Source of the DNA: Propionibacteriales bacterium
GTDB lineage: Bacteria > Actinomycetota > Actinomycetes > Propionibacteriales > Nocardioidaceae
DNA length: 64,000 bases
NCBI GenBank assembly: GCA_026392455.1
Contig: JAPLCB010000011.1
Coordinates: 186,001-250,000, forward strand
Reading direction: 5' to 3'
A program made the position numbers and the translations under genes. This document shows, piece by piece, positions 1-64,000 of this stretch. The first letter of the stretch is position 1. Each line of letters opens with the position of its first letter. The notes under the pieces are model-generated. The model did not search any database. It had not been told where the DNA came from and worked only from the letters and a program-made list of their open reading frames with translations.

Positions 1-426
1 ACCTGCAGCCGCCCGGACCTGACGTTCCACGCCCACGCCCACCTGTCGGTGTACGTCGACGGCAGGCTCCGAGCGGTCCCGTCGACGATCGGTACCTACG
101 AGCCCGTCATCGAGGACACCCGGACGGGTCCCCTGGTCACCGAGGCCGAGTGCTTCTACAACCTGCACACCCACGCCCAGGACGGCGTGATCCACTTCGA
201 GGCTCCCCAACCGCGGGAGTTCACCCTCGGCCAGTTCTTCGCCGTCTGGGGGCAGCCGCTCTCCGGCAGCCAGGTCGGCCGGTTCCGCGGCCCGGTGACC
301 GTGTACGTCGACGGGCGCCGCGACCTCGGCGATCCCGCGGAGATCGTCCTGACCGAGAAGCGGACCATCCAGCTGGTCGTCGGCAAGGACGTGCAACCGG
401 TCCCGGTCGACTGGTCGCACTTCTAG
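1..426 (+). CDS. His-rich protein of unknown function (5' end missing)
   Basis: The reading frame is open from base 1, so the N-terminus lies outside the window; the GTG at 49 listed in the ORF track is internal. The visible part holds a H-x-H-x-H motif (FHAHAHL), then C-FYNLHTH, then GVIHFE and a LGQFFAVWG motif. This pattern of a conserved Cys and clustered His resembles a family of small bacterial proteins with no known function, often secreted or membrane anchored. Metal binding is plausible from the His spacing but is inference. Upstream signal or anchor sequence cannot be seen. Confidence 0.7.
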   Translation, partial: TCSRPDLTFHAHAHLSVYVDGRLRAVPSTIGTYEPVIEDTRTGPLVTEAECFYNLHTHAQDGVIHFEAPQPREFTLGQFFAVWGQPLSGSQVGRFRGPVTVYVDGRRDLGDPAEIVLTEKRTIQLVVGKDVQPVPVDWSHF

Positions 427-459
427 CGCGGTTCGAGCGACGCCCCGGGCGAGGACGGC

Positions 460-465
460 TACCCT
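460..465 (+). promoter_or_regulatory. -10 box of a leaderless promoter
   Basis: TACCCT fits TANNNT and ends 6 nt before the ATG at 472, so transcription would begin at or next to the start codon. No Shine-Dalgarno sequence is visible, which agrees with a leaderless mRNA. Confidence 0.5.
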
Positions 466-471
466 CGGGGG

Positions 472-726
472 ATGCAGCCCAGCCAGGAACCCGACGGCAC
501 CGAACCTGAGCTGATCACGCCCGAGGACTTCCTGCCGCCGAACCCGTTCCCGCCTGACGCCCAGCGGATGGGGTTCGACCGTTACACCGGAGGGGACGCC
601 GGCTTCCTCGCGGTGGCGTCCGCACTGGACGGCAGCAAGGTCTCGCACCGGCTCTTCGCGTACGCGCTGCTCACCCTGGTGGTCGGCTGCTTCGCGCTCA
701 CGTTGTGGGGCCAGTACCACTACTAG
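472..726 (+). CDS. small single-pass membrane protein
   Basis: An 84-residue protein with an acidic, Pro-rich N-terminal half (PEDFLPPNPFPPDAQRMGF) and one hydrophobic helix near the C-terminus (LFAYALLTLVVGCFALTLW). Orientation is probably cytoplasmic N-terminus with a C-terminal anchor, by charge. I do not recognise the family. A leaderless -10 box sits just upstream, and the stop codon overlaps the ribosome-binding site (TAGGAGGG) of the MOSC gene that follows, so the two are likely co-transcribed. Confidence 0.65.
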   Translation: MQPSQEPDGTEPELITPEDFLPPNPFPPDAQRMGFDRYTGGDAGFLAVASALDGSKVSHRLFAYALLTLVVGCFALTLWGQYHY

Positions 727-738
727 GAGGGCCACCGC

Positions 739-1701
739 ATGGACGTAGGGACCGTCGCCGGACTGTGGCGCTACCCGGTGAAGTCGATGGGCGGCGAGCA
801 GGTGGAGTCGTCGACCGTGGACGGTCGCGCCTTGCACGGGGATCGGATGTGGGCGGTGCGGGACCTCGAGCTCGACGCCGTCACCACGGCGCGACGGCTG
901 CCGGCCCTGCTCGGGTGCACGGCCCGCTTCGTCGACGAGCCACCGGCCGGTGTCGGCCCCGGTGACGTCGCCGACGTGGTCGTCACCTTCCCCGACGGCA
1001 GCCGGACCACCAGCGCCGACCGCGACGAGATGGACGCCCGGCTGAGCGACCTGGTCGGCACCCGGGTCTCCCTGGTTCCGCTGCCACCCGTGCACGACAA
1101 GGCCGCCTACCGCGGCGTGCTCGCCTCGCAGAAGGACCTGCGCCAGCAGTTCGGGATCGCCGACGACGAGCCCCTGCCGGACCTGTCGATGTTCCCGCTG
1201 CGCAAGCTCGCGGCCCTGTCGATCTACGCGACCCCCGTCGGTATCTTCGCCGACGCCTACCCCCTGCACATCGTGACCACCGCGAGCCTGCGCTGGATGG
1301 CCGCCCACGGCGGCGACTTCGACGTACGTCGGTTCCGCCCCAACATCGTCGTCGACGGTCCGCCCGACGGTCTGGCCGAGCAGGAGTGGCTCGGCGGGAC
1401 CCTCCGTGCCGGAGGCCTGCAGGCCCGGATCGAGATCCCGACGATCCGGTGCACGGTGCCCCTGCGGCACCAGGCCGACCTCCCGGCGGATCCCGCGGTG
1501 ATGCGCACGGTGTCCCGCTACGGCGACCGCTGCCTCGGGGTCTACGCCGATGTCGCCGTTCCGGGAACCCTGGCGGTCGGGGATCCGGTGGACCTCGTGC
1601 CCGCAGCGGCCCGCAACCCCGCCGCCGCGTCGCTGGGGAGGCTGGCAGACCGGGTGAAGCGGAACGCGCTGCGAACCGGCAACCGGGTCCTGCCCCGCTG
1701 A
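739..1701 (+). CDS. MOSC domain-containing protein
   Basis: A 320-residue protein. The N-terminal MOSC beta-barrel is recognisable from GLWRYPVKSMGGEQV and HGDRMWAV. The C-terminal MOSC domain carries a conserved Cys in IPTIRCTVPLRHQ followed by a VSRYGDRCLGVYADV stretch. MOSC proteins share the fold of the molybdenum-cofactor sulfurase C-terminus and bind or transfer sulfur or reduce N-hydroxylated compounds with Mo cofactor; the exact substrate cannot be told here. The ATG at 739 has a strong GGAGGG site 7 nt upstream, overlapping the stop of the preceding small gene. Confidence 0.85.
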   Translation: MDVGTVAGLWRYPVKSMGGEQVESSTVDGRALHGDRMWAVRDLELDAVTTARRLPALLGCTARFVDEPPAGVGPGDVADVVVTFPDGSRTTSADRDEMDARLSDLVGTRVSLVPLPPVHDKAAYRGVLASQKDLRQQFGIADDEPLPDLSMFPLRKLAALSIYATPVGIFADAYPLHIVTTASLRWMAAHGGDFDVRRFRPNIVVDGPPDGLAEQEWLGGTLRAGGLQARIEIPTIRCTVPLRHQADLPADPAVMRTVSRYGDRCLGVYADVAVPGTLAVGDPVDLVPAAARNPAAASLGRLADRVKRNALRTGNRVLPR

Positions 1702-1711
1702 GGGCCGCCGC

Positions 1712-1717
1712 TACGTT
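1712..1717 (+). promoter_or_regulatory. -10 box of a leaderless promoter
   Basis: TACGTT (TANNNT) ends 6 nt before the GTG at 1724. No Shine-Dalgarno is present, and this spacing supports the GTG as the true start. Confidence 0.5.
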
Positions 1718-1723
1718 GGCACC

Positions 1724-2404
1724 GTGAACTCCTCCCTGCGCACCCCCGGCCGCCGCCTGGGCCCGGTCCTCGGCGTGCACGTGGCCCTGCTGGCCGGCGG
1801 TGCCGTTGCTCTCTCCCTCGATGCGCCCGCCCAGGGCTGGGGGGTCTTCGTCTGCGTGGTGGCCTACGTCGTCGCCCTGCTGGCAGTCTGCCGGACCACC
1901 GGCCACCGCGAGCTCCGAGCACTGGCCGGGTTCCTGGCGCTGGTGTCGGTGTTCCAGGTCCTGCCGGACTGGGTGCTCGCCGACCTGGTCGGCACCCTGC
2001 ACTTCCCCGATCGCGGTGGACCGCGCGTCGACGACGTGATCCCGCTGGCGATGGCCGCGATGTGGGTCGCCCCGCTGTTCGCGGCGGTTGCCCTCAGCGG
2101 CGGGCGACCTGGTCGCGCCGCCGTCCTGGCCGGGGTGATCTTCAGCGGGACCGAGCTGCTCGCCCCGACGTTCGGGCTCTGGGAGCCCACCGGGGACACC
2201 CACCGGCTCCTCGGCGTCGCGGTGTACGTCGTCCCCGCCGAGATGGCTCTCGGCTGGGCGACGGCCACCGCCTTCCGCGTCGTCCGGAAGTCCCGTTGGC
2301 CGCTCCGGGTCGCTGCCGCGTTCGCGGTGTCGACCTTCTACCTCGGTGCGCTGGTGCTAGCGCACTTCCTGATCGACGTCGCCGGCTGGCGCATCACCGG
2401 GTGA
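1724..2404 (+). CDS. multi-pass membrane protein of unknown function
   Basis: A 226-residue integral membrane protein with about six hydrophobic segments (for example VALLAGGAVALSL, GVFVCVVAYVVALLAV, YVVPAEMALGWATATAF, STFYLGALVLAHFLI). Conserved-looking polar residues inside the membrane include E in SGTELLAPTFGLWEP and H in LAHFLID. The general look recalls carotenoid-biosynthesis-type or DUF6989-like membrane proteins, but I cannot assign it. It starts with GTG and is probably leaderless. It ends 18 bp before the convergent acyl-CoA ligase. Confidence 0.65.
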   Translation: MNSSLRTPGRRLGPVLGVHVALLAGGAVALSLDAPAQGWGVFVCVVAYVVALLAVCRTTGHRELRALAGFLALVSVFQVLPDWVLADLVGTLHFPDRGGPRVDDVIPLAMAAMWVAPLFAAVALSGGRPGRAAVLAGVIFSGTELLAPTFGLWEPTGDTHRLLGVAVYVVPAEMALGWATATAFRVVRKSRWPLRVAAAFAVSTFYLGALVLAHFLIDVAGWRITG

Positions 2405-2422
2405 CCGGACCGCGCGACCGGG

Positions 2423-4006
2423 TCAGACCACGGCGCTGCTGCGCCCGTCCCAGTACGGAGCCCGCAGCTCGCGCTTGAGGATCTTGCCGGTCGGGTTCCT
2501 CGGCAGCGCCTCGACGATGTCGACGGACTTCGGGCACTTGTAGTGCGCCAGCCGCTCCCGGGTGAAGGCGATCAGCTCGTCGGCGGTCGCGGTGGTACCA
2601 GGGTTGAGGCTGACGACCGCCTTCACGGTCTCGCCCCACTGCTCGTCGGGCACCCCGATGATCGCGACCTCCATCACGGCCGGGTGCTCGGCCAGGACGC
2701 GCTCGATCTCCGGGGAGTAGATGTTCTCCCCGCCGGAGATGATCATGTCCTTGAGCCGGTCCTGCACGAACACGAACCCGTCGGCGTCGACCTTGCCCAT
2801 GTCACCGGTCCGGAACCAGCCGTCGGCGGTGATCACCTCGGCGGTCTCCTCGGGCTTGTTCAGGAAGCCCGCCATCAGCTGGGGCGTCCGGAACCAGAGC
2901 TCCCCGTGCTCGCCCGTGGCGACCTCGGCCAAGGTCACGGGGTCGACGACCTTGACCTCGCAGTTCGGGATCACCTGACCGGCGCTGACCAGCCGCTCGG
3001 GGTGCTCGGTGTCGCGGTGCGCCTCGGGCATCAGGTGGGTGATCACGCCGCACACCTCGGTGAGGCCGTAGACCTGGATGAAGTCGGTCTCCGGCCAGGC
3101 CGCCATCGCGGCCCGCAGCAGCGGTAGCGGCATCGGGGCCGCGCCGTAGCAGTAGCTCTTCAGCCGGGCGAACACGGCGATCGCGTCCGGGCCGGACTGG
3201 AGGACCTGCGCCAGGACCGCCGGCACCAGGAAGGTCCGGTTCGCGCCCTGGAGGATCGCGCCCGCCAGCGACGCCCCGTCGGGTTCCCGGCAGAGCACCG
3301 TCGGCACTCCCTCGTGGATCCCCTGCTGGATGTAGGAGGTTCCGCCGACGTGGAACAGCGGCATCGCCACCAGGTTCTTGTCCCCGTCGTCGAACGACCA
3401 GCCGTCGAGCGCGTTCACGGTGTGCTCGATCAGGTTGCGCTGCCGCAGCATCACGCCCTTGGGGCGACCGGTGGTCCCCGAGCTGTACATCACCAGGCAG
3501 ACGTCCTCGGGATCGACGTCGGCCGCCCGGCAGACCGGGACGGCGTCGGCCAGGAGGGTCTCGTACGGATCACCCTCGGCTCCGTCCGGGGTCACCTCGA
3601 TCACCCGCTGGACGGCTGGGAGCCGGTCGAGGACCTTGTCGACGAGCGGCCTCAGCTCGGTCCCGACGACGAGCAGCTTGGCTCCCGAGTCGTTGACCGC
3701 GTAGTCGATCTCGTCGCCGGCGAGGCGCCAGTTGAAGATCGCCGTCGCGGCCCCGAGGGACGCCGCCGCGAAGGTGAGCTCGACGGTGGCCGGGTGGTTC
3801 TTGTCCAGGCAGCCGACCACGTCCCCGCGGACGACCCCCAGACCGGTGAGGGCGCCCGCCAGACGGCGCACCCGCTTCTCCCACTGGCTCCAGGTCCAGG
3901 TCCGGCCGAGGTAGGTCAGCGCCTCGCCGTCGGGGGTGGTCGTCGCCCAGTGGGCCAGACGGTCGTCGAGGAAGGTCGGCGGCGGAGCATCTGCGTGCAC
4001 TGTCAT
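2423..4006 (-). CDS. AMP-dependent acyl-CoA synthetase/ligase
   Basis: A 527-residue member of the ANL superfamily, which activates a carboxylic acid as acyl-AMP and transfers it to CoA. The P-loop-like motif YSSGTTGRPKGVM, the YGLTEVCG motif, WFRTGDMGKVDADGF and the C-terminal lysine motif PRNPTGKILKREL are all present. Substrate is not predictable; fatty or aromatic acids are usual. I chose the ATG at 4006 (MTVHADAPP) over the upstream GTG at 4030 because family proteins begin near the PTFLDDRLAHW segment. It lies 43 bp downstream of the allophanate hydrolase gene on the same strand, so read-through from the ureide operon is possible, but a weak CACAGT box 7 nt before the ATG suggests its own leaderless promoter. 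Confidence 0.88.
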   Translation of the reverse strand: MTVHADAPPPTFLDDRLAHWATTTPDGEALTYLGRTWTWSQWEKRVRRLAGALTGLGVVRGDVVGCLDKNHPATVELTFAAASLGAATAIFNWRLAGDEIDYAVNDSGAKLLVVGTELRPLVDKVLDRLPAVQRVIEVTPDGAEGDPYETLLADAVPVCRAADVDPEDVCLVMYSSGTTGRPKGVMLRQRNLIEHTVNALDGWSFDDGDKNLVAMPLFHVGGTSYIQQGIHEGVPTVLCREPDGASLAGAILQGANRTFLVPAVLAQVLQSGPDAIAVFARLKSYCYGAAPMPLPLLRAAMAAWPETDFIQVYGLTEVCGVITHLMPEAHRDTEHPERLVSAGQVIPNCEVKVVDPVTLAEVATGEHGELWFRTPQLMAGFLNKPEETAEVITADGWFRTGDMGKVDADGFVFVQDRLKDMIISGGENIYSPEIERVLAEHPAVMEVAIIGVPDEQWGETVKAVVSLNPGTTATADELIAFTRERLAHYKCPKSVDIVEALPRNPTGKILKRELRAPYWDGRSSAVV

Positions 4007-4049
4007 GGACCGAACTGTGACACAGGACACAACCCTCGTTGAAGCCCCG

Positions 4050-5819
4050 CTACCGCAGCGCAGCCAGGTACGCCCGCCAGCCGCCGTGGCTGGTCACGTC
4101 CCGGGCGCCGTCGAGAGCGACCGGCTCGCAGATGAAGCCGTGCACCCGGGATCCGTCGACCAGGGAGAGCTCGCCGAGCCCGAGCGGAGCCCGCACGGTC
4201 GCCAGGAAGGACCCGATCTGGGCCGCCGGCAGCCGGTAGACCTCGACCTCGATCGCGGCGCCGCCCGCGACCACCCGGCGCAGCCCGGGCTTCGGCGGAA
4301 TCGTGTCCGGCAGGGCGAACAGCCGGTAGTCCGGCGACGTCGTGGTCCGGGCGATGAGCCGCGCCCCGCGGTCGAGCAGGTCGCGGTGAAGCGGCATCCC
4401 CGCCAGGTGCGCCCCGACGACGGCCAGGTCCAGCTCGGTGGTGTCGGGATCCCCGGGACCGTCCGTCCCCCCCTGCTCACCGGTGACCGCGGCGGCCCAC
4501 CCGAGCAGCTGCGCGTCCCGCCCGGCGGCCGCCTGCAGGCTGACCCCGAACGGGATCCCGGCACCGGTCAGGCCGGCCGGTACCGCGACGGCGCACAGGT
4601 CGAGCAGGTTGGTGAAGGTGGTGAACCGACCCAGCCGCTCGTTGGTGACGATCGGGTCGGCCAGGACCTCGCCCACGGTGAAGGTCGTCGTGCACGTCGG
4701 GGTCAGCAAGGCGTCGAAGCCGTCCAGCACCGCGTGGGCAGCGACCCGTCGCCGCGCCATCGCCGCCATCGCGGCGAAGACCTCGTCCCCGGTGATCGCC
4801 GGCGCCGGCGCCATCAGGGTCCGGATCACCGGCAGCACGGCCTCCGGATCCTTGGCCAGCAGCTCGGCCATCACCTGGTGCCGCTCGGCGAGCCAGGCGC
4901 CGCCGTAGAGCTCACGCCCGGCATCCAGGAAGTCAGTCAGGTCCAGCGGGACCAGGACGGCACCCCGGCTGACCAGGCCCGCACAGAACTCTTCCCAGGC
5001 CTCCCGCTCGCCCCGGGTCCCCCAGTCCTCCACGGTGCGCGGGACCGCGAACCGCGCGCCGTCCAGGGCCAACCGCGCGGGAACGGCGCCCACGGTCGGT
5101 AGCCGCCGCGACAGCGGGTCCTCCGGGTCCGGCCCGACGATCAGCGACCCGACCAGCGCGCTGTCCGCAACGGTCAGGGAGAAGACCGAGGGGCAGTCCA
5201 GCGAGCGGCACGCGGGCACGACGCCGTCGGCGCTGATCAGACCGATGCTCGGCTTGAGACCGACCACGCCGTTGAGCGCCGCCGGCACCCGGCCGGAACC
5301 GGCCGTGTCGGTGCCGATCGCGAACGTGACCAGGCCCGCAGCGACCGCGACCGCCGAGCCCGAGCTGGAGCCGCCCGAGATCAGGCCGTTGCCGTAGACC
5401 GACTCCGGCACGCCGTACGGCGACCGGGTGCCGTTCAGCCCGGTGGCGAACTGGTCGAGGTTGGTCTTGCCGACCAGGATCGCTCCGGCGTCCAGCAGTC
5501 GCCGCACCAGCAACGCCGACCGCTCCGGTGCGTAGGCGAACCCCGGGCACGCCGCGGTGGTCTCCAGACCGGCGACGTCGACGTTGTCCTTGACCGCGAA
5601 CGGAATGCCGAGCAGCGGCAGCGCGTCGAGCTGGTCGAGGTCGAGCGAGGCCGCTCGGTCGCGCACCTCCCCCGGGTCGACCAACGAGATCCAGGTGCCG
5701 TCCTGGCCGCGTCGCCGGATCCGGTCCAGGACCTCGTCGACGACCTCCAGCGGCGTCAGCGAACCGTCGCGGTACCCCCGGCGCAGGACCTCGACGGACA
5801 GCCGGGCCGACCCGGTCAT
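4050..5819 (-). CDS. atzF: allophanate hydrolase (amidase signature family)
   Basis: A 589-residue enzyme predicted to hydrolyse allophanate (urea-1-carboxylate), releasing ammonia and CO2. The amidase domain has the Ser-cisSer-Lys triad: Lys in [10 protein letters not shown], Ser in SGGSSSGSA and the nucleophile in [12 protein letters not shown]. The LDCPSVF motif is typical of allophanate hydrolases rather than general amidases. The C-terminal domain ([21 protein letters not shown] ... VHGFICEP) is the extra AtzF/DUR1-type domain. The long N-terminal extension in the ORF track is rejected: the ATG at 5819 overlaps the stop of the upstream biuret-hydrolase-like gene (ATGA). That coupling makes the two enzymes act in sequence. 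No urea carboxylase is nearby, which favours a biuret source of allophanate. Confidence 0.9.
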
Positions 5820-6523
5820 GCGGCCGCGGCAGCAGCCAGGCTCGCCAGCAGAGCCGAGGACGGAGCGATCGCACCGAAGACACCGCCCTGCATCGTGACC
5901 ATCTTCAGTGCGGCTTCGTAGTTGCCGACGTCGGTGGCGCCGGTGCAGTCGGTGAGCAGCAAGCACTCGTAGCCGCGGTCGTTGGCGTCACGCATGGTCG
6001 TGTGCACGCAGACATCGGTGGTGATGCCGGTGAAGATCAGGTGGGTGATGCCGGCGGTCCGCAGCACCAGGTCGAGGTCGGTGGCGTAGAACGAGCCCTT
6101 GCCCGGCTTGTCGATGACCACCTCGCCGTCGATCGGCGCCACCTCGGGAACGATCTCCCAACCGGGCTCGCCACGGGTGAGGATCCGGCCGCACGGGCCG
6201 CTGGAACCGATACCGGCGCCGATCTGCTCCGAGCGCCACTTCTTGTTCGGCGGCAGGTCGGACATGTCGGGCCGGTGGCCCTCGCGGGTGTGGATGATCA
6301 GCAGCCCCGCGTCCCGAGCGGCGTGGAGCACCTTCTGGGTCGGCAGCAGGCCGGCCCGGGTCAGGTTGAGGTCGTAGCCCATGGCGTCGACGTACCCGCC
6401 CGGACCGCAGAAGTCGACCTGCCAGTCGATGTTGATCAGGGCGGTCCGCTCGGGAGCGAACGAGCCGTCGTAGGGCCAGGTGTAAGGCTCGGCAGGGACC
6501 GGGCCGAAGGTCGTCGAAGTCAT
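5816..6523 (-). CDS. biuH: isochorismatase-family biuret hydrolase
   Basis: A 235-residue cysteine hydrolase. The isochorismatase-fold triad is visible: Asp33 in NIDWQVDF, Lys139 in [10 protein letters not shown] and Cys172 in TTDVCVHTT. From memory these sit three residues short of the published Rhizobium biuret hydrolase triad, and the Gln in TMQGGVFG (residue 212) fits the Gln described there as important for biuret binding; this should be confirmed by alignment. The predicted reaction is biuret plus water to allophanate plus ammonia. It is coupled by ATGA overlap to the allophanate hydrolase, which supports the assignment. Alternatives are a triuret hydrolase or N-carbamoylsarcosine amidase. 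Start ATG has AAAGG about 8 nt upstream. Confidence 0.82.
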
Positions 6524-6535
6524 GGTTGGGCCTTT

Positions 6536-7135
6536 CTAGAGCGCGGAATGCGCGGATGGGAAAGCGTCGAGGACGGCGGCGGTCTCCCCGACCGCACCGA
6601 AGATCCCGCCGGACATCTCCACCTGGGACCGGGCGGAGCCGACGAGGTCGACCTGGTAGGCGACGCACGCGTCGAGGACCAGCAGGCACTCCAGCCCGCG
6701 GTCGTTGGCCGAACGCATCGTGGAGTGGATGCAGGTCTCGAGGCCGGCCCCGGCCAGCAGGAGATGGTCGAGGCCACCCTCGCGGAGCAGGGTCTCCAGG
6801 CCGCTCTCGTAGAACCCGTCGATCCCCCGCGAGGTCAGCACCGGGGTCGCCGGCGTCCCCATCGCCGCCAACGGGGCACCGAGCTCAGGGCCGAGCGCGG
6901 CGGGCGGTGGTGCGGTCACCACCTGGATGACCGCACCACCGGCAGCGAGGACGACATCGACGAGCGAGCGGAGCCGGTCACCGGCACCGGTGCCCACCAC
7001 CGAGAGGCCCCGGCCCGGACCGAGGACCACCAGGGCCGTCCGGGTCGGATCGAGCTGACCACCCCAGGGCCACGCGTACGGCGTCGTCCCGGCGACCAGG
7101 CCTGCGGCCGGACCACGCGCCCTCGATGTCGTCAT
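6536..7135 (-). CDS. degenerate isochorismatase-fold paralogue, probably non-catalytic
   Basis: A 199-residue protein clearly related to the downstream biuret hydrolase: PYAWPWGGQLDPTRTALVV aligns with [19 protein letters not shown], and CIHSTMRSANDRGLECLLVLD aligns with [21 protein letters not shown]. The nucleophilic Cys is kept (Cys135), but the triad Asp is replaced in VVLGPGRGL, the triad Lys is replaced in VLTSRGIDGFYES, and the Gln of MQGG is Ser. About 36 residues are also missing from the middle. It lies 12 bp upstream of the intact enzyme gene and 7 bp after the transporter lipoprotein gene, inside the operon. A pseudoenzyme subunit or a binding protein is possible; hydrolysis by the usual mechanism is unlikely. 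Confidence 0.8.
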   Translation of the reverse strand: MTTSRARGPAAGLVAGTTPYAWPWGGQLDPTRTALVVLGPGRGLSVVGTGAGDRLRSLVDVVLAAGGAVIQVVTAPPPAALGPELGAPLAAMGTPATPVLTSRGIDGFYESGLETLLREGGLDHLLLAGAGLETCIHSTMRSANDRGLECLLVLDACVAYQVDLVGSARSQVEMSGGIFGAVGETAAVLDAFPSAHSAL

Positions 7136-7142
7136 CGCCGGA

Positions 7143-8282
7143 CTACTTCACCGAACCGATGACGCCGTCGACGAAGTAGTCCATCGCGTCGTTCTCGGCG
7201 TAGGTGGGCACGACACCGGCAGCAACCTGCTCCTTGCCCTTGTTGTCCTTCAGCGGCCCGACGAACGGGGACCCGTCCGGCGTCGCCAGGAACGCCTTGG
7301 CGGCCTCGATCTTCGCCTTGGTGTCGTCACTGACCAGCGGGCCGTACGGCGCCAGCACGAACGGGTTCGTCCCGGTCTTGAAACCGACCCGGTAGTTGGC
7401 GTTGAACTCGCTGCCGACGAAGGTTCCGTCGATGACCTTCTGGACCAGCTGCTTGTAGAGCGGGCCCCAGTTCCAGACCGCTCCGGTGAGCCAGAGATCC
7501 GGCGTCAGCGCGGAGGCATCGGCGTGGTACCCGACCGTCATCGCCCCGGCCTCCTTCGCCGTGTTGATCACCGTGGCGGTGCAGTCCTGGTGCTGGGTGA
7601 GCACGTCGGCGCCGGCCTTCAGCAGCGCAGCTGCCTTGTCCTTCTGGGCGCTCGGGTCGCACCACGAACCGGTCGCGGCGGTGATCGTCTCGACGTCGGG
7701 GTTGACGCTGCGGGCACCGCGCTCGAAGGCGTTGATGTTCGCGATCGTCTGCGGGATCGGGAAGGCGTACACGTAGCCGAGCTTGTCGGACTTCGTCGAG
7801 GCACCGGCGGCGATCCCCGCGAGGTACATCGGCTCGTACACGGTGCCGAAGTAGGTGCCCATGTTGGGCGGGACGTCGGTCGTGATCGTGTTGCCCTGCT
7901 GGAGCACGATCACGTCCGGGTGCTTCTCGGCGACCTTGACCGCCGCATCCAGGTGGCCGTAGCTGGTCGCGAAGATCAGCTTGGCGCCCTTGCTGATCAT
8001 CTGCTCCATGGTGGTGGCCGCGGTGTCGTCCTCGGGGACGTTCTCCGCGGTGAGGATCTCCACGTCCGGGAAGTCGGCCTTCAACGCCTGGCTGCCCTCG
8101 TAGACGGCCTGGTTGTAGCCGTAGTCGTCCTTGGGGCCGACCATGATGAACCCGATCTTGGTGACGCCCTTGCCGGCATCGTCCTTGACGTCGGATCCGC
8201 TCTCCGACGCCGAGGCACATCCGGACAGCGCGGCGATCAGGGCGAGCCCTGCCAGCAAGGCGGTAGTTTTGCGGTTGGACAT
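7143..8282 (-). CDS. BMP-family ABC transporter substrate-binding lipoprotein
   Basis: A 379-residue lipoprotein of the basic membrane protein (BMP/PnrA-like) family. A signal peptide MSNRKTTALLAGLALIAALSGC ends in a lipobox whose Cys22 would be lipidated. The mature part begins with an acidic linker, then KIGFIMVGPKDDYGYNQAVYEG typical of the family, with FATSYGHLDAA and YVYAFPIPQ further on. Known relatives bind nucleosides or purine-like compounds; here the neighbours suggest biuret or another ureide. ATG at 8282 is preferred over the upstream start because it begins the signal peptide and has GAGAGGA upstream. A 135-bp gap separates it from the permease gene. Confidence 0.9.
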   Translation of the reverse strand: MSNRKTTALLAGLALIAALSGCASASESGSDVKDDAGKGVTKIGFIMVGPKDDYGYNQAVYEGSQALKADFPDVEILTAENVPEDDTAATTMEQMISKGAKLIFATSYGHLDAAVKVAEKHPDVIVLQQGNTITTDVPPNMGTYFGTVYEPMYLAGIAAGASTKSDKLGYVYAFPIPQTIANINAFERGARSVNPDVETITAATGSWCDPSAQKDKAAALLKAGADVLTQHQDCTATVINTAKEAGAMTVGYHADASALTPDLWLTGAVWNWGPLYKQLVQKVIDGTFVGSEFNANYRVGFKTGTNPFVLAPYGPLVSDDTKAKIEAAKAFLATPDGSPFVGPLKDNKGKEQVAAGVVPTYAENDAMDYFVDGVIGSVK

Positions 8283-8417
8283 GAGTTTCCTCTCGTGTTC
8301 GACACTGCACCGGGCGAACAGAGTTTTCGAGGCTTGGTCGCCTGGTGCGGTGGTCATTTCCAGGCTGCGCGGAAGGGCCCGTGCAGCAGTGGTTCGTGTT
8401 CCGGGTGAGCTGCCCCC

Positions 8418-9344
8418 TTAACCGGTCTCGGCGTTCTCGAAGACCTTCTTCAGCTCGGCCGGCGAGGACGACAGCGTCCGCCGCCCGATGACCGTCAGGA
8501 CGACGAGGGTGAGCACGAACGGGAGCGCCTGGAGCAGGAACTGGTTCACCTCGTACCCGCGTGCCTGGAGGGCGCTGCCGAGCGAGAGTGCGCAGCCGAA
8601 GAGCCAGGCACCGGCCATCACCCGGACCGGGCTCCAGACCGCGAAGATCACCAGGGCGACCGCGATGAAGCCCTTGCCCTGGATCATGTTCTCGCGCCAG
8701 GCGTTGGCGTACCCGATCGACAGGTACGCCCCACCGATACCGGCCAAGAACCCGCCGCAGGTGACGGCCAGGGTGCGCAACCAGGGCACGCTGTAGCCGT
8801 GCACGGTCAACGTCTCGGCGCGCTCGCCGGCCGTCCGGACCAGGAGACCGATCCGGGTCTTGAACAGGGCGAACCACACCACCGGCACCGTGACGAAGCC
8901 GAGGTAGACCAACGCGTTGTGCTCGAAGAGGATCTGGCCGACCACCGGGAGGTCGTGCAGCACCGGGACGTTCCAGACGTCGAACGCGTGGTCCAGCTTC
9001 TTGCCGGACCCGACGTACTTGACGCCGAAGAGCGCTGTCAGACCCAGGGCGAGGAACAGCACGGTCAGCCCGCTGGCCATCTGGTTGGCCCGCCGCCAGA
9101 CCACCAGGAAGGCGTGCACTGCGGCTAGCGCGGCACCCGCGATGCCGCCGACGAGGACCCCCGTCCACGGGCTCCCGGTCTCGACGGCGACGACGTAGGC
9201 CCCGAGCGCACCCGCGAGCATGCTGCCTTCGATCCCCAGGTTGATCACCCCGGCGCGTTCGCCGATCGTCTCGCCGAGGGCCGCGAACATGATCGAGGTG
9301 CCGCCGGCGACACCGGCTGCGAGGACATCAACAGGCAGACTCAT
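8418..9344 (-). CDS. ABC transporter permease (nucleoside/BMP type), second subunit
   Basis: A 308-residue inner-membrane permease of the branched-chain/nucleoside class, similar to YufQ/NupQ. The segment ALGETIGERAGVINLGIEGSMLAGA is the family signature near the N-terminus. About eight hydrophobic helices follow. It pairs with the adjacent 366-residue permease to form the channel for the BMP lipoprotein and twin-module ATPase. The start overlaps the upstream permease stop by four bases. The C-terminal tail (SSPAELKKVFENAETG) is cytoplasmic. Confidence 0.9.
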   Translation of the reverse strand: MSLPVDVLAAGVAGGTSIMFAALGETIGERAGVINLGIEGSMLAGALGAYVVAVETGSPWTGVLVGGIAGAALAAVHAFLVVWRRANQMASGLTVLFLALGLTALFGVKYVGSGKKLDHAFDVWNVPVLHDLPVVGQILFEHNALVYLGFVTVPVVWFALFKTRIGLLVRTAGERAETLTVHGYSVPWLRTLAVTCGGFLAGIGGAYLSIGYANAWRENMIQGKGFIAVALVIFAVWSPVRVMAGAWLFGCALSLGSALQARGYEVNQFLLQALPFVLTLVVLTVIGRRTLSSSPAELKKVFENAETG

Positions 9345-10441
9345 ACCTTCGCCTTCCTAGGTGTGGTGAAGCCGAGGACTGCCATCAGGATCAAGGCGGT
9401 CAGGACGTAGATCGCGTAGCCCGGGATCTGCGAGTCCAGCTGGAGGCTGTCCTTGGCGACCGACAACGTGGCCATCAGGAACGCGCCGAGAAGGATCGGG
9501 AACGGGCGTTGCCGGGCCAGCCAGCAGACCAGGAACGCGGTGTAGCCGATCTGGTACCCGAAGCTGTCGCGGAGCTTGTACTCGGTACCGGCGAAGATGA
9601 TCATTCCCGCGACGCCGGCCAGGGCACCACCGATCATCAACGCCGAGAGCACCAGCTTGGGGACGTTGAGCCCGGCCCGCCGGGCCGCTTCGGCGTTACC
9701 GCCCGCCACCGAGACCTGGAAGCCCCACCGGGTCCGGGTCAGGACCACGGCGACCAGCACCGTCAGCACCAACGCGATCACGATGCCGACGTTGATCCGG
9801 CTGCTCGCGGTGAGCAGGGGCAGCTTCGCGCCGTCGACCAGCTCGGCGGTGGCCGGCTGACCGGTCGGCGACTCCCGCCAGGACTGGTAGATCAGGTAGA
9901 GCAGCACGTTCAGCGCGACGAAGTTCAGCAGCAGCGTGCTGATCGCCTCGTTGACGCCGGCGAACAGTCGTAGCGCCGCGGCGATCCCGGCCCAGAGCGC
10001 ACCCGCAAGCACGGCGGCGAGGAGCATGCCGATGATCAGCACTCCGCCCGGCAGGTCCTCCCCGAGCAGGCGGGTGGCTCCGCAGGCGGCGACGCCACCG
10101 ATGATGATCTGTCCCTCGCCGCCGACGTTGGTCAGCCCGGCCCGCGCCGGCACCGCCACCGCCAGAGCGCCGAGCACCAGCGGCGCCATCCGGATGAAGA
10201 TCTCGTCGATCGAGGTCTGCTGGCCGAAGGCCAGCCGGAACATCGCCGCGTACGCATCGAGCGGGTTCGCGCCCTTGATCATCAGCAGGATCCCGAAGAG
10301 GGCCAGGGCTCCGGCAAAGGCACCCACCCAGCGGGCGGTCACGAGCAGGGCCCGCTGGGCTCCGGCACCGGTGATCGCCGGCACCCGCTTGCGCGGCGCG
10401 GCCTCGACCGGGCTCGTCGGCGGTTCGATCAGGGTCGTCAT
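9341..10441 (-). CDS. ABC transporter permease (nucleoside/BMP type), first subunit
   Basis: A 366-residue permease similar to YufP/NupP. It has a charged cytoplasmic N-terminus ([17 protein letters not shown]), a first helix at [18 protein letters not shown], then the family motif [18 protein letters not shown] and further helices to [14 protein letters not shown]. It is coupled on both sides: four-base overlap with the ATPase gene upstream and with the second permease downstream. Substrate is inferred only from the operon. Confidence 0.9.
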
Positions 10442-11949
10442 GCCGCACCTCCGGTCATCAGCTCGCCGATGCTGGAGCGGTCGAAGTCGACCGGGAAGAC
10501 CTCACCGGTGATGTGGCCGTCCCGCATCACCACGATCCGGTCGGCCATCGACATCAGCTCGTCGAGGTCCTCGGAGACCATCAGCACGCTGGCACCTTCC
10601 TCGCTCCGCTGCAGCAGCAGCTCCTGGGTGCGGCGGGTGTTGGCGATGTCGAGCCCCCGGCTCGGGTAGGCCGCGACCACCACGGTGGCGTCCAGGGCCA
10701 GCTCCCGGGTCAGGATCACCCGCTGGATGTTGCCGCCGGAGAGCTCGGCGACCTTGCGGCCCCGGGGCGCGATGTTCAGGCCGAGGCGCTCGTTGCTCTC
10801 GTCGGTCACCTTGTCGACGGCCCGCCAGTTGATCCCGAGACCACGACGGGGCAGCTTGCGACCGTGCAGCACCATGTGGTTGAGCACGGTCAACGGGCCG
10901 ACCACCGAGTCCGCCACCGGGTCCTCGGGGATGCTGGCCGCTCCGGCGGCGATCGCGTGCACCGGGCGGCGTACGTCGGCGCCATTGACCGTCACGGTCC
11001 CCGACTCCACTGCCCGGAGACCCAGGATGGCCTCGCAGAGCTCGCGCTGACCGCTGCCGGCGACCCCGGCCACCCCGACCAGCTCACCGGGCCTGACCAC
11101 CAGGTTCACCCCCTTGAGGGCGACGTGGCCGGCGTCCCCGCGAGCGACCACGTCGACGAGCCGGATCGCCGAGTCCCCGTCGGCGATGGTCCGGTCGGCG
11201 CGGTCGAGGTCGGCGACGGCGCGGCCGACCATCGCCTCGACCAGCTCGCCGTTGGTGTACTCCGACGGGTCGACGTTCACCAGGACGGTGCGGCCGCCGC
11301 GCAGCACGGTCGCCCGGTCGGCGATGGTCCGGACCTCGTCGAGCTTGTGGGTGACGATGATGATCGCGAAGCCCTGGTCCCGCAGGTGCTTGACCACGCC
11401 GAGCAGCGCCTCGACCTCCTGGGGGGCCAGGACGCTCGTCGGTTCGTCCAGGATGACCAGCCGGGCGCCGGTCATCAGCACCTTGAGGATCTCGACGCGC
11501 TGGCGCTCCCCGATCGACAGGTGCGACACCTTGGCCGCCGGGTCGACAGCGAGCCCGAACTCGTCACTGGCCTTCTTGATCCGCACGGCCAGGTCCTTCA
11601 GCTTGAGGAACTGACCTTCGGCCACCGCCAGGGCGACGTTCTCGGTGACCGTCAGTGCCGGCACCAGCCGCAGGTCCTGGAAGACCATGCCGATGCCGTA
11701 CTTCCGGGCATCGGCGGGGCTGTGGACCGGCGCCTCCTTGCCGTCGACCATCAGCTGGCCGGAGTCGGGCGTGTAGACGCCGTAGATCATCTTCAGCAAC
11801 GTGCTCTTGCCGGCACCGTTCTCGCCGACCAGTGCGTGCACCTCGCCCGCGTTCACGGCGAGGTGCACGTCGGTGTTCGCCTTGACCTCACCGAAGTGCT
11901 TGGTGAGGCCGAGCACCTCGAGCCGCGGTGGCGTGTCCTTGATACTCAT
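10438..11949 (-). CDS. ABC transporter ATP-binding protein with two ABC modules
   Basis: A 503-residue twin ATPase of the sugar/nucleoside class. Module 1 has a normal Walker A (GENGAGKST), signature ([12 protein letters not shown]) and Walker B (LVILDEPTS). Module 2 has a degenerate Walker A (GVAGSGQRE), a normal signature ([11 protein letters not shown]) and a Walker B lacking the acidic pair ([10 protein letters not shown]); this asymmetry is common in the RbsA/nucleoside group. The 622-residue ORF is too long: the ATG at 11949 has CAGGAGGAAA upstream and overlaps the GntR stop (ATGA). It energises the two downstream permeases. Confidence 0.92.
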
Positions 11950-12668
11950 CCGTTTCCTCCTGCTCGGCGGGCTCGTACGGCGCGCTGACGCATGGCGTCG
12001 GCGGCTCGCTGTTCGACGACGGTGAGAGACGCTCCGATGTGGTCGGCCAGCCGGGCTGCGGCCAGCGGCACATCGCCCTCGAGCAGGGCGGCCACGATCG
12101 CCAGGTGCTCCGACGTGCTGGTGACGATCCGGTCCTCGGTCAGGAAGTCGTAGAGCCGCACCTGGCGGATCCGGACGTTGATCGACTCCAGGGTCTCCAC
12201 CAGGGCCAGGTTTCCCGACGCCCGGGCAAGCTCGGTGTGGAACACCTCGTCCAGCGCGATGAAGGAGCCGTCCGGCGGCGGCGGGTCCGCCTGGATCTCC
12301 TGCCACTCCTCGCGCAGCGCCAGCAGCACCTCGCGGTCGTGCTCGATCCCGTCCTCGGAGGCCCGGTTGACCGCGCGCAGCTCCAGGGTGAGCCGCAGCT
12401 CGTAGAGGTCCCGGAGGTCGAGCAGGTCGATCTCGGCGACGTAGTAGCCGCCGTCGGCGAACCGGTGCAGCAGCCGGTCCGCGTGCAGCCGGACGAAGGC
12501 CTCACGGATCGGCGTTCGGGAGACGCTGAGCTGGTCGGCCAGCTGCTCCTCGCCGAGCCGCTGGCCGGTCGGGAACTCGCCGAGCATGACCATCCGACGG
12601 ATCGACAGGTACGCCTGCTCGCGCAACAGCTGACTGTTGGCTCGCGTCCGCTTCACCTTCGCCGGCAC
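11946..12668 (-). CDS. GntR/FCD-family transcriptional regulator of the ureide operon
   Basis: A 240-residue regulator. The winged helix-turn-helix spans roughly residues 15-80 ([18 protein letters not shown] ... [22 protein letters not shown]). The rest is an all-helical FCD ligand-binding domain, with the metal/ligand residues suggested by [24 protein letters not shown] and [17 protein letters not shown] start at 12668 with GGAGGG upstream. It is the first gene of the operon and overlaps the ATPase gene by four bases, so it probably controls its own operon through the palindrome 37 bp upstream. The effector may be biuret, allophanate or a related ureide (inference). Confidence 0.88.
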
Positions 12669-12704
12669 CCGTCACACCCTCCGTCAGGAGGCGTCGCTGC
12701 GCCT

Positions 12705-12716
12705 CTTGTATACAAG
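12705..12716. promoter_or_regulatory. GntR-type operator palindrome
   Basis: CTTGTATACAAG is a perfect 12-bp palindrome. It matches the T-G-T-n-n-A-C-A style sites known for FadR/FCD regulators. It lies 37 bp upstream of the GntR start and overlaps a possible minus-strand -10 (TATACA) with a poor -35 (GAAACA, 17 bp away). The alpha/beta hydrolase gene starts 75 bp away on the other side and could share control. Confidence 0.6.
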
Positions 12717-12790
12717 GCTGTATCCAGATTGTTTCGGGCTACCGCGACCCACGTAACGACTCTGTGAACCCGTGGAGGTTAGATCGGCCC

Positions 12791-13417
12791 ATGAACACTG
12801 CCACCCCGAGAGTGCTGGCGCTCCACGGAGTCGCCACGAATGCCGCGATCTGGCACGAACTACCTGATCTCCTTCCAGGCATGGAGATCGTGGCTCCCCA
12901 GCGCCCGTGCAGCGGGGACCTGGAGGTGGAGCTGGCTGCTCTGGTCGAGCTCGCTCGGGACAGCCTGGTGGTCGGGTTCAGCGGCGGCGCCACCCTGGGT
13001 CTCGCGCTCGCCTCCCGGGTTCCGCTGCGTGGCGCCCTGCTGCACGAGCCCGCGGTGGGCTCGCTGGTGCCGGGGCTGCTCGCGCCCGTGCGGGCCGCCT
13101 TCGACCGCGATGGCACTGCCGGTTTCGCAGCGGCGCTCTACGGCCCGACGTGGGTAGCACCTGCCGAGGTCGACGACGCGGTGACGGCCCGGGAGCTGAC
13201 GATGTTCCGCGCCTTCGAACCGCAGGGCCCGCTCCCGGGTCAGGGACCGGTCGTGATCACCTACGGCGAGCACTCCCCGGCGATCCGCAAGCAGGCGGCC
13301 GAGGCGCTGCGCGACCAGCTCGGCTGGTCGATCGAGGAGCTGCCCGGGTCCGGCCACGACGTCGTGCACCAGAACCTGGCGGGGCTGGCAGCACGGTTGG
13401 TGCGACTCGGGACCTAG
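12791..13417 (+). CDS. alpha/beta-fold hydrolase
   Basis: A 208-residue protein with the alpha/beta hydrolase pattern: oxyanion-side HG motif (LALHGVATNAAIW), nucleophile elbow GFSGGATLG with Ser, and a late His in GSGHDVVHQN. The substrate is unknown. The ATG at 12791 has GGAGG upstream; the GTG at 12764 is also possible. It is divergent from the GntR operon, and the GntR operator lies in the shared spacer, so a link to ureide metabolism is possible but unproven. Confidence 0.8.
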   Translation: MNTATPRVLALHGVATNAAIWHELPDLLPGMEIVAPQRPCSGDLEVELAALVELARDSLVVGFSGGATLGLALASRVPLRGALLHEPAVGSLVPGLLAPVRAAFDRDGTAGFAAALYGPTWVAPAEVDDAVTARELTMFRAFEPQGPLPGQGPVVITYGEHSPAIRKQAAEALRDQLGWSIEELPGSGHDVVHQNLAGLAARLVRLGT

Positions 13418-13431
13418 CAGCGCGGCAGCGC

Positions 13432-13767
13432 CTAGTGGGTGCCGACCAGGTTCAACCCCACCACGCCGAGCACGATCATCCCGAGCGATGCCGCCTTGAA
13501 CCAGTTCATCGTCTCTCCGAGGAAGGCGAATCCGATCACGGCGACCGCGGCGGTGCCGACGCCGGCCCAGATCGCGTAGGCGACGCTGACCGGCATCGAG
13601 CGCACGACGATCGCCAGCATCCAGATCGAGACGCCGTAGCCGGCGACCACGAGGGCACTCCAGAGCGGGTCGGTAAAACCGGCCGCCTTCGGGAGCAGGG
13701 CTGTCGCCCCCACCTCCACCGCGATCGCCACCATCAACATCACTACCGCGCCGAGCACCGGACCCAC
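13432..13767 (-). CDS. small multidrug resistance (SMR) family transporter
   Basis: A 111-residue, four-helix membrane protein of the EmrE/QacE/Gdx family. The essential membrane-embedded Glu is in IAVEVGATALLPKA (residue 18 from the GTG start, close to EmrE Glu14), and the helix-3 motif AYAIWAGVGTAAVAVIGF is present. SMR proteins exchange cations or guanidinium-like compounds for protons as antiparallel dimers. The GTG at 13767 keeps the usual distance to the Glu better than the internal ATG. It is divergent from a TetR-family gene, whose product probably represses it. Confidence 0.9.
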   Translation of the reverse strand: MGPVLGAVVMLMVAIAVEVGATALLPKAAGFTDPLWSALVVAGYGVSIWMLAIVVRSMPVSVAYAIWAGVGTAAVAVIGFAFLGETMNWFKAASLGMIVLGVVGLNLVGTH

Positions 13768-13780
13768 ACCTCTCCATATG

Positions 13781-13796
13781 TGTAGCGTTCGCTACA
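13781..13796. promoter_or_regulatory. operator-like inverted repeat, site 1 (SMR/TetR)
   Basis: TGTAGCGTTCGCTACA has perfect 7-bp arms (TGTAGCG/CGCTACA) and a 2-bp centre. It lies 14 bp upstream of the SMR start, where a bound repressor would block SMR transcription. Confidence 0.6.
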
Positions 13797-13808
13797 TCAG
13801 ACTGTAAA

Positions 13809-13824
13809 TGTAGCACATGCTACG
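13809..13824. promoter_or_regulatory. operator-like inverted repeat, site 2 (SMR/TetR)
   Basis: TGTAGCACATGCTACG repeats the GTAGC-n6-GCTAC pattern of site 1 with its centre 28 bp away. It lies 10 bp upstream of the TetR -10 box, which suggests autorepression. Confidence 0.6.
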
Positions 13825-13833
13825 TTTCTGGGC

Positions 13834-13839
13834 TATCTT
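13834..13839 (+). promoter_or_regulatory. -10 box of a leaderless promoter (tetR)
   Basis: TATCTT (TANNNT) ends 6 nt before the ATG at 13846, with no Shine-Dalgarno between them. Confidence 0.5.
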
Positions 13840-13845
13840 CGGGGC

Positions 13846-14403
13846 ATGGCCGACCACCACCGCGCCGACCTCCTCGAGCGCGCGACCGACTACGTGCTCG
13901 CGCACGGACTGATCGGCCTGTCACTGCGACCGCTGGCAGCCGAGCTCGGCACCAGCGACCGGATGCTGATCTACCACTTCGGCAACCGTGATGCCCTGGT
14001 CTCAGCGGTCGTCGCCCGGTCCAACGAGCGGGCGATGACAGCGGTGGCGGCGCTCGTGCCCGCGCCGACCGTCAGGTCCGGGATCAACCGACTCTGGGCG
14101 GCGTACCGGACCGAACCGCTGTCCTCGTGCCTGGACGTCTACTGCCAGGCCGCCGCCACCGGCCTGATCGGACGCGAGCCCTACCTCACCGACGCGCGTG
14201 CGAGCGCCGCCGGGTGGGTCACCACCCTGCAGGACTACCTGGTCCGCTGCGGCGCTCCCCCGCGCCGGGTGGCCCGGATCGTCACGCTGGTGGACTCGGC
14301 GCTGTACGGCTTCCACCTCGATCTGATCATCGACGACGTCGTCGAGCTGGCCCGCGGCGTCGACGACCTCGCCCGGGCCGCCGAGGCGCTGGCTCGCGCC
14401 TGA
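13846..14403 (+). CDS. TetR-family transcriptional regulator
   Basis: A 185-residue regulator. The N-terminal TetR helix-turn-helix is seen in LLERATDYVLAHGLIGLSLRPLAAELGTSDRMLIYHFGNRDALVSAV (about residues 7-55). The remaining helices form the ligand pocket and dimer interface. It is divergent from the SMR exporter with two matching inverted repeats between them, so it most likely represses the exporter and itself until a toxic cation or similar ligand binds. Confidence 0.9.
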   Translation: MADHHRADLLERATDYVLAHGLIGLSLRPLAAELGTSDRMLIYHFGNRDALVSAVVARSNERAMTAVAALVPAPTVRSGINRLWAAYRTEPLSSCLDVYCQAAATGLIGREPYLTDARASAAGWVTTLQDYLVRCGAPPRRVARIVTLVDSALYGFHLDLIIDDVVELARGVDDLARAAEALARA

Positions 14404-14418
14404 CACGCCCTCAGGGCC

Positions 14419-15342
14419 TCAGGGCCTCAGCCGGGTGACCGTCCCGAGGAAGCTGGTCACGTACAGCGACTGCGGATCCCAGCCGGGACCGGCACCGAAC
14501 CGCAGGGACGACGAGAACGGCAGCCCCTTCGCGACCGTGCACTGGGCCCCGGTGCCCGGGTTCACCCGGATCACGGACCCGGCCACGTTCAACGCGACGT
14601 ACAGGTTGCCGTCCGTCCCCAGGGTGACGTCGTCGGCTGCGTTCAGCGGGCCCAGCCCAGGGACCTGGATGGTCCGGGGCGCGGCCGCAGGGTCACCGAG
14701 ATCGACCACGTAGACCTCCGTGGTCAGGTTGAAGGTGGAGACGACGTAGAACTTGTTCCGCGCCGCGTCGACGGCCATCCCGTTGGTGTTGGTCGCAGCC
14801 GGGGCGAACGCGCTCTTCACCCCGGTCGGGGTCACCCGGGTCATCGATCCCTTGCCCAGGTCACGACTGACCACGAAGTCGCCGTTCGGGAGCCGGATCA
14901 GGCCGTTGGGCATCACCAGACCGGTCGCCACCGTCCCGACCTCGCCGGTGTCGAGGTCGACCTTGCTGATCGTGCCGTCGGCCAGGTTGAAGAACCCGGA
15001 GGCCAGGCCGTCACCGGTGTTGAAGTACGCGGTGCGACCGTCCACCACGATGCCCCCGGGCGAGGTCACGTCCGGCACCACCGTCGACCGCACCCCAGCA
15101 GCGCTCAGCGCGCGCAACCCCCCTGGAGTACCCCCGACGCTCCCCTCGGAGAGCAGCAGGGACCCCTGGCCGTCGAACGCCAGGTTCTCCAACAGCCCGT
15201 AGCCCGAGGCGACCGTGGACTTGCTCCACGCCGGGCAGGTGGTGGCTCCAGCCTCGACCTGCGACCCGAGGACGGCGACCGTGGAGGCGATCAGGGCGAC
15301 GGCAGCACAGGCCGCCCGGACGGGACGACGGGAGGTCAGCAT
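14419..15342 (-). CDS. secreted beta-propeller protein (ScyD/ScyE or SMP-30-like)
   Basis: A 307-residue exported protein. The N-terminus ([31 protein letters not shown]) is a signal peptide with an AGA-like cleavage site near residue 33. The rest shows repeated strands such as [60 protein letters not shown] and [14 protein letters not shown], giving about six propeller blades as in the ScyD/ScyE and SMP-30/gluconolactonase families. Catalytic metal ligands are not evident, so enzyme activity is uncertain. It appears leaderless: TAGGAT ends 6 nt before the ATG. Confidence 0.75.
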
Positions 15343-15348
15343 GCGCCG

Positions 15349-15354
15349 ATCCTA
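15349..15354 (-). promoter_or_regulatory. -10 box of a leaderless promoter (propeller gene)
   Basis: On the minus strand TAGGAT ends 6 nt before the ATG at 15342. The box overlaps the stop codon of the methyltransferase gene upstream. Confidence 0.5.
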
Positions 15355-15966
15355 GGGCTCGGTCGCCCGCACCGCGGTCAGGACGCGGAACCCCTTGGCG
15401 CTGCTGACCTTGGCGGTCGGGAAGCCTTGGTCGGTGAGCCAGGACGCCAGCGAGTCGGCCCCCAGGTTCTTGCCGACCACCAGCCGCGCCTGCCCACCCG
15501 GTGCCAACCGCGGCAACCAGGTCAGCAGCAGCTCGTGGAGCGCCTCCTTGCCGATCCTGATCGGCGGGTTCGACCAGATCTCGTCGTACGTCGCCGCCGG
15601 GTCGATCTGGTCCGGCGTTCCGGCGGTGAACCGGTCCGCGATCCCGAGCTCGGCCGCGTTCTCGTTCGCCAGCAGCACGGCCCGCTCGTTGACGTCGACG
15701 GCCGTCACCGTGCAGTCCGGGACCGCGATCGCGACCGCGAGCCCGATCACCCCGTAGCCGCAGCCGAGGTCCAGCACGGTCCGGGCCGCCACCGGGGGGG
15801 CGGAGTCCTGCAGCAGCACCCCGGTGCCGATGTCGAGGCGACCCTGGGCGAACACCCCGGACCCGGTGGTCAGCTCCAGCCAGTGCCCCCAGATGTTCGT
15901 CCGGACCGGCACCCGCTTGAACGGGGCCTTCGGATCAGCCGTGAAGTAGTGCTCATCGGTGGCCAT
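15352..15966 (-). CDS. class I SAM-dependent methyltransferase (RsmC/RlmG-like)
   Basis: A 204-residue methyltransferase. Motif I is [16 protein letters not shown], the acidic SAM-binding residue is in [11 protein letters not shown], and the catalytic NPP motif is [11 protein letters not shown]. The NPP motif and the MTS-type sequence ([17 protein letters not shown]) place it with the rRNA guanine-N2 methyltransferase group, lacking the N-terminal pseudo-domain of E. coli RsmC. The ATG at 15966 is chosen; a CAAGAT box ends 6 nt before it, fitting a leaderless start. An in-frame upstream GTG at 15987 would add 7 residues. Confidence 0.82.
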
Positions 15967-16008
15967 GGGTCCATCTTGCCGGTTCACCTGCAGCTACGTC
16001 GCGGCAGT

Positions 16009-16014
16009 TACCCT
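16009..16014 (+). promoter_or_regulatory. -10 box of a leaderless promoter
   Basis: TACCCT ends 6 nt before the GTG at 16021. This supports the GTG start and rejects the 753-residue ORF extension. Confidence 0.5.
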
Positions 16015-16020
16015 CACCGT

Positions 16021-17688
16021 GTGACCGATCGCCTCCGTCAACCCATGATCGTCCTCTGCGCCCCCGAGCACCCGGCCGTGCTCGGCGAGCAGTTCGGCCG
16101 CTACCAGGGCGAGTACGACCTCCGGGTCACCGCGTCGGCCGAGCAGACCGCCGACGTCCTGGCCGATGCCCGCTCCGAGGGTCACCCGGTAGCGCTGGTC
16201 GTCACCGAGTCGCGGCTTCCGGACAGCGAGCTCTACCCGGCGCTGAACCGCTGGCGCACCGCGGTCCCGACCGCGCGCCGGGTCGTGGCGGCCCACTGGG
16301 ACCACTTCATGGCCGATGCCGACAGCCTCCGCTCCGGGCTCGCGACCGGCAAGTACGACGCGTACCTGCTGATGCCGCGCGGCCTGCGCGACGAGGAGTT
16401 CCACAACGCCATCACCGACCTGCTGTCCGACTGGGGCTCGACCGTGGCCGTGCCCGAGGTCGCCGCCGTCGAGGTCATCTCCCCGCAGCCGAGCCCCTTG
16501 GTGCCGGCGATCCGGGACTACCTCGACCGGATGGGGATGCCGAGCGCGGTCGTCGACCCGGGGTCGGACCGGGCCCACGAGCTGCTCGCCGGGTACGAGG
16601 GCCCCCGGGACTACCCGATCGTCGCCCGCGTCGGCCGCCCTCCCCGCCCGGTGGCCTCGGTGCGCGAGGTCGCGTCGATGATCTACGGGACGCCGAGCGA
16701 CATCGAGGTCGAGGTGGTCGTCGACCTGGTCGTGCTCGGCGCCGGCCCGGCCGGCCTGGCGACCGCCGTCTACGGATCCTCGGAGGGTCTCTCGACCGTG
16801 GTGATCGAGTCCGAGGCGATCGGCGGCCAGGCCGGCACCTCCTCGATGATCCGCAACTACCTGGGTTTCCCGCGAGGCATCTCCGGGATGCGGCTGGCCC
16901 AGCGTGCCCGCAACCAGGCGATCCGGTTCGGCACCCGCTTCTTCACGGGCTGGCCGGTGACCGCCCTCGAGCTCGGTGCACCTGGGCAGCCGCACCTGGT
17001 CCGGACCGAGGGGGGCGACGTCCGCGCGCGCGCCGTGGTGATCTCCACCGGCGTCGACTACCGGCGACTGGGCCTGGTCGGCCTGGAGGAGCTGGTCGGC
17101 CACGGCGTCCACTACGGGGCGGCCGTCAGCGCGGCCCGTGAGCTCGAGGGGTACGACGTCGTGGTCGTCGGCGGCGGCAACTCGGCCGGTCAGGCCGCCA
17201 TCCACCTGGCCCGGTTCGCGCGGTCGGTGACCATCCTGATCCGACGCCCCGACCTGGCTGAGACCATGTCGGACTACCTGATTCGCGAGATCTCCCACAA
17301 CCCCGTCATCACCGTCACGGCGTGCGCCCAGGTCGTCGATGGCGGCGGGGACCAGCGACTGCAATGGGTCACCATCCGCGACCTGAACACCGGTGAGGAG
17401 ACCCGCCGCGAGATCGGCGGGCTGTTCCTGCTCCTGGGGGCGGACCCCGGCTGCGACTGGCTGCCCGAGGAGATCTGCCGCGACGACCGGGGCTTCGTCC
17501 TCACCGGCCGGGACATTCCCAAGCACCTGTGGACCGGGGGAAGCCCGCCGGCCAACCTGGAGACCGTGGTTCCCGGCATCTTCGCGGCCGGCGACGTCCG
17601 CGGCGGCTCGATGAAGCGGGTGGCGGCCGCCTCCGGCGAGGGCGCCTCGGTGATCCCGCTGGTGCACGCCTACCTCGGCGGGACCTGA
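16021..17688 (+). CDS. pseudo-receiver/thioredoxin-reductase-like FAD oxidoreductase fusion
   Basis: A 555-residue fusion of the type usually named fused response regulator/thioredoxin-disulfide reductase. Residues 1-130 look like a receiver fold, but the phospho-acceptor Asp position reads ESRLP (Glu) and the usual KP lysine is absent (LLMPRGL). A middle segment (about 155-215) follows. The C-terminal flavoprotein has FAD motif [43 protein letters not shown] motif [15 protein letters not shown] and [11 protein letters not shown]. The redox CxxC of thioredoxin reductases is missing ([12 protein letters not shown]). It may be an NADPH oxidase or ferredoxin-type reductase rather than a disulfide reductase. 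It overlaps convergent truA by 19 bp. Confidence 0.85.
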
Positions 17689-18527
17689 CCCGGATCCGGG
17701 GTGTCGAGGCTCCGCCGGGCCCGAGCCAGACCAGCCTGGACGCCGAGCTCGGCATCGGAGGGGTACCCGACCTCCTCCAGGGTCAGCCCGTGGGCCGGCG
17801 CCACGTACACGTCGGGCGGGCGGACCCGCCCCGCCATCACCCGGGCGGCCCACTGCGCGTCCTCCCGACCCTGGCCGACCGCGGTGACGCACCCGACCAG
17901 GGAGCGGACCATGCTGTGGCAGAAGGCGTCGGCGCGGACGTCGGCGACCAGGATCCCGTCGTCCCGGGTCCAGCGGAAGTCCAGCAGGGTCCGGATCGTC
18001 GTGCGGCCCTCCCGCTGCTTGCAGAAGGCCGCGAAGTCCCGCAACCCGACCAGCAGGGACGAGGCCTCGTTGAGGGCGTCCAGGTCGAGCGGCCACTGCC
18101 AGGCGACCACGTGGCTGCGGCGCAACGGGTCGAACATCGTCTCGTTGTCGGCGATCCGGTAGGCGTACCGTCGCCAGGTCGCGCTGAACCGCGCGTCGAA
18201 ACCGGGCGCAGCCTCGGCCACCCGGTGGATCCGGAGGTCCGCGTCCACCACCCCGTTGAGCCTTCGCAGGAGCGCTTCGGTCGGCGTACGTCGTCCGTGG
18301 CCCGCCACCCGGACCAGGGCTTCCTCGTCGAGGTCGACGTGCACGACCTGCCCACGGGCGTGGACACCGGTGTCGGTGCGCCCGGCGACGGTGACGCTGG
18401 TCCCGGTGGTGCGCAGGATCGTGTCCAACGCTGCCTCGAGCTCTCCCTGGACGGTCCGCAGCCCCGGCTGCTTGGCCCAGCCACGGAAATCGGTCCCGTC
18501 GTAGGCCAGGTCAAGACGCAGTCGCAC
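17670..18527 (-). CDS. truA: tRNA pseudouridine synthase A
   Basis: A 285-residue enzyme that makes pseudouridine at positions 38-40 of the tRNA anticodon arm. The catalytic Asp lies in [17 protein letters not shown]. The N-terminal [20 protein letters not shown] and the later FAAFCKQ and [13 protein letters not shown] motifs are typical. GTG start at 18527. In many actinobacteria truA follows rplQ; here a YczE-like gene on the other strand separates them. The C-terminal codons overlap the convergent flavoprotein gene. Confidence 0.95.
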
Positions 18528-18586
18528 GAACCCATCATGCCGGGTGGCTAGCCTGGGTCCTTCCAGTGCCCGCCGATCGGAGACCC

Positions 18587-19183
18587 ATGACTGCCAGGAT
18601 CGTCCAGCTCGTCACCGGCTGCGTGGTCCTCGGGCTCGGGGTCGGACTGCTGCTGACCGCCGACCTCGGCTCGGACGGCTACTCGACGCTGGTCAGTGGC
18701 GTCGCCCGGACCGCCGACTGGGAGTTCGTGGTCGCCAACGTGGTGGTGAGCGTCGCGTTCCTGGTGGTCGCGAGCCTGCGCCGGGTCCTGCCCGGGTTCG
18801 GCACGGTGGTGCAGATCGTGGTGGTCGGCCTCACCGTCTCGCTCGTGCTCGACGCTCTCGATACGCCGGACTCGCTGCTGGCCCAGGTCGGCTACCTGGT
18901 GGTGGCGTTCCCGGTGCTCGCGGTCGGCATCGCCCTCTACCTCGGGACCCACCTCGGAGCCGGACCCGCGGAGGGCGCTGCGCAGGCCTGGGACCCGCCG
19001 GTCCCGTTCCGCTGGTCCTACAGCGTGCTGCAGGGCGGTGGCGCCCTCGCCGGCTGGGCCCTCGGTGCCTCGGTCGGCGTGGGCACCCTGGCGGTGATCG
19101 CCCTCCTGGGTCCGCTGGTCGACCTCACCGCACGGTTGCTGCGTCAGGACCTGCACCCCGATCGCGTCGGCGTCCAGGCATGA
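18587..19183 (+). CDS. YczE/YyaS/YitT-family membrane protein
   Basis: A 198-residue protein with about five hydrophobic helices (IVQLVTGCVVLGLGVGLLL, FVVANVVVSVAFLVVAS, VVQIVVVGLTVSLVLDAL, LVVAFPVLAVGIALYLGT, VGTLAVIALLGPLVDLTA). The DLGSDGYSTL and GAGPAEGAAQAW segments after helices 1 and 4 resemble YczE-like proteins, whose function is unknown. ATG at 18587 has GGAG 4-5 nt upstream. A TAGCCT box at 18549-18554 could be its -10. It stops 2 bp before the terminator shared with rplQ. Confidence 0.75.
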   Translation: MTARIVQLVTGCVVLGLGVGLLLTADLGSDGYSTLVSGVARTADWEFVVANVVVSVAFLVVASLRRVLPGFGTVVQIVVVGLTVSLVLDALDTPDSLLAQVGYLVVAFPVLAVGIALYLGTHLGAGPAEGAAQAWDPPVPFRWSYSVLQGGGALAGWALGASVGVGTLAVIALLGPLVDLTARLLRQDLHPDRVGVQA

Positions 19184-19185
19184 CG

Positions 19186-19217
19186 AAGGCCCGCCACCCT
19201 CGCGGGTGACGGGCCTT
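19186..19217. terminator. bidirectional terminator between yczE-like gene and rplQ
   Basis: AAGGCCCGCCACCC-TCGC-GGGTGACGGGCCTT forms a stem of about 14 bp with one mismatch. It sits between two convergent stop codons, so it can end both the plus-strand gene and the ribosomal operon. No T-run is present, as is usual in actinobacteria. Confidence 0.8.
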
Positions 19218-19227
19218 CACACAGATG

Positions 19228-19758
19228 TCAGGCTTCGGGCTTCTCTTCAGCAGCCTCGGTGGCCTCGGTGGCCTCCTCGGCGGGGGCCTCGGGGGCCTCG
19301 ACAGCTTCCTCGGCAGGCGCCTGCTCGACGACCTCGTCCGCGACCGGAGCGGCAACCGGGGCGGCCTTCTCCTTCTTCGGCTTCGGTGCCGCCGGCTTGT
19401 ACGCCTCGGTCACGAGCTCGATCACGGCCATGGGCGCGTTGTCGCCCTTGCGGGGACCGATCTTGGTGATCCGGGTGTAGCCGCCGGGACGCTCGGCGAA
19501 CGTCGGGGCGATGTCCGCGAACAGGGTGTGCACGACGGACTTGTCGCGGACGACCTTGAGAACCTCGCGACGGTTGTGCAGGTCGCCCTTCTTGGCCTTG
19601 GTGATCAGCTTCTCCGCGAGCGGACGCAGCGTGCGCGCCTTGGCTTCGGTGGTCGTGATCCGACCGTGCTCGAACAGGCTGGTGGCCAGGTTCGACAGGA
19701 TCAGCCGCTGGTGGGCCGGGCTACCGCCGAGGCGGGCACCCTTCTTGGGAGTAGGCAT
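19228..19758 (-). CDS. rplQ: 50S ribosomal protein L17
   Basis: A 176-residue L17. The core ([33 protein letters not shown] ... [22 protein letters not shown]) covers about 120 residues. A low-complexity Ala/Glu/Pro tail of about 50 residues ([23 protein letters not shown]) is added. L17 lines the peptide exit tunnel. It is the last gene of the alpha operon and is followed by a terminator. Confidence 0.97.
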
Positions 19759-19814
19759 TGTCTTTCTCGTTTCTCCCCGGCCGTGTCAGGTACCGGGATA
19801 GATGGTTCTTCGTT

Positions 19815-19846
19815 GGTTGAGGTGCGAGCTTGCGAGCCTCGAAACC
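19815..19846. repeat. intergenic repeat, copy 1 (after rpoA stop)
   Basis: GGTTGAGGTGCGAG-CTTG-CGAGCCTCGAAACC. Both 14-bp ends are identical to copy 2 at 22629; only the 3-4 nt core differs. On the coding strand it begins one base after the rpoA TAA. GGTT/AACC and GAGG/CCTC pairs allow a weak hairpin. Confidence 0.7.
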
Positions 19847-19847
19847 C

Positions 19848-20891
19848 TTAGTACTGCTCGTCTTCGACGAAGGAATCGTCGTCGTCGTCGTAGCCGGCGG
19901 CAGCCAGCGCGGCCGCCGGGTCGAAGCCGGGCGCGCTGTCCTTGAGGGACAGACCCATCTCGACCAGCTTGGCCTTGACCTCGTCGATCGACTTCGCACC
20001 GAAGTTGCGGATGTCGAGCAGGTCCTGCTCCGAACGGCCCACGAGCTCACCCACGGTGTGGATGCCCTCGCGCTTGAGGCAGTTGTACGAGCGGACGGTC
20101 AGGTTCAGGTCCTCGACCGGCATGGCCAGGTCCTGAGCCAGCTGCTCGTCGACCGGCGACGGGCCGATGTCGATGCCCTCGGCCTCGACGTTCAGCTCCC
20201 GAGCCAGGCCGAAGAGCTCGACCAGGGTCTTGCCGGCCGACGCGATGGCGTCACGGGGACGGATCGAGGTCTTGGTCTCGACGTCGATGACCAGCTTGTC
20301 GAAGTCGGTGCGCTGCTCGACACGGGTCGCCTCGACCTTGTATGTCACCTTGAGCACCGGCGAGTAGATCGAGTCGACCGGGATCCGGCCGATCTCGTTG
20401 TCCGCACCCTTGTTCTGGACCGAGCTGACGTAGCCACGACCACGCTCGACGACGAGCTCGAGCTCGAGCTTGCCCTTGTCGTTCAGGGTCGCGATCTGCA
20501 GGTCGGGGTTGTGCACCTCGACACCGGCCGGAGGCGCGATGTCGGCGGCGGTGACGGCACCGGAGCCCTGCTTGCGCAGGTACATGGTGACCGGCTCGTC
20601 GTGCTCGGAGGAGACGACGAGGCCCTTGAGGTTGAGGATGATCTCGGTGACGTCTTCCTTGACGCCCTCGATGGTGGAGAACTCGTGAAGAGCGGTGTCC
20701 ACCTTGATGCTCGTGACCGAGGCACCGGGGATCGAGGAGAGCAACGTACGGCGGAGCGAGTTACCGAGGGTGTAGCCGAAGCCGGGTTCCAACGGTTCGA
20801 TGACGAACCGCGAGCGGAACTCGTCGACGACATCTTCCGACAGGGTCGGACGCTGTGCGATCAGCACTGGTGATTTCCTTTCCGAGCCCAC
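19848..20891 (-). CDS. rpoA: DNA-directed RNA polymerase subunit alpha
   Basis: A 347-residue alpha subunit. The N-terminal domain ([30 protein letters not shown]) dimerises to start core assembly. The C-terminal domain ([48 protein letters not shown]) contacts promoter DNA and activators. A short acidic tail ([12 protein letters not shown]) ends it. Placed between rpsD and rplQ as in other actinobacteria. A conserved intergenic repeat follows the stop. Confidence 0.98.
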
Positions 20892-20960
20892 CCTCTATTT
20901 GACGGGCTCGAACTTCAGTTGTGCGGGTGGATTGCTGGCATTTCCGAACTGCGGAGCGGA

Positions 20961-21569
20961 CTACTTCTTCGAGTAGTACTCGACGATGAGCTGTTCCTGG
21001 ACCGGAAGGTCGATCTGGGCACGGACCGGGATCGAGTGCACGAGGATGCGCATCCGGCTCGGCAGGGCCTCGAGCCAGGCCGGAACGATCCGGTCGCCGT
21101 GGGTCTCGCGAGCCACGATGAACGGGGTCATCTCCAGGCTCTTCTCGCGGACGTCGATGACGTCGTGAGCGGAGACCTGGTACGACGGGATGTCGACCTT
21201 GATGCCGTTGACCTTGAAGTGGCCGTGCGTGACCAGCTGACGGGCGTGACGACGCGTGCGGGCGAAGCCGGCACGGTAGACGACGTTGTCCAGCCGGAGC
21301 TCGAGGAGCTGCAGCAGGTTGTCACCGGTCTTGCCGGAGCGACGAGCAGCCAGCTCGTAGTACTTGTGGAACTGCTTCTCCATCACGCCGTAGGTGAAGC
21401 GTGCCTTCTGCTTCTCCTGCAGCTGGTTGCGGTACTCGCTCTCCTTGATCCGCGCACGTCCGTGCTGGCCGGGAGCGTAGGGACGCTTCTCGAAAGCTGC
21501 GTCTCCACCAACGAGGTCGACACCGAGACGGCGCGACTTCTTGGTCATGGGGCCGGTGTAACGGGCCAT
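20961..21569 (-). CDS. rpsD: 30S ribosomal protein S4
   Basis: A 202-residue S4 starting MARYTGPMTKKSRRLG. It has no cysteine, so it is the zinc-free form. The S4 RNA-binding domain is seen in RLDNVVYRAGFARTRRHARQLVTHGHFKVNG. S4 nucleates assembly of the 30S body and binds 16S rRNA; in E. coli it also represses its own operon, which is not demonstrable here. Confidence 0.98.
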   Translation of the reverse strand: MARYTGPMTKKSRRLGVDLVGGDAAFEKRPYAPGQHGRARIKESEYRNQLQEKQKARFTYGVMEKQFHKYYELAARRSGKTGDNLLQLLELRLDNVVYRAGFARTRRHARQLVTHGHFKVNGIKVDIPSYQVSAHDVIDVREKSLEMTPFIVARETHGDRIVPAWLEALPSRMRILVHSIPVRAQIDLPVQEQLIVEYYSKK

Positions 21570-21595
21570 TTCAGTCTCTCTTTCTCAGTCTCGGG

Positions 21596-22003
21596 TCAGA
21601 CGCGCCGGCGCTTGGGCGGGCGGCAACCGTTGTGGGGGGTGGGCGTGACGTCCTGGATGGTGCCGACCTCGAGGCCGATGGCACCGAGCGAACGGATCGC
21701 GGTCTCACGACCGGAACCCGGGCCCTTGACGAAGACGTCGATCTTCTTCATGCCGTGGTCCATCGCACGACGGCCGGCGGACTCCGCAGCCATCTGTGCG
21801 GCGTACGGGGTCGACTTGCGGGAACCCTTGAAACCGACGGTGCCGGCAGAGGCCCACGAGAGGACCGCCCCGGTGGGGTCGGTGATCGTCACGATGGTGT
21901 TGTTGAACGTGCTCTTGATGTGGGCTTCGCCCTGAGCGATGTTCTTCTTCTCCTTGCGGCGCACCTTCTTGGCGCCGGCCGCAGTGCGGCTCTTGGGAGG
22001 CAT
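21596..22003 (-). CDS. rpsK: 30S ribosomal protein S11
   Basis: A 135-residue S11 with a basic N-terminus ([20 protein letters not shown]), the core [26 protein letters not shown] and the conserved end [18 protein letters not shown]. It forms part of the 30S platform near the E site. Located between rpsM and rpsD. Confidence 0.98.
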
Positions 22004-22076
22004 TCAGTACTCCTGTGTTTGCTGGTCTGGAAGTTCGAGGGAAGAAAGTCAGCGACGGGTCGTCAACGACGACAGG

Positions 22077-22454
22077 TCACTTGGCCTTCTTCTTGCCGGC
22101 GACAGTCCGCTTCGGACCCTTGCGGGTACGAGCGTTGGTCTTGGTGCGCTGACCGCGGACCGGGAGGCCCATGCGGTGGCGGCGACCTTGGTAGCTGCCG
22201 ATCTCGATCTTCCGGCGGATGTCCGCCTGGACCTCACGACGGAGGTCACCTTCGATCTTGATGCCCGTGGCGTCGATGGCGTCACGGAGCTTGACCAGCT
22301 CTTCATCACCCAGCGTGTGAACGCGAGCGTTCGGGTCGACGCCGGTGGCGGCGAGCAGCTGCTGGGAGCGGGTACGGCCGATGCCGTAGATGTAGGTAAG
22401 TGCGATCTCGATGCGCTTGTCACGCGGGAGATCAACACCGACAAGGCGTGCCAT
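22077..22454 (-). CDS. rpsM: 30S ribosomal protein S13
   Basis: A 125-residue S13 beginning [30 protein letters not shown]. The basic tail ([23 protein letters not shown]) reaches towards the P site. The ATG at 22454 is preferred to the 15-residue longer ORF. A 205-bp spacer separates it from rpmJ, long for this operon. Confidence 0.97.
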
Positions 22455-22567
22455 GTCTGGATGTTTCCCTTCTGCGGGCCTTGCGGCCCAGTGGTTCACG
22501 GTGGTCTGGTCGTGTCGCGTCCAGGGCCAGGGGCCCCGGCTCCGGCCATCCGCTCCGGAGGTGATTC

Positions 22568-22589
22568 GGTCAGTGCTTGCGCGCTGACC
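22568..22589. other. hairpin in the rpmJ-rpsM spacer
   Basis: GGTCAGTGC-TTGC-GCGCTGACC forms a 9-bp stem with one wobble pair. A second small hairpin (GGGCCTTGCGGCCC, 22476-22489) lies closer to rpsM. There is no coding sequence in 22455-22659. They may mark transcript processing, partial termination or a regulatory leader for rpsM; none of this is shown. Confidence 0.35.
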
Positions 22590-22628
22590 TAGCGATCACG
22601 TTGTGGGTTTAGTTGTGCTGCTCGTGCT

Positions 22629-22659
22629 GGTTGAGGTGCGAGGAACGAGCCTCGAAACC
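22629..22659. repeat. intergenic repeat, copy 2 (after rpmJ stop)
   Basis: GGTTGAGGTGCGAG-GAA-CGAGCCTCGAAACC. Its ends match copy 1 at 19815 base for base. It directly abuts the rpmJ stop codon on the coding strand. Confidence 0.7.
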
Positions 22660-22773
22660 TCAGCCCTGGCGCTGCTTGTGACGCGGGTTCTCGCAGATCA
22701 CCATGACGCGTCCGTGGCGACGGATCACCTTGCACTTGTCACAGATCGGCTTGACGCTCGGGTTGACCTTCAT
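22660..22773 (-). CDS. rpmJ: 50S ribosomal protein L36 (zinc form)
   Basis: Absent from the ORF track because of its size. It encodes 37 residues, [20 protein letters not shown] ... [10 protein letters not shown]. The CxxC, later Cys and His ([12 protein letters not shown]) form the zinc-binding set of the C+ type. Its place after infA is the standard order. AGAAAGGG precedes the ATG. Confidence 0.95.
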
Positions 22774-22805
22774 GTCAGCCCTTTCTAGCTAGTCGGCTGG
22801 TTTGC

Positions 22806-23027
22806 TTACTTGTACCGGTAGACGATCCGACCTCGCGTGAGGTCGTACGGCGAGAGCTCCACCACGACCCGGTCCTCAGGGAGGATCCGGATGTAGTGCT
22901 GGCGCATCTTGCCGCTGATGTGGGCGAGCACCTTGTGTCCGTTGGCCAGTTCGACCCGGAAAAAAGCGTTCGGAAGGGCCTCCAGGACGGAGCCCTCCAT
23001 TTCGATCACGCCTTCTTTCTTCGGCAT
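22806..23027 (-). CDS. infA: translation initiation factor IF-1
   Basis: A 73-residue S1/OB-fold protein, [27 protein letters not shown] ... [12 protein letters not shown]. It binds the ribosomal A site during initiation with IF-2 and IF-3. The ATG at 23027 has GGAGG 4 nt upstream. It is the first gene of the infA-rpmJ-rpsM-rpsK-rpsD-rpoA-rplQ run because the preceding genes lie on the other strand. Confidence 0.97.
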
Positions 23028-23344
23028 GTCCTCCACAATCTGTTGGCTTGGTGTCTACCGTTGACCCGGGAACCGCCTCACTCGGCAGGTGCCGTGCGAG
23101 TGGACCTCGTGAAACCGTTGGCATGACCCCAGATCCCACGCACGCGCACGCTCGAACATCTCGAGGCGGCGTGTTTGGGCAGCCGTACAGGTGCCACGCA
23201 ACGAACCCACGTTGGGCCGACGCACCAGTCTAGGGAATCCACGGGAAAATCACCAATCGCGGGACCGGGCCCGCAGCCGCCTCGTTACGGTTGGCTCCGG
23301 GTCGCTCCCCACCCGTCGACACCAGCTCCACCGAGAGGACCTCC
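23028..23344. other. divergent spacer between infA and the kinase gene
   Basis: A 317-bp stretch without a convincing gene. It holds the minus-strand infA promoter, which leaves a leader of nearly 200 nt before infA. It also holds a possible plus-strand -10 (TACGGT, 23286-23291) about 54 bp before the kinase start, with no good -35. The small ORFs listed here are shadows. Confidence 0.6.
23227..23256 (-). promoter_or_regulatory. putative promoter of the infA-rplQ operon
   Basis: On the minus strand TTGGTG (-35) and TAGACT (-10, fits TANNNT) are separated by 18 bp. Transcription would begin near 23220. This is the best sigma-70-like pair in the spacer. Confidence 0.5.
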
Positions 23345-24946
23345 ATGGCGGACTTTCCGCAGCCCGGCTCGACCCTGGGCCGGTACACGATCGTCGAGCC
23401 GCTCGGACACGGCGGCAGCAGCACGGTGTACCGGGCGACCCGCGGCCTGTCCCGCCAGGAGTACGCGCTCAAGGTGATCGGGAGCGAGCTCGCGGCCCGC
23501 CCGGGGTTCCGGGAGCAGTTCCTGGCCGAGGCGGACACCCTGACCCGGCTGAGGAGTCCGCACATCGTCGGTATCCACGACGCCGGGGAGAGCGACGGCA
23601 CCCTGTACCTGGCCACCGACCTGGTTCCCGGTGGCGACCTCGGTACCCGGCTGCTCCAGGGTGCTGTCCCGCTGCGAACGGCGTTGACGCTGGCGGCCCA
23701 GGTCGCGACGGCGCTCGCGGCAGCCCACGACGCCGGGATCGTGCACGGCGACGTGAAACCGGGCAACGTCCTGCTCGGCCAGCGCGACGGGCTCCCGCAC
23801 GCCTACCTCGCCGACTTCGGGGTCGCCCAGCCGGCCGGCGCCGGTGGCACCCGCCGCAGCGTCGTGGTCGGCACCTACGCCTACCTCGCCCCCGAGCTGA
23901 TCACCGGCGGCGCCGTCAGCCCGGCCAGCGACGTGTACGCGCTCGGGTGCCTGCTGGTCGCTGCCGTCACCGGGACCCCGCCGTACGGAGGCACCGACCA
24001 GGAGATCGCGCAGCAGCACCTGACCAGCGAGATCCCGCTCTGGGAGGCCACCTCTCCCCTCCTGGAGCACCTCAACGAGCTGGTCCGGACCTCGATGGCC
24101 AAGGATCCCGCCGCCCGGTACCCATCGGCCCGGGCGTTCGGCTCCGCGATCACCGCCGTCCTCGGCGAGGTCCCCAGCGTCGAACCCGTCCCCGCCGCCC
24201 CCGAACCGGCCCCGGAACCCGCTGCCGAATCCGCTGCGGAGCCCGCCGTCGAGCCTGTCCTCGTGGACGAACCCGAGCGGCCCCGGCGCGGCGGACGGGC
24301 ACTGGCCTCCAGCCTGGTCGCCCTGGTGGCCGTGGCGGCAGCCGTCGCCGGCATCGCGATCCTGCAGAGCGGCGACGACGACGGCTCGACGCCCGCTGCT
24401 GCCGCGCCGACCACCAGCAGCCCCACCCCCAGCACCACCAGTTCCCCGACCCCGGCACCCACGTCGTCGCCGACGCCAGGACAGACGAAGGTGTGCCAGG
24501 AAGGCCGCGAGATCAAGGCCGACCAACGCTGCGGAGAACCCTACGGTTTCGCCGGCCTGCGCTACGTCTTCTCGAACATCTCCGGCGACTGCACCCAGAA
24601 GAGCTCCACCAACGCGACCAACTACTGGGTGATCTCCTGCACCGTCGGCAGTCCGGACGGTGCGGCTCCGGCCGAAGTCACCTACACGATCTACCGCACC
24701 ACCAGCCTCGGACGCGAGACGGTCCAAGGAATGTTCCCGGGACAGGCGCCGACCACGGTGAGCAACGGCTTGCTCCAGTTCGGTCCGGTTCAAGAGCCCT
24801 CCGGACGCTCCACCATCGGGCTGACCTACCCCGAGAAGCACCCGTACGGGGTTCTGATCACTGCATCCAGCACCAGCGAGGCCCAGCAGCTCGCTGCGGC
24901 CACTGCCGCCGCCGCCCTCCCGCCGGAACGCTTCGTGGTCGAGTGA
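23345..24946 (+). CDS. membrane Ser/Thr protein kinase (PknB-like)
   Basis: A 533-residue kinase. The catalytic domain spans about residues 12-275: Gly-rich loop GHGGSSTVY, ATP Lys43 in YALKVIG, catalytic loop HGDVKPGN (Asp136; Gly replaces the Arg of HRD, so a non-RD kinase), DFG at 157-159. A Pro/Ala/Glu linker leads to one transmembrane helix (about 320-340). Outside lie a Ser/Thr/Pro linker and a domain of about 130 residues with several Cys that is not a PASTA repeat. ATG at 23345 with GAGAGGAC upstream. Its stop overlaps the PP2C start (GTGA), so kinase and phosphatase form one unit. Confidence 0.9.
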   Translation: MADFPQPGSTLGRYTIVEPLGHGGSSTVYRATRGLSRQEYALKVIGSELAARPGFREQFLAEADTLTRLRSPHIVGIHDAGESDGTLYLATDLVPGGDLGTRLLQGAVPLRTALTLAAQVATALAAAHDAGIVHGDVKPGNVLLGQRDGLPHAYLADFGVAQPAGAGGTRRSVVVGTYAYLAPELITGGAVSPASDVYALGCLLVAAVTGTPPYGGTDQEIAQQHLTSEIPLWEATSPLLEHLNELVRTSMAKDPAARYPSARAFGSAITAVLGEVPSVEPVPAAPEPAPEPAAESAAEPAVEPVLVDEPERPRRGGRALASSLVALVAVAAAVAGIAILQSGDDDGSTPAAAAPTTSSPTPSTTSSPTPAPTSSPTPGQTKVCQEGREIKADQRCGEPYGFAGLRYVFSNISGDCTQKSSTNATNYWVISCTVGSPDGAAPAEVTYTIYRTTSLGRETVQGMFPGQAPTTVSNGLLQFGPVQEPSGRSTIGLTYPEKHPYGVLITASSTSEAQQLAAATAAAALPPERFVVE

Positions 24947-25722
24947 CCGTGCCCGGGAACCACCCACCGGTGCCCGTCAGTGCCGGAGCGGCCAGCGACG
25001 TCGGTCGGGTACGCACGGCCAACCAGGACGCCTGGTGCATCACCTCGCAGGTGTTCGCGGTGGCGGACGGGATGGGCGGGCACCCCGCGGGTGACCGGGC
25101 CAGTCGGATCGCGGTCGAGGCCCTCGCCCGGATCGACGACGGGTCGGTCACCGTGGCCGACGTCCACCGGGCACTCGCCACCGCCAACCGGTCCATGATC
25201 GACGAGTCGCGGGGCCTCGACTCCCCGCGCGGCATGGGAACCACGGTCGCCGGCATCGCCGCGGTGGAGGTCGACGGCGCCGAGCACTGGGCGGTGTTCA
25301 ACATCGGCGACTCGCGGGTCTACCAGTGGCAGCGCGGCACCCTGGCCCAGATCTCGGTCGACCACTCGGAGGTCCAGGAGATGATCGACGCGGGGCGCTG
25401 GGACGCTTCCGAGGCCGCGGTCTACCCCCGGCGGCACGTGATCACCCGCTCGCTGGGGTCGCCCCGGGCCGGGGCCGCAGACACCTGGCTGCTCCCCCGC
25501 TCCGCTGACCAGCTCTTCCTGATCTGCTCCGACGGGCTCACCGGAGAGCTGGACGACCTCACCATCGCCGCGTGCCTCGCCGGACCTGGAGACCCGACCG
25601 AGCTGGCCCAGCACCTGGTCGATGAGGCCGTTGCCGCCGGCGGACGCGACAATGTGACGGCGGTCGTCGTCCGGACCGCTGCCGCAGCATCACCTCAACG
25701 CCTCCAGGAGGACCAGGCATGA
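24943..25722 (+). CDS. PP2C-family Ser/Thr phosphatase
   Basis: A 259-residue cytoplasmic phosphatase with the metal-binding motifs VRTANQDA, VFAVADGMGGHPAGDRAS, GMGTTVAGI, FNIGDSRVYQ, CSDGLTGEL and GGRDNVTAVVV. It would reverse phosphorylation by the kinase encoded immediately upstream, as PstP does for PknB. The true start is the GTG at 24943 overlapping the kinase stop; the 843-residue ORF is an artefact of an open frame through the kinase gene. It overlaps the FHA gene by four bases. Confidence 0.93.
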   Translation: MTVPGNHPPVPVSAGAASDVGRVRTANQDAWCITSQVFAVADGMGGHPAGDRASRIAVEALARIDDGSVTVADVHRALATANRSMIDESRGLDSPRGMGTTVAGIAAVEVDGAEHWAVFNIGDSRVYQWQRGTLAQISVDHSEVQEMIDAGRWDASEAAVYPRRHVITRSLGSPRAGAADTWLLPRSADQLFLICSDGLTGELDDLTIAACLAGPGDPTELAQHLVDEAVAAGGRDNVTAVVVRTAAAASPQRLQEDQA

Positions 25723-26540
25723 CCGAGACCCAGGTGTCCTACACCCCCGGTCCGGGGACCCTGCTCGCCCACGAGGGCCGCTACCTGCTGATCGACGCCA
25801 CCCCGACCGAGGCCACCGTCAGCCGTCTCTGGGCCGGGCTCAGCAGCGCCCCTTCTGGTCCCGAGCTCCTCACCATCGTCACCGACGAGCTCCCGGCCGC
25901 GGGCTACTGCCTGGTCGAGGTCGGCGACCAGGTCGAGGTGGCCCGCCGCGACGTCCGGACCACCTTCGACGGTCGCGCCGTCGACCTCGGTGGCCCGACC
26001 GCGACCGCACCGCCCCTGGTCAATCGGATCGTGGCCGCGCTGGCGTCGAGCGCCCGGGAGGCCCAGTTCCCGCTCACCAGTGGCGTGGTCGCGGCCTCGG
26101 CGCTGACCGTCCTCCGAGACCTGAGCGAGGTGGACGTGGCTGGCCTCCTGGCCGCGCTGCCGGCACCGACCGGCGCCGCCCGCACCCCCAGCAACGAACC
26201 CGCGCCGCTCGGCCACCTGCTCCTCGAGGACGGCACCGCCATCGAGCTGGACCGGCGCATCGTCCTGGGGCGTGCCCCCCGCGTGCCCGAGGGGGCCGCT
26301 GACCAGCCTCGCCTGGTCAGCCTGGCAGCCTACGGCCGCGACGTGTCCCGCCAGCACCTCGAGGTCGTCCTCCAGGACGGAGCCGCGTTCGTCCGCGACC
26401 TCGGGTCCGCCAACGGCACCCAGGTCCATGACCCCTTCGGTCGCACCACGGAGCTGGAACCCGGTACGGCGACGCCCTTGCAGCCGGGGAGCCGGATCGA
26501 GGTCGCCGAGGTCACGACCGTGTACTACCGCCCGGCCTGA
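25719..26540 (+). CDS. FHA domain-containing protein
   Basis: A 273-residue protein. The C-terminal FHA domain (about residues 165-272) has the phosphothreonine-binding residues in VLGRAPRV, DVSRQHLEV and GSANGTQV. The first 150 residues (GTLLAHEGRYLLIDATPTEATVSRLW ...) match nothing I recognise. It is translated with the phosphatase gene and probably reads the phosphorylation state set by the kinase/phosphatase pair. GGAGG precedes the ATG. It ends 13 bp before the convergent map gene. Confidence 0.88.
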   Translation: MTETQVSYTPGPGTLLAHEGRYLLIDATPTEATVSRLWAGLSSAPSGPELLTIVTDELPAAGYCLVEVGDQVEVARRDVRTTFDGRAVDLGGPTATAPPLVNRIVAALASSAREAQFPLTSGVVAASALTVLRDLSEVDVAGLLAALPAPTGAARTPSNEPAPLGHLLLEDGTAIELDRRIVLGRAPRVPEGAADQPRLVSLAAYGRDVSRQHLEVVLQDGAAFVRDLGSANGTQVHDPFGRTTELEPGTATPLQPGSRIEVAEVTTVYYRPA

Positions 26541-26553
26541 GCTGGCGGACCGG

Positions 26554-27378
26554 TCAGCGACCGCCCCAGGGAACGCCCAGCTCAGCGAGCTTCGCCTCGC
26601 CACCGTCCAGTGCGGTGAGCACCCAGGCGCCCTTCTCGGTGAGGGTGAAGGTGTGCTCGAAGTGGGCCGACCAGGATTCGTCGGTCGTGACGATCGTCCA
26701 GTCGTCCTCCGCGACCAGGGTGTGCTTGCTGCCCATGGTCACCATCGGTTCGACGGCGAGCGCCAGCCCGAGCTCGAGCTTCGCTCCCCTGCCGGCCTTG
26801 CCGTAGTTCGGCACGTTCGGCGGCTGGTGCATCTCGGTCCCGATGCCGTGTCCGGTGTAGTCCTCGAGGATGCCGTACTGACCGTGGGCCCGGACGTGGC
26901 TCTCCACGGCGTACGAGATGTCGGTGACCCGACCCCCGAGACGGGCGGCGGCGAACCCGGCCCACATCGACCCCTCGGTCACGTCGAGCAGCTTCTGGAC
27001 CTCGGCAGGGATCGTGCCCACCGGGACGGTGATCGCCGCGTCGCCGTGCCAGCCGTCGACGATCGCCCCGCAGTCGATGGAGATGATGTCGCCATCGACC
27101 AGCACCCGGTCGCCGGGGATCCCGTGCACGACCTCGTCGTTGACCGAGGCACAGATCGTGGCCGGGAACGGCGGGTGACCGTAGCCCTGGAACGACGGCA
27201 CGCCGCCGTGCGAACGGATGTGGTCCTCCGCGATCGCATCCAGCTCACCCGTGCTGATCCCCGACCGCACGGCCGCGCGGAGCACCTCGAGCGTCTCACC
27301 GACCAGCAGACCGGCGACCCGCATCAGCGCGATCTGCTCCGGGGTCTTGATCTGGATGCCGCGGTCGCGCAGCTTCAT
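26554..27378 (-). CDS. map: type I methionine aminopeptidase
   Basis: A 274-residue metallopeptidase that removes the initiator Met. Metal ligands are visible in ISIDCGAIVDGWHGDAA (two Asp), TGHGIGTEMH (His), AVEPMV (Glu) and FEHTF (Glu). The ATG at 27378 gives MKLRDRGIQIKTPEQI; the longer ORF runs into adk. It starts 7 bp after the adk stop, completing a secY-adk-map operon. Normally infA follows; here an opposite-strand signalling cassette intervenes. Confidence 0.96.
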   Translation of the reverse strand: MKLRDRGIQIKTPEQIALMRVAGLLVGETLEVLRAAVRSGISTGELDAIAEDHIRSHGGVPSFQGYGHPPFPATICASVNDEVVHGIPGDRVLVDGDIISIDCGAIVDGWHGDAAITVPVGTIPAEVQKLLDVTEGSMWAGFAAARLGGRVTDISYAVESHVRAHGQYGILEDYTGHGIGTEMHQPPNVPNYGKAGRGAKLELGLALAVEPMVTMGSKHTLVAEDDWTIVTTDESWSAHFEHTFTLTEKGAWVLTALDGGEAKLAELGVPWGGR

Positions 27379-27385
27379 CCGGTTC

Positions 27386-27961
27386 TCAGCTCTGGTGGAC
27401 CGTGGCGAGAGAGCCCAGGACACGCTCGGTGACCTCGTCGATCTCACCGAGGCCGTCGACCTCGACCAGGAGGCCGCGGTCGCGGTAGACCTCGATCAGC
27501 GGCTCGGTCTGCTCGGCGTAGACCTCCTGGCGACGGCGGATCACCTCTTCGGTGTCGTCGGCCCGCCCCTCGGTCTTGGCACGCTGCAGCAGCCGGGCGA
27601 TGAGCTCCTCGGAGTTCACGGTCAGCACCACGACAGCGTCGAGCTGGTGCCCGGTGTGCCGGATCATGCCGTCCAGCTCGTCGACCTGGGCGAGCGTCCG
27701 CGGGTAGCCGTCGAGCAGGAAGCCGGGGTGGGCGTCATCCTCGTCGATCCGGTTGCGCACCATCAGGTTCGTGACCTCGTCGGGAACGTACTCCCCGGCG
27801 TCCATGTACCGCTTGGCCTCGACACCGAGCTCGGTGCCCTCGGACACGTTGGCCCGGAAGATGTCACCGGTGGAGATCGCAGGAATGCCGAACCGGTCGG
27901 CTACGTACTTGGCCTGCGTGCCCTTTCCAGCTCCAGGAGGGCCCATCAGGATCAGTCTCAT
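27386..27961 (-). CDS. adk: adenylate kinase
   Basis: A 191-residue enzyme interconverting ATP + AMP and 2 ADP. P-loop GPPGAGKGTQAKYV, AMP-binding ISTGDIFR, and LLDGYPRT are present. The LID is the short form without zinc cysteines, common in actinobacteria. Its start overlaps the secY stop by four bases. Confidence 0.97.
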   Translation of the reverse strand: MRLILMGPPGAGKGTQAKYVADRFGIPAISTGDIFRANVSEGTELGVEAKRYMDAGEYVPDEVTNLMVRNRIDEDDAHPGFLLDGYPRTLAQVDELDGMIRHTGHQLDAVVVLTVNSEELIARLLQRAKTEGRADDTEEVIRRRQEVYAEQTEPLIEVYRDRGLLVEVDGLGEIDEVTERVLGSLATVHQS

Positions 27962-29250
27962 CGCAAGAAACCTTCGTAGTTTCGTTGCTGCAACTGGCTC
28001 TCGATCTGCTTCACCGTGTCGAGTGCGACGCTGACCATGATCAGCAGCGAGGTGCCACCGAACGGGAAGTTCTGGTTGGCGTTGACCAGCACGAGCGCAA
28101 TCAGCGGGATCAGGGCGATCAGGCCCAGGTAGAGAGCGCCCGGCAACGTGATGCGGGACAGGACGTAGTTGAGGTACTCCTCAGTCGGCTTGCCCGCCCG
28201 GATCCCGGGGATGAAGCCTCCGTACTGCTTCATGTTGTCGGCGACCTCTTGGGGGTTGAAGGTGATCGCGACGTAGAAGTAGGTGAAGAAGATGATCAGC
28301 AGGAAGTACAGCGCCATGTAGATCGGGTGGTCGCCCCGGACCAGGTGGGCGTTGACCCAGGTCAGGACCGGGTTGGTCGATCCGGTGTTGAACTGGACCG
28401 CCATCGCCGGCAGGTACAGCAGGCTGGACGCGAAGATGACCGGGATGACGCCGGCCTGGTTGACCTTCAGCGGGATGTAGGTCGACGAGCCGCCGAACAT
28501 CTTGCGCCCCACCATCCGGCGCGCGTACTGGACCGGGATCCGTCGCTGGGCCTGCTCGATGAAGATCACGCCGGCGACGACGACCAGTCCGACGATGATG
28601 ACACCGGCGAAGACGATCAGGCCCTGCTCCTTGCGGACGTTCCACAGGGCGATCGGGAAGGTGGCGACGACCTGGGTGAAGATCAGGATCGACATACCGT
28701 TGCCGATGCCGCGGTCGGTGACGAGCTCGCCGAGCCACATGATCACCGCGGTACCGGCGGTCATCGTGACGACCATGATCGCGGCGGTCTTGAAGTTGTC
28801 CTCGTACAGGATGCCGTCGCAACCGGGAAGCAGGTTGCCCGAGCGCGCCAGGGCCACGATGCCGGTCGCCTGCAGGATCGCCAGGGCGAGGGTGACGTAG
28901 CGGGTGTACTGGGTGATCTTGGCCTGGCCGGACTGGCCTTCCTTCTTCAGCGTCTCCAGCCGCGGGATCACCACGACGAGCAGCTGCAGGATGATGCTGG
29001 CGGTGATGTACGGCATGATGCCGAGCGCGAAGATGGTGAGCTGGAGCAGCGCACCGCCGGAGAACAGGTTGATCAGGCTGTAGATGCCGTCGTCCTTGGA
29101 CGCGTTGAAGCAGGCCTGGACGACGCCGGTGTTGACACCGGGGGCGGGGATCTGGGACCCGAGGCGGAAGACCGCGACGATGAGCAGGACGAACAGCAGC
29201 TTCTTGCGCAGGTCCGGTGTCCGGAATGCGTTGGCGAATGCGCCTAGCAC
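27958..29250 (-). CDS. secY: protein translocase subunit SecY
   Basis: A 430-residue channel protein with ten transmembrane helices; recognisable parts are RKKLLFVLLIVAVFRLGSQIPAPGVN (helix 1), LGIMPYITASIILQLL (helix 2b/3) and GIRAGKPTEEYLNYVLSRITLPGA. The GTG at 29250 is chosen over the 18-residue longer ORF: it has AGAGGAG 5 nt upstream and matches the usual N-terminus. It lies after a terminator that separates it from rplO. Confidence 0.95.
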   Translation of the reverse strand: MLGAFANAFRTPDLRKKLLFVLLIVAVFRLGSQIPAPGVNTGVVQACFNASKDDGIYSLINLFSGGALLQLTIFALGIMPYITASIILQLLVVVIPRLETLKKEGQSGQAKITQYTRYVTLALAILQATGIVALARSGNLLPGCDGILYEDNFKTAAIMVVTMTAGTAVIMWLGELVTDRGIGNGMSILIFTQVVATFPIALWNVRKEQGLIVFAGVIIVGLVVVAGVIFIEQAQRRIPVQYARRMVGRKMFGGSSTYIPLKVNQAGVIPVIFASSLLYLPAMAVQFNTGSTNPVLTWVNAHLVRGDHPIYMALYFLLIIFFTYFYVAITFNPQEVADNMKQYGGFIPGIRAGKPTEEYLNYVLSRITLPGALYLGLIALIPLIALVLVNANQNFPFGGTSLLIMVSVALDTVKQIESQLQQRNYEGFLR

Positions 29251-29340
29251 GAGCTCCTCTTTCGGTCTTCTAAGGTGGGAAGCAGGGACGCCCGCGCGCT
29301 CCACGGGAGCGACGAAGACCCAAGCCGTGGAAGCCTAACA

Positions 29341-29386
29341 GGGCAGAGGCGGTGGCACCCGCGAAGGTGCCCGATCGCCTCTGCCC
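29341..29386 (-). terminator. terminator-like hairpin between rplO and secY
   Basis: GGGCAGAGGCG ... CGCCTCTGCCC is an 11-bp perfect outer stem enclosing an inner GGCACC/GGTGCC stem. It lies 32 bp after the rplO stop. It could end the S10-spc transcript or lower expression of secY. Confidence 0.75.
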
Positions 29387-29417
29387 GTGCAGGTGCTACT
29401 GGCTTGCCCGTCGGTTC

Positions 29418-29861
29418 TCAGAGCTCGGTCGCGGTGCCACCGGCAGCCGCGATCTTCTCCTTGGCAGACGCCGAGAACTTGTCGGCGGTGATCTGGACGG
29501 CCACGGTGATGTCACCGTCGCCCAGGACCTTGACCGGCTGACCCTTGCGGACCGCGCCCTTGGCCACCAGGTCCGCCACGGTGATCGCGCCACCGTCGGG
29601 GAACAGGGAGCTGACGCGGTCCAGGTTCACGACCTGGAACTCGACCCGGAACGGGTTCTTGAAACCCTTGAGCTTGGGCAGACGCATGTGGATCGGCATC
29701 TGACCACCCTCGAAGGCGACCGGAACCTGGTACCGGGCCTTGGTGCCCTTGGTGCCTCGACCTGCGGTCTTGCCCTTGGAGCCCTCACCACGACCGACGC
29801 GGGTCTTGGCGGTCTTGGCTCCCGGAGCGGGACGCAGGTGGTGCAGCTTGAGAGAAGACAT
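29418..29861 (-). CDS. rplO: 50S ribosomal protein L15
   Basis: A 147-residue L15 with the Gly/Lys/Arg-rich start [36 protein letters not shown] and a globular C-terminal part. Binds 23S rRNA late in 50S assembly. Start overlaps the rpmD stop by one base (TGATG). Confidence 0.98.
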
Positions 29862-30052
29862 CAGGCCCCTCCTTCGACTTCCTCTACCGTCACCAGGTGA
29901 CGGACGGTGTTGACCATGCCGCGGAACTCCGGGCGGTCATCCTTGATGACGACGTCGTTGATCCGCTTGAGACCCAGCGAGCGCAGAGTGTCGCGCTGGT
30001 TCTGCTTGAGACCGACGAGGCCCTTCTTCTGCGTGACCTTGAGCTGACCCAT
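29861..30052 (-). CDS. rpmD: 50S ribosomal protein L30
   Basis: A 63-residue protein, [28 protein letters not shown] ... [13 protein letters not shown]. The ORF track shows it only as the end of a 138-residue frame; ATG 30052 overlaps the rpsE stop (TGATG). Confidence 0.96.
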
Positions 30053-30684
30053 CAGACCGTCACCTCCGCCGCGGCGGCCGACTGCGCGCTGGCGATGCCT
30101 TCGGCACGAGCCCGCAGCAGGGCTGCCGGAGCAACCTGCTCGACCGTCAGACCGCGACGTGCGGCCACGGCCTCGGGCTCCTCGAGCATCCGCAGAGCCT
30201 CGACGGTGGCGTGCACGATGTTGATCTGGTTCGAGGAACCGAGCGACTTGCTCAGCACGTCGTGGATGCCGGCGCACTCGAGCACCGCGCGGACCGGACC
30301 ACCGGCGATGACACCGGTACCGGGCGCCGCGGGACGCAGGAACACGACACCGGCTGCCTTCTCGCCCTGGACCGGGTGCGGGATGGTGCCCTGGATGCGC
30401 GGGACCTTGAAGAAGGCCTTCTTGGCCTCTTCGACGCCCTTGGCGATCGCTGCGGGAACTTCCTTGGCCTTGCCGTAGCCGACGCCGACCATGCCGTCGC
30501 CGTCACCGACGATCACCAGGGCGGTGAAGCTGAAGCGACGACCACCCTTGACGACCTTGGCGACACGGTTGATCGCGACGACGCGTTCGATGTACTGGCT
30601 CTTCTCCTGCTGACCACCGCGACCACCGTCGCGGCCGCCGCGGCCGCCACCGGCGCGCTGACCGCGCTGCTGGGATCCGCTCAT
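30052..30684 (-). CDS. rpsE: 30S ribosomal protein S5
   Basis: A 210-residue S5. A disordered Gly/Arg/Gln-rich N-terminus of about 30 residues ([23 protein letters not shown]) precedes the dsRNA-binding-like domain ([31 protein letters not shown]-type). S5 works in mRNA entry and decoding accuracy. A 31-bp gap follows rplR. Confidence 0.98.
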
Positions 30685-30715
30685 CAGATAACTCCCTTGA
30701 ATGTCATGTCTGCCA

Positions 30716-31099
30716 TCAGAAGGTCAGGCCGCCCTCGCGAGCAGCATCGGCAAGGGCCGCGATGCGACCGTGGTACTTGTTGCCGGCGCGGTCGAAGACG
30801 ACCTCACCCACGCCCGCTGCCTTCGCACGCTCGGCGACGAGCTCGCCGACCTTGCGGGCCTTGGCGGACTTGTCGCCGTCGAAGGCCCGGAGGTCCTTCT
30901 CGGTGGTCGACGCGAACGCGATGGTCTTGCCGACGAGGTCGTCGACGACCTGGACGGAGATGTGCTTCGCGGAACGGGTGACCACCAGGCGCGGACGCTC
31001 GGAGGTGCCGTGCAGCTTCTTGCGACCCCGGACCTGACGGCGCTGACGCGACGCGGTCTTGGGAGCCGTGTGCCTGTTGTACTTGAGAGAGATCGCCAT
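30716..31099 (-). CDS. rplR: 50S ribosomal protein L18
   Basis: A 127-residue 5S rRNA-binding protein, [38 protein letters not shown]. The ATG at 31099 is used rather than the one two codons upstream, giving the usual MAISLK start; rplF ends 2 bp upstream. Confidence 0.97.
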
Positions 31100-31101
31100 G
31101 A

Positions 31102-31644
31102 TCACTTACCAGCCTTTCCGACCTTGCGGCGGATGTGCTCGCCTGCGTACCGGACGCCCTTGCCCTTGTAGGGCTCCGGCTTCCGCAGCTTGCGGATGTT
31201 GGCGGCAACCTCGCCGACCAACTGCTTGTCGATCCCCACGACACCGAGCTTCGTCTGCGACTCGACAGCGAAGGTGATGCCCTCGGGGGCCTTGAAGTTG
31301 ATCACGTGCGAGTAACCGAGCTGGAACTCGAGCTCGGTGGGGCCCTTGGAGATGACCCGGTAACCGACTCCGACGATCTCGAGCTTCTTCTCGTAGCCGT
31401 CGGTGACCCCGACGACCATGTTGTTGATCAGCGTGCGGCTCAGCCCGTGCAGGGCCTTGCTCTTGCGCTCGTCGTTGGGACGCTGCACCTCGAGGGTGCC
31501 GTCCTCCGACTTCACGACCGTGATCGGCTCGGCGACCGTGTGGCTCAGGGTGCCCTTGGGACCCTTGACCGTCACGACGCTGCCGTCGAGCGCGATGTCC
31601 ACCCCGGAAGGAACCGGGACGGGAAGCTTGCCAATGCGCGACAT
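31102..31644 (-). CDS. rplF: 50S ribosomal protein L6
   Basis: A 180-residue L6, [33 protein letters not shown], ending in the conserved [24 protein letters not shown]. Two similar domains bind 23S rRNA near the factor-binding site. ATG at 31644 has GGAGAGGA-type sequence (AGGAGAGGAAAGCA) upstream. Confidence 0.98.
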
Positions 31645-31669
31645 TGCTTTCTCCTCTCCTGGTTTCCGG

Positions 31670-32089
31670 TTACCAGACGTAGGCGAGGACTTCCCCACCC
31701 ACGCCCTTCTTGTGTGCCTGGCGGTCGGTCAGCAGGCCGGTGCTCGTCGAGATGATCGCGACGCCGAGGCCACCGAGAACCTTCGGCAGGCCGGTGCTCT
31801 TCGCGTACACCCGCAGGCCGGGCTTGCTGATGCGGCGCACGCCGGCGATCGAGCGCTCACGGCTGCGGCCGTACTTGAGCTCGATCTGGAGCGTCTTGCC
31901 GACAGCCGGCTCGCCCTTCTCGTCGGTGTTGTCGGTGACCTTCCAGGAGGTGATGTACCCCTCCTGCTTGAGGATCTCCGCGACGCCTTCCTTGAGCTTG
32001 CTGGAAGGCATCGACACCGAGTCGTGGTACGCCTGGTTGGCGTTGCGCAGACGCGTCAGCATGTCTGCGATCGGGTCAGTCATTGTCAT
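31670..32089 (-). CDS. rpsH: 30S ribosomal protein S8
   Basis: A 139-residue S8, [25 protein letters not shown] ... [27 protein letters not shown] 16S rRNA central-domain binder. Of two close ATGs, 32089 has the better distance to GAAAGGG. Confidence 0.98.
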
Positions 32090-32170
32090 GGCCGATTCGG
32101 CCCTTTCTCGTTGTGGTTTCCTCACCGACTCCGCGGCGGGACCTTCAGCGTTTTTGTTAGGAGTGGGGGG

Positions 32171-32356
32171 TTACCAGGAGCTCTTGGTCACGCCGGGCAG
32201 CTCGCCGCGGTGCGCCATCTCGCGCAGGCAGATCCGGCACAGGCCGAACTTCCTGTAGACGGCCTTGGGGCGGCCGCAGCGCTGGCAACGGGTGTAACCC
32301 CGCACCTTGAACTTCGGCGTCTTCGCGGCCTTGACCTTCAGTCCAGTCTTCGCCAT
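32171..32356 (-). CDS. rpsZ: 30S ribosomal protein S14 type Z
   Basis: A 61-residue zinc-binding S14 (CQRC and CRIC motifs). This is the short form usual in Gram-positive spc operons. It lies 1 bp after the rplE stop. No zinc-free paralogue is seen in the window. Confidence 0.97.
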
Positions 32357-32357
32357 G

Positions 32358-32936
32358 TCAGTTCTCCTTGAACGGGAAGCCGAGGTGCTTGAGCAGCGCC
32401 CGACCCTCGTCGTCGTTGGTGGCGGTGGTCACGATGGTGATGTCCATCCCTCGCGACCGGTCGATCTTGTCCTGGTCGATCTCGTGGAACATGACCTGCT
32501 CGGTGAGACCGAAGGTGTAGTTGCCGCGACCGTCGAACTGCTTGCCGTTCAGACCACGGAAGTCACGGATACGCGGCAGCGCGAGCGCCAGCAGGCGGTC
32601 GAGGAACTCCCACATCCGGTCGCCCCGCAGCGTCACGTGGGCGCCGATCGGCATCCCCTCGCGAAGCTTGAACTGGGCGATCGACTTGCGCGCCTTGGTC
32701 ACCTGCGGCTTCTGACCGGTGATCGCGGTGAGGTCCTTGACCGCACCCTCGATCAGCTTCGAGTCGCGGGCTGCTTCGCCGACACCCATGTTGACCACGA
32801 TCTTGGTCAGGCCGGGCACCTGCATCACGTTGGCGTAGCCGAACTCCTCGCGCAGGGCAGGCAGGATCTCCTGCTGGTAGCGCGCCTTCATCCGCGGCTG
32901 GACGCCGGCGACGTTCTCGTTCTTGGTCTCAGTCAT
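32358..32936 (-). CDS. rplE: 50S ribosomal protein L5
   Basis: A 192-residue 5S rRNA-binding protein with [20 protein letters not shown] and [25 protein letters not shown]. The start overlaps the rplX stop by one base. Confidence 0.98.
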
Positions 32937-33292
32937 CAGATCTCGTCTCCGGTCTTCCGCGAGATGCGGACGCTCCGGTTTGCCTTGTAGGTGGAACCGT
33001 CGGGGCGGGTCTTGGTGACCTCGACACGCTTGAACCCGATCCGGGTCACGCCCTTGCCCTCGATCAGCATCACGTTGGACACGTGGATCGCTGCCTCGGT
33101 CGTGATGATGCCGCCGGTGTTACCCGCACGACCGCCGGAGTTGATCACCTTGGTGTGCTTCTTGATCCGGTTGACGCCTTCGACGATCACCCGGTCCTCG
33201 TCGCGCAGCACGCGGATGACCTTGCCCTCGGCGCCCTTGTCCTTGCCAGCGATGACGCGGACCTGGTCGCCCTTCTTAATGCTCGTTGCCAT
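32936..33292 (-). CDS. rplX: 50S ribosomal protein L24
   Basis: A 118-residue protein with a KOW motif ([25 protein letters not shown]) and the conserved INRIKKHTK. Early 50S assembly protein. Gap of 1 bp to rplN. Confidence 0.98.
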
Positions 33293-33293
33293 C

Positions 33294-33662
33294 TCAGAGC
33301 ACCTCCGGAGCCAGCGAAATGATCTTCATGAACTTCTTCTCGCGCAGCTCCCGGCCCACGGGGCCGAAGATGCGGGTTCCTCGCGGCTCACCATCAGCCT
33401 TGAGGATCACGGCGGCGTTCTCGTCGAAGCGGATGTAGGAACCGTCTGCACGACGGCGCTCCTTCACGGTCCGCACGATCACGGCCTTGACCACATCACC
33501 CTTTTTGACGTTGCCGCCGGGGATTGCGTCCTTGACCGTGGCGACGATGACGTCGCCGATGCCGGCGTAGCGCCGACCCGAGCCGCCGAGGACACGGATG
33601 CAAAGGATTTCCTTCGCACCGGTGTTGTCGGCGACCTTGAGTCGCGACTCCTGCTGGATCAT
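33294..33662 (-). CDS. rplN: 50S ribosomal protein L14
   Basis: A 122-residue protein, [37 protein letters not shown] ... [20 protein letters not shown]. Sits at the 30S interface near L19. Separated from rpsQ by a 95-bp spacer with a palindrome. Confidence 0.98.
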
Positions 33663-33691
33663 CGGTTTTTCTCCTGGTTGTCGTGCCGGTT

Positions 33692-33714
33692 CTCAACTAC
33701 TCGAGGTGGTTGAG
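33692..33714. repeat. imperfect palindrome in the rpsQ-rplN spacer
   Basis: CTCAACTAC-TCGA-GGTGGTTGAG is almost self-complementary around CTCGAG, with one mismatch and one unpaired base. CTCAACC/GGTTGAG ends recall the repeat copies at 19815, 22629 and 61314. It may be a rearranged member of that family. Confidence 0.4.
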
Positions 33715-33757
33715 CCTTGCCGAACTTGTGTTGGTCGATCTTGGGGATGAACGGGTG

Positions 33758-34039
33758 TTACTTGGCCTTCTCGACGATCTGCACCACGCGCCAGCGCTTG
33801 GTGGCCGAGAGGGGACGGGTCTCCATGATCAGGACCCGGTCGCCAATGCCGCACTCGTTCTGCTCGTCGTGCGCCTTCAGCTTCGACGTACGCCGCAGGA
33901 CCTTGCCGTAGAGCGCGTGCTTGACGCGGTCCTCGACGGTCACGACAACGGTCTTGTCCATCTTGTCGCTGACGACGAGGCCCTCGCGGACCTTGCGTCG
34001 GGAATCCCGGTGTGCGGTCTCCACTGCGTTTTCACTCAT
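33758..34039 (-). CDS. rpsQ: 30S ribosomal protein S17
   Basis: A 93-residue OB-fold protein, [31 protein letters not shown]. Early 16S rRNA 5'-domain binder. Start overlaps the rpmC stop by four bases. Confidence 0.98.
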
Positions 34040-34272
34040 GCTGCACCATCCTTGTCTGCACCAGGAGCGGTCCGGATACCGAGCTCGCGCTCACGCACCA
34101 CGGTGTAGATCCGGGCGATGTCCTTCTTGACCGAGCGAAGCCGGCCGTGGCTCTCGAGCTGGCCGGTCGCGGCCTGGAAGCGCAGGTTGAACAGCTCTTC
34201 CTTGGCCTCGCGGAGCTTGCCCTCGAGATCGATGTTGTTGAGTTCGTCCAACTCGTTGGTGGTCGTTGCCAT
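34036..34272 (-). CDS. rpmC: 50S ribosomal protein L29
   Basis: A 78-residue helical protein ([50 protein letters not shown]) at the tunnel exit, with a short acidic tail. One-base overlap with rplP. Confidence 0.97.
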
Positions 34273-34688
34273 CAGATTGCCCCCTCACGGGTGACGAACT
34301 TGCACTTCATGGGGAGCTTGTGGATCGCACGTCGCATGGCCTCACGAGCGATGTCCTCCGAGACGCCGGAGAGCTCGAACATGACGCGGCCGGGCTTGAC
34401 GTTCGCGACCCACCACTCGGGGGAACCCTTACCGGAACCCATCCGGGTCTCGGCAGGCTTCTTGGTCAGCGGGCGGTCCGGGTAGATGTTGATCCAGACC
34501 TTTCCGCCACGCTTGATGTGGCGCGTCATCGCGATACGAGCGGCTTCGATCTGACGGTTGGTCACGTAGTGACCCTCGACCGCCTGGATACCGAAGTCAC
34601 CGAACGCGAGCGACGTGCCGCCCTTGGCCGCACCGGTCCGCTTCGGGTGGTGCTGCTTGCGGTGCTTGACCCTACGGGGCATCAACAT
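34272..34688 (-). CDS. rplP: 50S ribosomal protein L16
   Basis: A 138-residue protein, [39 protein letters not shown]. It helps place the acceptor arm of A-site tRNA. Starts 2 bp after the rpsC stop. Confidence 0.98.
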
Positions 34689-34690
34689 GG

Positions 34691-35539
34691 TCAGGCCTCC
34701 CCAGAGGTAGTAACGGGTGCGTCGGTCGACGCCTCGACAGCAGCCGGGGCGTCAGCAGGCGCGTCGGTGCGGTCGGCGCGCGTCGGGCGCTCGCCACCAC
34801 GGGTTCCGCGGCTCGGGCGCTCGGCGCCACGGGCACCGCCGCGGGCGTCACGAGCTCCACTGCGACCGGGCGCACCGGCACGGGCAGCAGCCTGGGCCTC
34901 ACGCTCGGCCTTGGTGCCGGCGACCTCGCCCTTGTAGATCCAGACCTTCACACCGATCCGGCCGAAGGTGGTCTTGGCCTCGTAGAAGCCGTAGTCGATG
35001 TCGGCCCGCAGGGTGTGCAGCGGAACGCGACCCTCGCGGTAGAACTCCGAGCGCGACATCTCAGCACCGTTGAGACGACCCGAGCACTGGATCCGGATGC
35101 CCTTGGCACCGGAACGCATCGAGGTCTGCATGGCCTTCTTCATCGCACGACGGAACTGCACGCGGCCGGAGAGCTGCTCGGCAACTCCCTGGGCGACGAG
35201 CTGGGCGTCGATCTCGGGGTTCTTCACCTCGAGGATGTTCAGCTGGACCTGCTTGCCGGTGAGCTTCTCCAGCTCGGTCCGCAGGCGGTCGGCCTCGGCG
35301 CCGCGGCGACCGATGACGATGCCCGGGCGAGCGGTGTGGATGTCGACCCGGACCCGGTCACGGGTGCGCTCGATCTCGACCTTGGAGATGCCGGCACGCT
35401 CCATGCCCTTGGAGAGCAGCTTGCGGATCGCGACGTCCTCGCCGACGTACGACTTGTAGAGCTTGTCGGCGTACCAACGCGACTTGTGGTCGGTCGAGAT
35501 GCCGAGGCGGAAGCCGTTCGGGTTGATCTTCTGGCCCAT
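34691..35539 (-). CDS. rpsC: 30S ribosomal protein S3 with long basic/acidic tail
   Basis: A 282-residue S3. The KH domain GPxG-type loop is in [20 protein letters not shown], and the C-terminal domain ends near [11 protein letters not shown] (about 210). A low-complexity tail of about 70 residues ([24 protein letters not shown] then an Ala/Asp/Thr stretch) is added. S3 has mRNA-entry and helicase roles. ATG at 35539 overlaps the rplV stop by one base. Confidence 0.97.
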
Positions 35540-35949
35540 TACTTCTGACCCTTCTCTACTGCCGGCTGTACGACGAGGGTGATGTGGCTGGTGCGCTTGT
35601 TGATCCGGGTGGCCCGGCCCTGCGCACGCGGACGCCAACGCTTCATCGTCGGGCCCTCGTCGACCATCGCCTTGCTCACCACGAGGGTGTGCCGGTCGAG
35701 GTCCTCGGTCGTCGTCGCGTTCGCCACGGCGCTCTCGAGGACCTTGTAGACGGTCTCGGCAGCGGCCTGCGGCGCGAACTTCAGCAGTGCGAGGGCGTCG
35801 TCGACCGGGAGACCGCGAACCAGGTCCACCACGCGGCGGGCCTTCATCGGGGTGATCCGGACGAAGCGCGCGCTGGCGAACGAGCCAGCCTCGTCTCCGA
35901 GAAGCGAGTCACGGCGGGCGCTGGTGCGCCGGCGCTCAGTAACACTCAT
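35539..35949 (-). CDS. rplV: 50S ribosomal protein L22
   Basis: A 136-residue L22 with [31 protein letters not shown] and the exit-tunnel hairpin region [24 protein letters not shown]. The first 25 residues ([20 protein letters not shown]) are longer than in E. coli. Confidence 0.98.
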
Positions 35950-35979
35950 GATTTCTCTATCTCCTTAAGCAGCCCCGCG

Positions 35980-36261
35980 TCAGCGGCGCTTGCTCTTCCG
36001 GTCGTCCTTGACGTGACCCCGGTAGGTGCGGGTCGGCGCGAACTCGCCCAGCTTGTGCCCGACCATCGAGTCGGTCACGAACACGGGGACGTGCTTGCGG
36101 CCGTCGTGCACGGCAAGCGTGTGACCGATCATGGTCGGCAGGATCATCGAGCGGCGCGACCACGTCTTGATCACGTTGTGGGTACCGGCCTCGTTCTGCG
36201 CGTCCACCTTCTTCTCGAGGTGGCCGTCAATGAACGGGCCCTTCTTCAGGCTGCGAGGCAT
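35980..36261 (-). CDS. rpsS: 30S ribosomal protein S19
   Basis: A 93-residue S19, [26 protein letters not shown] ... [26 protein letters not shown]. 30S head protein that contacts S13 and L5. Confidence 0.98.
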
Positions 36262-36276
36262 CTCAGTTCTTCCCTA

Positions 36277-37113
<837 letters not shown>

Positions 37114-37145
37114 GAGTTATCTCTGCTCTCTGTCTTCTAGGCCGG

Positions 37146-37451
37146 TCAGGAGACCGGTCCCCCGAAGATGTCGATGCGGTGACCCTCGGCGAGGCTGACG
37201 ATGGCGCGCTTGGTGTCCTTGCGCTTGCCCAGGCCGCGAGCCGTACGACGCGTCTTGCCCTGACGGTTCAGGGTGTTGACCGAGGTGACCTTGACGTTGA
37301 ACACCTTCTCGACCGCGATCTTGATCTCGGTCTTGTTGGCGTCCGGGTGGACGATGAAGGTGTACTTGTTGTTGTCGAGGAGGCCGTAGCTCTTCTCGCT
37401 CACGACCGGTGCGATCAGGATGTCGCGGTGGTCCTTGTGCAGGGTGCTCAT
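37146..37451 (-). CDS. rplW: 50S ribosomal protein L23
   Basis: A 101-residue exit-tunnel protein ([50 protein letters not shown]) that docks trigger factor and SRP. Four-base overlap with rplD. Confidence 0.98.
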
Positions 37452-38182
37452 TCGGCACTCTCCTCTTCAACAGGTGCAGCGGCCTCGTCGGCAGCCGGCT
37501 CGTCGACCTTCTCGGCCTTCGGAGCAGCCTTCTTGGCGGCCTTCTTCGCAGGCTTCTCGGCCACGACGTCCTCGTCGACACCGACGAACGCGTTGTACGC
37601 GCCCTTGGTGAAGATGACGTCGTCGGAGAGCAGCACGTCGTAGGTGTTGAGCTGGTCCACGGCGAGCAGGTGCACGTTCGGCACGTTGCGCAGCGACAAC
37701 CAGGTCAGCGCGTCGTCACGCTGCAGCACGATCAGCTGACGGCGACCGCCGGACAGGCTGTTCAGCAGAGCAACGGCGGACTTCGTCGACGGCTTGTCGC
37801 CGGCGGAGAGGGCCTCGACGACGTGGATGCGGCCGGCGCGGGCCCGGTCGGAGAGGGCGCCCTTGAGAGCGGCAGCCTTCATCTTCTTGGGGGTGCGCTG
37901 GTCGTAGTCACGCGGCTTGGGACCGTGGACGACGCCGCCGCCGACGAACTGCGGAGCGCGGGTCGAGCCCTGACGGGCGCGGCCGGTGCCCTTCTGCTTG
38001 TACGGCTTGCGACCACCACCGCGGACCTCGCCGCGACGCTTGGTCGAGTGCGTGCCCTGGCGAGCGGCAGCCTGCTGGGCGACGACGACCTGGTGGATCA
38101 GCGGGATGTTGGTCTCGCGGTCGAAGATCTCGGCCGGCAGATCGACCTTCACAACCTTCGCGGCTTCAGTCTTGGTAGCCAT
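37448..38182 (-). CDS. rplD: 50S ribosomal protein L4 with extended tail
   Basis: A 244-residue L4 with the tunnel loop region [44 protein letters not shown] Lys/Ala then Glu/Ala tail of about 40 residues ([37 protein letters not shown]) is unusual in length. In E. coli L4 represses the S10 operon; no matching leader is evident here. Confidence 0.98.
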
Positions 38183-38184
38183 GC

Positions 38185-38844
38185 TCAGGCCTCCTGTACG
38201 GACTTGGCGGCGGAGCGGATCATGACCAGACCGCCCTTGGGGCCGGGGACGGCGCCCTTGAGCAGGATCAGGCCCTTCTCCACGTCGACCGCGTGCACGG
38301 TGACGTTCTGGGTGGTGACGGTGTCCGTACCCATCCGACCGGCCATCCGGGTGCCCTTGAAGACGCGACCCGGGGTCGCGCAGGCGCCGATGGAGCCCGG
38401 CTTGCGGTGGTTGCGGTGGGCACCGTGGGAGGCGCCGACACCGTGGAAGCCGTGACGCTTCATGACACCGGCGTAGCCCTTGCCCTTGCTGGTGCCGGTC
38501 ACGTCGACGTCGTCGCCGGCGGCGAACAGCTCAGGGCTGATCTCCTGGCCGACCTCGTACGACCCCGCGTCAGCGGTACGGATCTCGGCGACGTGGCGAC
38601 GAGGCGTCACGCCGGCCTTCTCGAAGTGCCCGGCGGACGGCTTGGTCACCTTGCGGCCCTCGATCTCGCCGTACCCGAGCTGGATGGCGTTGTAGCCGTC
38701 CTTCTCGGGGGTGCGGACCTGGGTGATCACGTTGGTGCTGGCAGCCACGACGGTCACCGGGACGATCTTGTTGTTCTCGTCCCACAGCTGGGTCATGCCG
38801 AGCTTGGTGCCCAGCAGCCCCTTCACGTTGCGTTCGAAAGTCAT
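38185..38844 (-). CDS. rplC: 50S ribosomal protein L3
   Basis: A 219-residue L3 ([30 protein letters not shown] ... [45 protein letters not shown]). It initiates 50S assembly; its loop reaches the peptidyl-transferase centre. Confidence 0.98.
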
Positions 38845-38855
38845 CTAGATCTACC

Positions 38856-39164
38856 TCAGAGCTTGATCTCGATGTCGACACCGGCAGGCAGGTCGAGCCG
38901 CATCAGCGAGTCGACCGTCTTCGGCGTCGGGTCAATGATGTCGATGAGGCGCTTGTGGGTGCGCATCTCGAAGTGCTCGCGGGAGTCCTTGTACTTGTGC
39001 GGCGAGCGAATAACGCAGAACACGTTCTTCTCCGTGGGCAGCGGCACAGGGCCGGCCACCTTCGCGCCAGTACGGGTAACCGTGTCAACGATCTTCCGCG
39101 CCGAGGTGTCGATCACCTCGTGGTCATAGGCCTTGAGCCTGATGCGGATCTTCTGTCCCGCCAT
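38856..39164 (-). CDS. rpsJ: 30S ribosomal protein S10
   Basis: A 102-residue S10 (NusE), [29 protein letters not shown]. Besides its ribosomal role it binds NusB and NusG. First gene of the S10 operon. The ATG at 39164 is preferred to the GTG one codon upstream; GAAGGA precedes it. Confidence 0.98.
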
Positions 39165-39655
39165 CACGCGTCCTTCACTTCTCGTCCCGCGACTGTCTCG
39201 TCCCGTCTCGGTGAGACGGTCCGCCCTGCTCCCCCCTTCGGATCCGCGCGCTTGACCGTGTCAGACGCTCAGATCCTCGACCCCCGCGGTCGGGCGTGTC
39301 GCGGCCGTAAGGCACAGGACGAGCTCGACCTGGTGGTCGTTTTGTTCTCTGGGGTGTGCCCGACTGGGATGTCGGGCGGAACGGGATCTCCAGGTGCGGC
39401 ACGGACACGCGACCACAACGCCCCCATAACCTGGGAGCCAGGAGAACCTGTTCAGTAGTCAATATCCGCGCCCCGACGATCCCGCCGGAGCAACCGGACT
39501 ATCTTGGCAGAGATCGGCCGAGGCGCCAAATCGGTAGGCGAGCGAGCCGACCCTATGCCTACCAACCGGGAGCAACCGGGCGGATGGCCCGTCTTGGGGC
39601 CCTTGCTGGCAGGATGACGACCAGCAGCAGTTCCCGGGACCCAAGGAGGAGTTCG
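39165..39655. other. divergent spacer between rpsJ and the MoxR cluster
   Basis: A 491-bp stretch with no convincing gene; the listed ORFs are shadows or upstream extensions. It should hold the S10-operon promoter (minus) with a long leader and the promoter of the plus-strand cluster. A TTGACT on the minus strand (39459-39464) is a -35 candidate, but no -10 lies at 16-18 bp from it. Inverted repeat CGTCTCGG/CCGAGACG-like bases near 39200 (CTCGGTGAG) could be leader structure. Confidence 0.5.
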
Positions 39656-40750
39656 TTGACGGACCCGAACGCCCCGACGCCCCCCGGAGCGCCGCCGCCC
39701 GGGTGGCCTGGACCCGCCGGCCAACCCGGCCAGCAGGCCTGGTTCCCACCGCCGAGCCCGTACGCTCCGCCGCCCCCGGGCTACCCGCAGTTCCGGATGC
39801 CCGTGGCCCACAAACCCGGCGCCATCCCGCTACGACCGCTCGGCCTGGGCGACATCTACGACGGCGCCTTCAAGATCATCAGGTTCAGCCCCGGTGCCAC
39901 GGTCGGCTCCGCCGTCCTGGTCACCGCCGTGGCGATGGCCATCCCGATCCTGATCACCAGCTTCCTGGCGACCCTCTTCGACCTGTCGTTGACGACGTTC
40001 GAGTCGACCCAGTCGAGCTCGGCCGAGGTCACCGACCTGATCGCTGCCAACGGCACCCTCCTGGGCGGGTCGGTCCTGCAGGCGATCGGCCTGATCTTCG
40101 TGACCGGGATGGTTGCGCACGTCACCGCGGCCGCCGCGATCGGGCGCCGGTTGTCGCTCGGCCAGGCCTGGGCAGCGACCCGAGGCAGCCGCGGCAAGCT
40201 CGTCGGGTTGTCGGTGCTTCTCGGACTGGGCACCGTGCTCTACCTCGGGGTGGCCGTCGCCGCGGTCGCGGTCCTCGCCGTCACCCTGCCCCCGACCTCG
40301 GCCATCGTCGTCGGCGTCCTGGCCGGCCTGGCCGCCCTGGTCGGGTTGGTCTTCCTCTGGGGCCGGGTCTACTACCTGGCCGTGCCGCCGCTGATGCTCG
40401 AACCAGTCGGCGTGCTGGCCGCGCTCGGGCGTTCCTGGCGGCTGACGTCCCGACAGTTCTGGCGCACCATCGGCATCGCGCTGCTGACCCTGATGATCAC
40501 CCAGGTCATCGGAGGCATCCTCAGCGTGCCGTTCACCATCGTCGGGACGGTAGCGACCTTCTCGTCCGGCGACAGCGAGCTCGGGCTGATCCTCTACCTG
40601 GTGACGACGGGCCTCGCAGCGGTCGTCTCGTCGGCGTTCGTGGCACCGTTCACGAGCGCCGTGACCACCCTGCAGTACCTCGACCTCCGGATGCGCAAGG
40701 AGGGGTACGACGTCGAACTCCTCACCCGGGCAGGCATCACCGGCTCGTGA
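39656..40750 (+). CDS. membrane protein (glycerophosphodiesterase membrane-domain-like)
   Basis: A 364-residue protein. The first 60 residues are Pro/Gly-rich (PPGAPPPGWPGPAGQPG), followed by LGLGDIYDGAFKIIRFSPGATVG and about six transmembrane helices. This matches the membrane protein that heads the MoxR/DUF58 cluster in many actinobacteria; its function is unknown. The start is a TTG at 39656 with a strong AAGGAGGAG 5 nt upstream; no ATG/GTG has a comparable site. The stop overlaps the DUF4129 gene start by four bases. Confidence 0.78.
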   Translation: MTDPNAPTPPGAPPPGWPGPAGQPGQQAWFPPPSPYAPPPPGYPQFRMPVAHKPGAIPLRPLGLGDIYDGAFKIIRFSPGATVGSAVLVTAVAMAIPILITSFLATLFDLSLTTFESTQSSSAEVTDLIAANGTLLGGSVLQAIGLIFVTGMVAHVTAAAAIGRRLSLGQAWAATRGSRGKLVGLSVLLGLGTVLYLGVAVAAVAVLAVTLPPTSAIVVGVLAGLAALVGLVFLWGRVYYLAVPPLMLEPVGVLAALGRSWRLTSRQFWRTIGIALLTLMITQVIGGILSVPFTIVGTVATFSSGDSELGLILYLVTTGLAAVVSSAFVAPFTSAVTTLQYLDLRMRKEGYDVELLTRAGITGS

Positions 40751-41352
40751 TCGGCGTCGACGCACCTCTCACCCCTTCCCCGGAGCAGGCGGACTCGCTG
40801 CTGCGCCGCGAGCTCCTCCGGCCCGAGTACCACGACGAGAACCCCCTGCAGCAGCTGTTGCGCTGGATCGGACGCCAGTTCGAGTCCGGGCTGGACCGGG
40901 CGTCGTCGGCGTCGCCCCTGGGCTCCCTGGGCGCACTCCTGGTCTTCCTGCTCGTCCTGGTCCTGGTGGGGTGGCTGCTCTCCCGTGCCCGTCGCACCGC
41001 CCGTCGGGCGCCGGACCGTGGAGCGGTCCTGACCGCTGAACCGACCACGGCCTCAGCGCTGCGCGCACGGGCCGTCGCGGCGCTGGCTCGCGGGGACGCC
41101 GGCGCAGCCGTCGTCGACGGCTTCCGCGCTGTCACCCTGCGCCAGATCGAGGCCGGCGTGCTCGACGATCAGCCCGGAGCAACGGCCCACGAGGTCAGCG
41201 TCGGCCTGGGGACCGCCTTCCCCGAGCGCCGGGCGAGGATCGATCAGGCCGCGAACCTCTTCGACCTGGTGCTCTACGGCGACCGGCCCGCGCGCCCTGA
41301 TCAGGCTGAAGCCGTTCTCGCCCTGGATGACGACCTCGCGGCGGTTCGATGA
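40747..41352 (+). CDS. DUF4129 domain-containing membrane protein
   Basis: A 201-residue protein with one transmembrane helix (LGSLGALLVFLLVLVLVGWLLS, about residues 55-76) and a cytoplasmic DUF4129 domain (ALRARAVAALARGDAGAAVVDGFRAVTLRQIEAGVL). GTG at 40747 overlaps the upstream stop; the 549-residue ORF extension is a shadow frame. Such proteins accompany MoxR-DUF58 and may be linked to transglutaminase-like or cell-envelope systems, though no transglutaminase gene is present here. Confidence 0.85.
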   Translation: MIGVDAPLTPSPEQADSLLRRELLRPEYHDENPLQQLLRWIGRQFESGLDRASSASPLGSLGALLVFLLVLVLVGWLLSRARRTARRAPDRGAVLTAEPTTASALRARAVAALARGDAGAAVVDGFRAVTLRQIEAGVLDDQPGATAHEVSVGLGTAFPERRARIDQAANLFDLVLYGDRPARPDQAEAVLALDDDLAAVR

Positions 41353-42527
41353 GTACCGCGAACACCGTGACCACCGCGGGCACCGCCTCCGGGACGACCC
41401 CGGCCCGACGACCGGGCTGGCTTCGGCAGCACCGCTCCTGGGCGCTGATCGCCGCTGCCGTGGTGGCCGCAACCGCGCTCGCTGTGGCCCAGGGCAGCGG
41501 CACGAAGTACGACGCACCCCTGGACCCCGGCAATGCCGGACCGTCGGGGGCGCGCGCCCTGGCGCAGGTGCTGGCGGACCAAGGCATCGACGTCCAGATC
41601 GTTCGCGATGCCGCGGCGTTCACGGACACGACCGTCGACTCCCGGACGACGGTGCTGGTCACCAGCACCCAGGACCTCGGCACCAGCACGGCGAGGCAGG
41701 TCGTCGCGCGGTCGACCGGTGCCGACCTGGTGCTGGCAGAGCCGGGGTTCGGGATCCCCGAGCTGTTCGGCTCCGAGGACGGGACCGGCTACTCGCGGAC
41801 CCGCACCGTCGAGGCCGGTTGTCCTGACCCCCTGCTCCGCGGTCTGCGCGCCGAGACCCGGGAGGGGACGCTGTTCCCAGCGACCGACGGCGCGTGCTTC
41901 GCCGACGGACCCGGGGCGCTGCTCACCGCTCCGCGCCCAGGGGTGCGCTTCCTCGGAGCAGCGGACGTCCTCAGCAACGAGCAGATCACCAGGGCCGACA
42001 ACGCGGCGATCGCACTGCGCCTGCTCGGTCAGCGCTCCCGCCTGGTCTGGTACGTCCCCGACCCGGCCGACCTGACCGGGGACGACGGCGTCAGCCTCGG
42101 CTCGTTGCTGCCCGGCTGGGTCCGACCGGGCCTGGTGATCGGAACCGTGTCCGTCCTCGCACTGATGGTGTGGCGCGGCCGACGCCTCGGTCCGCTGGCC
42201 AGCGAACCACTCCCGGTCACGGTCGCCGCGATCGAGACCACCCTCAGTCGAGGCCGGCTCTACCGCAAGGCCGACGACCGCGGCTACGCCGCCGACGCCC
42301 TTCGCCGGTCAGCCCGGGCCGAGATCGGCGCCCACCTGATGCTTCCCCGCAGGTCCGCGGACGACGTGGACCTGCTCGTCCGCATGCTCGCGGCGCACAC
42401 ACCGACCGAGCCGGGCCGGATCCGGGCCCTGCTCGGTCCGGGCGGGCCCGTACCGCAGTCCGACCGAGACCTGATCGCCCTGGCCAACGACCTGGCCGAA
42501 CTCTCCAGAGAGGTACGTCGTCCATGA
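41349..42527 (+). CDS. DUF4350 domain-containing membrane protein
   Basis: A 392-residue protein. An N-terminal helix (WALIAAAVVAATALAVAQG) anchors a domain with GNAGPSGARALAQVLADQGIDVQIVRDAAAF and a TTVLVTSTQDLG strand typical of DUF4350. A second helix lies at LVIGTVSVLALMVW (about 260). It overlaps both neighbours by four bases (ATGA). Function unknown; conserved in the MoxR cluster. Confidence 0.85.
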   Translation: MSTANTVTTAGTASGTTPARRPGWLRQHRSWALIAAAVVAATALAVAQGSGTKYDAPLDPGNAGPSGARALAQVLADQGIDVQIVRDAAAFTDTTVDSRTTVLVTSTQDLGTSTARQVVARSTGADLVLAEPGFGIPELFGSEDGTGYSRTRTVEAGCPDPLLRGLRAETREGTLFPATDGACFADGPGALLTAPRPGVRFLGAADVLSNEQITRADNAAIALRLLGQRSRLVWYVPDPADLTGDDGVSLGSLLPGWVRPGLVIGTVSVLALMVWRGRRLGPLASEPLPVTVAAIETTLSRGRLYRKADDRGYAADALRRSARAEIGAHLMLPRRSADDVDLLVRMLAAHTPTEPGRIRALLGPGGPVPQSDRDLIALANDLAELSREVRRP

Positions 42528-43522
42528 CCGAACATTCCCCCACCCCGGACACTGCGCCGACCGCGCCTGACCAGGACGAGGCCCGGGCACGGCTGACTGC
42601 CGTGCGCGCCGAGGTCGCCAAGGTCGTGGTCGGCCAGGACGCCGCCGTCTCCGGCCTGCTGGTTGCCCTGCTCTGCCGCGGGCACGTCCTGATGGAAGGT
42701 GTTCCCGGGGTGGCCAAGACCTTGCTGGTCCGGACGCTCGCGGGAGCCCTGGCCGTGGACACCAAGCGGGTCCAGTTCACCCCGGACCTGATGCCCGGCG
42801 ACATCACCGGTTCGATGGTGATCGACTCCCACGCCGGCGAGCTCTCCTTCCGCGAAGGGCCGCTGTTCACCAACCTGCTCCTAGCCGACGAGATCAACCG
42901 CACGCCCCCCAAGACCCAGTCCGCCCTGCTCGAGGCCATGGAGGAGGGGCAGGTCTCCGTCGACGGCGTCTCCCGGCAGCTCCCGCGGCCGTTCCTGGTG
43001 GCCGCGACCCAGAACCCGGTCGAGTACGAGGGCACCTACCCGCTCCCCGAGGCCCAGCTCGACCGCTTCCTGCTCAAGGTGGTCCTGCCGGTACCCGAAC
43101 GAGAAGCGGAGCTGGAGATCCTCCGACGGCACTCCAGCGGATTCGACCCCCGGGACATCGCCGGCGCCGGGGTCCGCCCGGTCGCCGGACCGGCCGACAT
43201 CCTGGCAGGGCAACGGGGTGTGGCAGCGGTCCAGGTCGCACCGGACGTCGCCGGCTACATCGTCGACATCGCTCGGGCCACCCGCACGTCACCGTCGTTG
43301 AGCCTCGGCGTCAGCCCCCGCGGCGCGACCGCGCTGCTGCACGCGGCTCGCGCGTGGGCCTGGCTCAGCGGACGCGACTTCGTGACCCCGGACGACGTCA
43401 AGGTGCTGGCCCACGCCACCCTCGCCCACCGGCTGGGCCTGCGCGCGGAGGCCGAGCTCGACGGAACCGATGTCCACCAGGTGCTCGCCTCGGCACTCGG
43501 CTCGGTTCCCGTCCCGCGATGA
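42524..43522 (+). CDS. MoxR-family AAA+ ATPase
   Basis: A 332-residue AAA+ chaperone-like ATPase: Walker A in MEGVPGVAKTLLV, Walker B LLLADEINR, sensor 1 ATQNPVEYEGTYPLPEAQLDRF, and sensor 2 region SPRGATALLHAARAWA. MoxR proteins act with von-Willebrand-type partners, here the DUF58 protein encoded next. The ATG at 42524 overlaps the DUF4350 stop; the 542-residue ORF is an open-frame artefact. Confidence 0.95.
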   Translation: MTEHSPTPDTAPTAPDQDEARARLTAVRAEVAKVVVGQDAAVSGLLVALLCRGHVLMEGVPGVAKTLLVRTLAGALAVDTKRVQFTPDLMPGDITGSMVIDSHAGELSFREGPLFTNLLLADEINRTPPKTQSALLEAMEEGQVSVDGVSRQLPRPFLVAATQNPVEYEGTYPLPEAQLDRFLLKVVLPVPEREAELEILRRHSSGFDPRDIAGAGVRPVAGPADILAGQRGVAAVQVAPDVAGYIVDIARATRTSPSLSLGVSPRGATALLHAARAWAWLSGRDFVTPDDVKVLAHATLAHRLGLRAEAELDGTDVHQVLASALGSVPVPR

Positions 43523-43535
43523 CCGAGCCGCGCTG

Positions 43536-44825
43536 ATGGCGATCAGCGGTCGCGTCCCGCTCCTGCTGCTGGCAGGGGTGGTCCCGGTCGTGCTCCGGCC
43601 CGGTTTCGCGACGGCGTGGTCCTGGATCCTGCTCGTCCTGCTCGCGGCCGCGGCGGACTGGTTGGCGGCACCGGCACCGGACAGGCTGGGTCTGACCCGG
43701 TCCGCCGACACCCGGGTCCGGCTCGGCGAGGACACCAGCACCGTCCTGACGGTGACCAACCCGAGCGGCCGTCGGGTCCGGGGGGTGCTCCGGGACGCCT
43801 GGCAACCGACAGCAGGCGCCTGCGGGAACCGGCACCGGCTCACTCTGGACGCTGGCGGTCGGAGTCGACTGACCACCGCACTGCTGCCGGTACGGCGCGG
43901 GGACCTGCGGGCCGTCGGAGTGACCGTCCGCAGCTTCGGACCCCTGGGTCTGGCAGCGCGTCAGCGGACGACGACGGTGCCAGGGACCGTCCGAGCACTC
44001 CCCCCGTTCGGCTCGCGCAAGCACCTGCCGAGCCGGCTGGCCCGGTTGCGTGAGCTCGACGGTCGGTCAGCGGTCCGTCTCCGGGCCCCGGGAACCGAGT
44101 TCGACTCGTTGCGCGAGTACGTACGCGGCGACGACGTCCGCAGCATCGACTGGCGCGCAACCGCGCGCAACCGCAACGTCGTGGTCCGTACCTGGCAGCC
44201 CGAACGCGACCGACGGGTCGTCCTCGTCCTGGACACGTCGCGCACCTCGGCGGGCCGGGTGGCCGACGTACCGCGGCTGGACTCGGCCATGGACGCTGCC
44301 CTGCTCCTGGCAGCCCTGGCAGCGCGCGCCGGCGACCGGATCGACTTCCTCGCCGGCGACTACCAGGTGCGCAGTCGGCTGCGGCTCTCCGGGACCGACG
44401 TGGTCGGCCGCCTCCAGGACGCGATGAGCACGGTGAACCCGATCATCGCGGAGGCCGACTGGTCGGCGCTCGCCGGTGCGATCGCCCAGCTCGGACGACA
44501 GCGCGCCTTGGTCGTCCTGCTCACTCCCCTGGAGCCGTCGGCGATCGAGGAGGGTCTGCTGCCGGTCCTGCCGACGCTGGCCCGCCACCACCACGTGGTG
44601 ATCGCCTCGGTGAAGGATCCGGCGCTGGAGGAGATGGTCGGCGCTCGCGACGACGTCGACGAGGTCTACGGCGCCGCAGCCGCCACCCAGGTACTGGTCC
44701 GTCGCCGGCGAACCGCCGAGGTCCTCTCCGGGCTCGGGGTCGAGGTCGTCGACGCGGACGCCGAGCGGTTGCCACCGGCGCTGGCCGATCACTACCTGAT
44801 GCTCAAGGCCCTCGGCCGACTCTGA
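43536..44825 (+). CDS. DUF58 domain-containing protein
   Basis: A 429-residue protein with two N-terminal hydrophobic segments (VPLLLLAGVVPVVL, AWSWILLVLLAAAADWLAA), an Ig-like middle part, the DUF58 signature FDSLREYVRGDDVRSIDWRATARN, and a vWA-like fold with a partial MIDAS (VLVLDTSRTS). It is the usual MoxR partner. The start ATG at 43536 lies 13 bp after the MoxR stop. It ends 3 bp from the convergent SpoIIM-like gene. Confidence 0.9.
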   Translation: MAISGRVPLLLLAGVVPVVLRPGFATAWSWILLVLLAAAADWLAAPAPDRLGLTRSADTRVRLGEDTSTVLTVTNPSGRRVRGVLRDAWQPTAGACGNRHRLTLDAGGRSRLTTALLPVRRGDLRAVGVTVRSFGPLGLAARQRTTTVPGTVRALPPFGSRKHLPSRLARLRELDGRSAVRLRAPGTEFDSLREYVRGDDVRSIDWRATARNRNVVVRTWQPERDRRVVLVLDTSRTSAGRVADVPRLDSAMDAALLLAALAARAGDRIDFLAGDYQVRSRLRLSGTDVVGRLQDAMSTVNPIIAEADWSALAGAIAQLGRQRALVVLLTPLEPSAIEEGLLPVLPTLARHHHVVIASVKDPALEEMVGARDDVDEVYGAAAATQVLVRRRRTAEVLSGLGVEVVDADAERLPPALADHYLMLKALGRL

Positions 44826-44828
44826 CCG

Positions 44829-45824
44829 TCAGTGGGCGGTGGCGACCCGGTCCTCGAGCAGGGACGCGTCGATGTCACCGGTCTCCCCGCGGGCGTACGC
44901 CGCCCGGCCGACGATGAACACGTAGGCCAGGAACGCCAGCTCGGCCGTCGCGCCGATCGCGATCCGTCCCCAGGTCGCCAGCGGGGACGGCGTCACGAAG
45001 CCCTCGATGGCACCGCTGACGAGGAGGACGACGACCAGACCCAGTGCGATCGTGGCGGCGGTACGGCCCTCGCGGGCGACGGACTGCGTGCGGGTCGAGG
45101 ACCCCGGCTCGATCCAGGACCAGAACAGCTTCAGCCCGACGCCCCCGGCCACGAAGACCGCCGTCAGCTCCAGCATGCCGTGCGGCAGGATCAGACCCCA
45201 GAAGTGGGCGGCGTGATCGTGCCGGATCATGATCGACCCGATCACGGCCAGGTTGGCGACGTTGTTGAACAAGAGGAACACCACCGGCGCCCCGAGGATC
45301 CCCAGGGCCAGGCAGAGCGCGGCCACCCAGGCGTTGTTGACCCAGACCTGCAGCGCAAAGTGGCTCGAGGCGTAGGTGCTGTAGTAGTCCTCGAAATCCT
45401 GGTTGACCAGCTGGTCGATCTCCCGAGGGCTCATCAGGGACTGCTCGGCTGCCGGATGCTGGAGCAGCCAGACGATCATCACGGCGACCACCGCGACGTT
45501 CACGAGCAGGCAGCCGATCCACCAGCGGCGCAGCCGGTACAGCGCAGCCGGGAACGCATCGGTGAAGAAGTGCGCGACGTTGCGCCAGGTCGTCACCCGC
45601 GTTCCCACAGCGCGGCTGCGCGATCGTGCGAGCACCGAGGAGAGGTAGGCCACCACCGAGGCGTCCGGGGCCGAGGTACGCACCACGGAGAGATGGGTGG
45701 CTACCTGCTGGTAGCGCTCCACCAGCTCGTCGCTCTCGACGCCCGACAACCGGCGCCGGCGACTGAGCTGGTCGAGGCGGTCCCACTCGTGCCGATGCGC
45801 GATCACGTACGCATCGAGGTCCAT
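44829..45824 (-). CDS. stage II sporulation protein M-like membrane protein
   Basis: A 331-residue member of the SpoIIM/DUF95 family. A helical cytoplasmic part (YVIAHRHEWDRLDQLSRRRRLSGVESDELVERYQQVATHLS) precedes about six transmembrane helices, including WWIGCLLVNVAVVAVMIVWLL and the conserved NNVANLAVIGSIMIRHDHAAHFWGLILPHGMLELTAVFVAGG. In non-sporulating actinobacteria its role is unknown. The ATG at 45824 lies 7 nt from a TAGAGT -10 box. Divergent from the RDD gene. Confidence 0.88.
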   Translation of the reverse strand: MDLDAYVIAHRHEWDRLDQLSRRRRLSGVESDELVERYQQVATHLSVVRTSAPDASVVAYLSSVLARSRSRAVGTRVTTWRNVAHFFTDAFPAALYRLRRWWIGCLLVNVAVVAVMIVWLLQHPAAEQSLMSPREIDQLVNQDFEDYYSTYASSHFALQVWVNNAWVAALCLALGILGAPVVFLLFNNVANLAVIGSIMIRHDHAAHFWGLILPHGMLELTAVFVAGGVGLKLFWSWIEPGSSTRTQSVAREGRTAATIALGLVVVLLVSGAIEGFVTPSPLATWGRIAIGATAELAFLAYVFIVGRAAYARGETGDIDASLLEDRVATAH

Positions 45825-45831
45825 GACCACT

Positions 45832-45837
45832 ACTCTA
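45832..45837 (-). promoter_or_regulatory. -10 box of a leaderless promoter (SpoIIM-like gene)
   Basis: TAGAGT on the minus strand ends 7 nt before the ATG at 45824. Confidence 0.55.
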
Positions 45838-45863
45838 GGACGCCGTTCCCGAACGACCACGCC

Positions 45864-45869
45864 TATGCT
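45864..45869 (+). promoter_or_regulatory. -10 box of a leaderless promoter (RDD gene)
   Basis: TATGCT ends 7 nt before the ATG at 45877. Together with the box at 45832 it forms a compact divergent pair of promoters in 52 bp. Confidence 0.55.
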
Positions 45870-45876
45870 TGTCGCG

Positions 45877-46689
45877 ATGTCGGTCCCGAGCGAGTACGCA
45901 CCCCTGACCGCCGACGACCTGGTCACCGGCGAGGCGGTAGCGCTCGACCTGCCGGCAGCGTCCTTCGGGTCCCGGCTGGCCTCCGGTCTGATCGACCTGC
46001 TCGCGACCGCGGTCACCGCGATCGTCGTGGTGACCGCGATGGGGATGCTGGCCGACGGCGCGGACGACGCCCTGCTGTGGGCCTCGATGATCGCTGCGCT
46101 GATCATCATCTTCCTGGTGGTCCCGACCACGATGGAGACGCTGACCCGCGGCAAGTCGTTGGGCAAGCTGGCCCTGGGCCTGCGGACCGTCCGCGACGAT
46201 GCCGGCCCCATCTCTGCCCAGCACGCCTTCGTACGCGCACTGATCGGGTTCGTCGAGATCTTCCTGCTCAGCGGTGTCCCGGCGTTCTTCTCCGCACTGC
46301 TCAGCGAGCGCGGCAAACGGCTCGGTGACCATGCCGCGGGCACCTACGTGATTCGCGAGCGGTTCACCGCCAGCTTCCCGGCGCCAGCCCCGATGCCACC
46401 CGAGCTTGCCGGTTGGGCCCGGACCGCGGATGTCGCGCCGCTACCGGTCGCCGTGGCCCTCGGTGCCCGGCAGTTCATCGGACGCGCTGCCCAGCTGAGC
46501 CCCCAGGCCCGGACCGACCTGGGAGTTCGGATCGCCGGACAGCTCCAGCCCTTCGTCTCACCACCCCCGCCCGCGGGGACCCACCCCGAGACCTTCGTCG
46601 CGGCGGTCCTGGTGTCTCGCCGCGAGCGAGACCTGGCCCGGTTGTCCCGGGAGGAGAACCTGCGCCGGAGGCTGTTCAGCCGCTCCTGA
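45877..46689 (+). CDS. RDD-family membrane protein
   Basis: A 270-residue protein. The RDD domain has the Arg and Asp residues in SFGSRLASGLIDLLATAV and a later RGKSLGKLALGLRTVRDDAGP, with three or four helices. A soluble C-terminal part of about 110 residues follows (ALGARQFIGRAAQLSPQARTDLGVRIAGQL). RDD proteins are transporters or accessory membrane proteins of uncertain role. The last 14 bp overlap convergent trmB. Confidence 0.88.
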   Translation: MSVPSEYAPLTADDLVTGEAVALDLPAASFGSRLASGLIDLLATAVTAIVVVTAMGMLADGADDALLWASMIAALIIIFLVVPTTMETLTRGKSLGKLALGLRTVRDDAGPISAQHAFVRALIGFVEIFLLSGVPAFFSALLSERGKRLGDHAAGTYVIRERFTASFPAPAPMPPELAGWARTADVAPLPVAVALGARQFIGRAAQLSPQARTDLGVRIAGQLQPFVSPPPPAGTHPETFVAAVLVSRRERDLARLSREENLRRRLFSRS

Positions 46690-47404
46690 CCACGTAGGCC
46701 AGGTCGACGATGTCGCGGTCGACCGCGACGCCCTTGCGCTCGAACTTGGTCACCGGACGGTCGGCCCACCGCTCGACCCGGCCACCGGTCAGCCCGGGTT
46801 CGGCATCGAGGACCGCGATCATCTGGTCCGCGTAGTCAGCCCAGTCGGTCGCCAGTCGCCAGGTGCCGCCAGGGCGGAGCCGAGAGACGACCAGCTGGGC
46901 GAAGGATGCCGTGACCAGACGGCGCTTGTGGTGCTTCGTCTTCGGCCAGGGGTCCGGGAAGAAGGTCCACAGCTCACTCAGCGAAGCCGGTTCGACCAGG
47001 TTCTCCAACGACCAGATCGCGTCGACCCCGAGCATCCGGACGTTCTCGGCCCCGGCCTGGTGCAGCAGACCGAGGGTGTGGGCCACGCCCGGCATCCAGA
47101 CCTCGAGCGCCAGGATGTTGTGGTCCGGACGTGCCGCTGCCAGCGCAGCGGTCGCCTCGCCGATCCCCGAGCCGATCTCGATGATCAGCGGTGCGTCGCG
47201 GCCGAACCGCTCCATCAGGTCGAACCCGGCCTGGTCGACCGCGTCGTCCTCGATCACCCACTTCTCGTGGTGGGCGTCCCAGGACTCCTGCTGGCTCGGG
47301 GTGAACCGGCTGCCGCGGCGGGAGTAGGTCAGCACCTGACGCAGGCGGCGCCCGTCATCGGTGAACTGCAGGTGCGGGCGGGCAGGGGGAAGGGCGTCAG
47401 GCAC
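46676..47404 (-). CDS. trmB: tRNA (guanine-N7-)-methyltransferase
   Basis: A 242-residue enzyme that makes m7G46 in tRNA. SAM motif IIEIGSGIGEATAALA, the family signature FFPDPWPKTKHHKRRLV and C-terminal TKFERKG are present. GTG at 47404; a TACCCT box ends 7 nt before it, suggesting a leaderless transcript. Overlaps the RDD gene tail-to-tail. Confidence 0.95.
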   Translation of the reverse strand: MPDALPPARPHLQFTDDGRRLRQVLTYSRRGSRFTPSQQESWDAHHEKWVIEDDAVDQAGFDLMERFGRDAPLIIEIGSGIGEATAALAAARPDHNILALEVWMPGVAHTLGLLHQAGAENVRMLGVDAIWSLENLVEPASLSELWTFFPDPWPKTKHHKRRLVTASFAQLVVSRLRPGGTWRLATDWADYADQMIAVLDAEPGLTGGRVERWADRPVTKFERKGVAVDRDIVDLAYVVRSG

Positions 47405-47411
47405 GACGTGA

Positions 47412-47417
47412 AGGGTA
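47412..47417 (-). promoter_or_regulatory. -10 box of a leaderless promoter (trmB)
   Basis: TACCCT on the minus strand ends 7 nt before the GTG at 47404. Confidence 0.5.
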
Positions 47418-47422
47418 CGGCG

Positions 47423-47713
47423 TCAGCCACCCGCGCTCCCAACCCCCTCGTGGTTCGATCGGCTCATCGCCGCCAGCAGGAGGTCGATCTTGGCCTCGAC
47501 GCAAGCCAGTCGGCCAGCCTGCTCGGCCACAGCGGGGTGGAGTGCGTCGAAGTCCCGGAAGATCTCGGTGAACCGGTTGTCCTGACGTCGCTGTCGAGCG
47601 GCCACCGCATTGAGCGTGATCGCCATCGTCTCCAGATCAGCCGGGACGTGCATCCGGACTCGCGCCGTGTCGCGCCGGACGGCGCGATCGGTCTCGGTGG
47701 GATCATTCGGCAC
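47423..47713 (-). CDS. small helical (coiled-coil) protein
   Basis: A 96-residue protein of unknown function. After a charged start (PNDPTETDRAVRRDTARVRMHV) it shows heptad-like helices: LETMAITLNAVAARQRRQDNRFTEIFRDF and VAEQAGRLACVEAKIDLLLAAM. The GTG at 47713 overlaps the upstream coiled-coil gene by 11 bp. The longer listed ORF reads antiphase through the repeat array and is rejected; the other overlapping frame (47464-47706) is Arg/Ser-rich shadow. Confidence 0.6.
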   Translation of the reverse strand: MPNDPTETDRAVRRDTARVRMHVPADLETMAITLNAVAARQRRQDNRFTEIFRDFDALHPAVAEQAGRLACVEAKIDLLLAAMSRSNHEGVGSAGG

Positions 47714-48134
47714 GCGGGGCCACCGCCTGAACGACCACCGCGACCTGCTCGGACAGGGTGGCCAGCGAGAGCTGGACGTCCTCGAGGCGACCATCAAGCC
47801 CCTCGAGGCGACCATCGAGCCCCTCCTGGCGACCGTCGAGCCCGTCGAGGCGACCATCAAGCCCCTCCAGGCGACCATCAAGCCCGTCGAGGCGACCATC
47901 AAGCCCCTCCAGGCGACCATCAAGCCCCTCCAGGCGACCATCAAGCCCGTCGAGGCGACCATCGAGCCCCTCCAGGCGACCATCAAGCCGCTCCAGGCGA
48001 CCATCAAGCCCGTCGAGGCGAACGCTGTGGGCAAGCTGGTTGGACTCGACCACTCGAATCATGTCGTAGATCTCGAGGACGTCATCACTGAGCTGGATGA
48101 CCTTGCGGGGGATGTCTGCAGGAAGGATCGTCAT
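47703..48134 (-). CDS. coiled-coil protein made of heptad tandem repeats
   Basis: A 143-residue protein. Residues 1-38 (TILPADIPRKVIQLSDDVLEIYDMIRVVESNQLAHS) resemble a helical head. A block of eleven LDGRL(E/D)G heptads follows (about residues 40-120), then a helix DVQLSLATLSEQVAVVVQAVAP. Leu at heptad positions a and e predicts a long parallel coiled coil. The repeats use CTT GAT GGT codons, which are rare beside the GC3-rich neighbours. Start uncertain among ATG 48134, ATG 48146 and GTG 48152. It forms a pair with the next small gene. No family recognised. Confidence 0.65.
   Translation of the reverse strand: MTILPADIPRKVIQLSDDVLEIYDMIRVVESNQLAHSVRLDGLDGRLERLDGRLEGLDGRLDGLDGRLEGLDGRLEGLDGRLDGLDGRLEGLDGRLDGLDGRQEGLDGRLEGLDGRLEDVQLSLATLSEQVAVVVQAVAPRAE
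47781..48011. repeat. 21-bp tandem repeat array (11 units)
   Basis: Eleven consecutive 21-bp units. On the plus strand the two main variants are CTCCAGGCGACCATCAAGCCC and GTCGAGGCGACCATCAAGCCC, partly alternating; a twelfth decayed unit follows. Each unit encodes one heptad of the minus-strand protein. Near identity suggests recent expansion and likely length variation between strains. Confidence 0.92.
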
Positions 48135-48227
48135 GACCGGGACCATAGGCACCCCCGGGGGGCCGTTCCAGGGGTGATTCGGAATCTGTGGAGAACCGGG
48201 TCCGGAGGCCCGGCCGTGGAAAATGCA

Positions 48228-48259
48228 GTACGGCCCCGGACCGAGGTCCGGGGCCGTAC
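48228..48259 (-). terminator. tuf terminator
   Basis: GTACGGCCCCGGAC-CGAG-GTCCGGGGCCGTAC is a perfect 14-bp stem with a 4-nt loop, 15 bp after the tuf stop, followed on the minus strand by TGCATTTTCC. It ends the str operon. Confidence 0.92.
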
Positions 48260-48274
48260 TCGTGAAGCGTTAGA

Positions 48275-49468
<1,194 letters not shown>

Positions 49469-49543
49469 TTCTGGCTCCTCCTGGTTGTGTTTTCTTGACT
49501 CGTAAATAGAACGTTGTTGTAAAGCCGGGTACTGCGGTGCGAA

Positions 49544-51655
<2,112 letters not shown>

Positions 51656-51735
51656 TGAAAGTCAGTTCCTCTGGGGTGGGGATGGATGCAGGTGGTGGTG
51701 GTGAGGGCCCCCGGTCGGGGAGCCCCCACCGAAGA

Positions 51736-52206
51736 TCACCAGCGGTAGTGAGCGAAGGCCTTGTTGGATTCGGCCATCTTGTGGGTGTCCTCGCGCTTCT
51801 TCACCGCGGCACCGAGGCCGTTGGCTGCGTCGAGGATTTCGTTCTGCAGGCGCTCGGCCATCGTCTTCTCACGACGCTCCGAGGCGTACCCGACCAGCCA
51901 GCGCAGCGCGAGCGTGGTGCCACGCGTGCCCTTGACCTCGATCGGGACCTGGTAGGTGGCGCCACCGACACGGCGGCTCTTGACCTCGATAGCCGGCTTC
52001 ACGTTGTCGAGGGCGCGCTTGAGGGTGACGACCGGATCAGTGCCGGTCTTCTCCCGGGCGCCTTCGAGAGCGGAGTAGACGATCCGCTGGGCAACCTGCT
52101 TCTTGCCGTCCTGGAGGACCTTGGAGACGAGCTGGGTGACGACCTGCGAACCGTAGACCGGGTCGACGACGATCGGGCGCTTCGGAGCGGGACCCTTACG
52201 AGGCAT
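51736..52206 (-). CDS. rpsG: 30S ribosomal protein S7
   Basis: A 156-residue S7 ([43 protein letters not shown]), the 3'-domain assembly initiator. Start overlaps the rpsL stop by one base. Confidence 0.99.
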
Positions 52207-52580
52207 TAGCTCTTCTCCTTCTTCGCGCCGTAGCGGCTGCGGGCCTGCTTGCGGTTCTTGACACCCTGGGTGTCGAGGGTGCCGCGGATGATCTTGTAAC
52301 GGACACCGGGGAGGTCCTTCACCCGGCCGCCGCGAACGAGCACGATCGAGTGCTCCTGGAGGTTGTGACCGACACCCGGGATGTAGGCGGTGACCTCGAC
52401 GCCACTGGACAGGCGCACACGGGCGACCTTGCGCAGAGCGGAGTTCGGCTTCTTCGGGGTGGTGGTGTAGACGCGAGTACAGACACCGCGTCGCTGGGGC
52501 GAACCCTTCAGGGCAGGCGTCTTGTTCTTCGACACCTTGTCCTGGCGGCCCTTGCGGACCAGTTGGTTAATGGTGGGCAC
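52206..52580 (-). CDS. rpsL: 30S ribosomal protein S12
   Basis: A 124-residue S12. The GTG at 52580 gives the standard [15 protein letters not shown] start; upstream codons in the ORF are leader. The streptomycin-relevant lysines are wild type ([12 protein letters not shown] and [12 protein letters not shown]), so no ribosomal streptomycin resistance is predicted. First gene of the str operon. The 265-bp upstream spacer has a GCCTCGG/CCGAGGC hairpin (52685-52704) but no clear -35/-10 pair. Confidence 0.98.
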
Positions 52581-52845
52581 CGGGTGGTTCCCTTTCATGT
52601 TGACTATCTGTACCGGGCACTTTGCCGGGCACGGTGGTGTAGCTCTTGCAGTGGTGCTGTTGCGATCGTCCGGGGACCGGCGCAGCCTCGGGCATGACCG
52701 AGGCGCCTGGGATGCCCAGACACAAGGATTGAGATTACCGGCTGGGTGAGCAGGGGTCAAAACGCGGGAACCTGCCCGGAGAGGTGTCCACCGACGTTCA
52801 CGTCCGGTTCGTCTCCCGGCCAGCCGCACCGGCCATCCTCGGCGC

Positions 52846-53634
52846 ATGGCGGAGCGGTTCGTGGCGATCGGCGACTCGTTCACCGAGGGCGTCGGGGACT
52901 GGGACGAGCGCTACCCGAACGGGGTCCGTGGTTGGGCCGACCGGGTCGCCAAGCAGCTGTCGAAGGCCGACCCGGCCACGGAGTACGCCAACCTGGCCCT
53001 GCGCAGCCGGGTGCTGGACGACGTCGTCGAGCACCAGGTCGATGCCGCCGTCGCCCTGGACCCCACCCTGGTGACCTTCTTCGCCGGCGGGAACGACATC
53101 CTGCAGATCCGGATCGACCTGGACGACGTCCTGGCGCGGTACGAGAAAGCAGTGGCCCGGCTCTCCGCGACCGGGGCCCGGCTGGTGCTGTTCACCAGCT
53201 ACGACCTGCGGCTCTCGCCCCTCCTCGAGCCGCTCCGGATCCGCAACAACCAGTTCAACCGGCGGGTCCGCGAGGTCGCGCTCGCGCACGACGCCCTGCT
53301 CGTCGACCACTGGGCGATGCGGGCCTACAGCCATCCGCGGATGTGGGAACCGGACCGGTTGCACATGTCCCGGCACGGGCACCGGTACCTGGCGGCTGCC
53401 GTCCTGCGCACGCTCCAGGTCGACCACACCATCACCCTGCGCGACCTGGGCACCATCCCGCCCCGCACCTGGCGCGAGGCAGCGACCGACGAGATCGACT
53501 GGTGGCAGGGTTGGGTGCTGCCGATGCTGGTCCGGCGCTGGCGCCGTACGCCGATCGGCGCCGGGCTGACCCCGAAATGGCCCGACCTGATCAGGCCCGA
53601 TTCAGGGATGAAGCGGGCTGCCGCCGGCAAGTAG
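52846..53634 (+). CDS. SGNH/GDSL-family hydrolase
   Basis: A 262-residue hydrolase. Block [15 protein letters not shown] carries the Ser nucleophile, block [12 protein letters not shown] the Gly/Asn oxyanion residues, and block [11 protein letters not shown] the catalytic Asp and His. No signal peptide, so probably cytoplasmic; substrate is an unknown ester or lipid. A CATCCT box ends 6 nt before the ATG. The 3' end overlaps the convergent oxidoreductase gene by 33 bp. Confidence 0.9.
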
Positions 53635-56478
53635 CTGAGCCAGGTGCACCGCCGGCACGTCGGCGAGGTCGGCCAGCTGGATCCGGCAGGACATCCCGTC
53701 AGCGAGGATCACCGTCCCCGGGGCGGCGGCACGGACCGCTGGCAGCAGGTTCTGCTCGGCCACCGCCACACTCGTCTCGTAGTGTCCCTGCTCGACCCCG
53801 AAGTTGCCGGCCAGCCCGCAGCAGCCGCCCAACCTGGTCACCCGGGCCCCGGTCGCCTCCAGCAGCGCCAGGTCCGCGTCGAAGCCCAGCACGCTGGCAT
53901 GGTGGCAGTGCGGCTGTACCAGGATCTCGGTCCCCTGCAGGTCCGGCGCGGTCCACCGTCCCTCGGCGGCGAGCCGGTTGAGGTACTCGGCCAGGGTCAG
54001 CATCCCGTCGGCGACCTCGCGAGCACGTCCGGCGAGCGCAGGCTCGTGCTCGAGGAGCTCGACGGCATCGCTGCGCAGGCTGGCCAGGCAGCTGGGCTCG
54101 AGCCCGACGATCGGCACTCCGCTGGCGACGTAGGGGTACAGGGTGTGGACGGTGGAGCCGAGGATCTTCCGGGCCTGGCTGAGCTGACCGGTCGTCACCC
54201 AGGTCAGGGCGCAGCAGGCCCGCTCGGGAATCACCTTCGCCTGGATCCCGGCAGCCGCGAACATCGCCAACGCTGCCTGCCCGGTCGCCGACGCGAAGTG
54301 GTCGGTGAAGCTGTCCGCCCAGATCCAGACGTCCGGCGTGCTGCCCGGCCGCGCCCGGGACGGCTCGGCGAACGAGCGCAACCGCTGGGGGCTGAACTCG
54401 GGCACGCTGCGTCGCGGATCGATCCCGGCGGTCTTCTTCGCCAGCCCGGCGAGCGCCTTGCTGCGCAGCATCACGTTCGCGAGCCGTGGCGGCGTCATCG
54501 CGGCCCACTTCGGCAGCCGGCCCAGGGCGTAGTGCGAGCGCGGACGGCGCTTGCCGGCGTACTTGGCGTCGAGGACCTGGGACTTGTACATGGCCATGTC
54601 GACACCGGTCGGGCAGTCGTGCGCGCACCCCTTGCAGGACAGGCACAGGTCGAGCGCGTCGGTGACGGCCGGATCGGTCAACGGCAGCAGCCCGGTGACG
54701 ACGTCCTGGAGCACCCGCGACCGGCCGCGGGTGCTGTCCTTCTCGTCGCGCGAGGCCAGGTACGACGGGCACATCACGCCACCGTTGGCCGTGTTGTCAG
54801 CGACGCAGCGCCCGACACCGGTGCAGCGGTGCACCTCGCCGAAGAGGTCGGCCAGCGGCCCCTTCGGCGGGTTCGCGAGCCGCAGCGACGCGTCGAACGG
54901 CTCGGGGTCGACCAGGACGCCGGCGTTGAGGATGTTCTGCGGGTCCAGCGCGTGCTTGACCGCGGCCATCAGCTTCATCGCGTCGGGCGAGTACATCCGG
55001 CTGAGCAGCTCCGAGCGGGCCCGACCGTCACCGTGCTCGCCGCTCATCGAGCCGCCGTAGGCCGAGACCAGGTCGGCCGCCGCCTCGGTGAACGCACGGA
55101 ACTGTCCGCGCCCGGCGGCGTCGTCGAGCTCGAAGTCGATCCGCGCGTGGACGCAGCCGTCGCCGAAGTGGCCGTAGGGAACGGTGTCGAAGCCGTACTC
55201 GTCCAGCAAGGTCTCGAAGGAACGCAGGTAGTCGCCCAGGCGGTCCGGAGGAACTGCGGCGTCCTCCCACCCGGAGTGCGCCGGCCGGGACAGCGAACGG
55301 GCTGCCAGGCCGGCACCGTCCTCGCGGATCCGCCACAGGGCGGCCTGCTCGGTCGGGTCGACGACGATCCGGTACGGCGCACCGACAGCGGCCACCACCG
55401 TCTCGGCCCCGGCCACCGCGATCGCCTGGGTGGCACCGGTGATCTCGACGAAGAGCCAGCCGGCCCCCGTCGGCAGCTCCGGCGCCCGGGGAACCAACCG
55501 GGTGATCCGCTCGTCCAGTCCCTCGCAGGCGATCAGGTCGCCCTCGAAGTCGCCGGCACTGGCCAGCACGGCCGGTACGGCGTCCGCGGCCGACGCCATC
55601 GAGTCGAACCCGAGGACGGCCATCACGCGCGACGGAGCTTCCTCGACCAACCGGACGGTCGCTTCGAGCACGACACCCAAGGTGCCCTCGCTGCCGACCA
55701 GGAAGCGGTCGAAGCGGCGGTCGTTCTCCGGGAGCAGGTGCTCCAGCGAGTAGCCGGAGACCTGCCGCGAGAACTGGCCGAACTCGGTCCGGATCAGGGC
55801 AAGGTCGGCGTCGACGAGGGCCGTCAGATCGGTGATCAGCTTCGACCGGGGTCCGTCGGACGCCGGGAACCCGCGCAGGCTGCGCTCCTCGTCGACCGAG
55901 AAGCCGAGCGCGTGCTGGGCTGCTCCGCGCGGACTGATCACCTCGCCGTCGGAGAGGGCAACCTTGAGCCCGACCACGTTGTCGGCAGTCCGTCCGTAAC
56001 CCAGCGCGCGGGAACCGCAGGCGTTGTTGCCGATCATCCCGCCGATCGTGCAGCGGGTGTGCGTCGAGGGGTCCGGCCCGAACCGAAGGCCGTGCGGGGC
56101 CCCGTGGCGCTGGAGCGCGGCGTGCACCATCCCGGGCTGCACCGTGGCCGTCCGGGCTTCGGGGTCGATCCGGACCAGCTTGTTGAGGTACTTGGTGGTG
56201 TCGACCACGATGCCGTGACCGATCGCGTTCCCGGCGACCGAGGTACCGGCCCCGCGCAGGGTGACACTGGTCTCGAACTCACGGGCGACCGCCAGCACGG
56301 CGAGCACGTCGTCGGAGTCGCGCGGGAAGGTCACCACCTCCGGGGGGATCCGGTACAGCGACGCGTCGGTGGCGTACAACGACCGGGCCAGGGACGAGTC
56401 GTCGACCTGCAGCCCGGCCTGGCGCAGAGCCTCGGCGCTGCCGACGGCCGCAGCCGACGACCCCGGGATGGTCGTCAC
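53602..56478 (-). CDS. FAD-binding and Fe-S/CCG-domain dehydrogenase (D-2-hydroxyglutarate or D-lactate type)
   Basis: A 958-residue GlcD-GlpC-type fusion like E. coli YdiJ. Order: FAD-binding PCMH domain (VTFPRDSDDVLAVLAVAREFETSVTLRGAGTSVAGNA, about 45-220), FAD-linked oxidase C-terminal domain (to about 530), ferredoxin motifs CTGVGRC and CLSCKGCAHDCPTG (about 565-650), and CCG repeats ending GGCCGLAGNFGVE. It would oxidise a D-2-hydroxyacid and pass electrons to the quinone pool. The GTG at 56478 overlaps the transhydrogenase stop (GTGA). That coupling favours D-2-hydroxyglutarate as substrate (inference). Confidence 0.87.
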   Translation of the reverse strand: MTTIPGSSAAAVGSAEALRQAGLQVDDSSLARSLYATDASLYRIPPEVVTFPRDSDDVLAVLAVAREFETSVTLRGAGTSVAGNAIGHGIVVDTTKYLNKLVRIDPEARTATVQPGMVHAALQRHGAPHGLRFGPDPSTHTRCTIGGMIGNNACGSRALGYGRTADNVVGLKVALSDGEVISPRGAAQHALGFSVDEERSLRGFPASDGPRSKLITDLTALVDADLALIRTEFGQFSRQVSGYSLEHLLPENDRRFDRFLVGSEGTLGVVLEATVRLVEEAPSRVMAVLGFDSMASAADAVPAVLASAGDFEGDLIACEGLDERITRLVPRAPELPTGAGWLFVEITGATQAIAVAGAETVVAAVGAPYRIVVDPTEQAALWRIREDGAGLAARSLSRPAHSGWEDAAVPPDRLGDYLRSFETLLDEYGFDTVPYGHFGDGCVHARIDFELDDAAGRGQFRAFTEAAADLVSAYGGSMSGEHGDGRARSELLSRMYSPDAMKLMAAVKHALDPQNILNAGVLVDPEPFDASLRLANPPKGPLADLFGEVHRCTGVGRCVADNTANGGVMCPSYLASRDEKDSTRGRSRVLQDVVTGLLPLTDPAVTDALDLCLSCKGCAHDCPTGVDMAMYKSQVLDAKYAGKRRPRSHYALGRLPKWAAMTPPRLANVMLRSKALAGLAKKTAGIDPRRSVPEFSPQRLRSFAEPSRARPGSTPDVWIWADSFTDHFASATGQAALAMFAAAGIQAKVIPERACCALTWVTTGQLSQARKILGSTVHTLYPYVASGVPIVGLEPSCLASLRSDAVELLEHEPALAGRAREVADGMLTLAEYLNRLAAEGRWTAPDLQGTEILVQPHCHHASVLGFDADLALLEATGARVTRLGGCCGLAGNFGVEQGHYETSVAVAEQNLLPAVRAAAPGTVILADGMSCRIQLADLADVPAVHLAQLLAGGSPLHP

Positions 56479-57758
56479 CACAGCTCCAGGGAGGCGCCCA
56501 GGATCGCGGCGGCGTCGTCCTCGGTGACGGGACGCGGTGCTGTCGAGAGCAGGCGCTGCTGCTGCATCGTGCCGACGACCAGGTCGTCGACGTCCGACTC
56601 GCCGTACCCGACGGCACCGAGGCCGTTCGGGATCTCGATGTCGCGCATCAGGTCCGAGAGAACGGCCGGCAAGGTGCCCGCATCCGCCCCGTGGTCGTGT
56701 CCGGGTGCGAGCAGACCCGCCGCGCGCAGGTGCCGCTCGGGGCTGGAGGAGAACGTCCACCGGAACGCCTCGGGAGCCGTCAGCGCGACCGCCATCCCGT
56801 GCGGGACCATCGGCTCGTCGCCGGGGTACCCGACCGGCCGGAAGTCCGGGGCGGTCTCCTTGACGCGGCCCGCGATCGGATAGGCGTTCGCGTGCGGGAT
56901 GTGGACGCCGGCGTTGCCGAACCCGAGACCGGCCATCGTCGCGGCCAGCGCCATCTGCTCGCGCGCGGCCGCGTCGTCACCGTGGTGCACGGCCTGGCGG
57001 AACGACGAGGAGAGCAGGGTCATCGCCTGCTCCGACCACAGGTCGGAGATCGGGTTCGAGCCGCAGTACGGGACCCGCTGCTCGGGCCTCTTGGCATCGT
57101 AGGAGGTGAACGAGCGCGCGGTGTACGACTCCAGGGCGTGGCAGAGGATGTCCATCCCGGCAGCGGCCGTGACACCAGCCGGCTGGCTCATCGTCAGCGC
57201 CGGGTCGACCACGGCGAGGGTCGGGCGCAGCCGGGCGTGGCTGATCCCGGTCTTCACCTTCAGCGCGAGCACGTCCAGGACGCAGATCGTCGTCGACTCC
57301 GCGCCGGTCCCGGTGGTCGTGGGGACCGCGACCAGCGGCTTGAGCGGGTTCTTCGGCGCCCGGGCCCGGCCGACCGGCGCGTTGATGTAGTCCATCAGCT
57401 CGCCGTCGTTGCTGGTCAGCAGGTTCACCGCCTTCGCGGTGTCGATGGTCGATCCTCCGCCGACCGCGACGAACGCGTCCCACGGGCCCGACTCGCGGGC
57501 GTAGCTGATCGCAGCGTCGAACGACTCGTCGGTCGGCTCGACCCGCACCCCGTCGAAGACCGCGGCCTCGATCCCGAACCCGCGGATCTGGTCGGCCACC
57601 CGTGCGGGGTGTCCGGTCGCAGCGACGCCGGGATCGGTCAGCACGAGCACCCTGCGGACGCCATACTGGCTGAGGTCGTAACCGATCTCCTCGGACGCCC
57701 CGACTCCGAACTTCAGGCCGGGAGCGCCGTAGGTGAAGACTGTCTCGGGCGCGCTCAT
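56475..57758 (-). CDS. hydroxyacid-oxoacid transhydrogenase (iron-containing ADH family)
   Basis: A 427-residue group III alcohol dehydrogenase of the ADHFE1/HOT branch. NAD-site GGGSTIDTAKAVN, metal region GMDILCHALESYTA and GVHIPHANAYPIAG, and the HOT-type insert SYDAKRPEQRVPYCGSNPISDLWSEQAM are present. HOT transfers hydride from 4-hydroxybutyrate to 2-oxoglutarate, giving succinate semialdehyde and D-2-hydroxyglutarate. It is coupled by four-base overlaps to the Nudix gene before and the FAD dehydrogenase after it, which could recycle D-2-hydroxyglutarate. A plain alcohol dehydrogenase is the alternative. Confidence 0.85.
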   Translation of the reverse strand: MSAPETVFTYGAPGLKFGVGASEEIGYDLSQYGVRRVLVLTDPGVAATGHPARVADQIRGFGIEAAVFDGVRVEPTDESFDAAISYARESGPWDAFVAVGGGSTIDTAKAVNLLTSNDGELMDYINAPVGRARAPKNPLKPLVAVPTTTGTGAESTTICVLDVLALKVKTGISHARLRPTLAVVDPALTMSQPAGVTAAAGMDILCHALESYTARSFTSYDAKRPEQRVPYCGSNPISDLWSEQAMTLLSSSFRQAVHHGDDAAAREQMALAATMAGLGFGNAGVHIPHANAYPIAGRVKETAPDFRPVGYPGDEPMVPHGMAVALTAPEAFRWTFSSSPERHLRAAGLLAPGHDHGADAGTLPAVLSDLMRDIEIPNGLGAVGYGESDVDDLVVGTMQQQRLLSTAPRPVTEDDAAAILGASLELW

Positions 57759-58657
57759 GGAGCAGACGCTAACGCGTGCCGAACAACGTCGGTGACCTGG
57801 ACCGCCCCCGATGCGATATCCGCCACGTCGATCCAGGCGACCTCGTCGGTGGTCCCGTCGCTCTCGACGACCCGCGGCTCGGCACCGGGGGGCACCGTCA
57901 CCGCGAAGATCAGGTTCACGGCGTGGAAGTCCTCGTGCCGTCCGTTCGGCGCCGTCCCGGTCAGGTGCAGGTCGTGGACCGCCAGGAGCGGGCCGACCTC
58001 GGCAAACAGCCCGGTCTCCTCGAGCATCTCGCGGACCAGCGCGTCCGACGGGTGCTCACCGTGGTCCACTCCCCCGCCGGGCAAGGTCCACTGCCCGGTC
58101 TCGACCGCGAAGCGGCTGAGCCGCGCGAGCAGGATCCGGTCGTCGCACCGGACCAGAGCCTTGGCTGCCAGGCGTTGGACCCGGTGGGCGTCGTAGTCCT
58201 CGATGGCCGCACGGACCCAGGTCGCCACCGGCCACTGACCGTTCAGGACCAGCGCTACCGGGACCCAGCGCGCGTCGGCCGTGGATCCGTCGACCTCGAC
58301 CACCCGGGGTTCGGGGCTGTCCACCGGGGCCCAGCCCTCGAAGACCATCCGGACCGAGTGCATGTCTGTTTCCGAGAGGGAGGCGTACCGACGGGCCGAG
58401 TCGATCCAGGCGCGGTCACCGACCTCGACGCGCAGCCCGGTCTCCTCGTAGACCTCCCGGACGACCGCGTCGCGCGGGTCCTCGCCGAAGTCGATACCAC
58501 CGCCGGGGAGGGTCCACTGCTCGTGCGCGACCAGGTACGCCGCCAGTCGGGACATCAGGATCTCGTCGTCGCGGATGATCACCGCGTAGGCGGCGACCCG
58601 TTGCCGCCGCGGGAGCTCCTCGGCGGTCGTCGCACCAGGGTCTGGATCGCTCGCCAC
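57755..58657 (-). CDS. tandem Nudix hydrolase (two complete Nudix domains)
   Basis: A 300-residue protein with two Nudix domains in one chain. Box 1 is GGIDFGEDPRDAVVREVYEETGL (about 53-75); box 2 is GGVDHGEHPSDALVREMLEETGL (about 200-222). Both keep the metal-binding REXXEE core. Flanking motifs also repeat (HEQWTLPGGG and TGQWTLPGGG; PRVVEVDGSTADARWV and PRVVESDGTTDEVAWI), showing internal duplication. Substrate unknown. GTG at 58657 is leaderless (TAGAGT, 6 nt). It is the first gene of the HOT/FAD-dehydrogenase operon. Confidence 0.88.
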   Translation of the reverse strand: MASDPDPGATTAEELPRRQRVAAYAVIIRDDEILMSRLAAYLVAHEQWTLPGGGIDFGEDPRDAVVREVYEETGLRVEVGDRAWIDSARRYASLSETDMHSVRMVFEGWAPVDSPEPRVVEVDGSTADARWVPVALVLNGQWPVATWVRAAIEDYDAHRVQRLAAKALVRCDDRILLARLSRFAVETGQWTLPGGGVDHGEHPSDALVREMLEETGLFAEVGPLLAVHDLHLTGTAPNGRHEDFHAVNLIFAVTVPPGAEPRVVESDGTTDEVAWIDVADIASGAVQVTDVVRHALASAP

Positions 58658-58663
58658 GGTCCA

Positions 58664-58669
58664 ACTCTA
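58664..58669 (-). promoter_or_regulatory. -10 box of a leaderless promoter (Nudix operon)
   Basis: TAGAGT on the minus strand ends 6 nt before the GTG at 58657. It overlaps the 3' end of the plsC-like gene. Confidence 0.55.
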
Positions 58670-59449
58670 CGCAGTGGGTGGACCCCACGTCGGGGCGACC
58701 GCGCTGCTGGGCAGCAGGTCGTACTCGGCCGCCACAGCCCGGGTGGGAGCGTGCCCGCCCAGGTGAGCCGGGTGCCAGGTGGCGACCTCGCCGGGCCGGG
58801 GCTGGTGGACCGGGCCGGTCTGCAGCCGCTCGAGCATCGTGGTCAGGGTGTGCCCGAGCCGCTGGGTCTCGGTGATCAGGTCGGCGCCGGGCGCGACCGG
58901 GTACGGGTCACCGAAGACCACGTCGACCCGGCGCCCACGAGTCAGGTCAGGGGGTGGTTCCGGAACACCGACCGAGTAGATCCGCTGCGATCCCCAGATC
59001 GCCACCGGGAGCAGCGGCGCGCCCGTCTCCCGGGCCAGCGCCACGGCACCGGGCATCATCGCGCGCACGGTGTAGGAGTAGCTGATCCCGGCCTCCGGGA
59101 ACAGGCCGACCGCCTCCCCGGCCCGCAGGTGCCGACGCGCGTGCAGGTAGGCGGCTGCTGGCACCGAGCGGTCGACGGGGACGTGACCCATCCGGTCCAT
59201 CGCCCACGCCAGCGGGCCCGGCCTCCAGACGTCGTGCCGGGTCAGGAAGCGGACGTACCGACCACGTTCGACGGCAGCCTTCTCGATCATGATGAAGTCC
59301 AGGTAGGAGACGTGGTTCGCCGCCAGCACGACCGGTCCCGACGACGGCAGGTTCTCCGCGCCGCTGACGTGCACCCGGGCGTCGAGGGCGCGCAGGGCGA
59401 CGCGCCCCAGCGCGTTCACTGCTCGGTAGGTCCGGTCCACAGGAGTCAT
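58667..59449 (-). CDS. lysophospholipid acyltransferase (PlsC family)
   Basis: A 260-residue 1-acyl-glycerol-3-phosphate acyltransferase-like enzyme. The HX4D motif is ANHVSYLDF, the substrate-binding motif is VGLFPEAGIS, and VALARETGAPLLPVAIWGS follows. It would acylate lysophosphatidic acid or another lipid acceptor at the inner membrane. It lies 25 bp downstream of the geranylgeranyl-reductase-like gene and may be co-transcribed with it. Confidence 0.88.
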   Translation of the reverse strand: MTPVDRTYRAVNALGRVALRALDARVHVSGAENLPSSGPVVLAANHVSYLDFIMIEKAAVERGRYVRFLTRHDVWRPGPLAWAMDRMGHVPVDRSVPAAAYLHARRHLRAGEAVGLFPEAGISYSYTVRAMMPGAVALARETGAPLLPVAIWGSQRIYSVGVPEPPPDLTRGRRVDVVFGDPYPVAPGADLITETQRLGHTLTTMLERLQTGPVHQPRPGEVATWHPAHLGGHAPTRAVAAEYDLLPSSAVAPTWGPPTA

Positions 59450-59474
59450 TCGACGCGAGTCGGGCGGCGGATGC

Positions 59475-60752
59475 CTACGAGAACGGGGGGCGGTGGTCCA
59501 GCCTGACGCTGCGCCGTCCGGCCCAGCGCCAGATCCGGGCCGACCGGTCGCGGTCCTCGTCGGTGACCAGGTTGCCCATCCACCGCAGGGCCAGGGTCAT
59601 CATCCAGTCCGACCGCATCCCGATCGGGCCGAGCGCGGCCAGGGCCTTGGGGACGGTGACGATGCCGGCCAGGCGACGGGCGATCGAGAAGGACTCGCCG
59701 TAGTGCTCGCGCAACAACGTCGGCCAGACGACCGACAGGTCGGCGTCGGGCGACGCCGTGAGCACCTCGACGACCAGGCGCCCGGTCTCCAGGCCGTAGT
59801 CGATCCCTTCGCCGTTGAGCGGGTTCACGCAGGCGGCCGCGTCGCCGATCAGGGCCCAGTTCGCCCCGGCGACGTTCGAGACCGCGCCGCCCATCGGCAG
59901 CAGCGCCGAGGTCGGCATCCGGATGTCGCCGACCAGGCCGAAGTCCTCGCGGCGCAGCTCGGCGTAGTGCTTCATCAGCGGACGCAGGGCGACCTCGGCC
60001 GGCCGCTTGGCGGTCGCCAGGGTGCCGACCCCGAGGTTCACCGAGCCGTCTCCCAACGGGAAGATCCAGCCGTATCCGGAGAGGATCTCGTTGTTCTCGC
60101 CGCGCAGCTCCAGGTGGGAGCTGATCCACGGGTCGTCCGACATCGAGGAGTCGATGTACGAGCGACCAGCGACGCCGTAGACGGTGTCGCGGTGCCACTC
60201 ACGGCCCAGGACCTTCCCGAGCCCCGAGCGGACTCCGTCGGCCACCACCAGGTGGTTGCAGGCGATCTCGAACCGTGCACCCTTCTGCGCATCGGTGGTG
60301 TGCTCGAAGACGACAGCGGCGACCTTGGCACCGTCCATCCGGACGTCGACCGCGCGTGCCCCGTCGACCGCCGTCGCCCCGGCCTTGATCGCGGTGGTGC
60401 GCAGGTGGTCGTCCAGCTCGGTGCGAGGGACTGCGGAGCCGTACGCCGGCAGGCCGGTACCGTCCTTGCCCGGTCCGGGCCAGGGCAGCAGCAGGGTCTG
60501 GCCGAAACCGTGCGCCCGCAGGCCGTGGTTGACCACGTGCGCCCGGATCCAGTCCTCCAGGCCGAGACGGGTCAGCTCGGCGATCGCCCGCGGCGTCAGT
60601 CCGTCACCGCAGGTCTTGTCGCGCGGGAACACAGCGGCGTCGACGATCACGGTGTCCCGGCCGGCGCGCGCCGCCCAGGTCGCCGCCGACGATCCAGCAG
60701 GGCCGGCCCCGACGACAAGGACGTCGGTGGCAGCAGGAGTCGGAGTGGTCAC
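59475..60752 (-). CDS. geranylgeranyl-reductase-family flavoprotein (MenJ-like)
   Basis: A 425-residue FAD enzyme. FAD motif VLVVGAGPAGSSAATWAARAGRDTVIVD, PRDKTCGDGLTPRAI, and GDAAACVNPLNGEGIDYGLETGRL are characteristic. The closest known role is reduction of one isoprene unit of menaquinone (MenJ of mycobacteria) or of archaeal-type polyprenyl chains. GTG at 60752 overlaps the stop of the upstream unknown gene (GTGA). Confidence 0.88.
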   Translation of the reverse strand: MTTPTPAATDVLVVGAGPAGSSAATWAARAGRDTVIVDAAVFPRDKTCGDGLTPRAIAELTRLGLEDWIRAHVVNHGLRAHGFGQTLLLPWPGPGKDGTGLPAYGSAVPRTELDDHLRTTAIKAGATAVDGARAVDVRMDGAKVAAVVFEHTTDAQKGARFEIACNHLVVADGVRSGLGKVLGREWHRDTVYGVAGRSYIDSSMSDDPWISSHLELRGENNEILSGYGWIFPLGDGSVNLGVGTLATAKRPAEVALRPLMKHYAELRREDFGLVGDIRMPTSALLPMGGAVSNVAGANWALIGDAAACVNPLNGEGIDYGLETGRLVVEVLTASPDADLSVVWPTLLREHYGESFSIARRLAGIVTVPKALAALGPIGMRSDWMMTLALRWMGNLVTDEDRDRSARIWRWAGRRSVRLDHRPPFS

Positions 60753-61273
60753 CCCGTCATTCTCCCAGTGCGACCTAGCGCCACCACCACGGCCCCGCAG
60801 GCGTCGAGCAGCTCGGCCTCGGTGAAGCCGGAGCCGGAGAACCAGGCCGGTGCCGAGAAACCCGTCTGCCGCAGGAGCTCTCGCCGCTCTTCGGTGGTAG
60901 CGGCGCCGTCGTACGGGGCGACCGACTCGGTCGCGAAACCCGACCAGTCGTGCGACTCGTCGTCCTCACCGGTGAGGACGAGCAAGCCGGGGTCGGTGGT
61001 CTCCTGGACCTGCGCGACGACGACCCGGGCCGACCGGCCCAGGTACACGGTGACGTGACCGTCGACGTTCAGCAGCACCCCGAGGCAGCCGGCCTCGCAC
61101 GGCACCAGCCCGAGCACCGGGGCCGCCGGCGCCAACGGCTCGATCGGGGCGTCCGGGTGGGCGGCCAGGTCGTCGCCGAGGGCCCCGAGGACGTCGACGA
61201 CCGCGTCCCAGCCTTCGGTCGTCAGGCCACGTGCCACTGCGTCAGCGAGGTCGGCCCGCCAGTCTTCGCTCAT
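60749..61273 (-). CDS. conserved-looking protein of unknown function
   Basis: A 174-residue acidic, soluble protein without recognised motifs. It has a helical start (WRADLADAVARGLTTEGWDAVVDVLGALGDDLAAH), a Cys pair (VPCEAGCLGVLLNVDGHVTVYLG) and C-terminal segments TTEERRELLRQTGF and FTEAELLDACGAVVVALGR. GGAAGGA precedes the ATG. It is coupled to the flavoprotein gene by a four-base overlap, so a shared pathway is likely. Confidence 0.65.
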   Translation of the reverse strand: MSEDWRADLADAVARGLTTEGWDAVVDVLGALGDDLAAHPDAPIEPLAPAAPVLGLVPCEAGCLGVLLNVDGHVTVYLGRSARVVVAQVQETTDPGLLVLTGEDDESHDWSGFATESVAPYDGAATTEERRELLRQTGFSAPAWFSGSGFTEAELLDACGAVVVALGRTGRMTG

Positions 61274-61313
61274 GGGGAGATCCTTCCACTTCAGACTCCA
61301 GTCGTCTCACCTG

Positions 61314-61373
61314 GGTTTCGAGACGACGGAAGGCCCCGCCAGCAAGCTGGCGGGGCCTTCCGTCTCCTCAACC
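61314..61373. repeat. repeat-like ends enclosing the rpoC terminator
   Basis: GGTTTCGAGACG on the left and CGTCTCCTCAACC on the right enclose the terminator hairpin. The ends match the GGTTTCGAG and CTCAACC ends of the repeats at 19815 and 22629, and pair with each other. Confidence 0.5.
61325..61364 (-). terminator. rpoC terminator
   Basis: A perfect 19-bp stem, GACGGAAGGCCCCGCCAGC, with a 2-nt AA loop drawn here (opening to a larger loop in practice). It lies 37 bp downstream of the rpoC stop. On the plus strand it follows no gene, so it serves rpoC. Confidence 0.92.
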
Positions 61374-61401
61374 TGGTTCGTAACACCAGAACTTCGCTAG
61401 C

Positions 61402-64000
61402 TCAGTTCTGGTAGGAACCGAAGTCGAAGTCGTCCAGCGCGACCGTCTGGTTCGGCGTACCGAAGTCGTAGCTGCCGTAGGAGTCGTACCCGGTGACGGA
61501 GTACGCCGCGGCGCGGGCCTCCTCGGTGGGCTCCACCCGGATGTTGCGGTACCGCTCGAGGCCGGTACCCGCCGGGATCAGCTTGCCGATGATCACGTTC
61601 TCCTTCAGGCCGCGCAGCGAGTCGGACTTGCCGTTGATCGCCGCGTCGGTGAGAACCCGGGTGGTCTCCTGGAAGGAGGCCGCCGAGAGCCACGACTCGG
61701 TCGCGAGCGAGGCCTTGGTGATCCCCATCAGCTCCGCACGACCCGAGGCCGGCTTGCCGCCCTCGGTGACCACGCGACGGTTCTCCTCCTCGTACCGGAC
61801 CCGGTCGACCAGGTCGGACGGGAGCAGCTTGGTGTCGCCGGACTCGATCACGGTCACCCGGCGGAGCATCTGCCGGACGATGATCTCGATGTGCTTGTCG
61901 TGGATCGACACACCCTGGCTGCGGTACACCTGCTGGACCTCGGCCACCAGGTGCTCCTGGGCCTTGCGGACACCGAGGATGCGCAGCACCTCCTTGGGGT
62001 CGGGCGTGCCCTGGATCAGCTGCTGGCCGACCTCGACGTGCTCGCCGTCTGCGACCTGCAGACGCGACCGCTTGCTGACCGGGTACTCGACCGGGTCGGA
62101 CCCGTCGTCGGGGGTGACGATCAGCTTGCGCGCCTTGTCGGTGTCCTCGATCTCCAGCCGGCCCGAGGCCTCGGAGATCGGGGCCTTGCCCTTGGGCTGA
62201 CGGGCCTCGAAGAGCTCGACCACGCGGGGAAGACCCTGCGTGATGTCGTCCGCGGAGGCCACACCACCGGTGTGGAACGTACGCATCGTCAGCTGCGTGC
62301 CGGGCTCACCGATGGACTGGGCGGCAATGATGCCGACCGCCTCACCGATGTCGACCAGTTTGCCGGTGGCCAGCGAGCGGCCGTAGCACTTGGCGCAGGT
62401 ACCGGTCTTGGCGTCGCAGGTCAGGACCGAGCGGACCTTGACCTCGGCGATGCCGGCCGCGATGAGCTCCTCGATCTGGACGTCGCCCAGGTCGCCACCG
62501 GCTTCGACGACGACCTCGCCCGAGGCGGAGACGACGTCGACGGCCGCGTTGCGGGCGTAGGCGGAGGTCTCGGCGTTGAGGTCCTTGCGCACCACACCGT
62601 CCTCGCCGACCACACCGATGACCTTCGGCATCCCGCGCTCGGTGCCGCAGTCGTCCTCACGGATGATGACGTCCTGCGACACGTCCACCAGACGACGGGT
62701 CAGGTAGCCCGAGTCAGCGGTACGCAGCGCGGTGTCGGCCAGACCCTTGCGAGCACCGTGGGTGGAGATGAAGTACTCCAGGACCGAGAGGCCCTCACGG
62801 AAGTTCGACTTGATCGGCCGCGGGATGATGTCACCCTTCGGGTTGGCCACCAGACCACGCATCGCGGCGATCTGACGGACCTGCATCCAGTTACCGCGCG
62901 CACCCGAGTTCACCATCATGAAGATCGGGTTGTCCTGGTCGAAGTTCTTCTGCATCGCTGCAGCGACCTTGTTGGACGCGTCGGTCCAGATCTCGATGAG
63001 CTCCTGACGGCGCTCGTCGTCGGTGATCAGGCCACGCTCGAACTGCTTCTGGACCTTGGCGGCGTTCTCCTCGTAGGACTCCAGGATCTGGAGCTTGTCC
63101 TTCGGGGAGACGACGTCCTCGATGGAGACCGTGACACCGGAGCGGGTCGCCCAGGTGAAACCGGTGTCCTTCAGGGCGTCCAGGGAGTTCGCGACCTCGA
63201 CCTTGGTGTAGCGCTCAGCGAGGTCGTTGACGATCTTGCCCAGCTCGTTCTTGCCGACCTGGTAGTCGATGAACTCGTAGTTGCCCGGCAGCGCCTCGTT
63301 GAACAGGGCCCGGCCCAGGGTCGTCTCGACGATGATCGGGTCACCCTCGCTCCAGCCCTCGGGGATCGTGGTCCCCTCCGGCGGAATGGCAACACCCGTC
63401 AGCCGGATCTTGACCTTCGCCTGCAGGGAGAGCTCGGGGCCGTCCTTGTCCTTGTTCCACTTGTCGAACGCCATGATCGCTTCAGCGATGGAGCTGAAGG
63501 CACGACCCTCTCCCGGGGCGCCGGGGCGGCCCAGGGTCAGGAAGTAGATGCCGATGATCATGTCCTGGGTCGGCATCGTGACGGGGCGACCGTCGGACGG
63601 CTTCAGGATGTTGTTGGTCGACAGCATCAGGATCCGGGCCTCGGCCTGCGCCTCCGCGGAGAGCGGCAGGTGCACGGCCATCTGGTCACCGTCGAAGTCG
63701 GCGTTGAACGCCGAGCAGACGAGCGGGTGGATCTGGATGGCCTTGCCCTCGATCAGCTGCGGCTCGAAGGCCTGGATGCCGAGGCGGTGCAGCGTGGGCG
63801 CGCGGTTCAGCAGAACCGGGTGCTCGGCGATGACCTCTTCGAGCACGTCCCAGACCTCCGGGCGGACCGCACGCTCGACCATCCGCTTGGCGGACTTGAT
63901 GTTCTGCGCGTGCGACAGGTCGACCAGGCGCTTCATCACGAACGGCTTGAACAGCTCGATCGCCATGTACTTCGGCAGACCGCACTGGTGCAGCTTGAGC
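61402..64000 (-). CDS. rpoC: DNA-directed RNA polymerase subunit beta' (5' end missing)
   Basis: The C-terminal 866 codons of beta'; roughly the first third lies beyond the window. The active-site loop [15 protein letters not shown], which holds the catalytic Mg, is near the window edge. The zinc-binding cysteines ([20 protein letters not shown]) and the trigger-loop region [18 protein letters not shown] are present. The C-terminus ends [15 protein letters not shown] strong terminator follows. rpoB should lie just outside the window, upstream. Confidence 0.98.

Follow-up and report, generated by a model that had tools for sequence, protein, structure and literature searches.

A kinase-phosphatase-FHA signalling cassette of apparently mosaic origin in the map-infA gap of a Nocardioidaceae genome, beside a conserved infA leader

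Why genes for a protein phosphorylation unit should be located between map and infA, among the ribosomal genes, is the question raised by this locus of a Propionibacteriales bacterium. In the window, i.e. the whole stretch of 64,000 nucleotides that was analysed, the infA-map interval contains only the genes for a kinase, a PP2C-type phosphatase and an FHA protein (Table 1), with predicted products of 533, 259 and 273 amino acids, respectively. Four-base overlaps join the kinase and PP2C genes (24943-24946) and the PP2C and FHA genes (25719-25722), and 13 bp separate the stop of the FHA gene from that of map, the start codon of which was picked with a codon model. The kinase start lies approximately 110 bp from the -10 box of infA, and the divergent promoters must therefore be close. 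Matches to Pfam were obtained for all three products (Pkinase, 1.2e-43; PP2C_2, 7.3e-14; FHA, 3.4e-09). These open reading frames and matches agree with the initial annotation, in which three plus-strand genes with four-base overlaps had been placed between map and infA, and the complete domains and motifs are consistent with its description of a signalling unit inserted in this gap. Scanning of the cassette gene borders for sigma-70 promoters and terminators yielded nothing useful.

Table 1. Features of the map-infA region, in positions of the window
Feature	Position	Strand	Evidence
infA (IF-1), divergent from the cassette	22806..23027	-	Pfam eIF-1a, 1.4e-29
infA 5' leader, conserved, candidate structured RNA	23028..23221	-	A3 alignment, R1 match, f23 leaders
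-10-like box TAGACT, presumed infA promoter	23227..23232	-	Aligned in 57 family genomes
Ser/Thr kinase gene, transmembrane, PknB-like lineage, non-RD (HGD)	23345..24946	+	ORF, Pfam, kinase tree
Kinase outer (C-terminal) domain, four Cys, predicted alpha/beta fold	24485..24943	+	AlphaFold2, aligned Cys
PP2C-type protein phosphatase gene, GTG start	24943..25722	+	Pfam, NCBIfam, tree
FHA protein gene, N-terminal domain of unknown fold and C-terminal FHA	25719..26540	+	Pfam, trees, alignment A4, structure prediction, fold search
map (methionine aminopeptidase), convergent with the cassette	26554..27378	-	Pfam Peptidase_M24, 7.3e-42

First, the cassette was examined for its catalytic and sensory parts. 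The ATP-site Lys, the Glu, the catalytic Asp and the DFG motif were all observed in the kinase translation, and a protein combining a Pkinase domain with this Lys, Asp and DFG would be classed as a Hanks-type Ser/Thr kinase. The signature motifs of PP2C and FHA were also present in the respective translations, and the catalytic and phosphopeptide-binding motifs of the cassette thus appear intact. The kinase is of the non-RD type because its catalytic loop reads HGD; this part of the initial annotation holds for the window copy but not as a fixed trait, as the orthologue in the congener G019 (72% over the kinase domain) has HRD at this position. One membrane segment was recognised by eye at approximately 24300-24370, and the outer domain comprises 153 amino acids with four Cys. 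No PASTA domain was detected in the cassette kinase using Pfam, and the score against the PknB-family model of NCBIfam (NF033483) was 217 bits, with a cut-off of 450. The external Cys-containing domain annotated in place of PASTA repeats was therefore confirmed, and, because the outer domain is of another kind, the input to this kinase is not that of PASTA repeats. The outer domains of the window and G019 kinases are 52% identical; weaker relatives were found in G186, also in a kinase, and in G266, in a membrane protein, and the four Cys align in all four proteins. An alpha/beta fold was predicted for this domain using AlphaFold2 (pLDDT 80.8, pTM 0.78). A fold search of the PDB gave no match at E <= 0.001: the best match, 3v7b (DIP2269; TM 0.42, E 0.025), is weak and not significant, and the similarly weak match to the PknH ectodomain (4esq; TM 0.37, E 0.37) ranks below it.

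Second, the map-infA gap serves the family as a cargo slot, the content of which varies between genomes. The genus of the window was sampled with 24 genomes, comprising that of the window (G000) and 23 congeners. Among these 24, the FHA protein was found in G000 and G019 only, and the cassette is shared by one of the 23 congeners, again G019, minus the phosphatase. The G019 slot encodes a phosphodiesterase-like lipoprotein, the kinase and the FHA protein; the lipoprotein gene (L050:3275-4432), located ahead of the kinase, was named by inspection from its likeness to type I phosphodiesterases. PP2C is absent from this slot, and the 207-bp kinase-FHA gap, inspected by eye for a PP2C remnant, has stops in all three forward frames and no PP2C-like stretch, suggesting that the phosphatase is either not essential to the unit or has been lost. 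In six congeners the map-infA gap is gene-free and 232-288 bp in length. Other congeners carry an amidotransferase, an LLM flavin oxidoreductase or an alpha/beta-hydrolase-like gene in the slot, and G006 and G012 carry MoxR, DUF58 and transglutaminase genes. Family-wide (loci L050-L089 and L195-L247), the slot is empty in many genomes or is occupied by glutamine amidotransferase, flavin oxidoreductase, TerC, a PFNA-like cluster and more, these names being based on gene-to-gene similarity and on sequence recognition by eye. Thus, the view that map and infA are normally neighbours applies to part of the family, whereas genes lie between them elsewhere.

The PFNA cluster of Bifidobacterium comprises pkb2, fn3, aaa-atp, duf58 and tgm, with prpC and fha in some species (PMC8430577); in the present study, PFNA likeness refers to the actinobacterial relatives sampled, and the bifidobacterial cluster was compared by description only. 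A PFNA-like cluster occupies the slot in at least 11 of the 29 Nocardioides-type (g6) genomes examined, a count that should not be read as a frequency because the sample was partly picked for FHA matches near infA. In these slots, FHA and kinase genes run antisense to the ribosomal genes, followed by genes for an FN3-like giant protein, MoxR, DUF58 and transglutaminase. The recurrence of a related FHA-kinase pair in this slot and in the same orientation indicates that the address is a recurrent one. Relatives were also observed at other sites. On contig C9 of G028, PP2C-FHA-kinase genes adjoin the gene for a giant protein; ribosomal genes were not recognised within the 18 kb, and map and infA are on a different contig. 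In G051, the full PFNA-type cluster and map are likewise on different contigs. A second Nocardioides cluster, with PP2C and FHA followed by an RDD-like gene, was noted near rpsL/fusA/tuf (L206:575-3865, L202, L204). In the window itself, MoxR-like (42524-43522) and DUF58-like (43536-44825) genes belong to a group at 39797-46166, between the S10 cluster and tuf, which is conserved in G240 (MoxR, 85%).

Third, the three cassette proteins differ in ancestry. The FHA proteins of the window and G019 group with PFNA-type FHA proteins, both in the slot and away from it (97/95 and 98/95), and a position of the window protein nearer to the slot proteins was not separated from one nearer to the off-slot proteins (support 60/2; AU p of 0.208 for the alternative). 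In alignment A4, the window protein lacks the zinc-ribbon linker (CxxGH...CRVC) that the G019 protein (414 aa) has in common with other PFNA-type FHA proteins. The phosphatase, which scored 190 bits against the Stp1/IreP model of NCBIfam (cut-off 230), groups with the PFNA-type enzymes of G028 C9 and the G051 cluster (97/94), and this group is split from the PstP side at 100/100; the closest enzyme is that of G028 C9 (52%). For the kinase, 59 relatives were searched with the kinase domain. The window kinase was placed with PknB-like kinases of G186, G024, the second G019 kinase and a kinase on contig C8 of its own genome (100/98), and was split from the sampled PFNA-like kinases at 100/100. 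The C8 kinase of the same lineage (L094:484-2010) looks degenerate, with VDD and GVN at the HRD and DFG positions, and is probably a pseudokinase. Membership in the PASTA/PknB and PstP families was ruled out by the NCBIfam score and by the kinase and PP2C trees. Based on these three placements, the cassette would be a reduced, kinase-swapped PFNA-type module; as judged from the trees, it is a chimera of a PFNA-type phosphatase and reader with a kinase from another, PknB-like lineage. The six nearest genomes were not separated in a species tree built from three proteins, and one acquisition is therefore indistinguishable from two.

Herein, we propose that the three genes encode a self-contained switch for envelope signalling, namely a reduced PFNA-type module with a swapped kinase, and that the map-infA gap accommodates it as a permissive cargo slot; we regard this explanation as probable. 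The PP2C and FHA proteins would derive from an actinobacterial family of kinase-FHA-PP2C clusters with FN3, MoxR, DUF58 and transglutaminase, and the PknB-like kinase from elsewhere; the cassette would have landed, or been left, in the permissive slot. At the cell surface, the four-Cys domain might sense a wall or other extracytoplasmic cue and tune the cytosolic kinase, which would phosphorylate cytosolic targets, itself or both. Phosphothreonine produced by the kinase could then be bound by the FHA protein, which would relay the signalling state, and the co-encoded PP2C would reset it. Because the insertion ended just short of the infA promoter, infA would retain its ancestral promoter and leader. 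The gene order speaks against a reduced PFNA-type module, being kinase-PP2C-FHA here and FHA-kinase without PP2C in the Nocardioides slot.

Several known systems resemble the cassette in part. It is similar to PFNA in that its PP2C and FHA proteins group with those of PFNA-like actinobacterial clusters, its transmembrane kinase has a variable outer region, and such a cluster occupies the same slot in Nocardioides-type genomes. It differs from PFNA in the other lineage of its kinase, in its gene order and in the absence of the FN3, MoxR, DUF58 and transglutaminase half from the locus. In mycobacteria, PknB, PstP and FhaA/FhaB provide a membrane Hanks-type kinase, a PP2C and an FHA protein that are encoded together. 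The cassette joins the same three kinds of protein, but has no PASTA repeats, and PstP- and PknB-type genes are located elsewhere in the genome. The PpkA-PppA-Fha switch of type VI secretion also combines a kinase, a PP2C and an FHA reader in one locus. The cassette would work alike in principle; however, no type VI secretion genes were recognised beside it, and the score against the VI_FHA model was 12 bits, compared with a cut-off of 120. Signalling units of this kind are known; the present one is of mosaic origin and occupies a site that is unusual but tolerated.

The alternative with the best standing concerns the origin of the cassette and not its function. Rather than descending from the PFNA-like cluster of the slot, the cassette might be an independent insertion into a hotspot, with FHA and PP2C drawn from an off-slot PP2C-FHA-kinase cluster. 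The off-slot G028 enzyme as the nearest PP2C, a kinase unrelated to the slot kinases, the empty slot in near congeners and an AU test compatible with a clade of window and off-slot FHA proteins are consistent with this alternative, whereas the slot and antisense orientation shared with the Nocardioides FHA-kinase pair, and the presence of the complementary cluster half in the slots of G006 and G012, argue against it. We consider an independent insertion quite possible, although we hold it only tentatively. The initial annotation had also speculated on growth-rate or translation control, from the location of the kinase next to secY and the ribosomal genes. In a fuller form of this idea, the unit, as a neighbour of the infA-rpoA operon, would phosphorylate initiation or ribosomal factors and be co-regulated with them. 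The related FHA-kinase pair in the same slot of the Nocardioides-type genomes and the proximity of the kinase start to the infA -10 box might suggest such a role. However, the slot carries unrelated cargo in most relatives, the cassette is missing in 22 of the 23 sampled congeners, and the infA leader is conserved regardless of the cassette. Moreover, the relatives in G028 and G051 lie away from ribosomal genes, which is the very observation named in advance as speaking against a direct tie to translation. A translation link of the cassette is thus unlikely, and this specific form of it highly improbable. Finally, relocation of the PknB/PstP/FhaB-type cell-wall kinase unit of the genome has a close to negligible probability, as the resemblance of the kinase domain to the PknB family (217 bits) is outweighed by the lack of PASTA domains, a score far under the cut-off, a separate locus (L108) of the same genome that encodes both a PknB-like kinase and a PstP-type PP2C, and trees that set both kinase and PP2C apart.

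The preferred explanation, a signalling switch in a permissive slot, leaves infA with the upstream region common to its relatives. The initial annotation had attributed to the inserted genes an infA promoter and a long leader of its own; both are present but are not due to the cassette, as the TAGACT box and a leader of approximately 200 nt are conserved in 57 family genomes with or without it, including those with a gene-free gap. The cassette was therefore rejected as the creator of either element. A sigma-70 consensus scan reported no promoter at the -10-like box. Alignment of the leader from 35 genomes (A3) revealed long invariant blocks and one covarying hairpin, in GAGGTCCAC...GGTTCCCGGG. 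Between the arms of this hairpin from the same genome, 3.53 of 5 positions were paired, as against 2.61 once the arms had been shuffled (sd 0.098; 95 leaders), with identical loops counted once and related genomes not down-weighted. The alignment contained 30 double-sided changes, compared with 12.9 after shuffling, all of them confined to one helix and to three of its pairs; the remaining helices show so little variation that covariation could hardly be seen in them. Within the window, a covariance model (R1) built only from the family of the window had a single strong match, which fell on the infA leader (154 bits). When 148 genomes of the class were scanned at E <= 0.01, matches were obtained in 17, comprising eight of the family, eight of a second family (f23) and one weak match in another genome, where the fetched DNA contained no infA. 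All eight f23 matches are located directly upstream of infA. Absence elsewhere means little because the scan was strict and sampled. An Rfam search of the window gave no match at the gathering score, and the sole permissive match was to an unrelated miRNA family (E 4.3). The folding stability of the window leader is not unusual (z-score -0.16), its single-sequence fold being no better than those of shuffles, and the conservation could in part reflect a protein-binding DNA site. S4-type ribosomal leaders have been described upstream of rpsM/rpsD operons in other phyla, with infA not mentioned (Eckert et al. 2020, PMC7247131). Similar to these, the infA leader heads a cluster that also holds rpsM, rpsK, rpsD and rpoA; unlike these, it matches no Rfam family. 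We give a little better than an even chance to the hypothesis that the leader is a structured cis-regulatory RNA of a family not described before, heading infA and rpsM-rpsK-rpsD-rpoA in at least two actinobacterial families, with the cassette inserted just outside and the leader left intact; speculatively, the operon may be tuned by one of its products, for instance S4 or IF-1.

Thus, the results suggest that a PFNA-type module can exchange its kinase and yet keep a phosphatase and an FHA reader of one family, and that the map-infA gap is a tolerated landing place within a ribosomal gene cluster that is rigid elsewhere. The infA leader is more novel than the signalling cassette and, should it prove to be a regulatory RNA, would constitute a control element of actinobacterial infA-rpoA genes that is unlisted in the collections searched.
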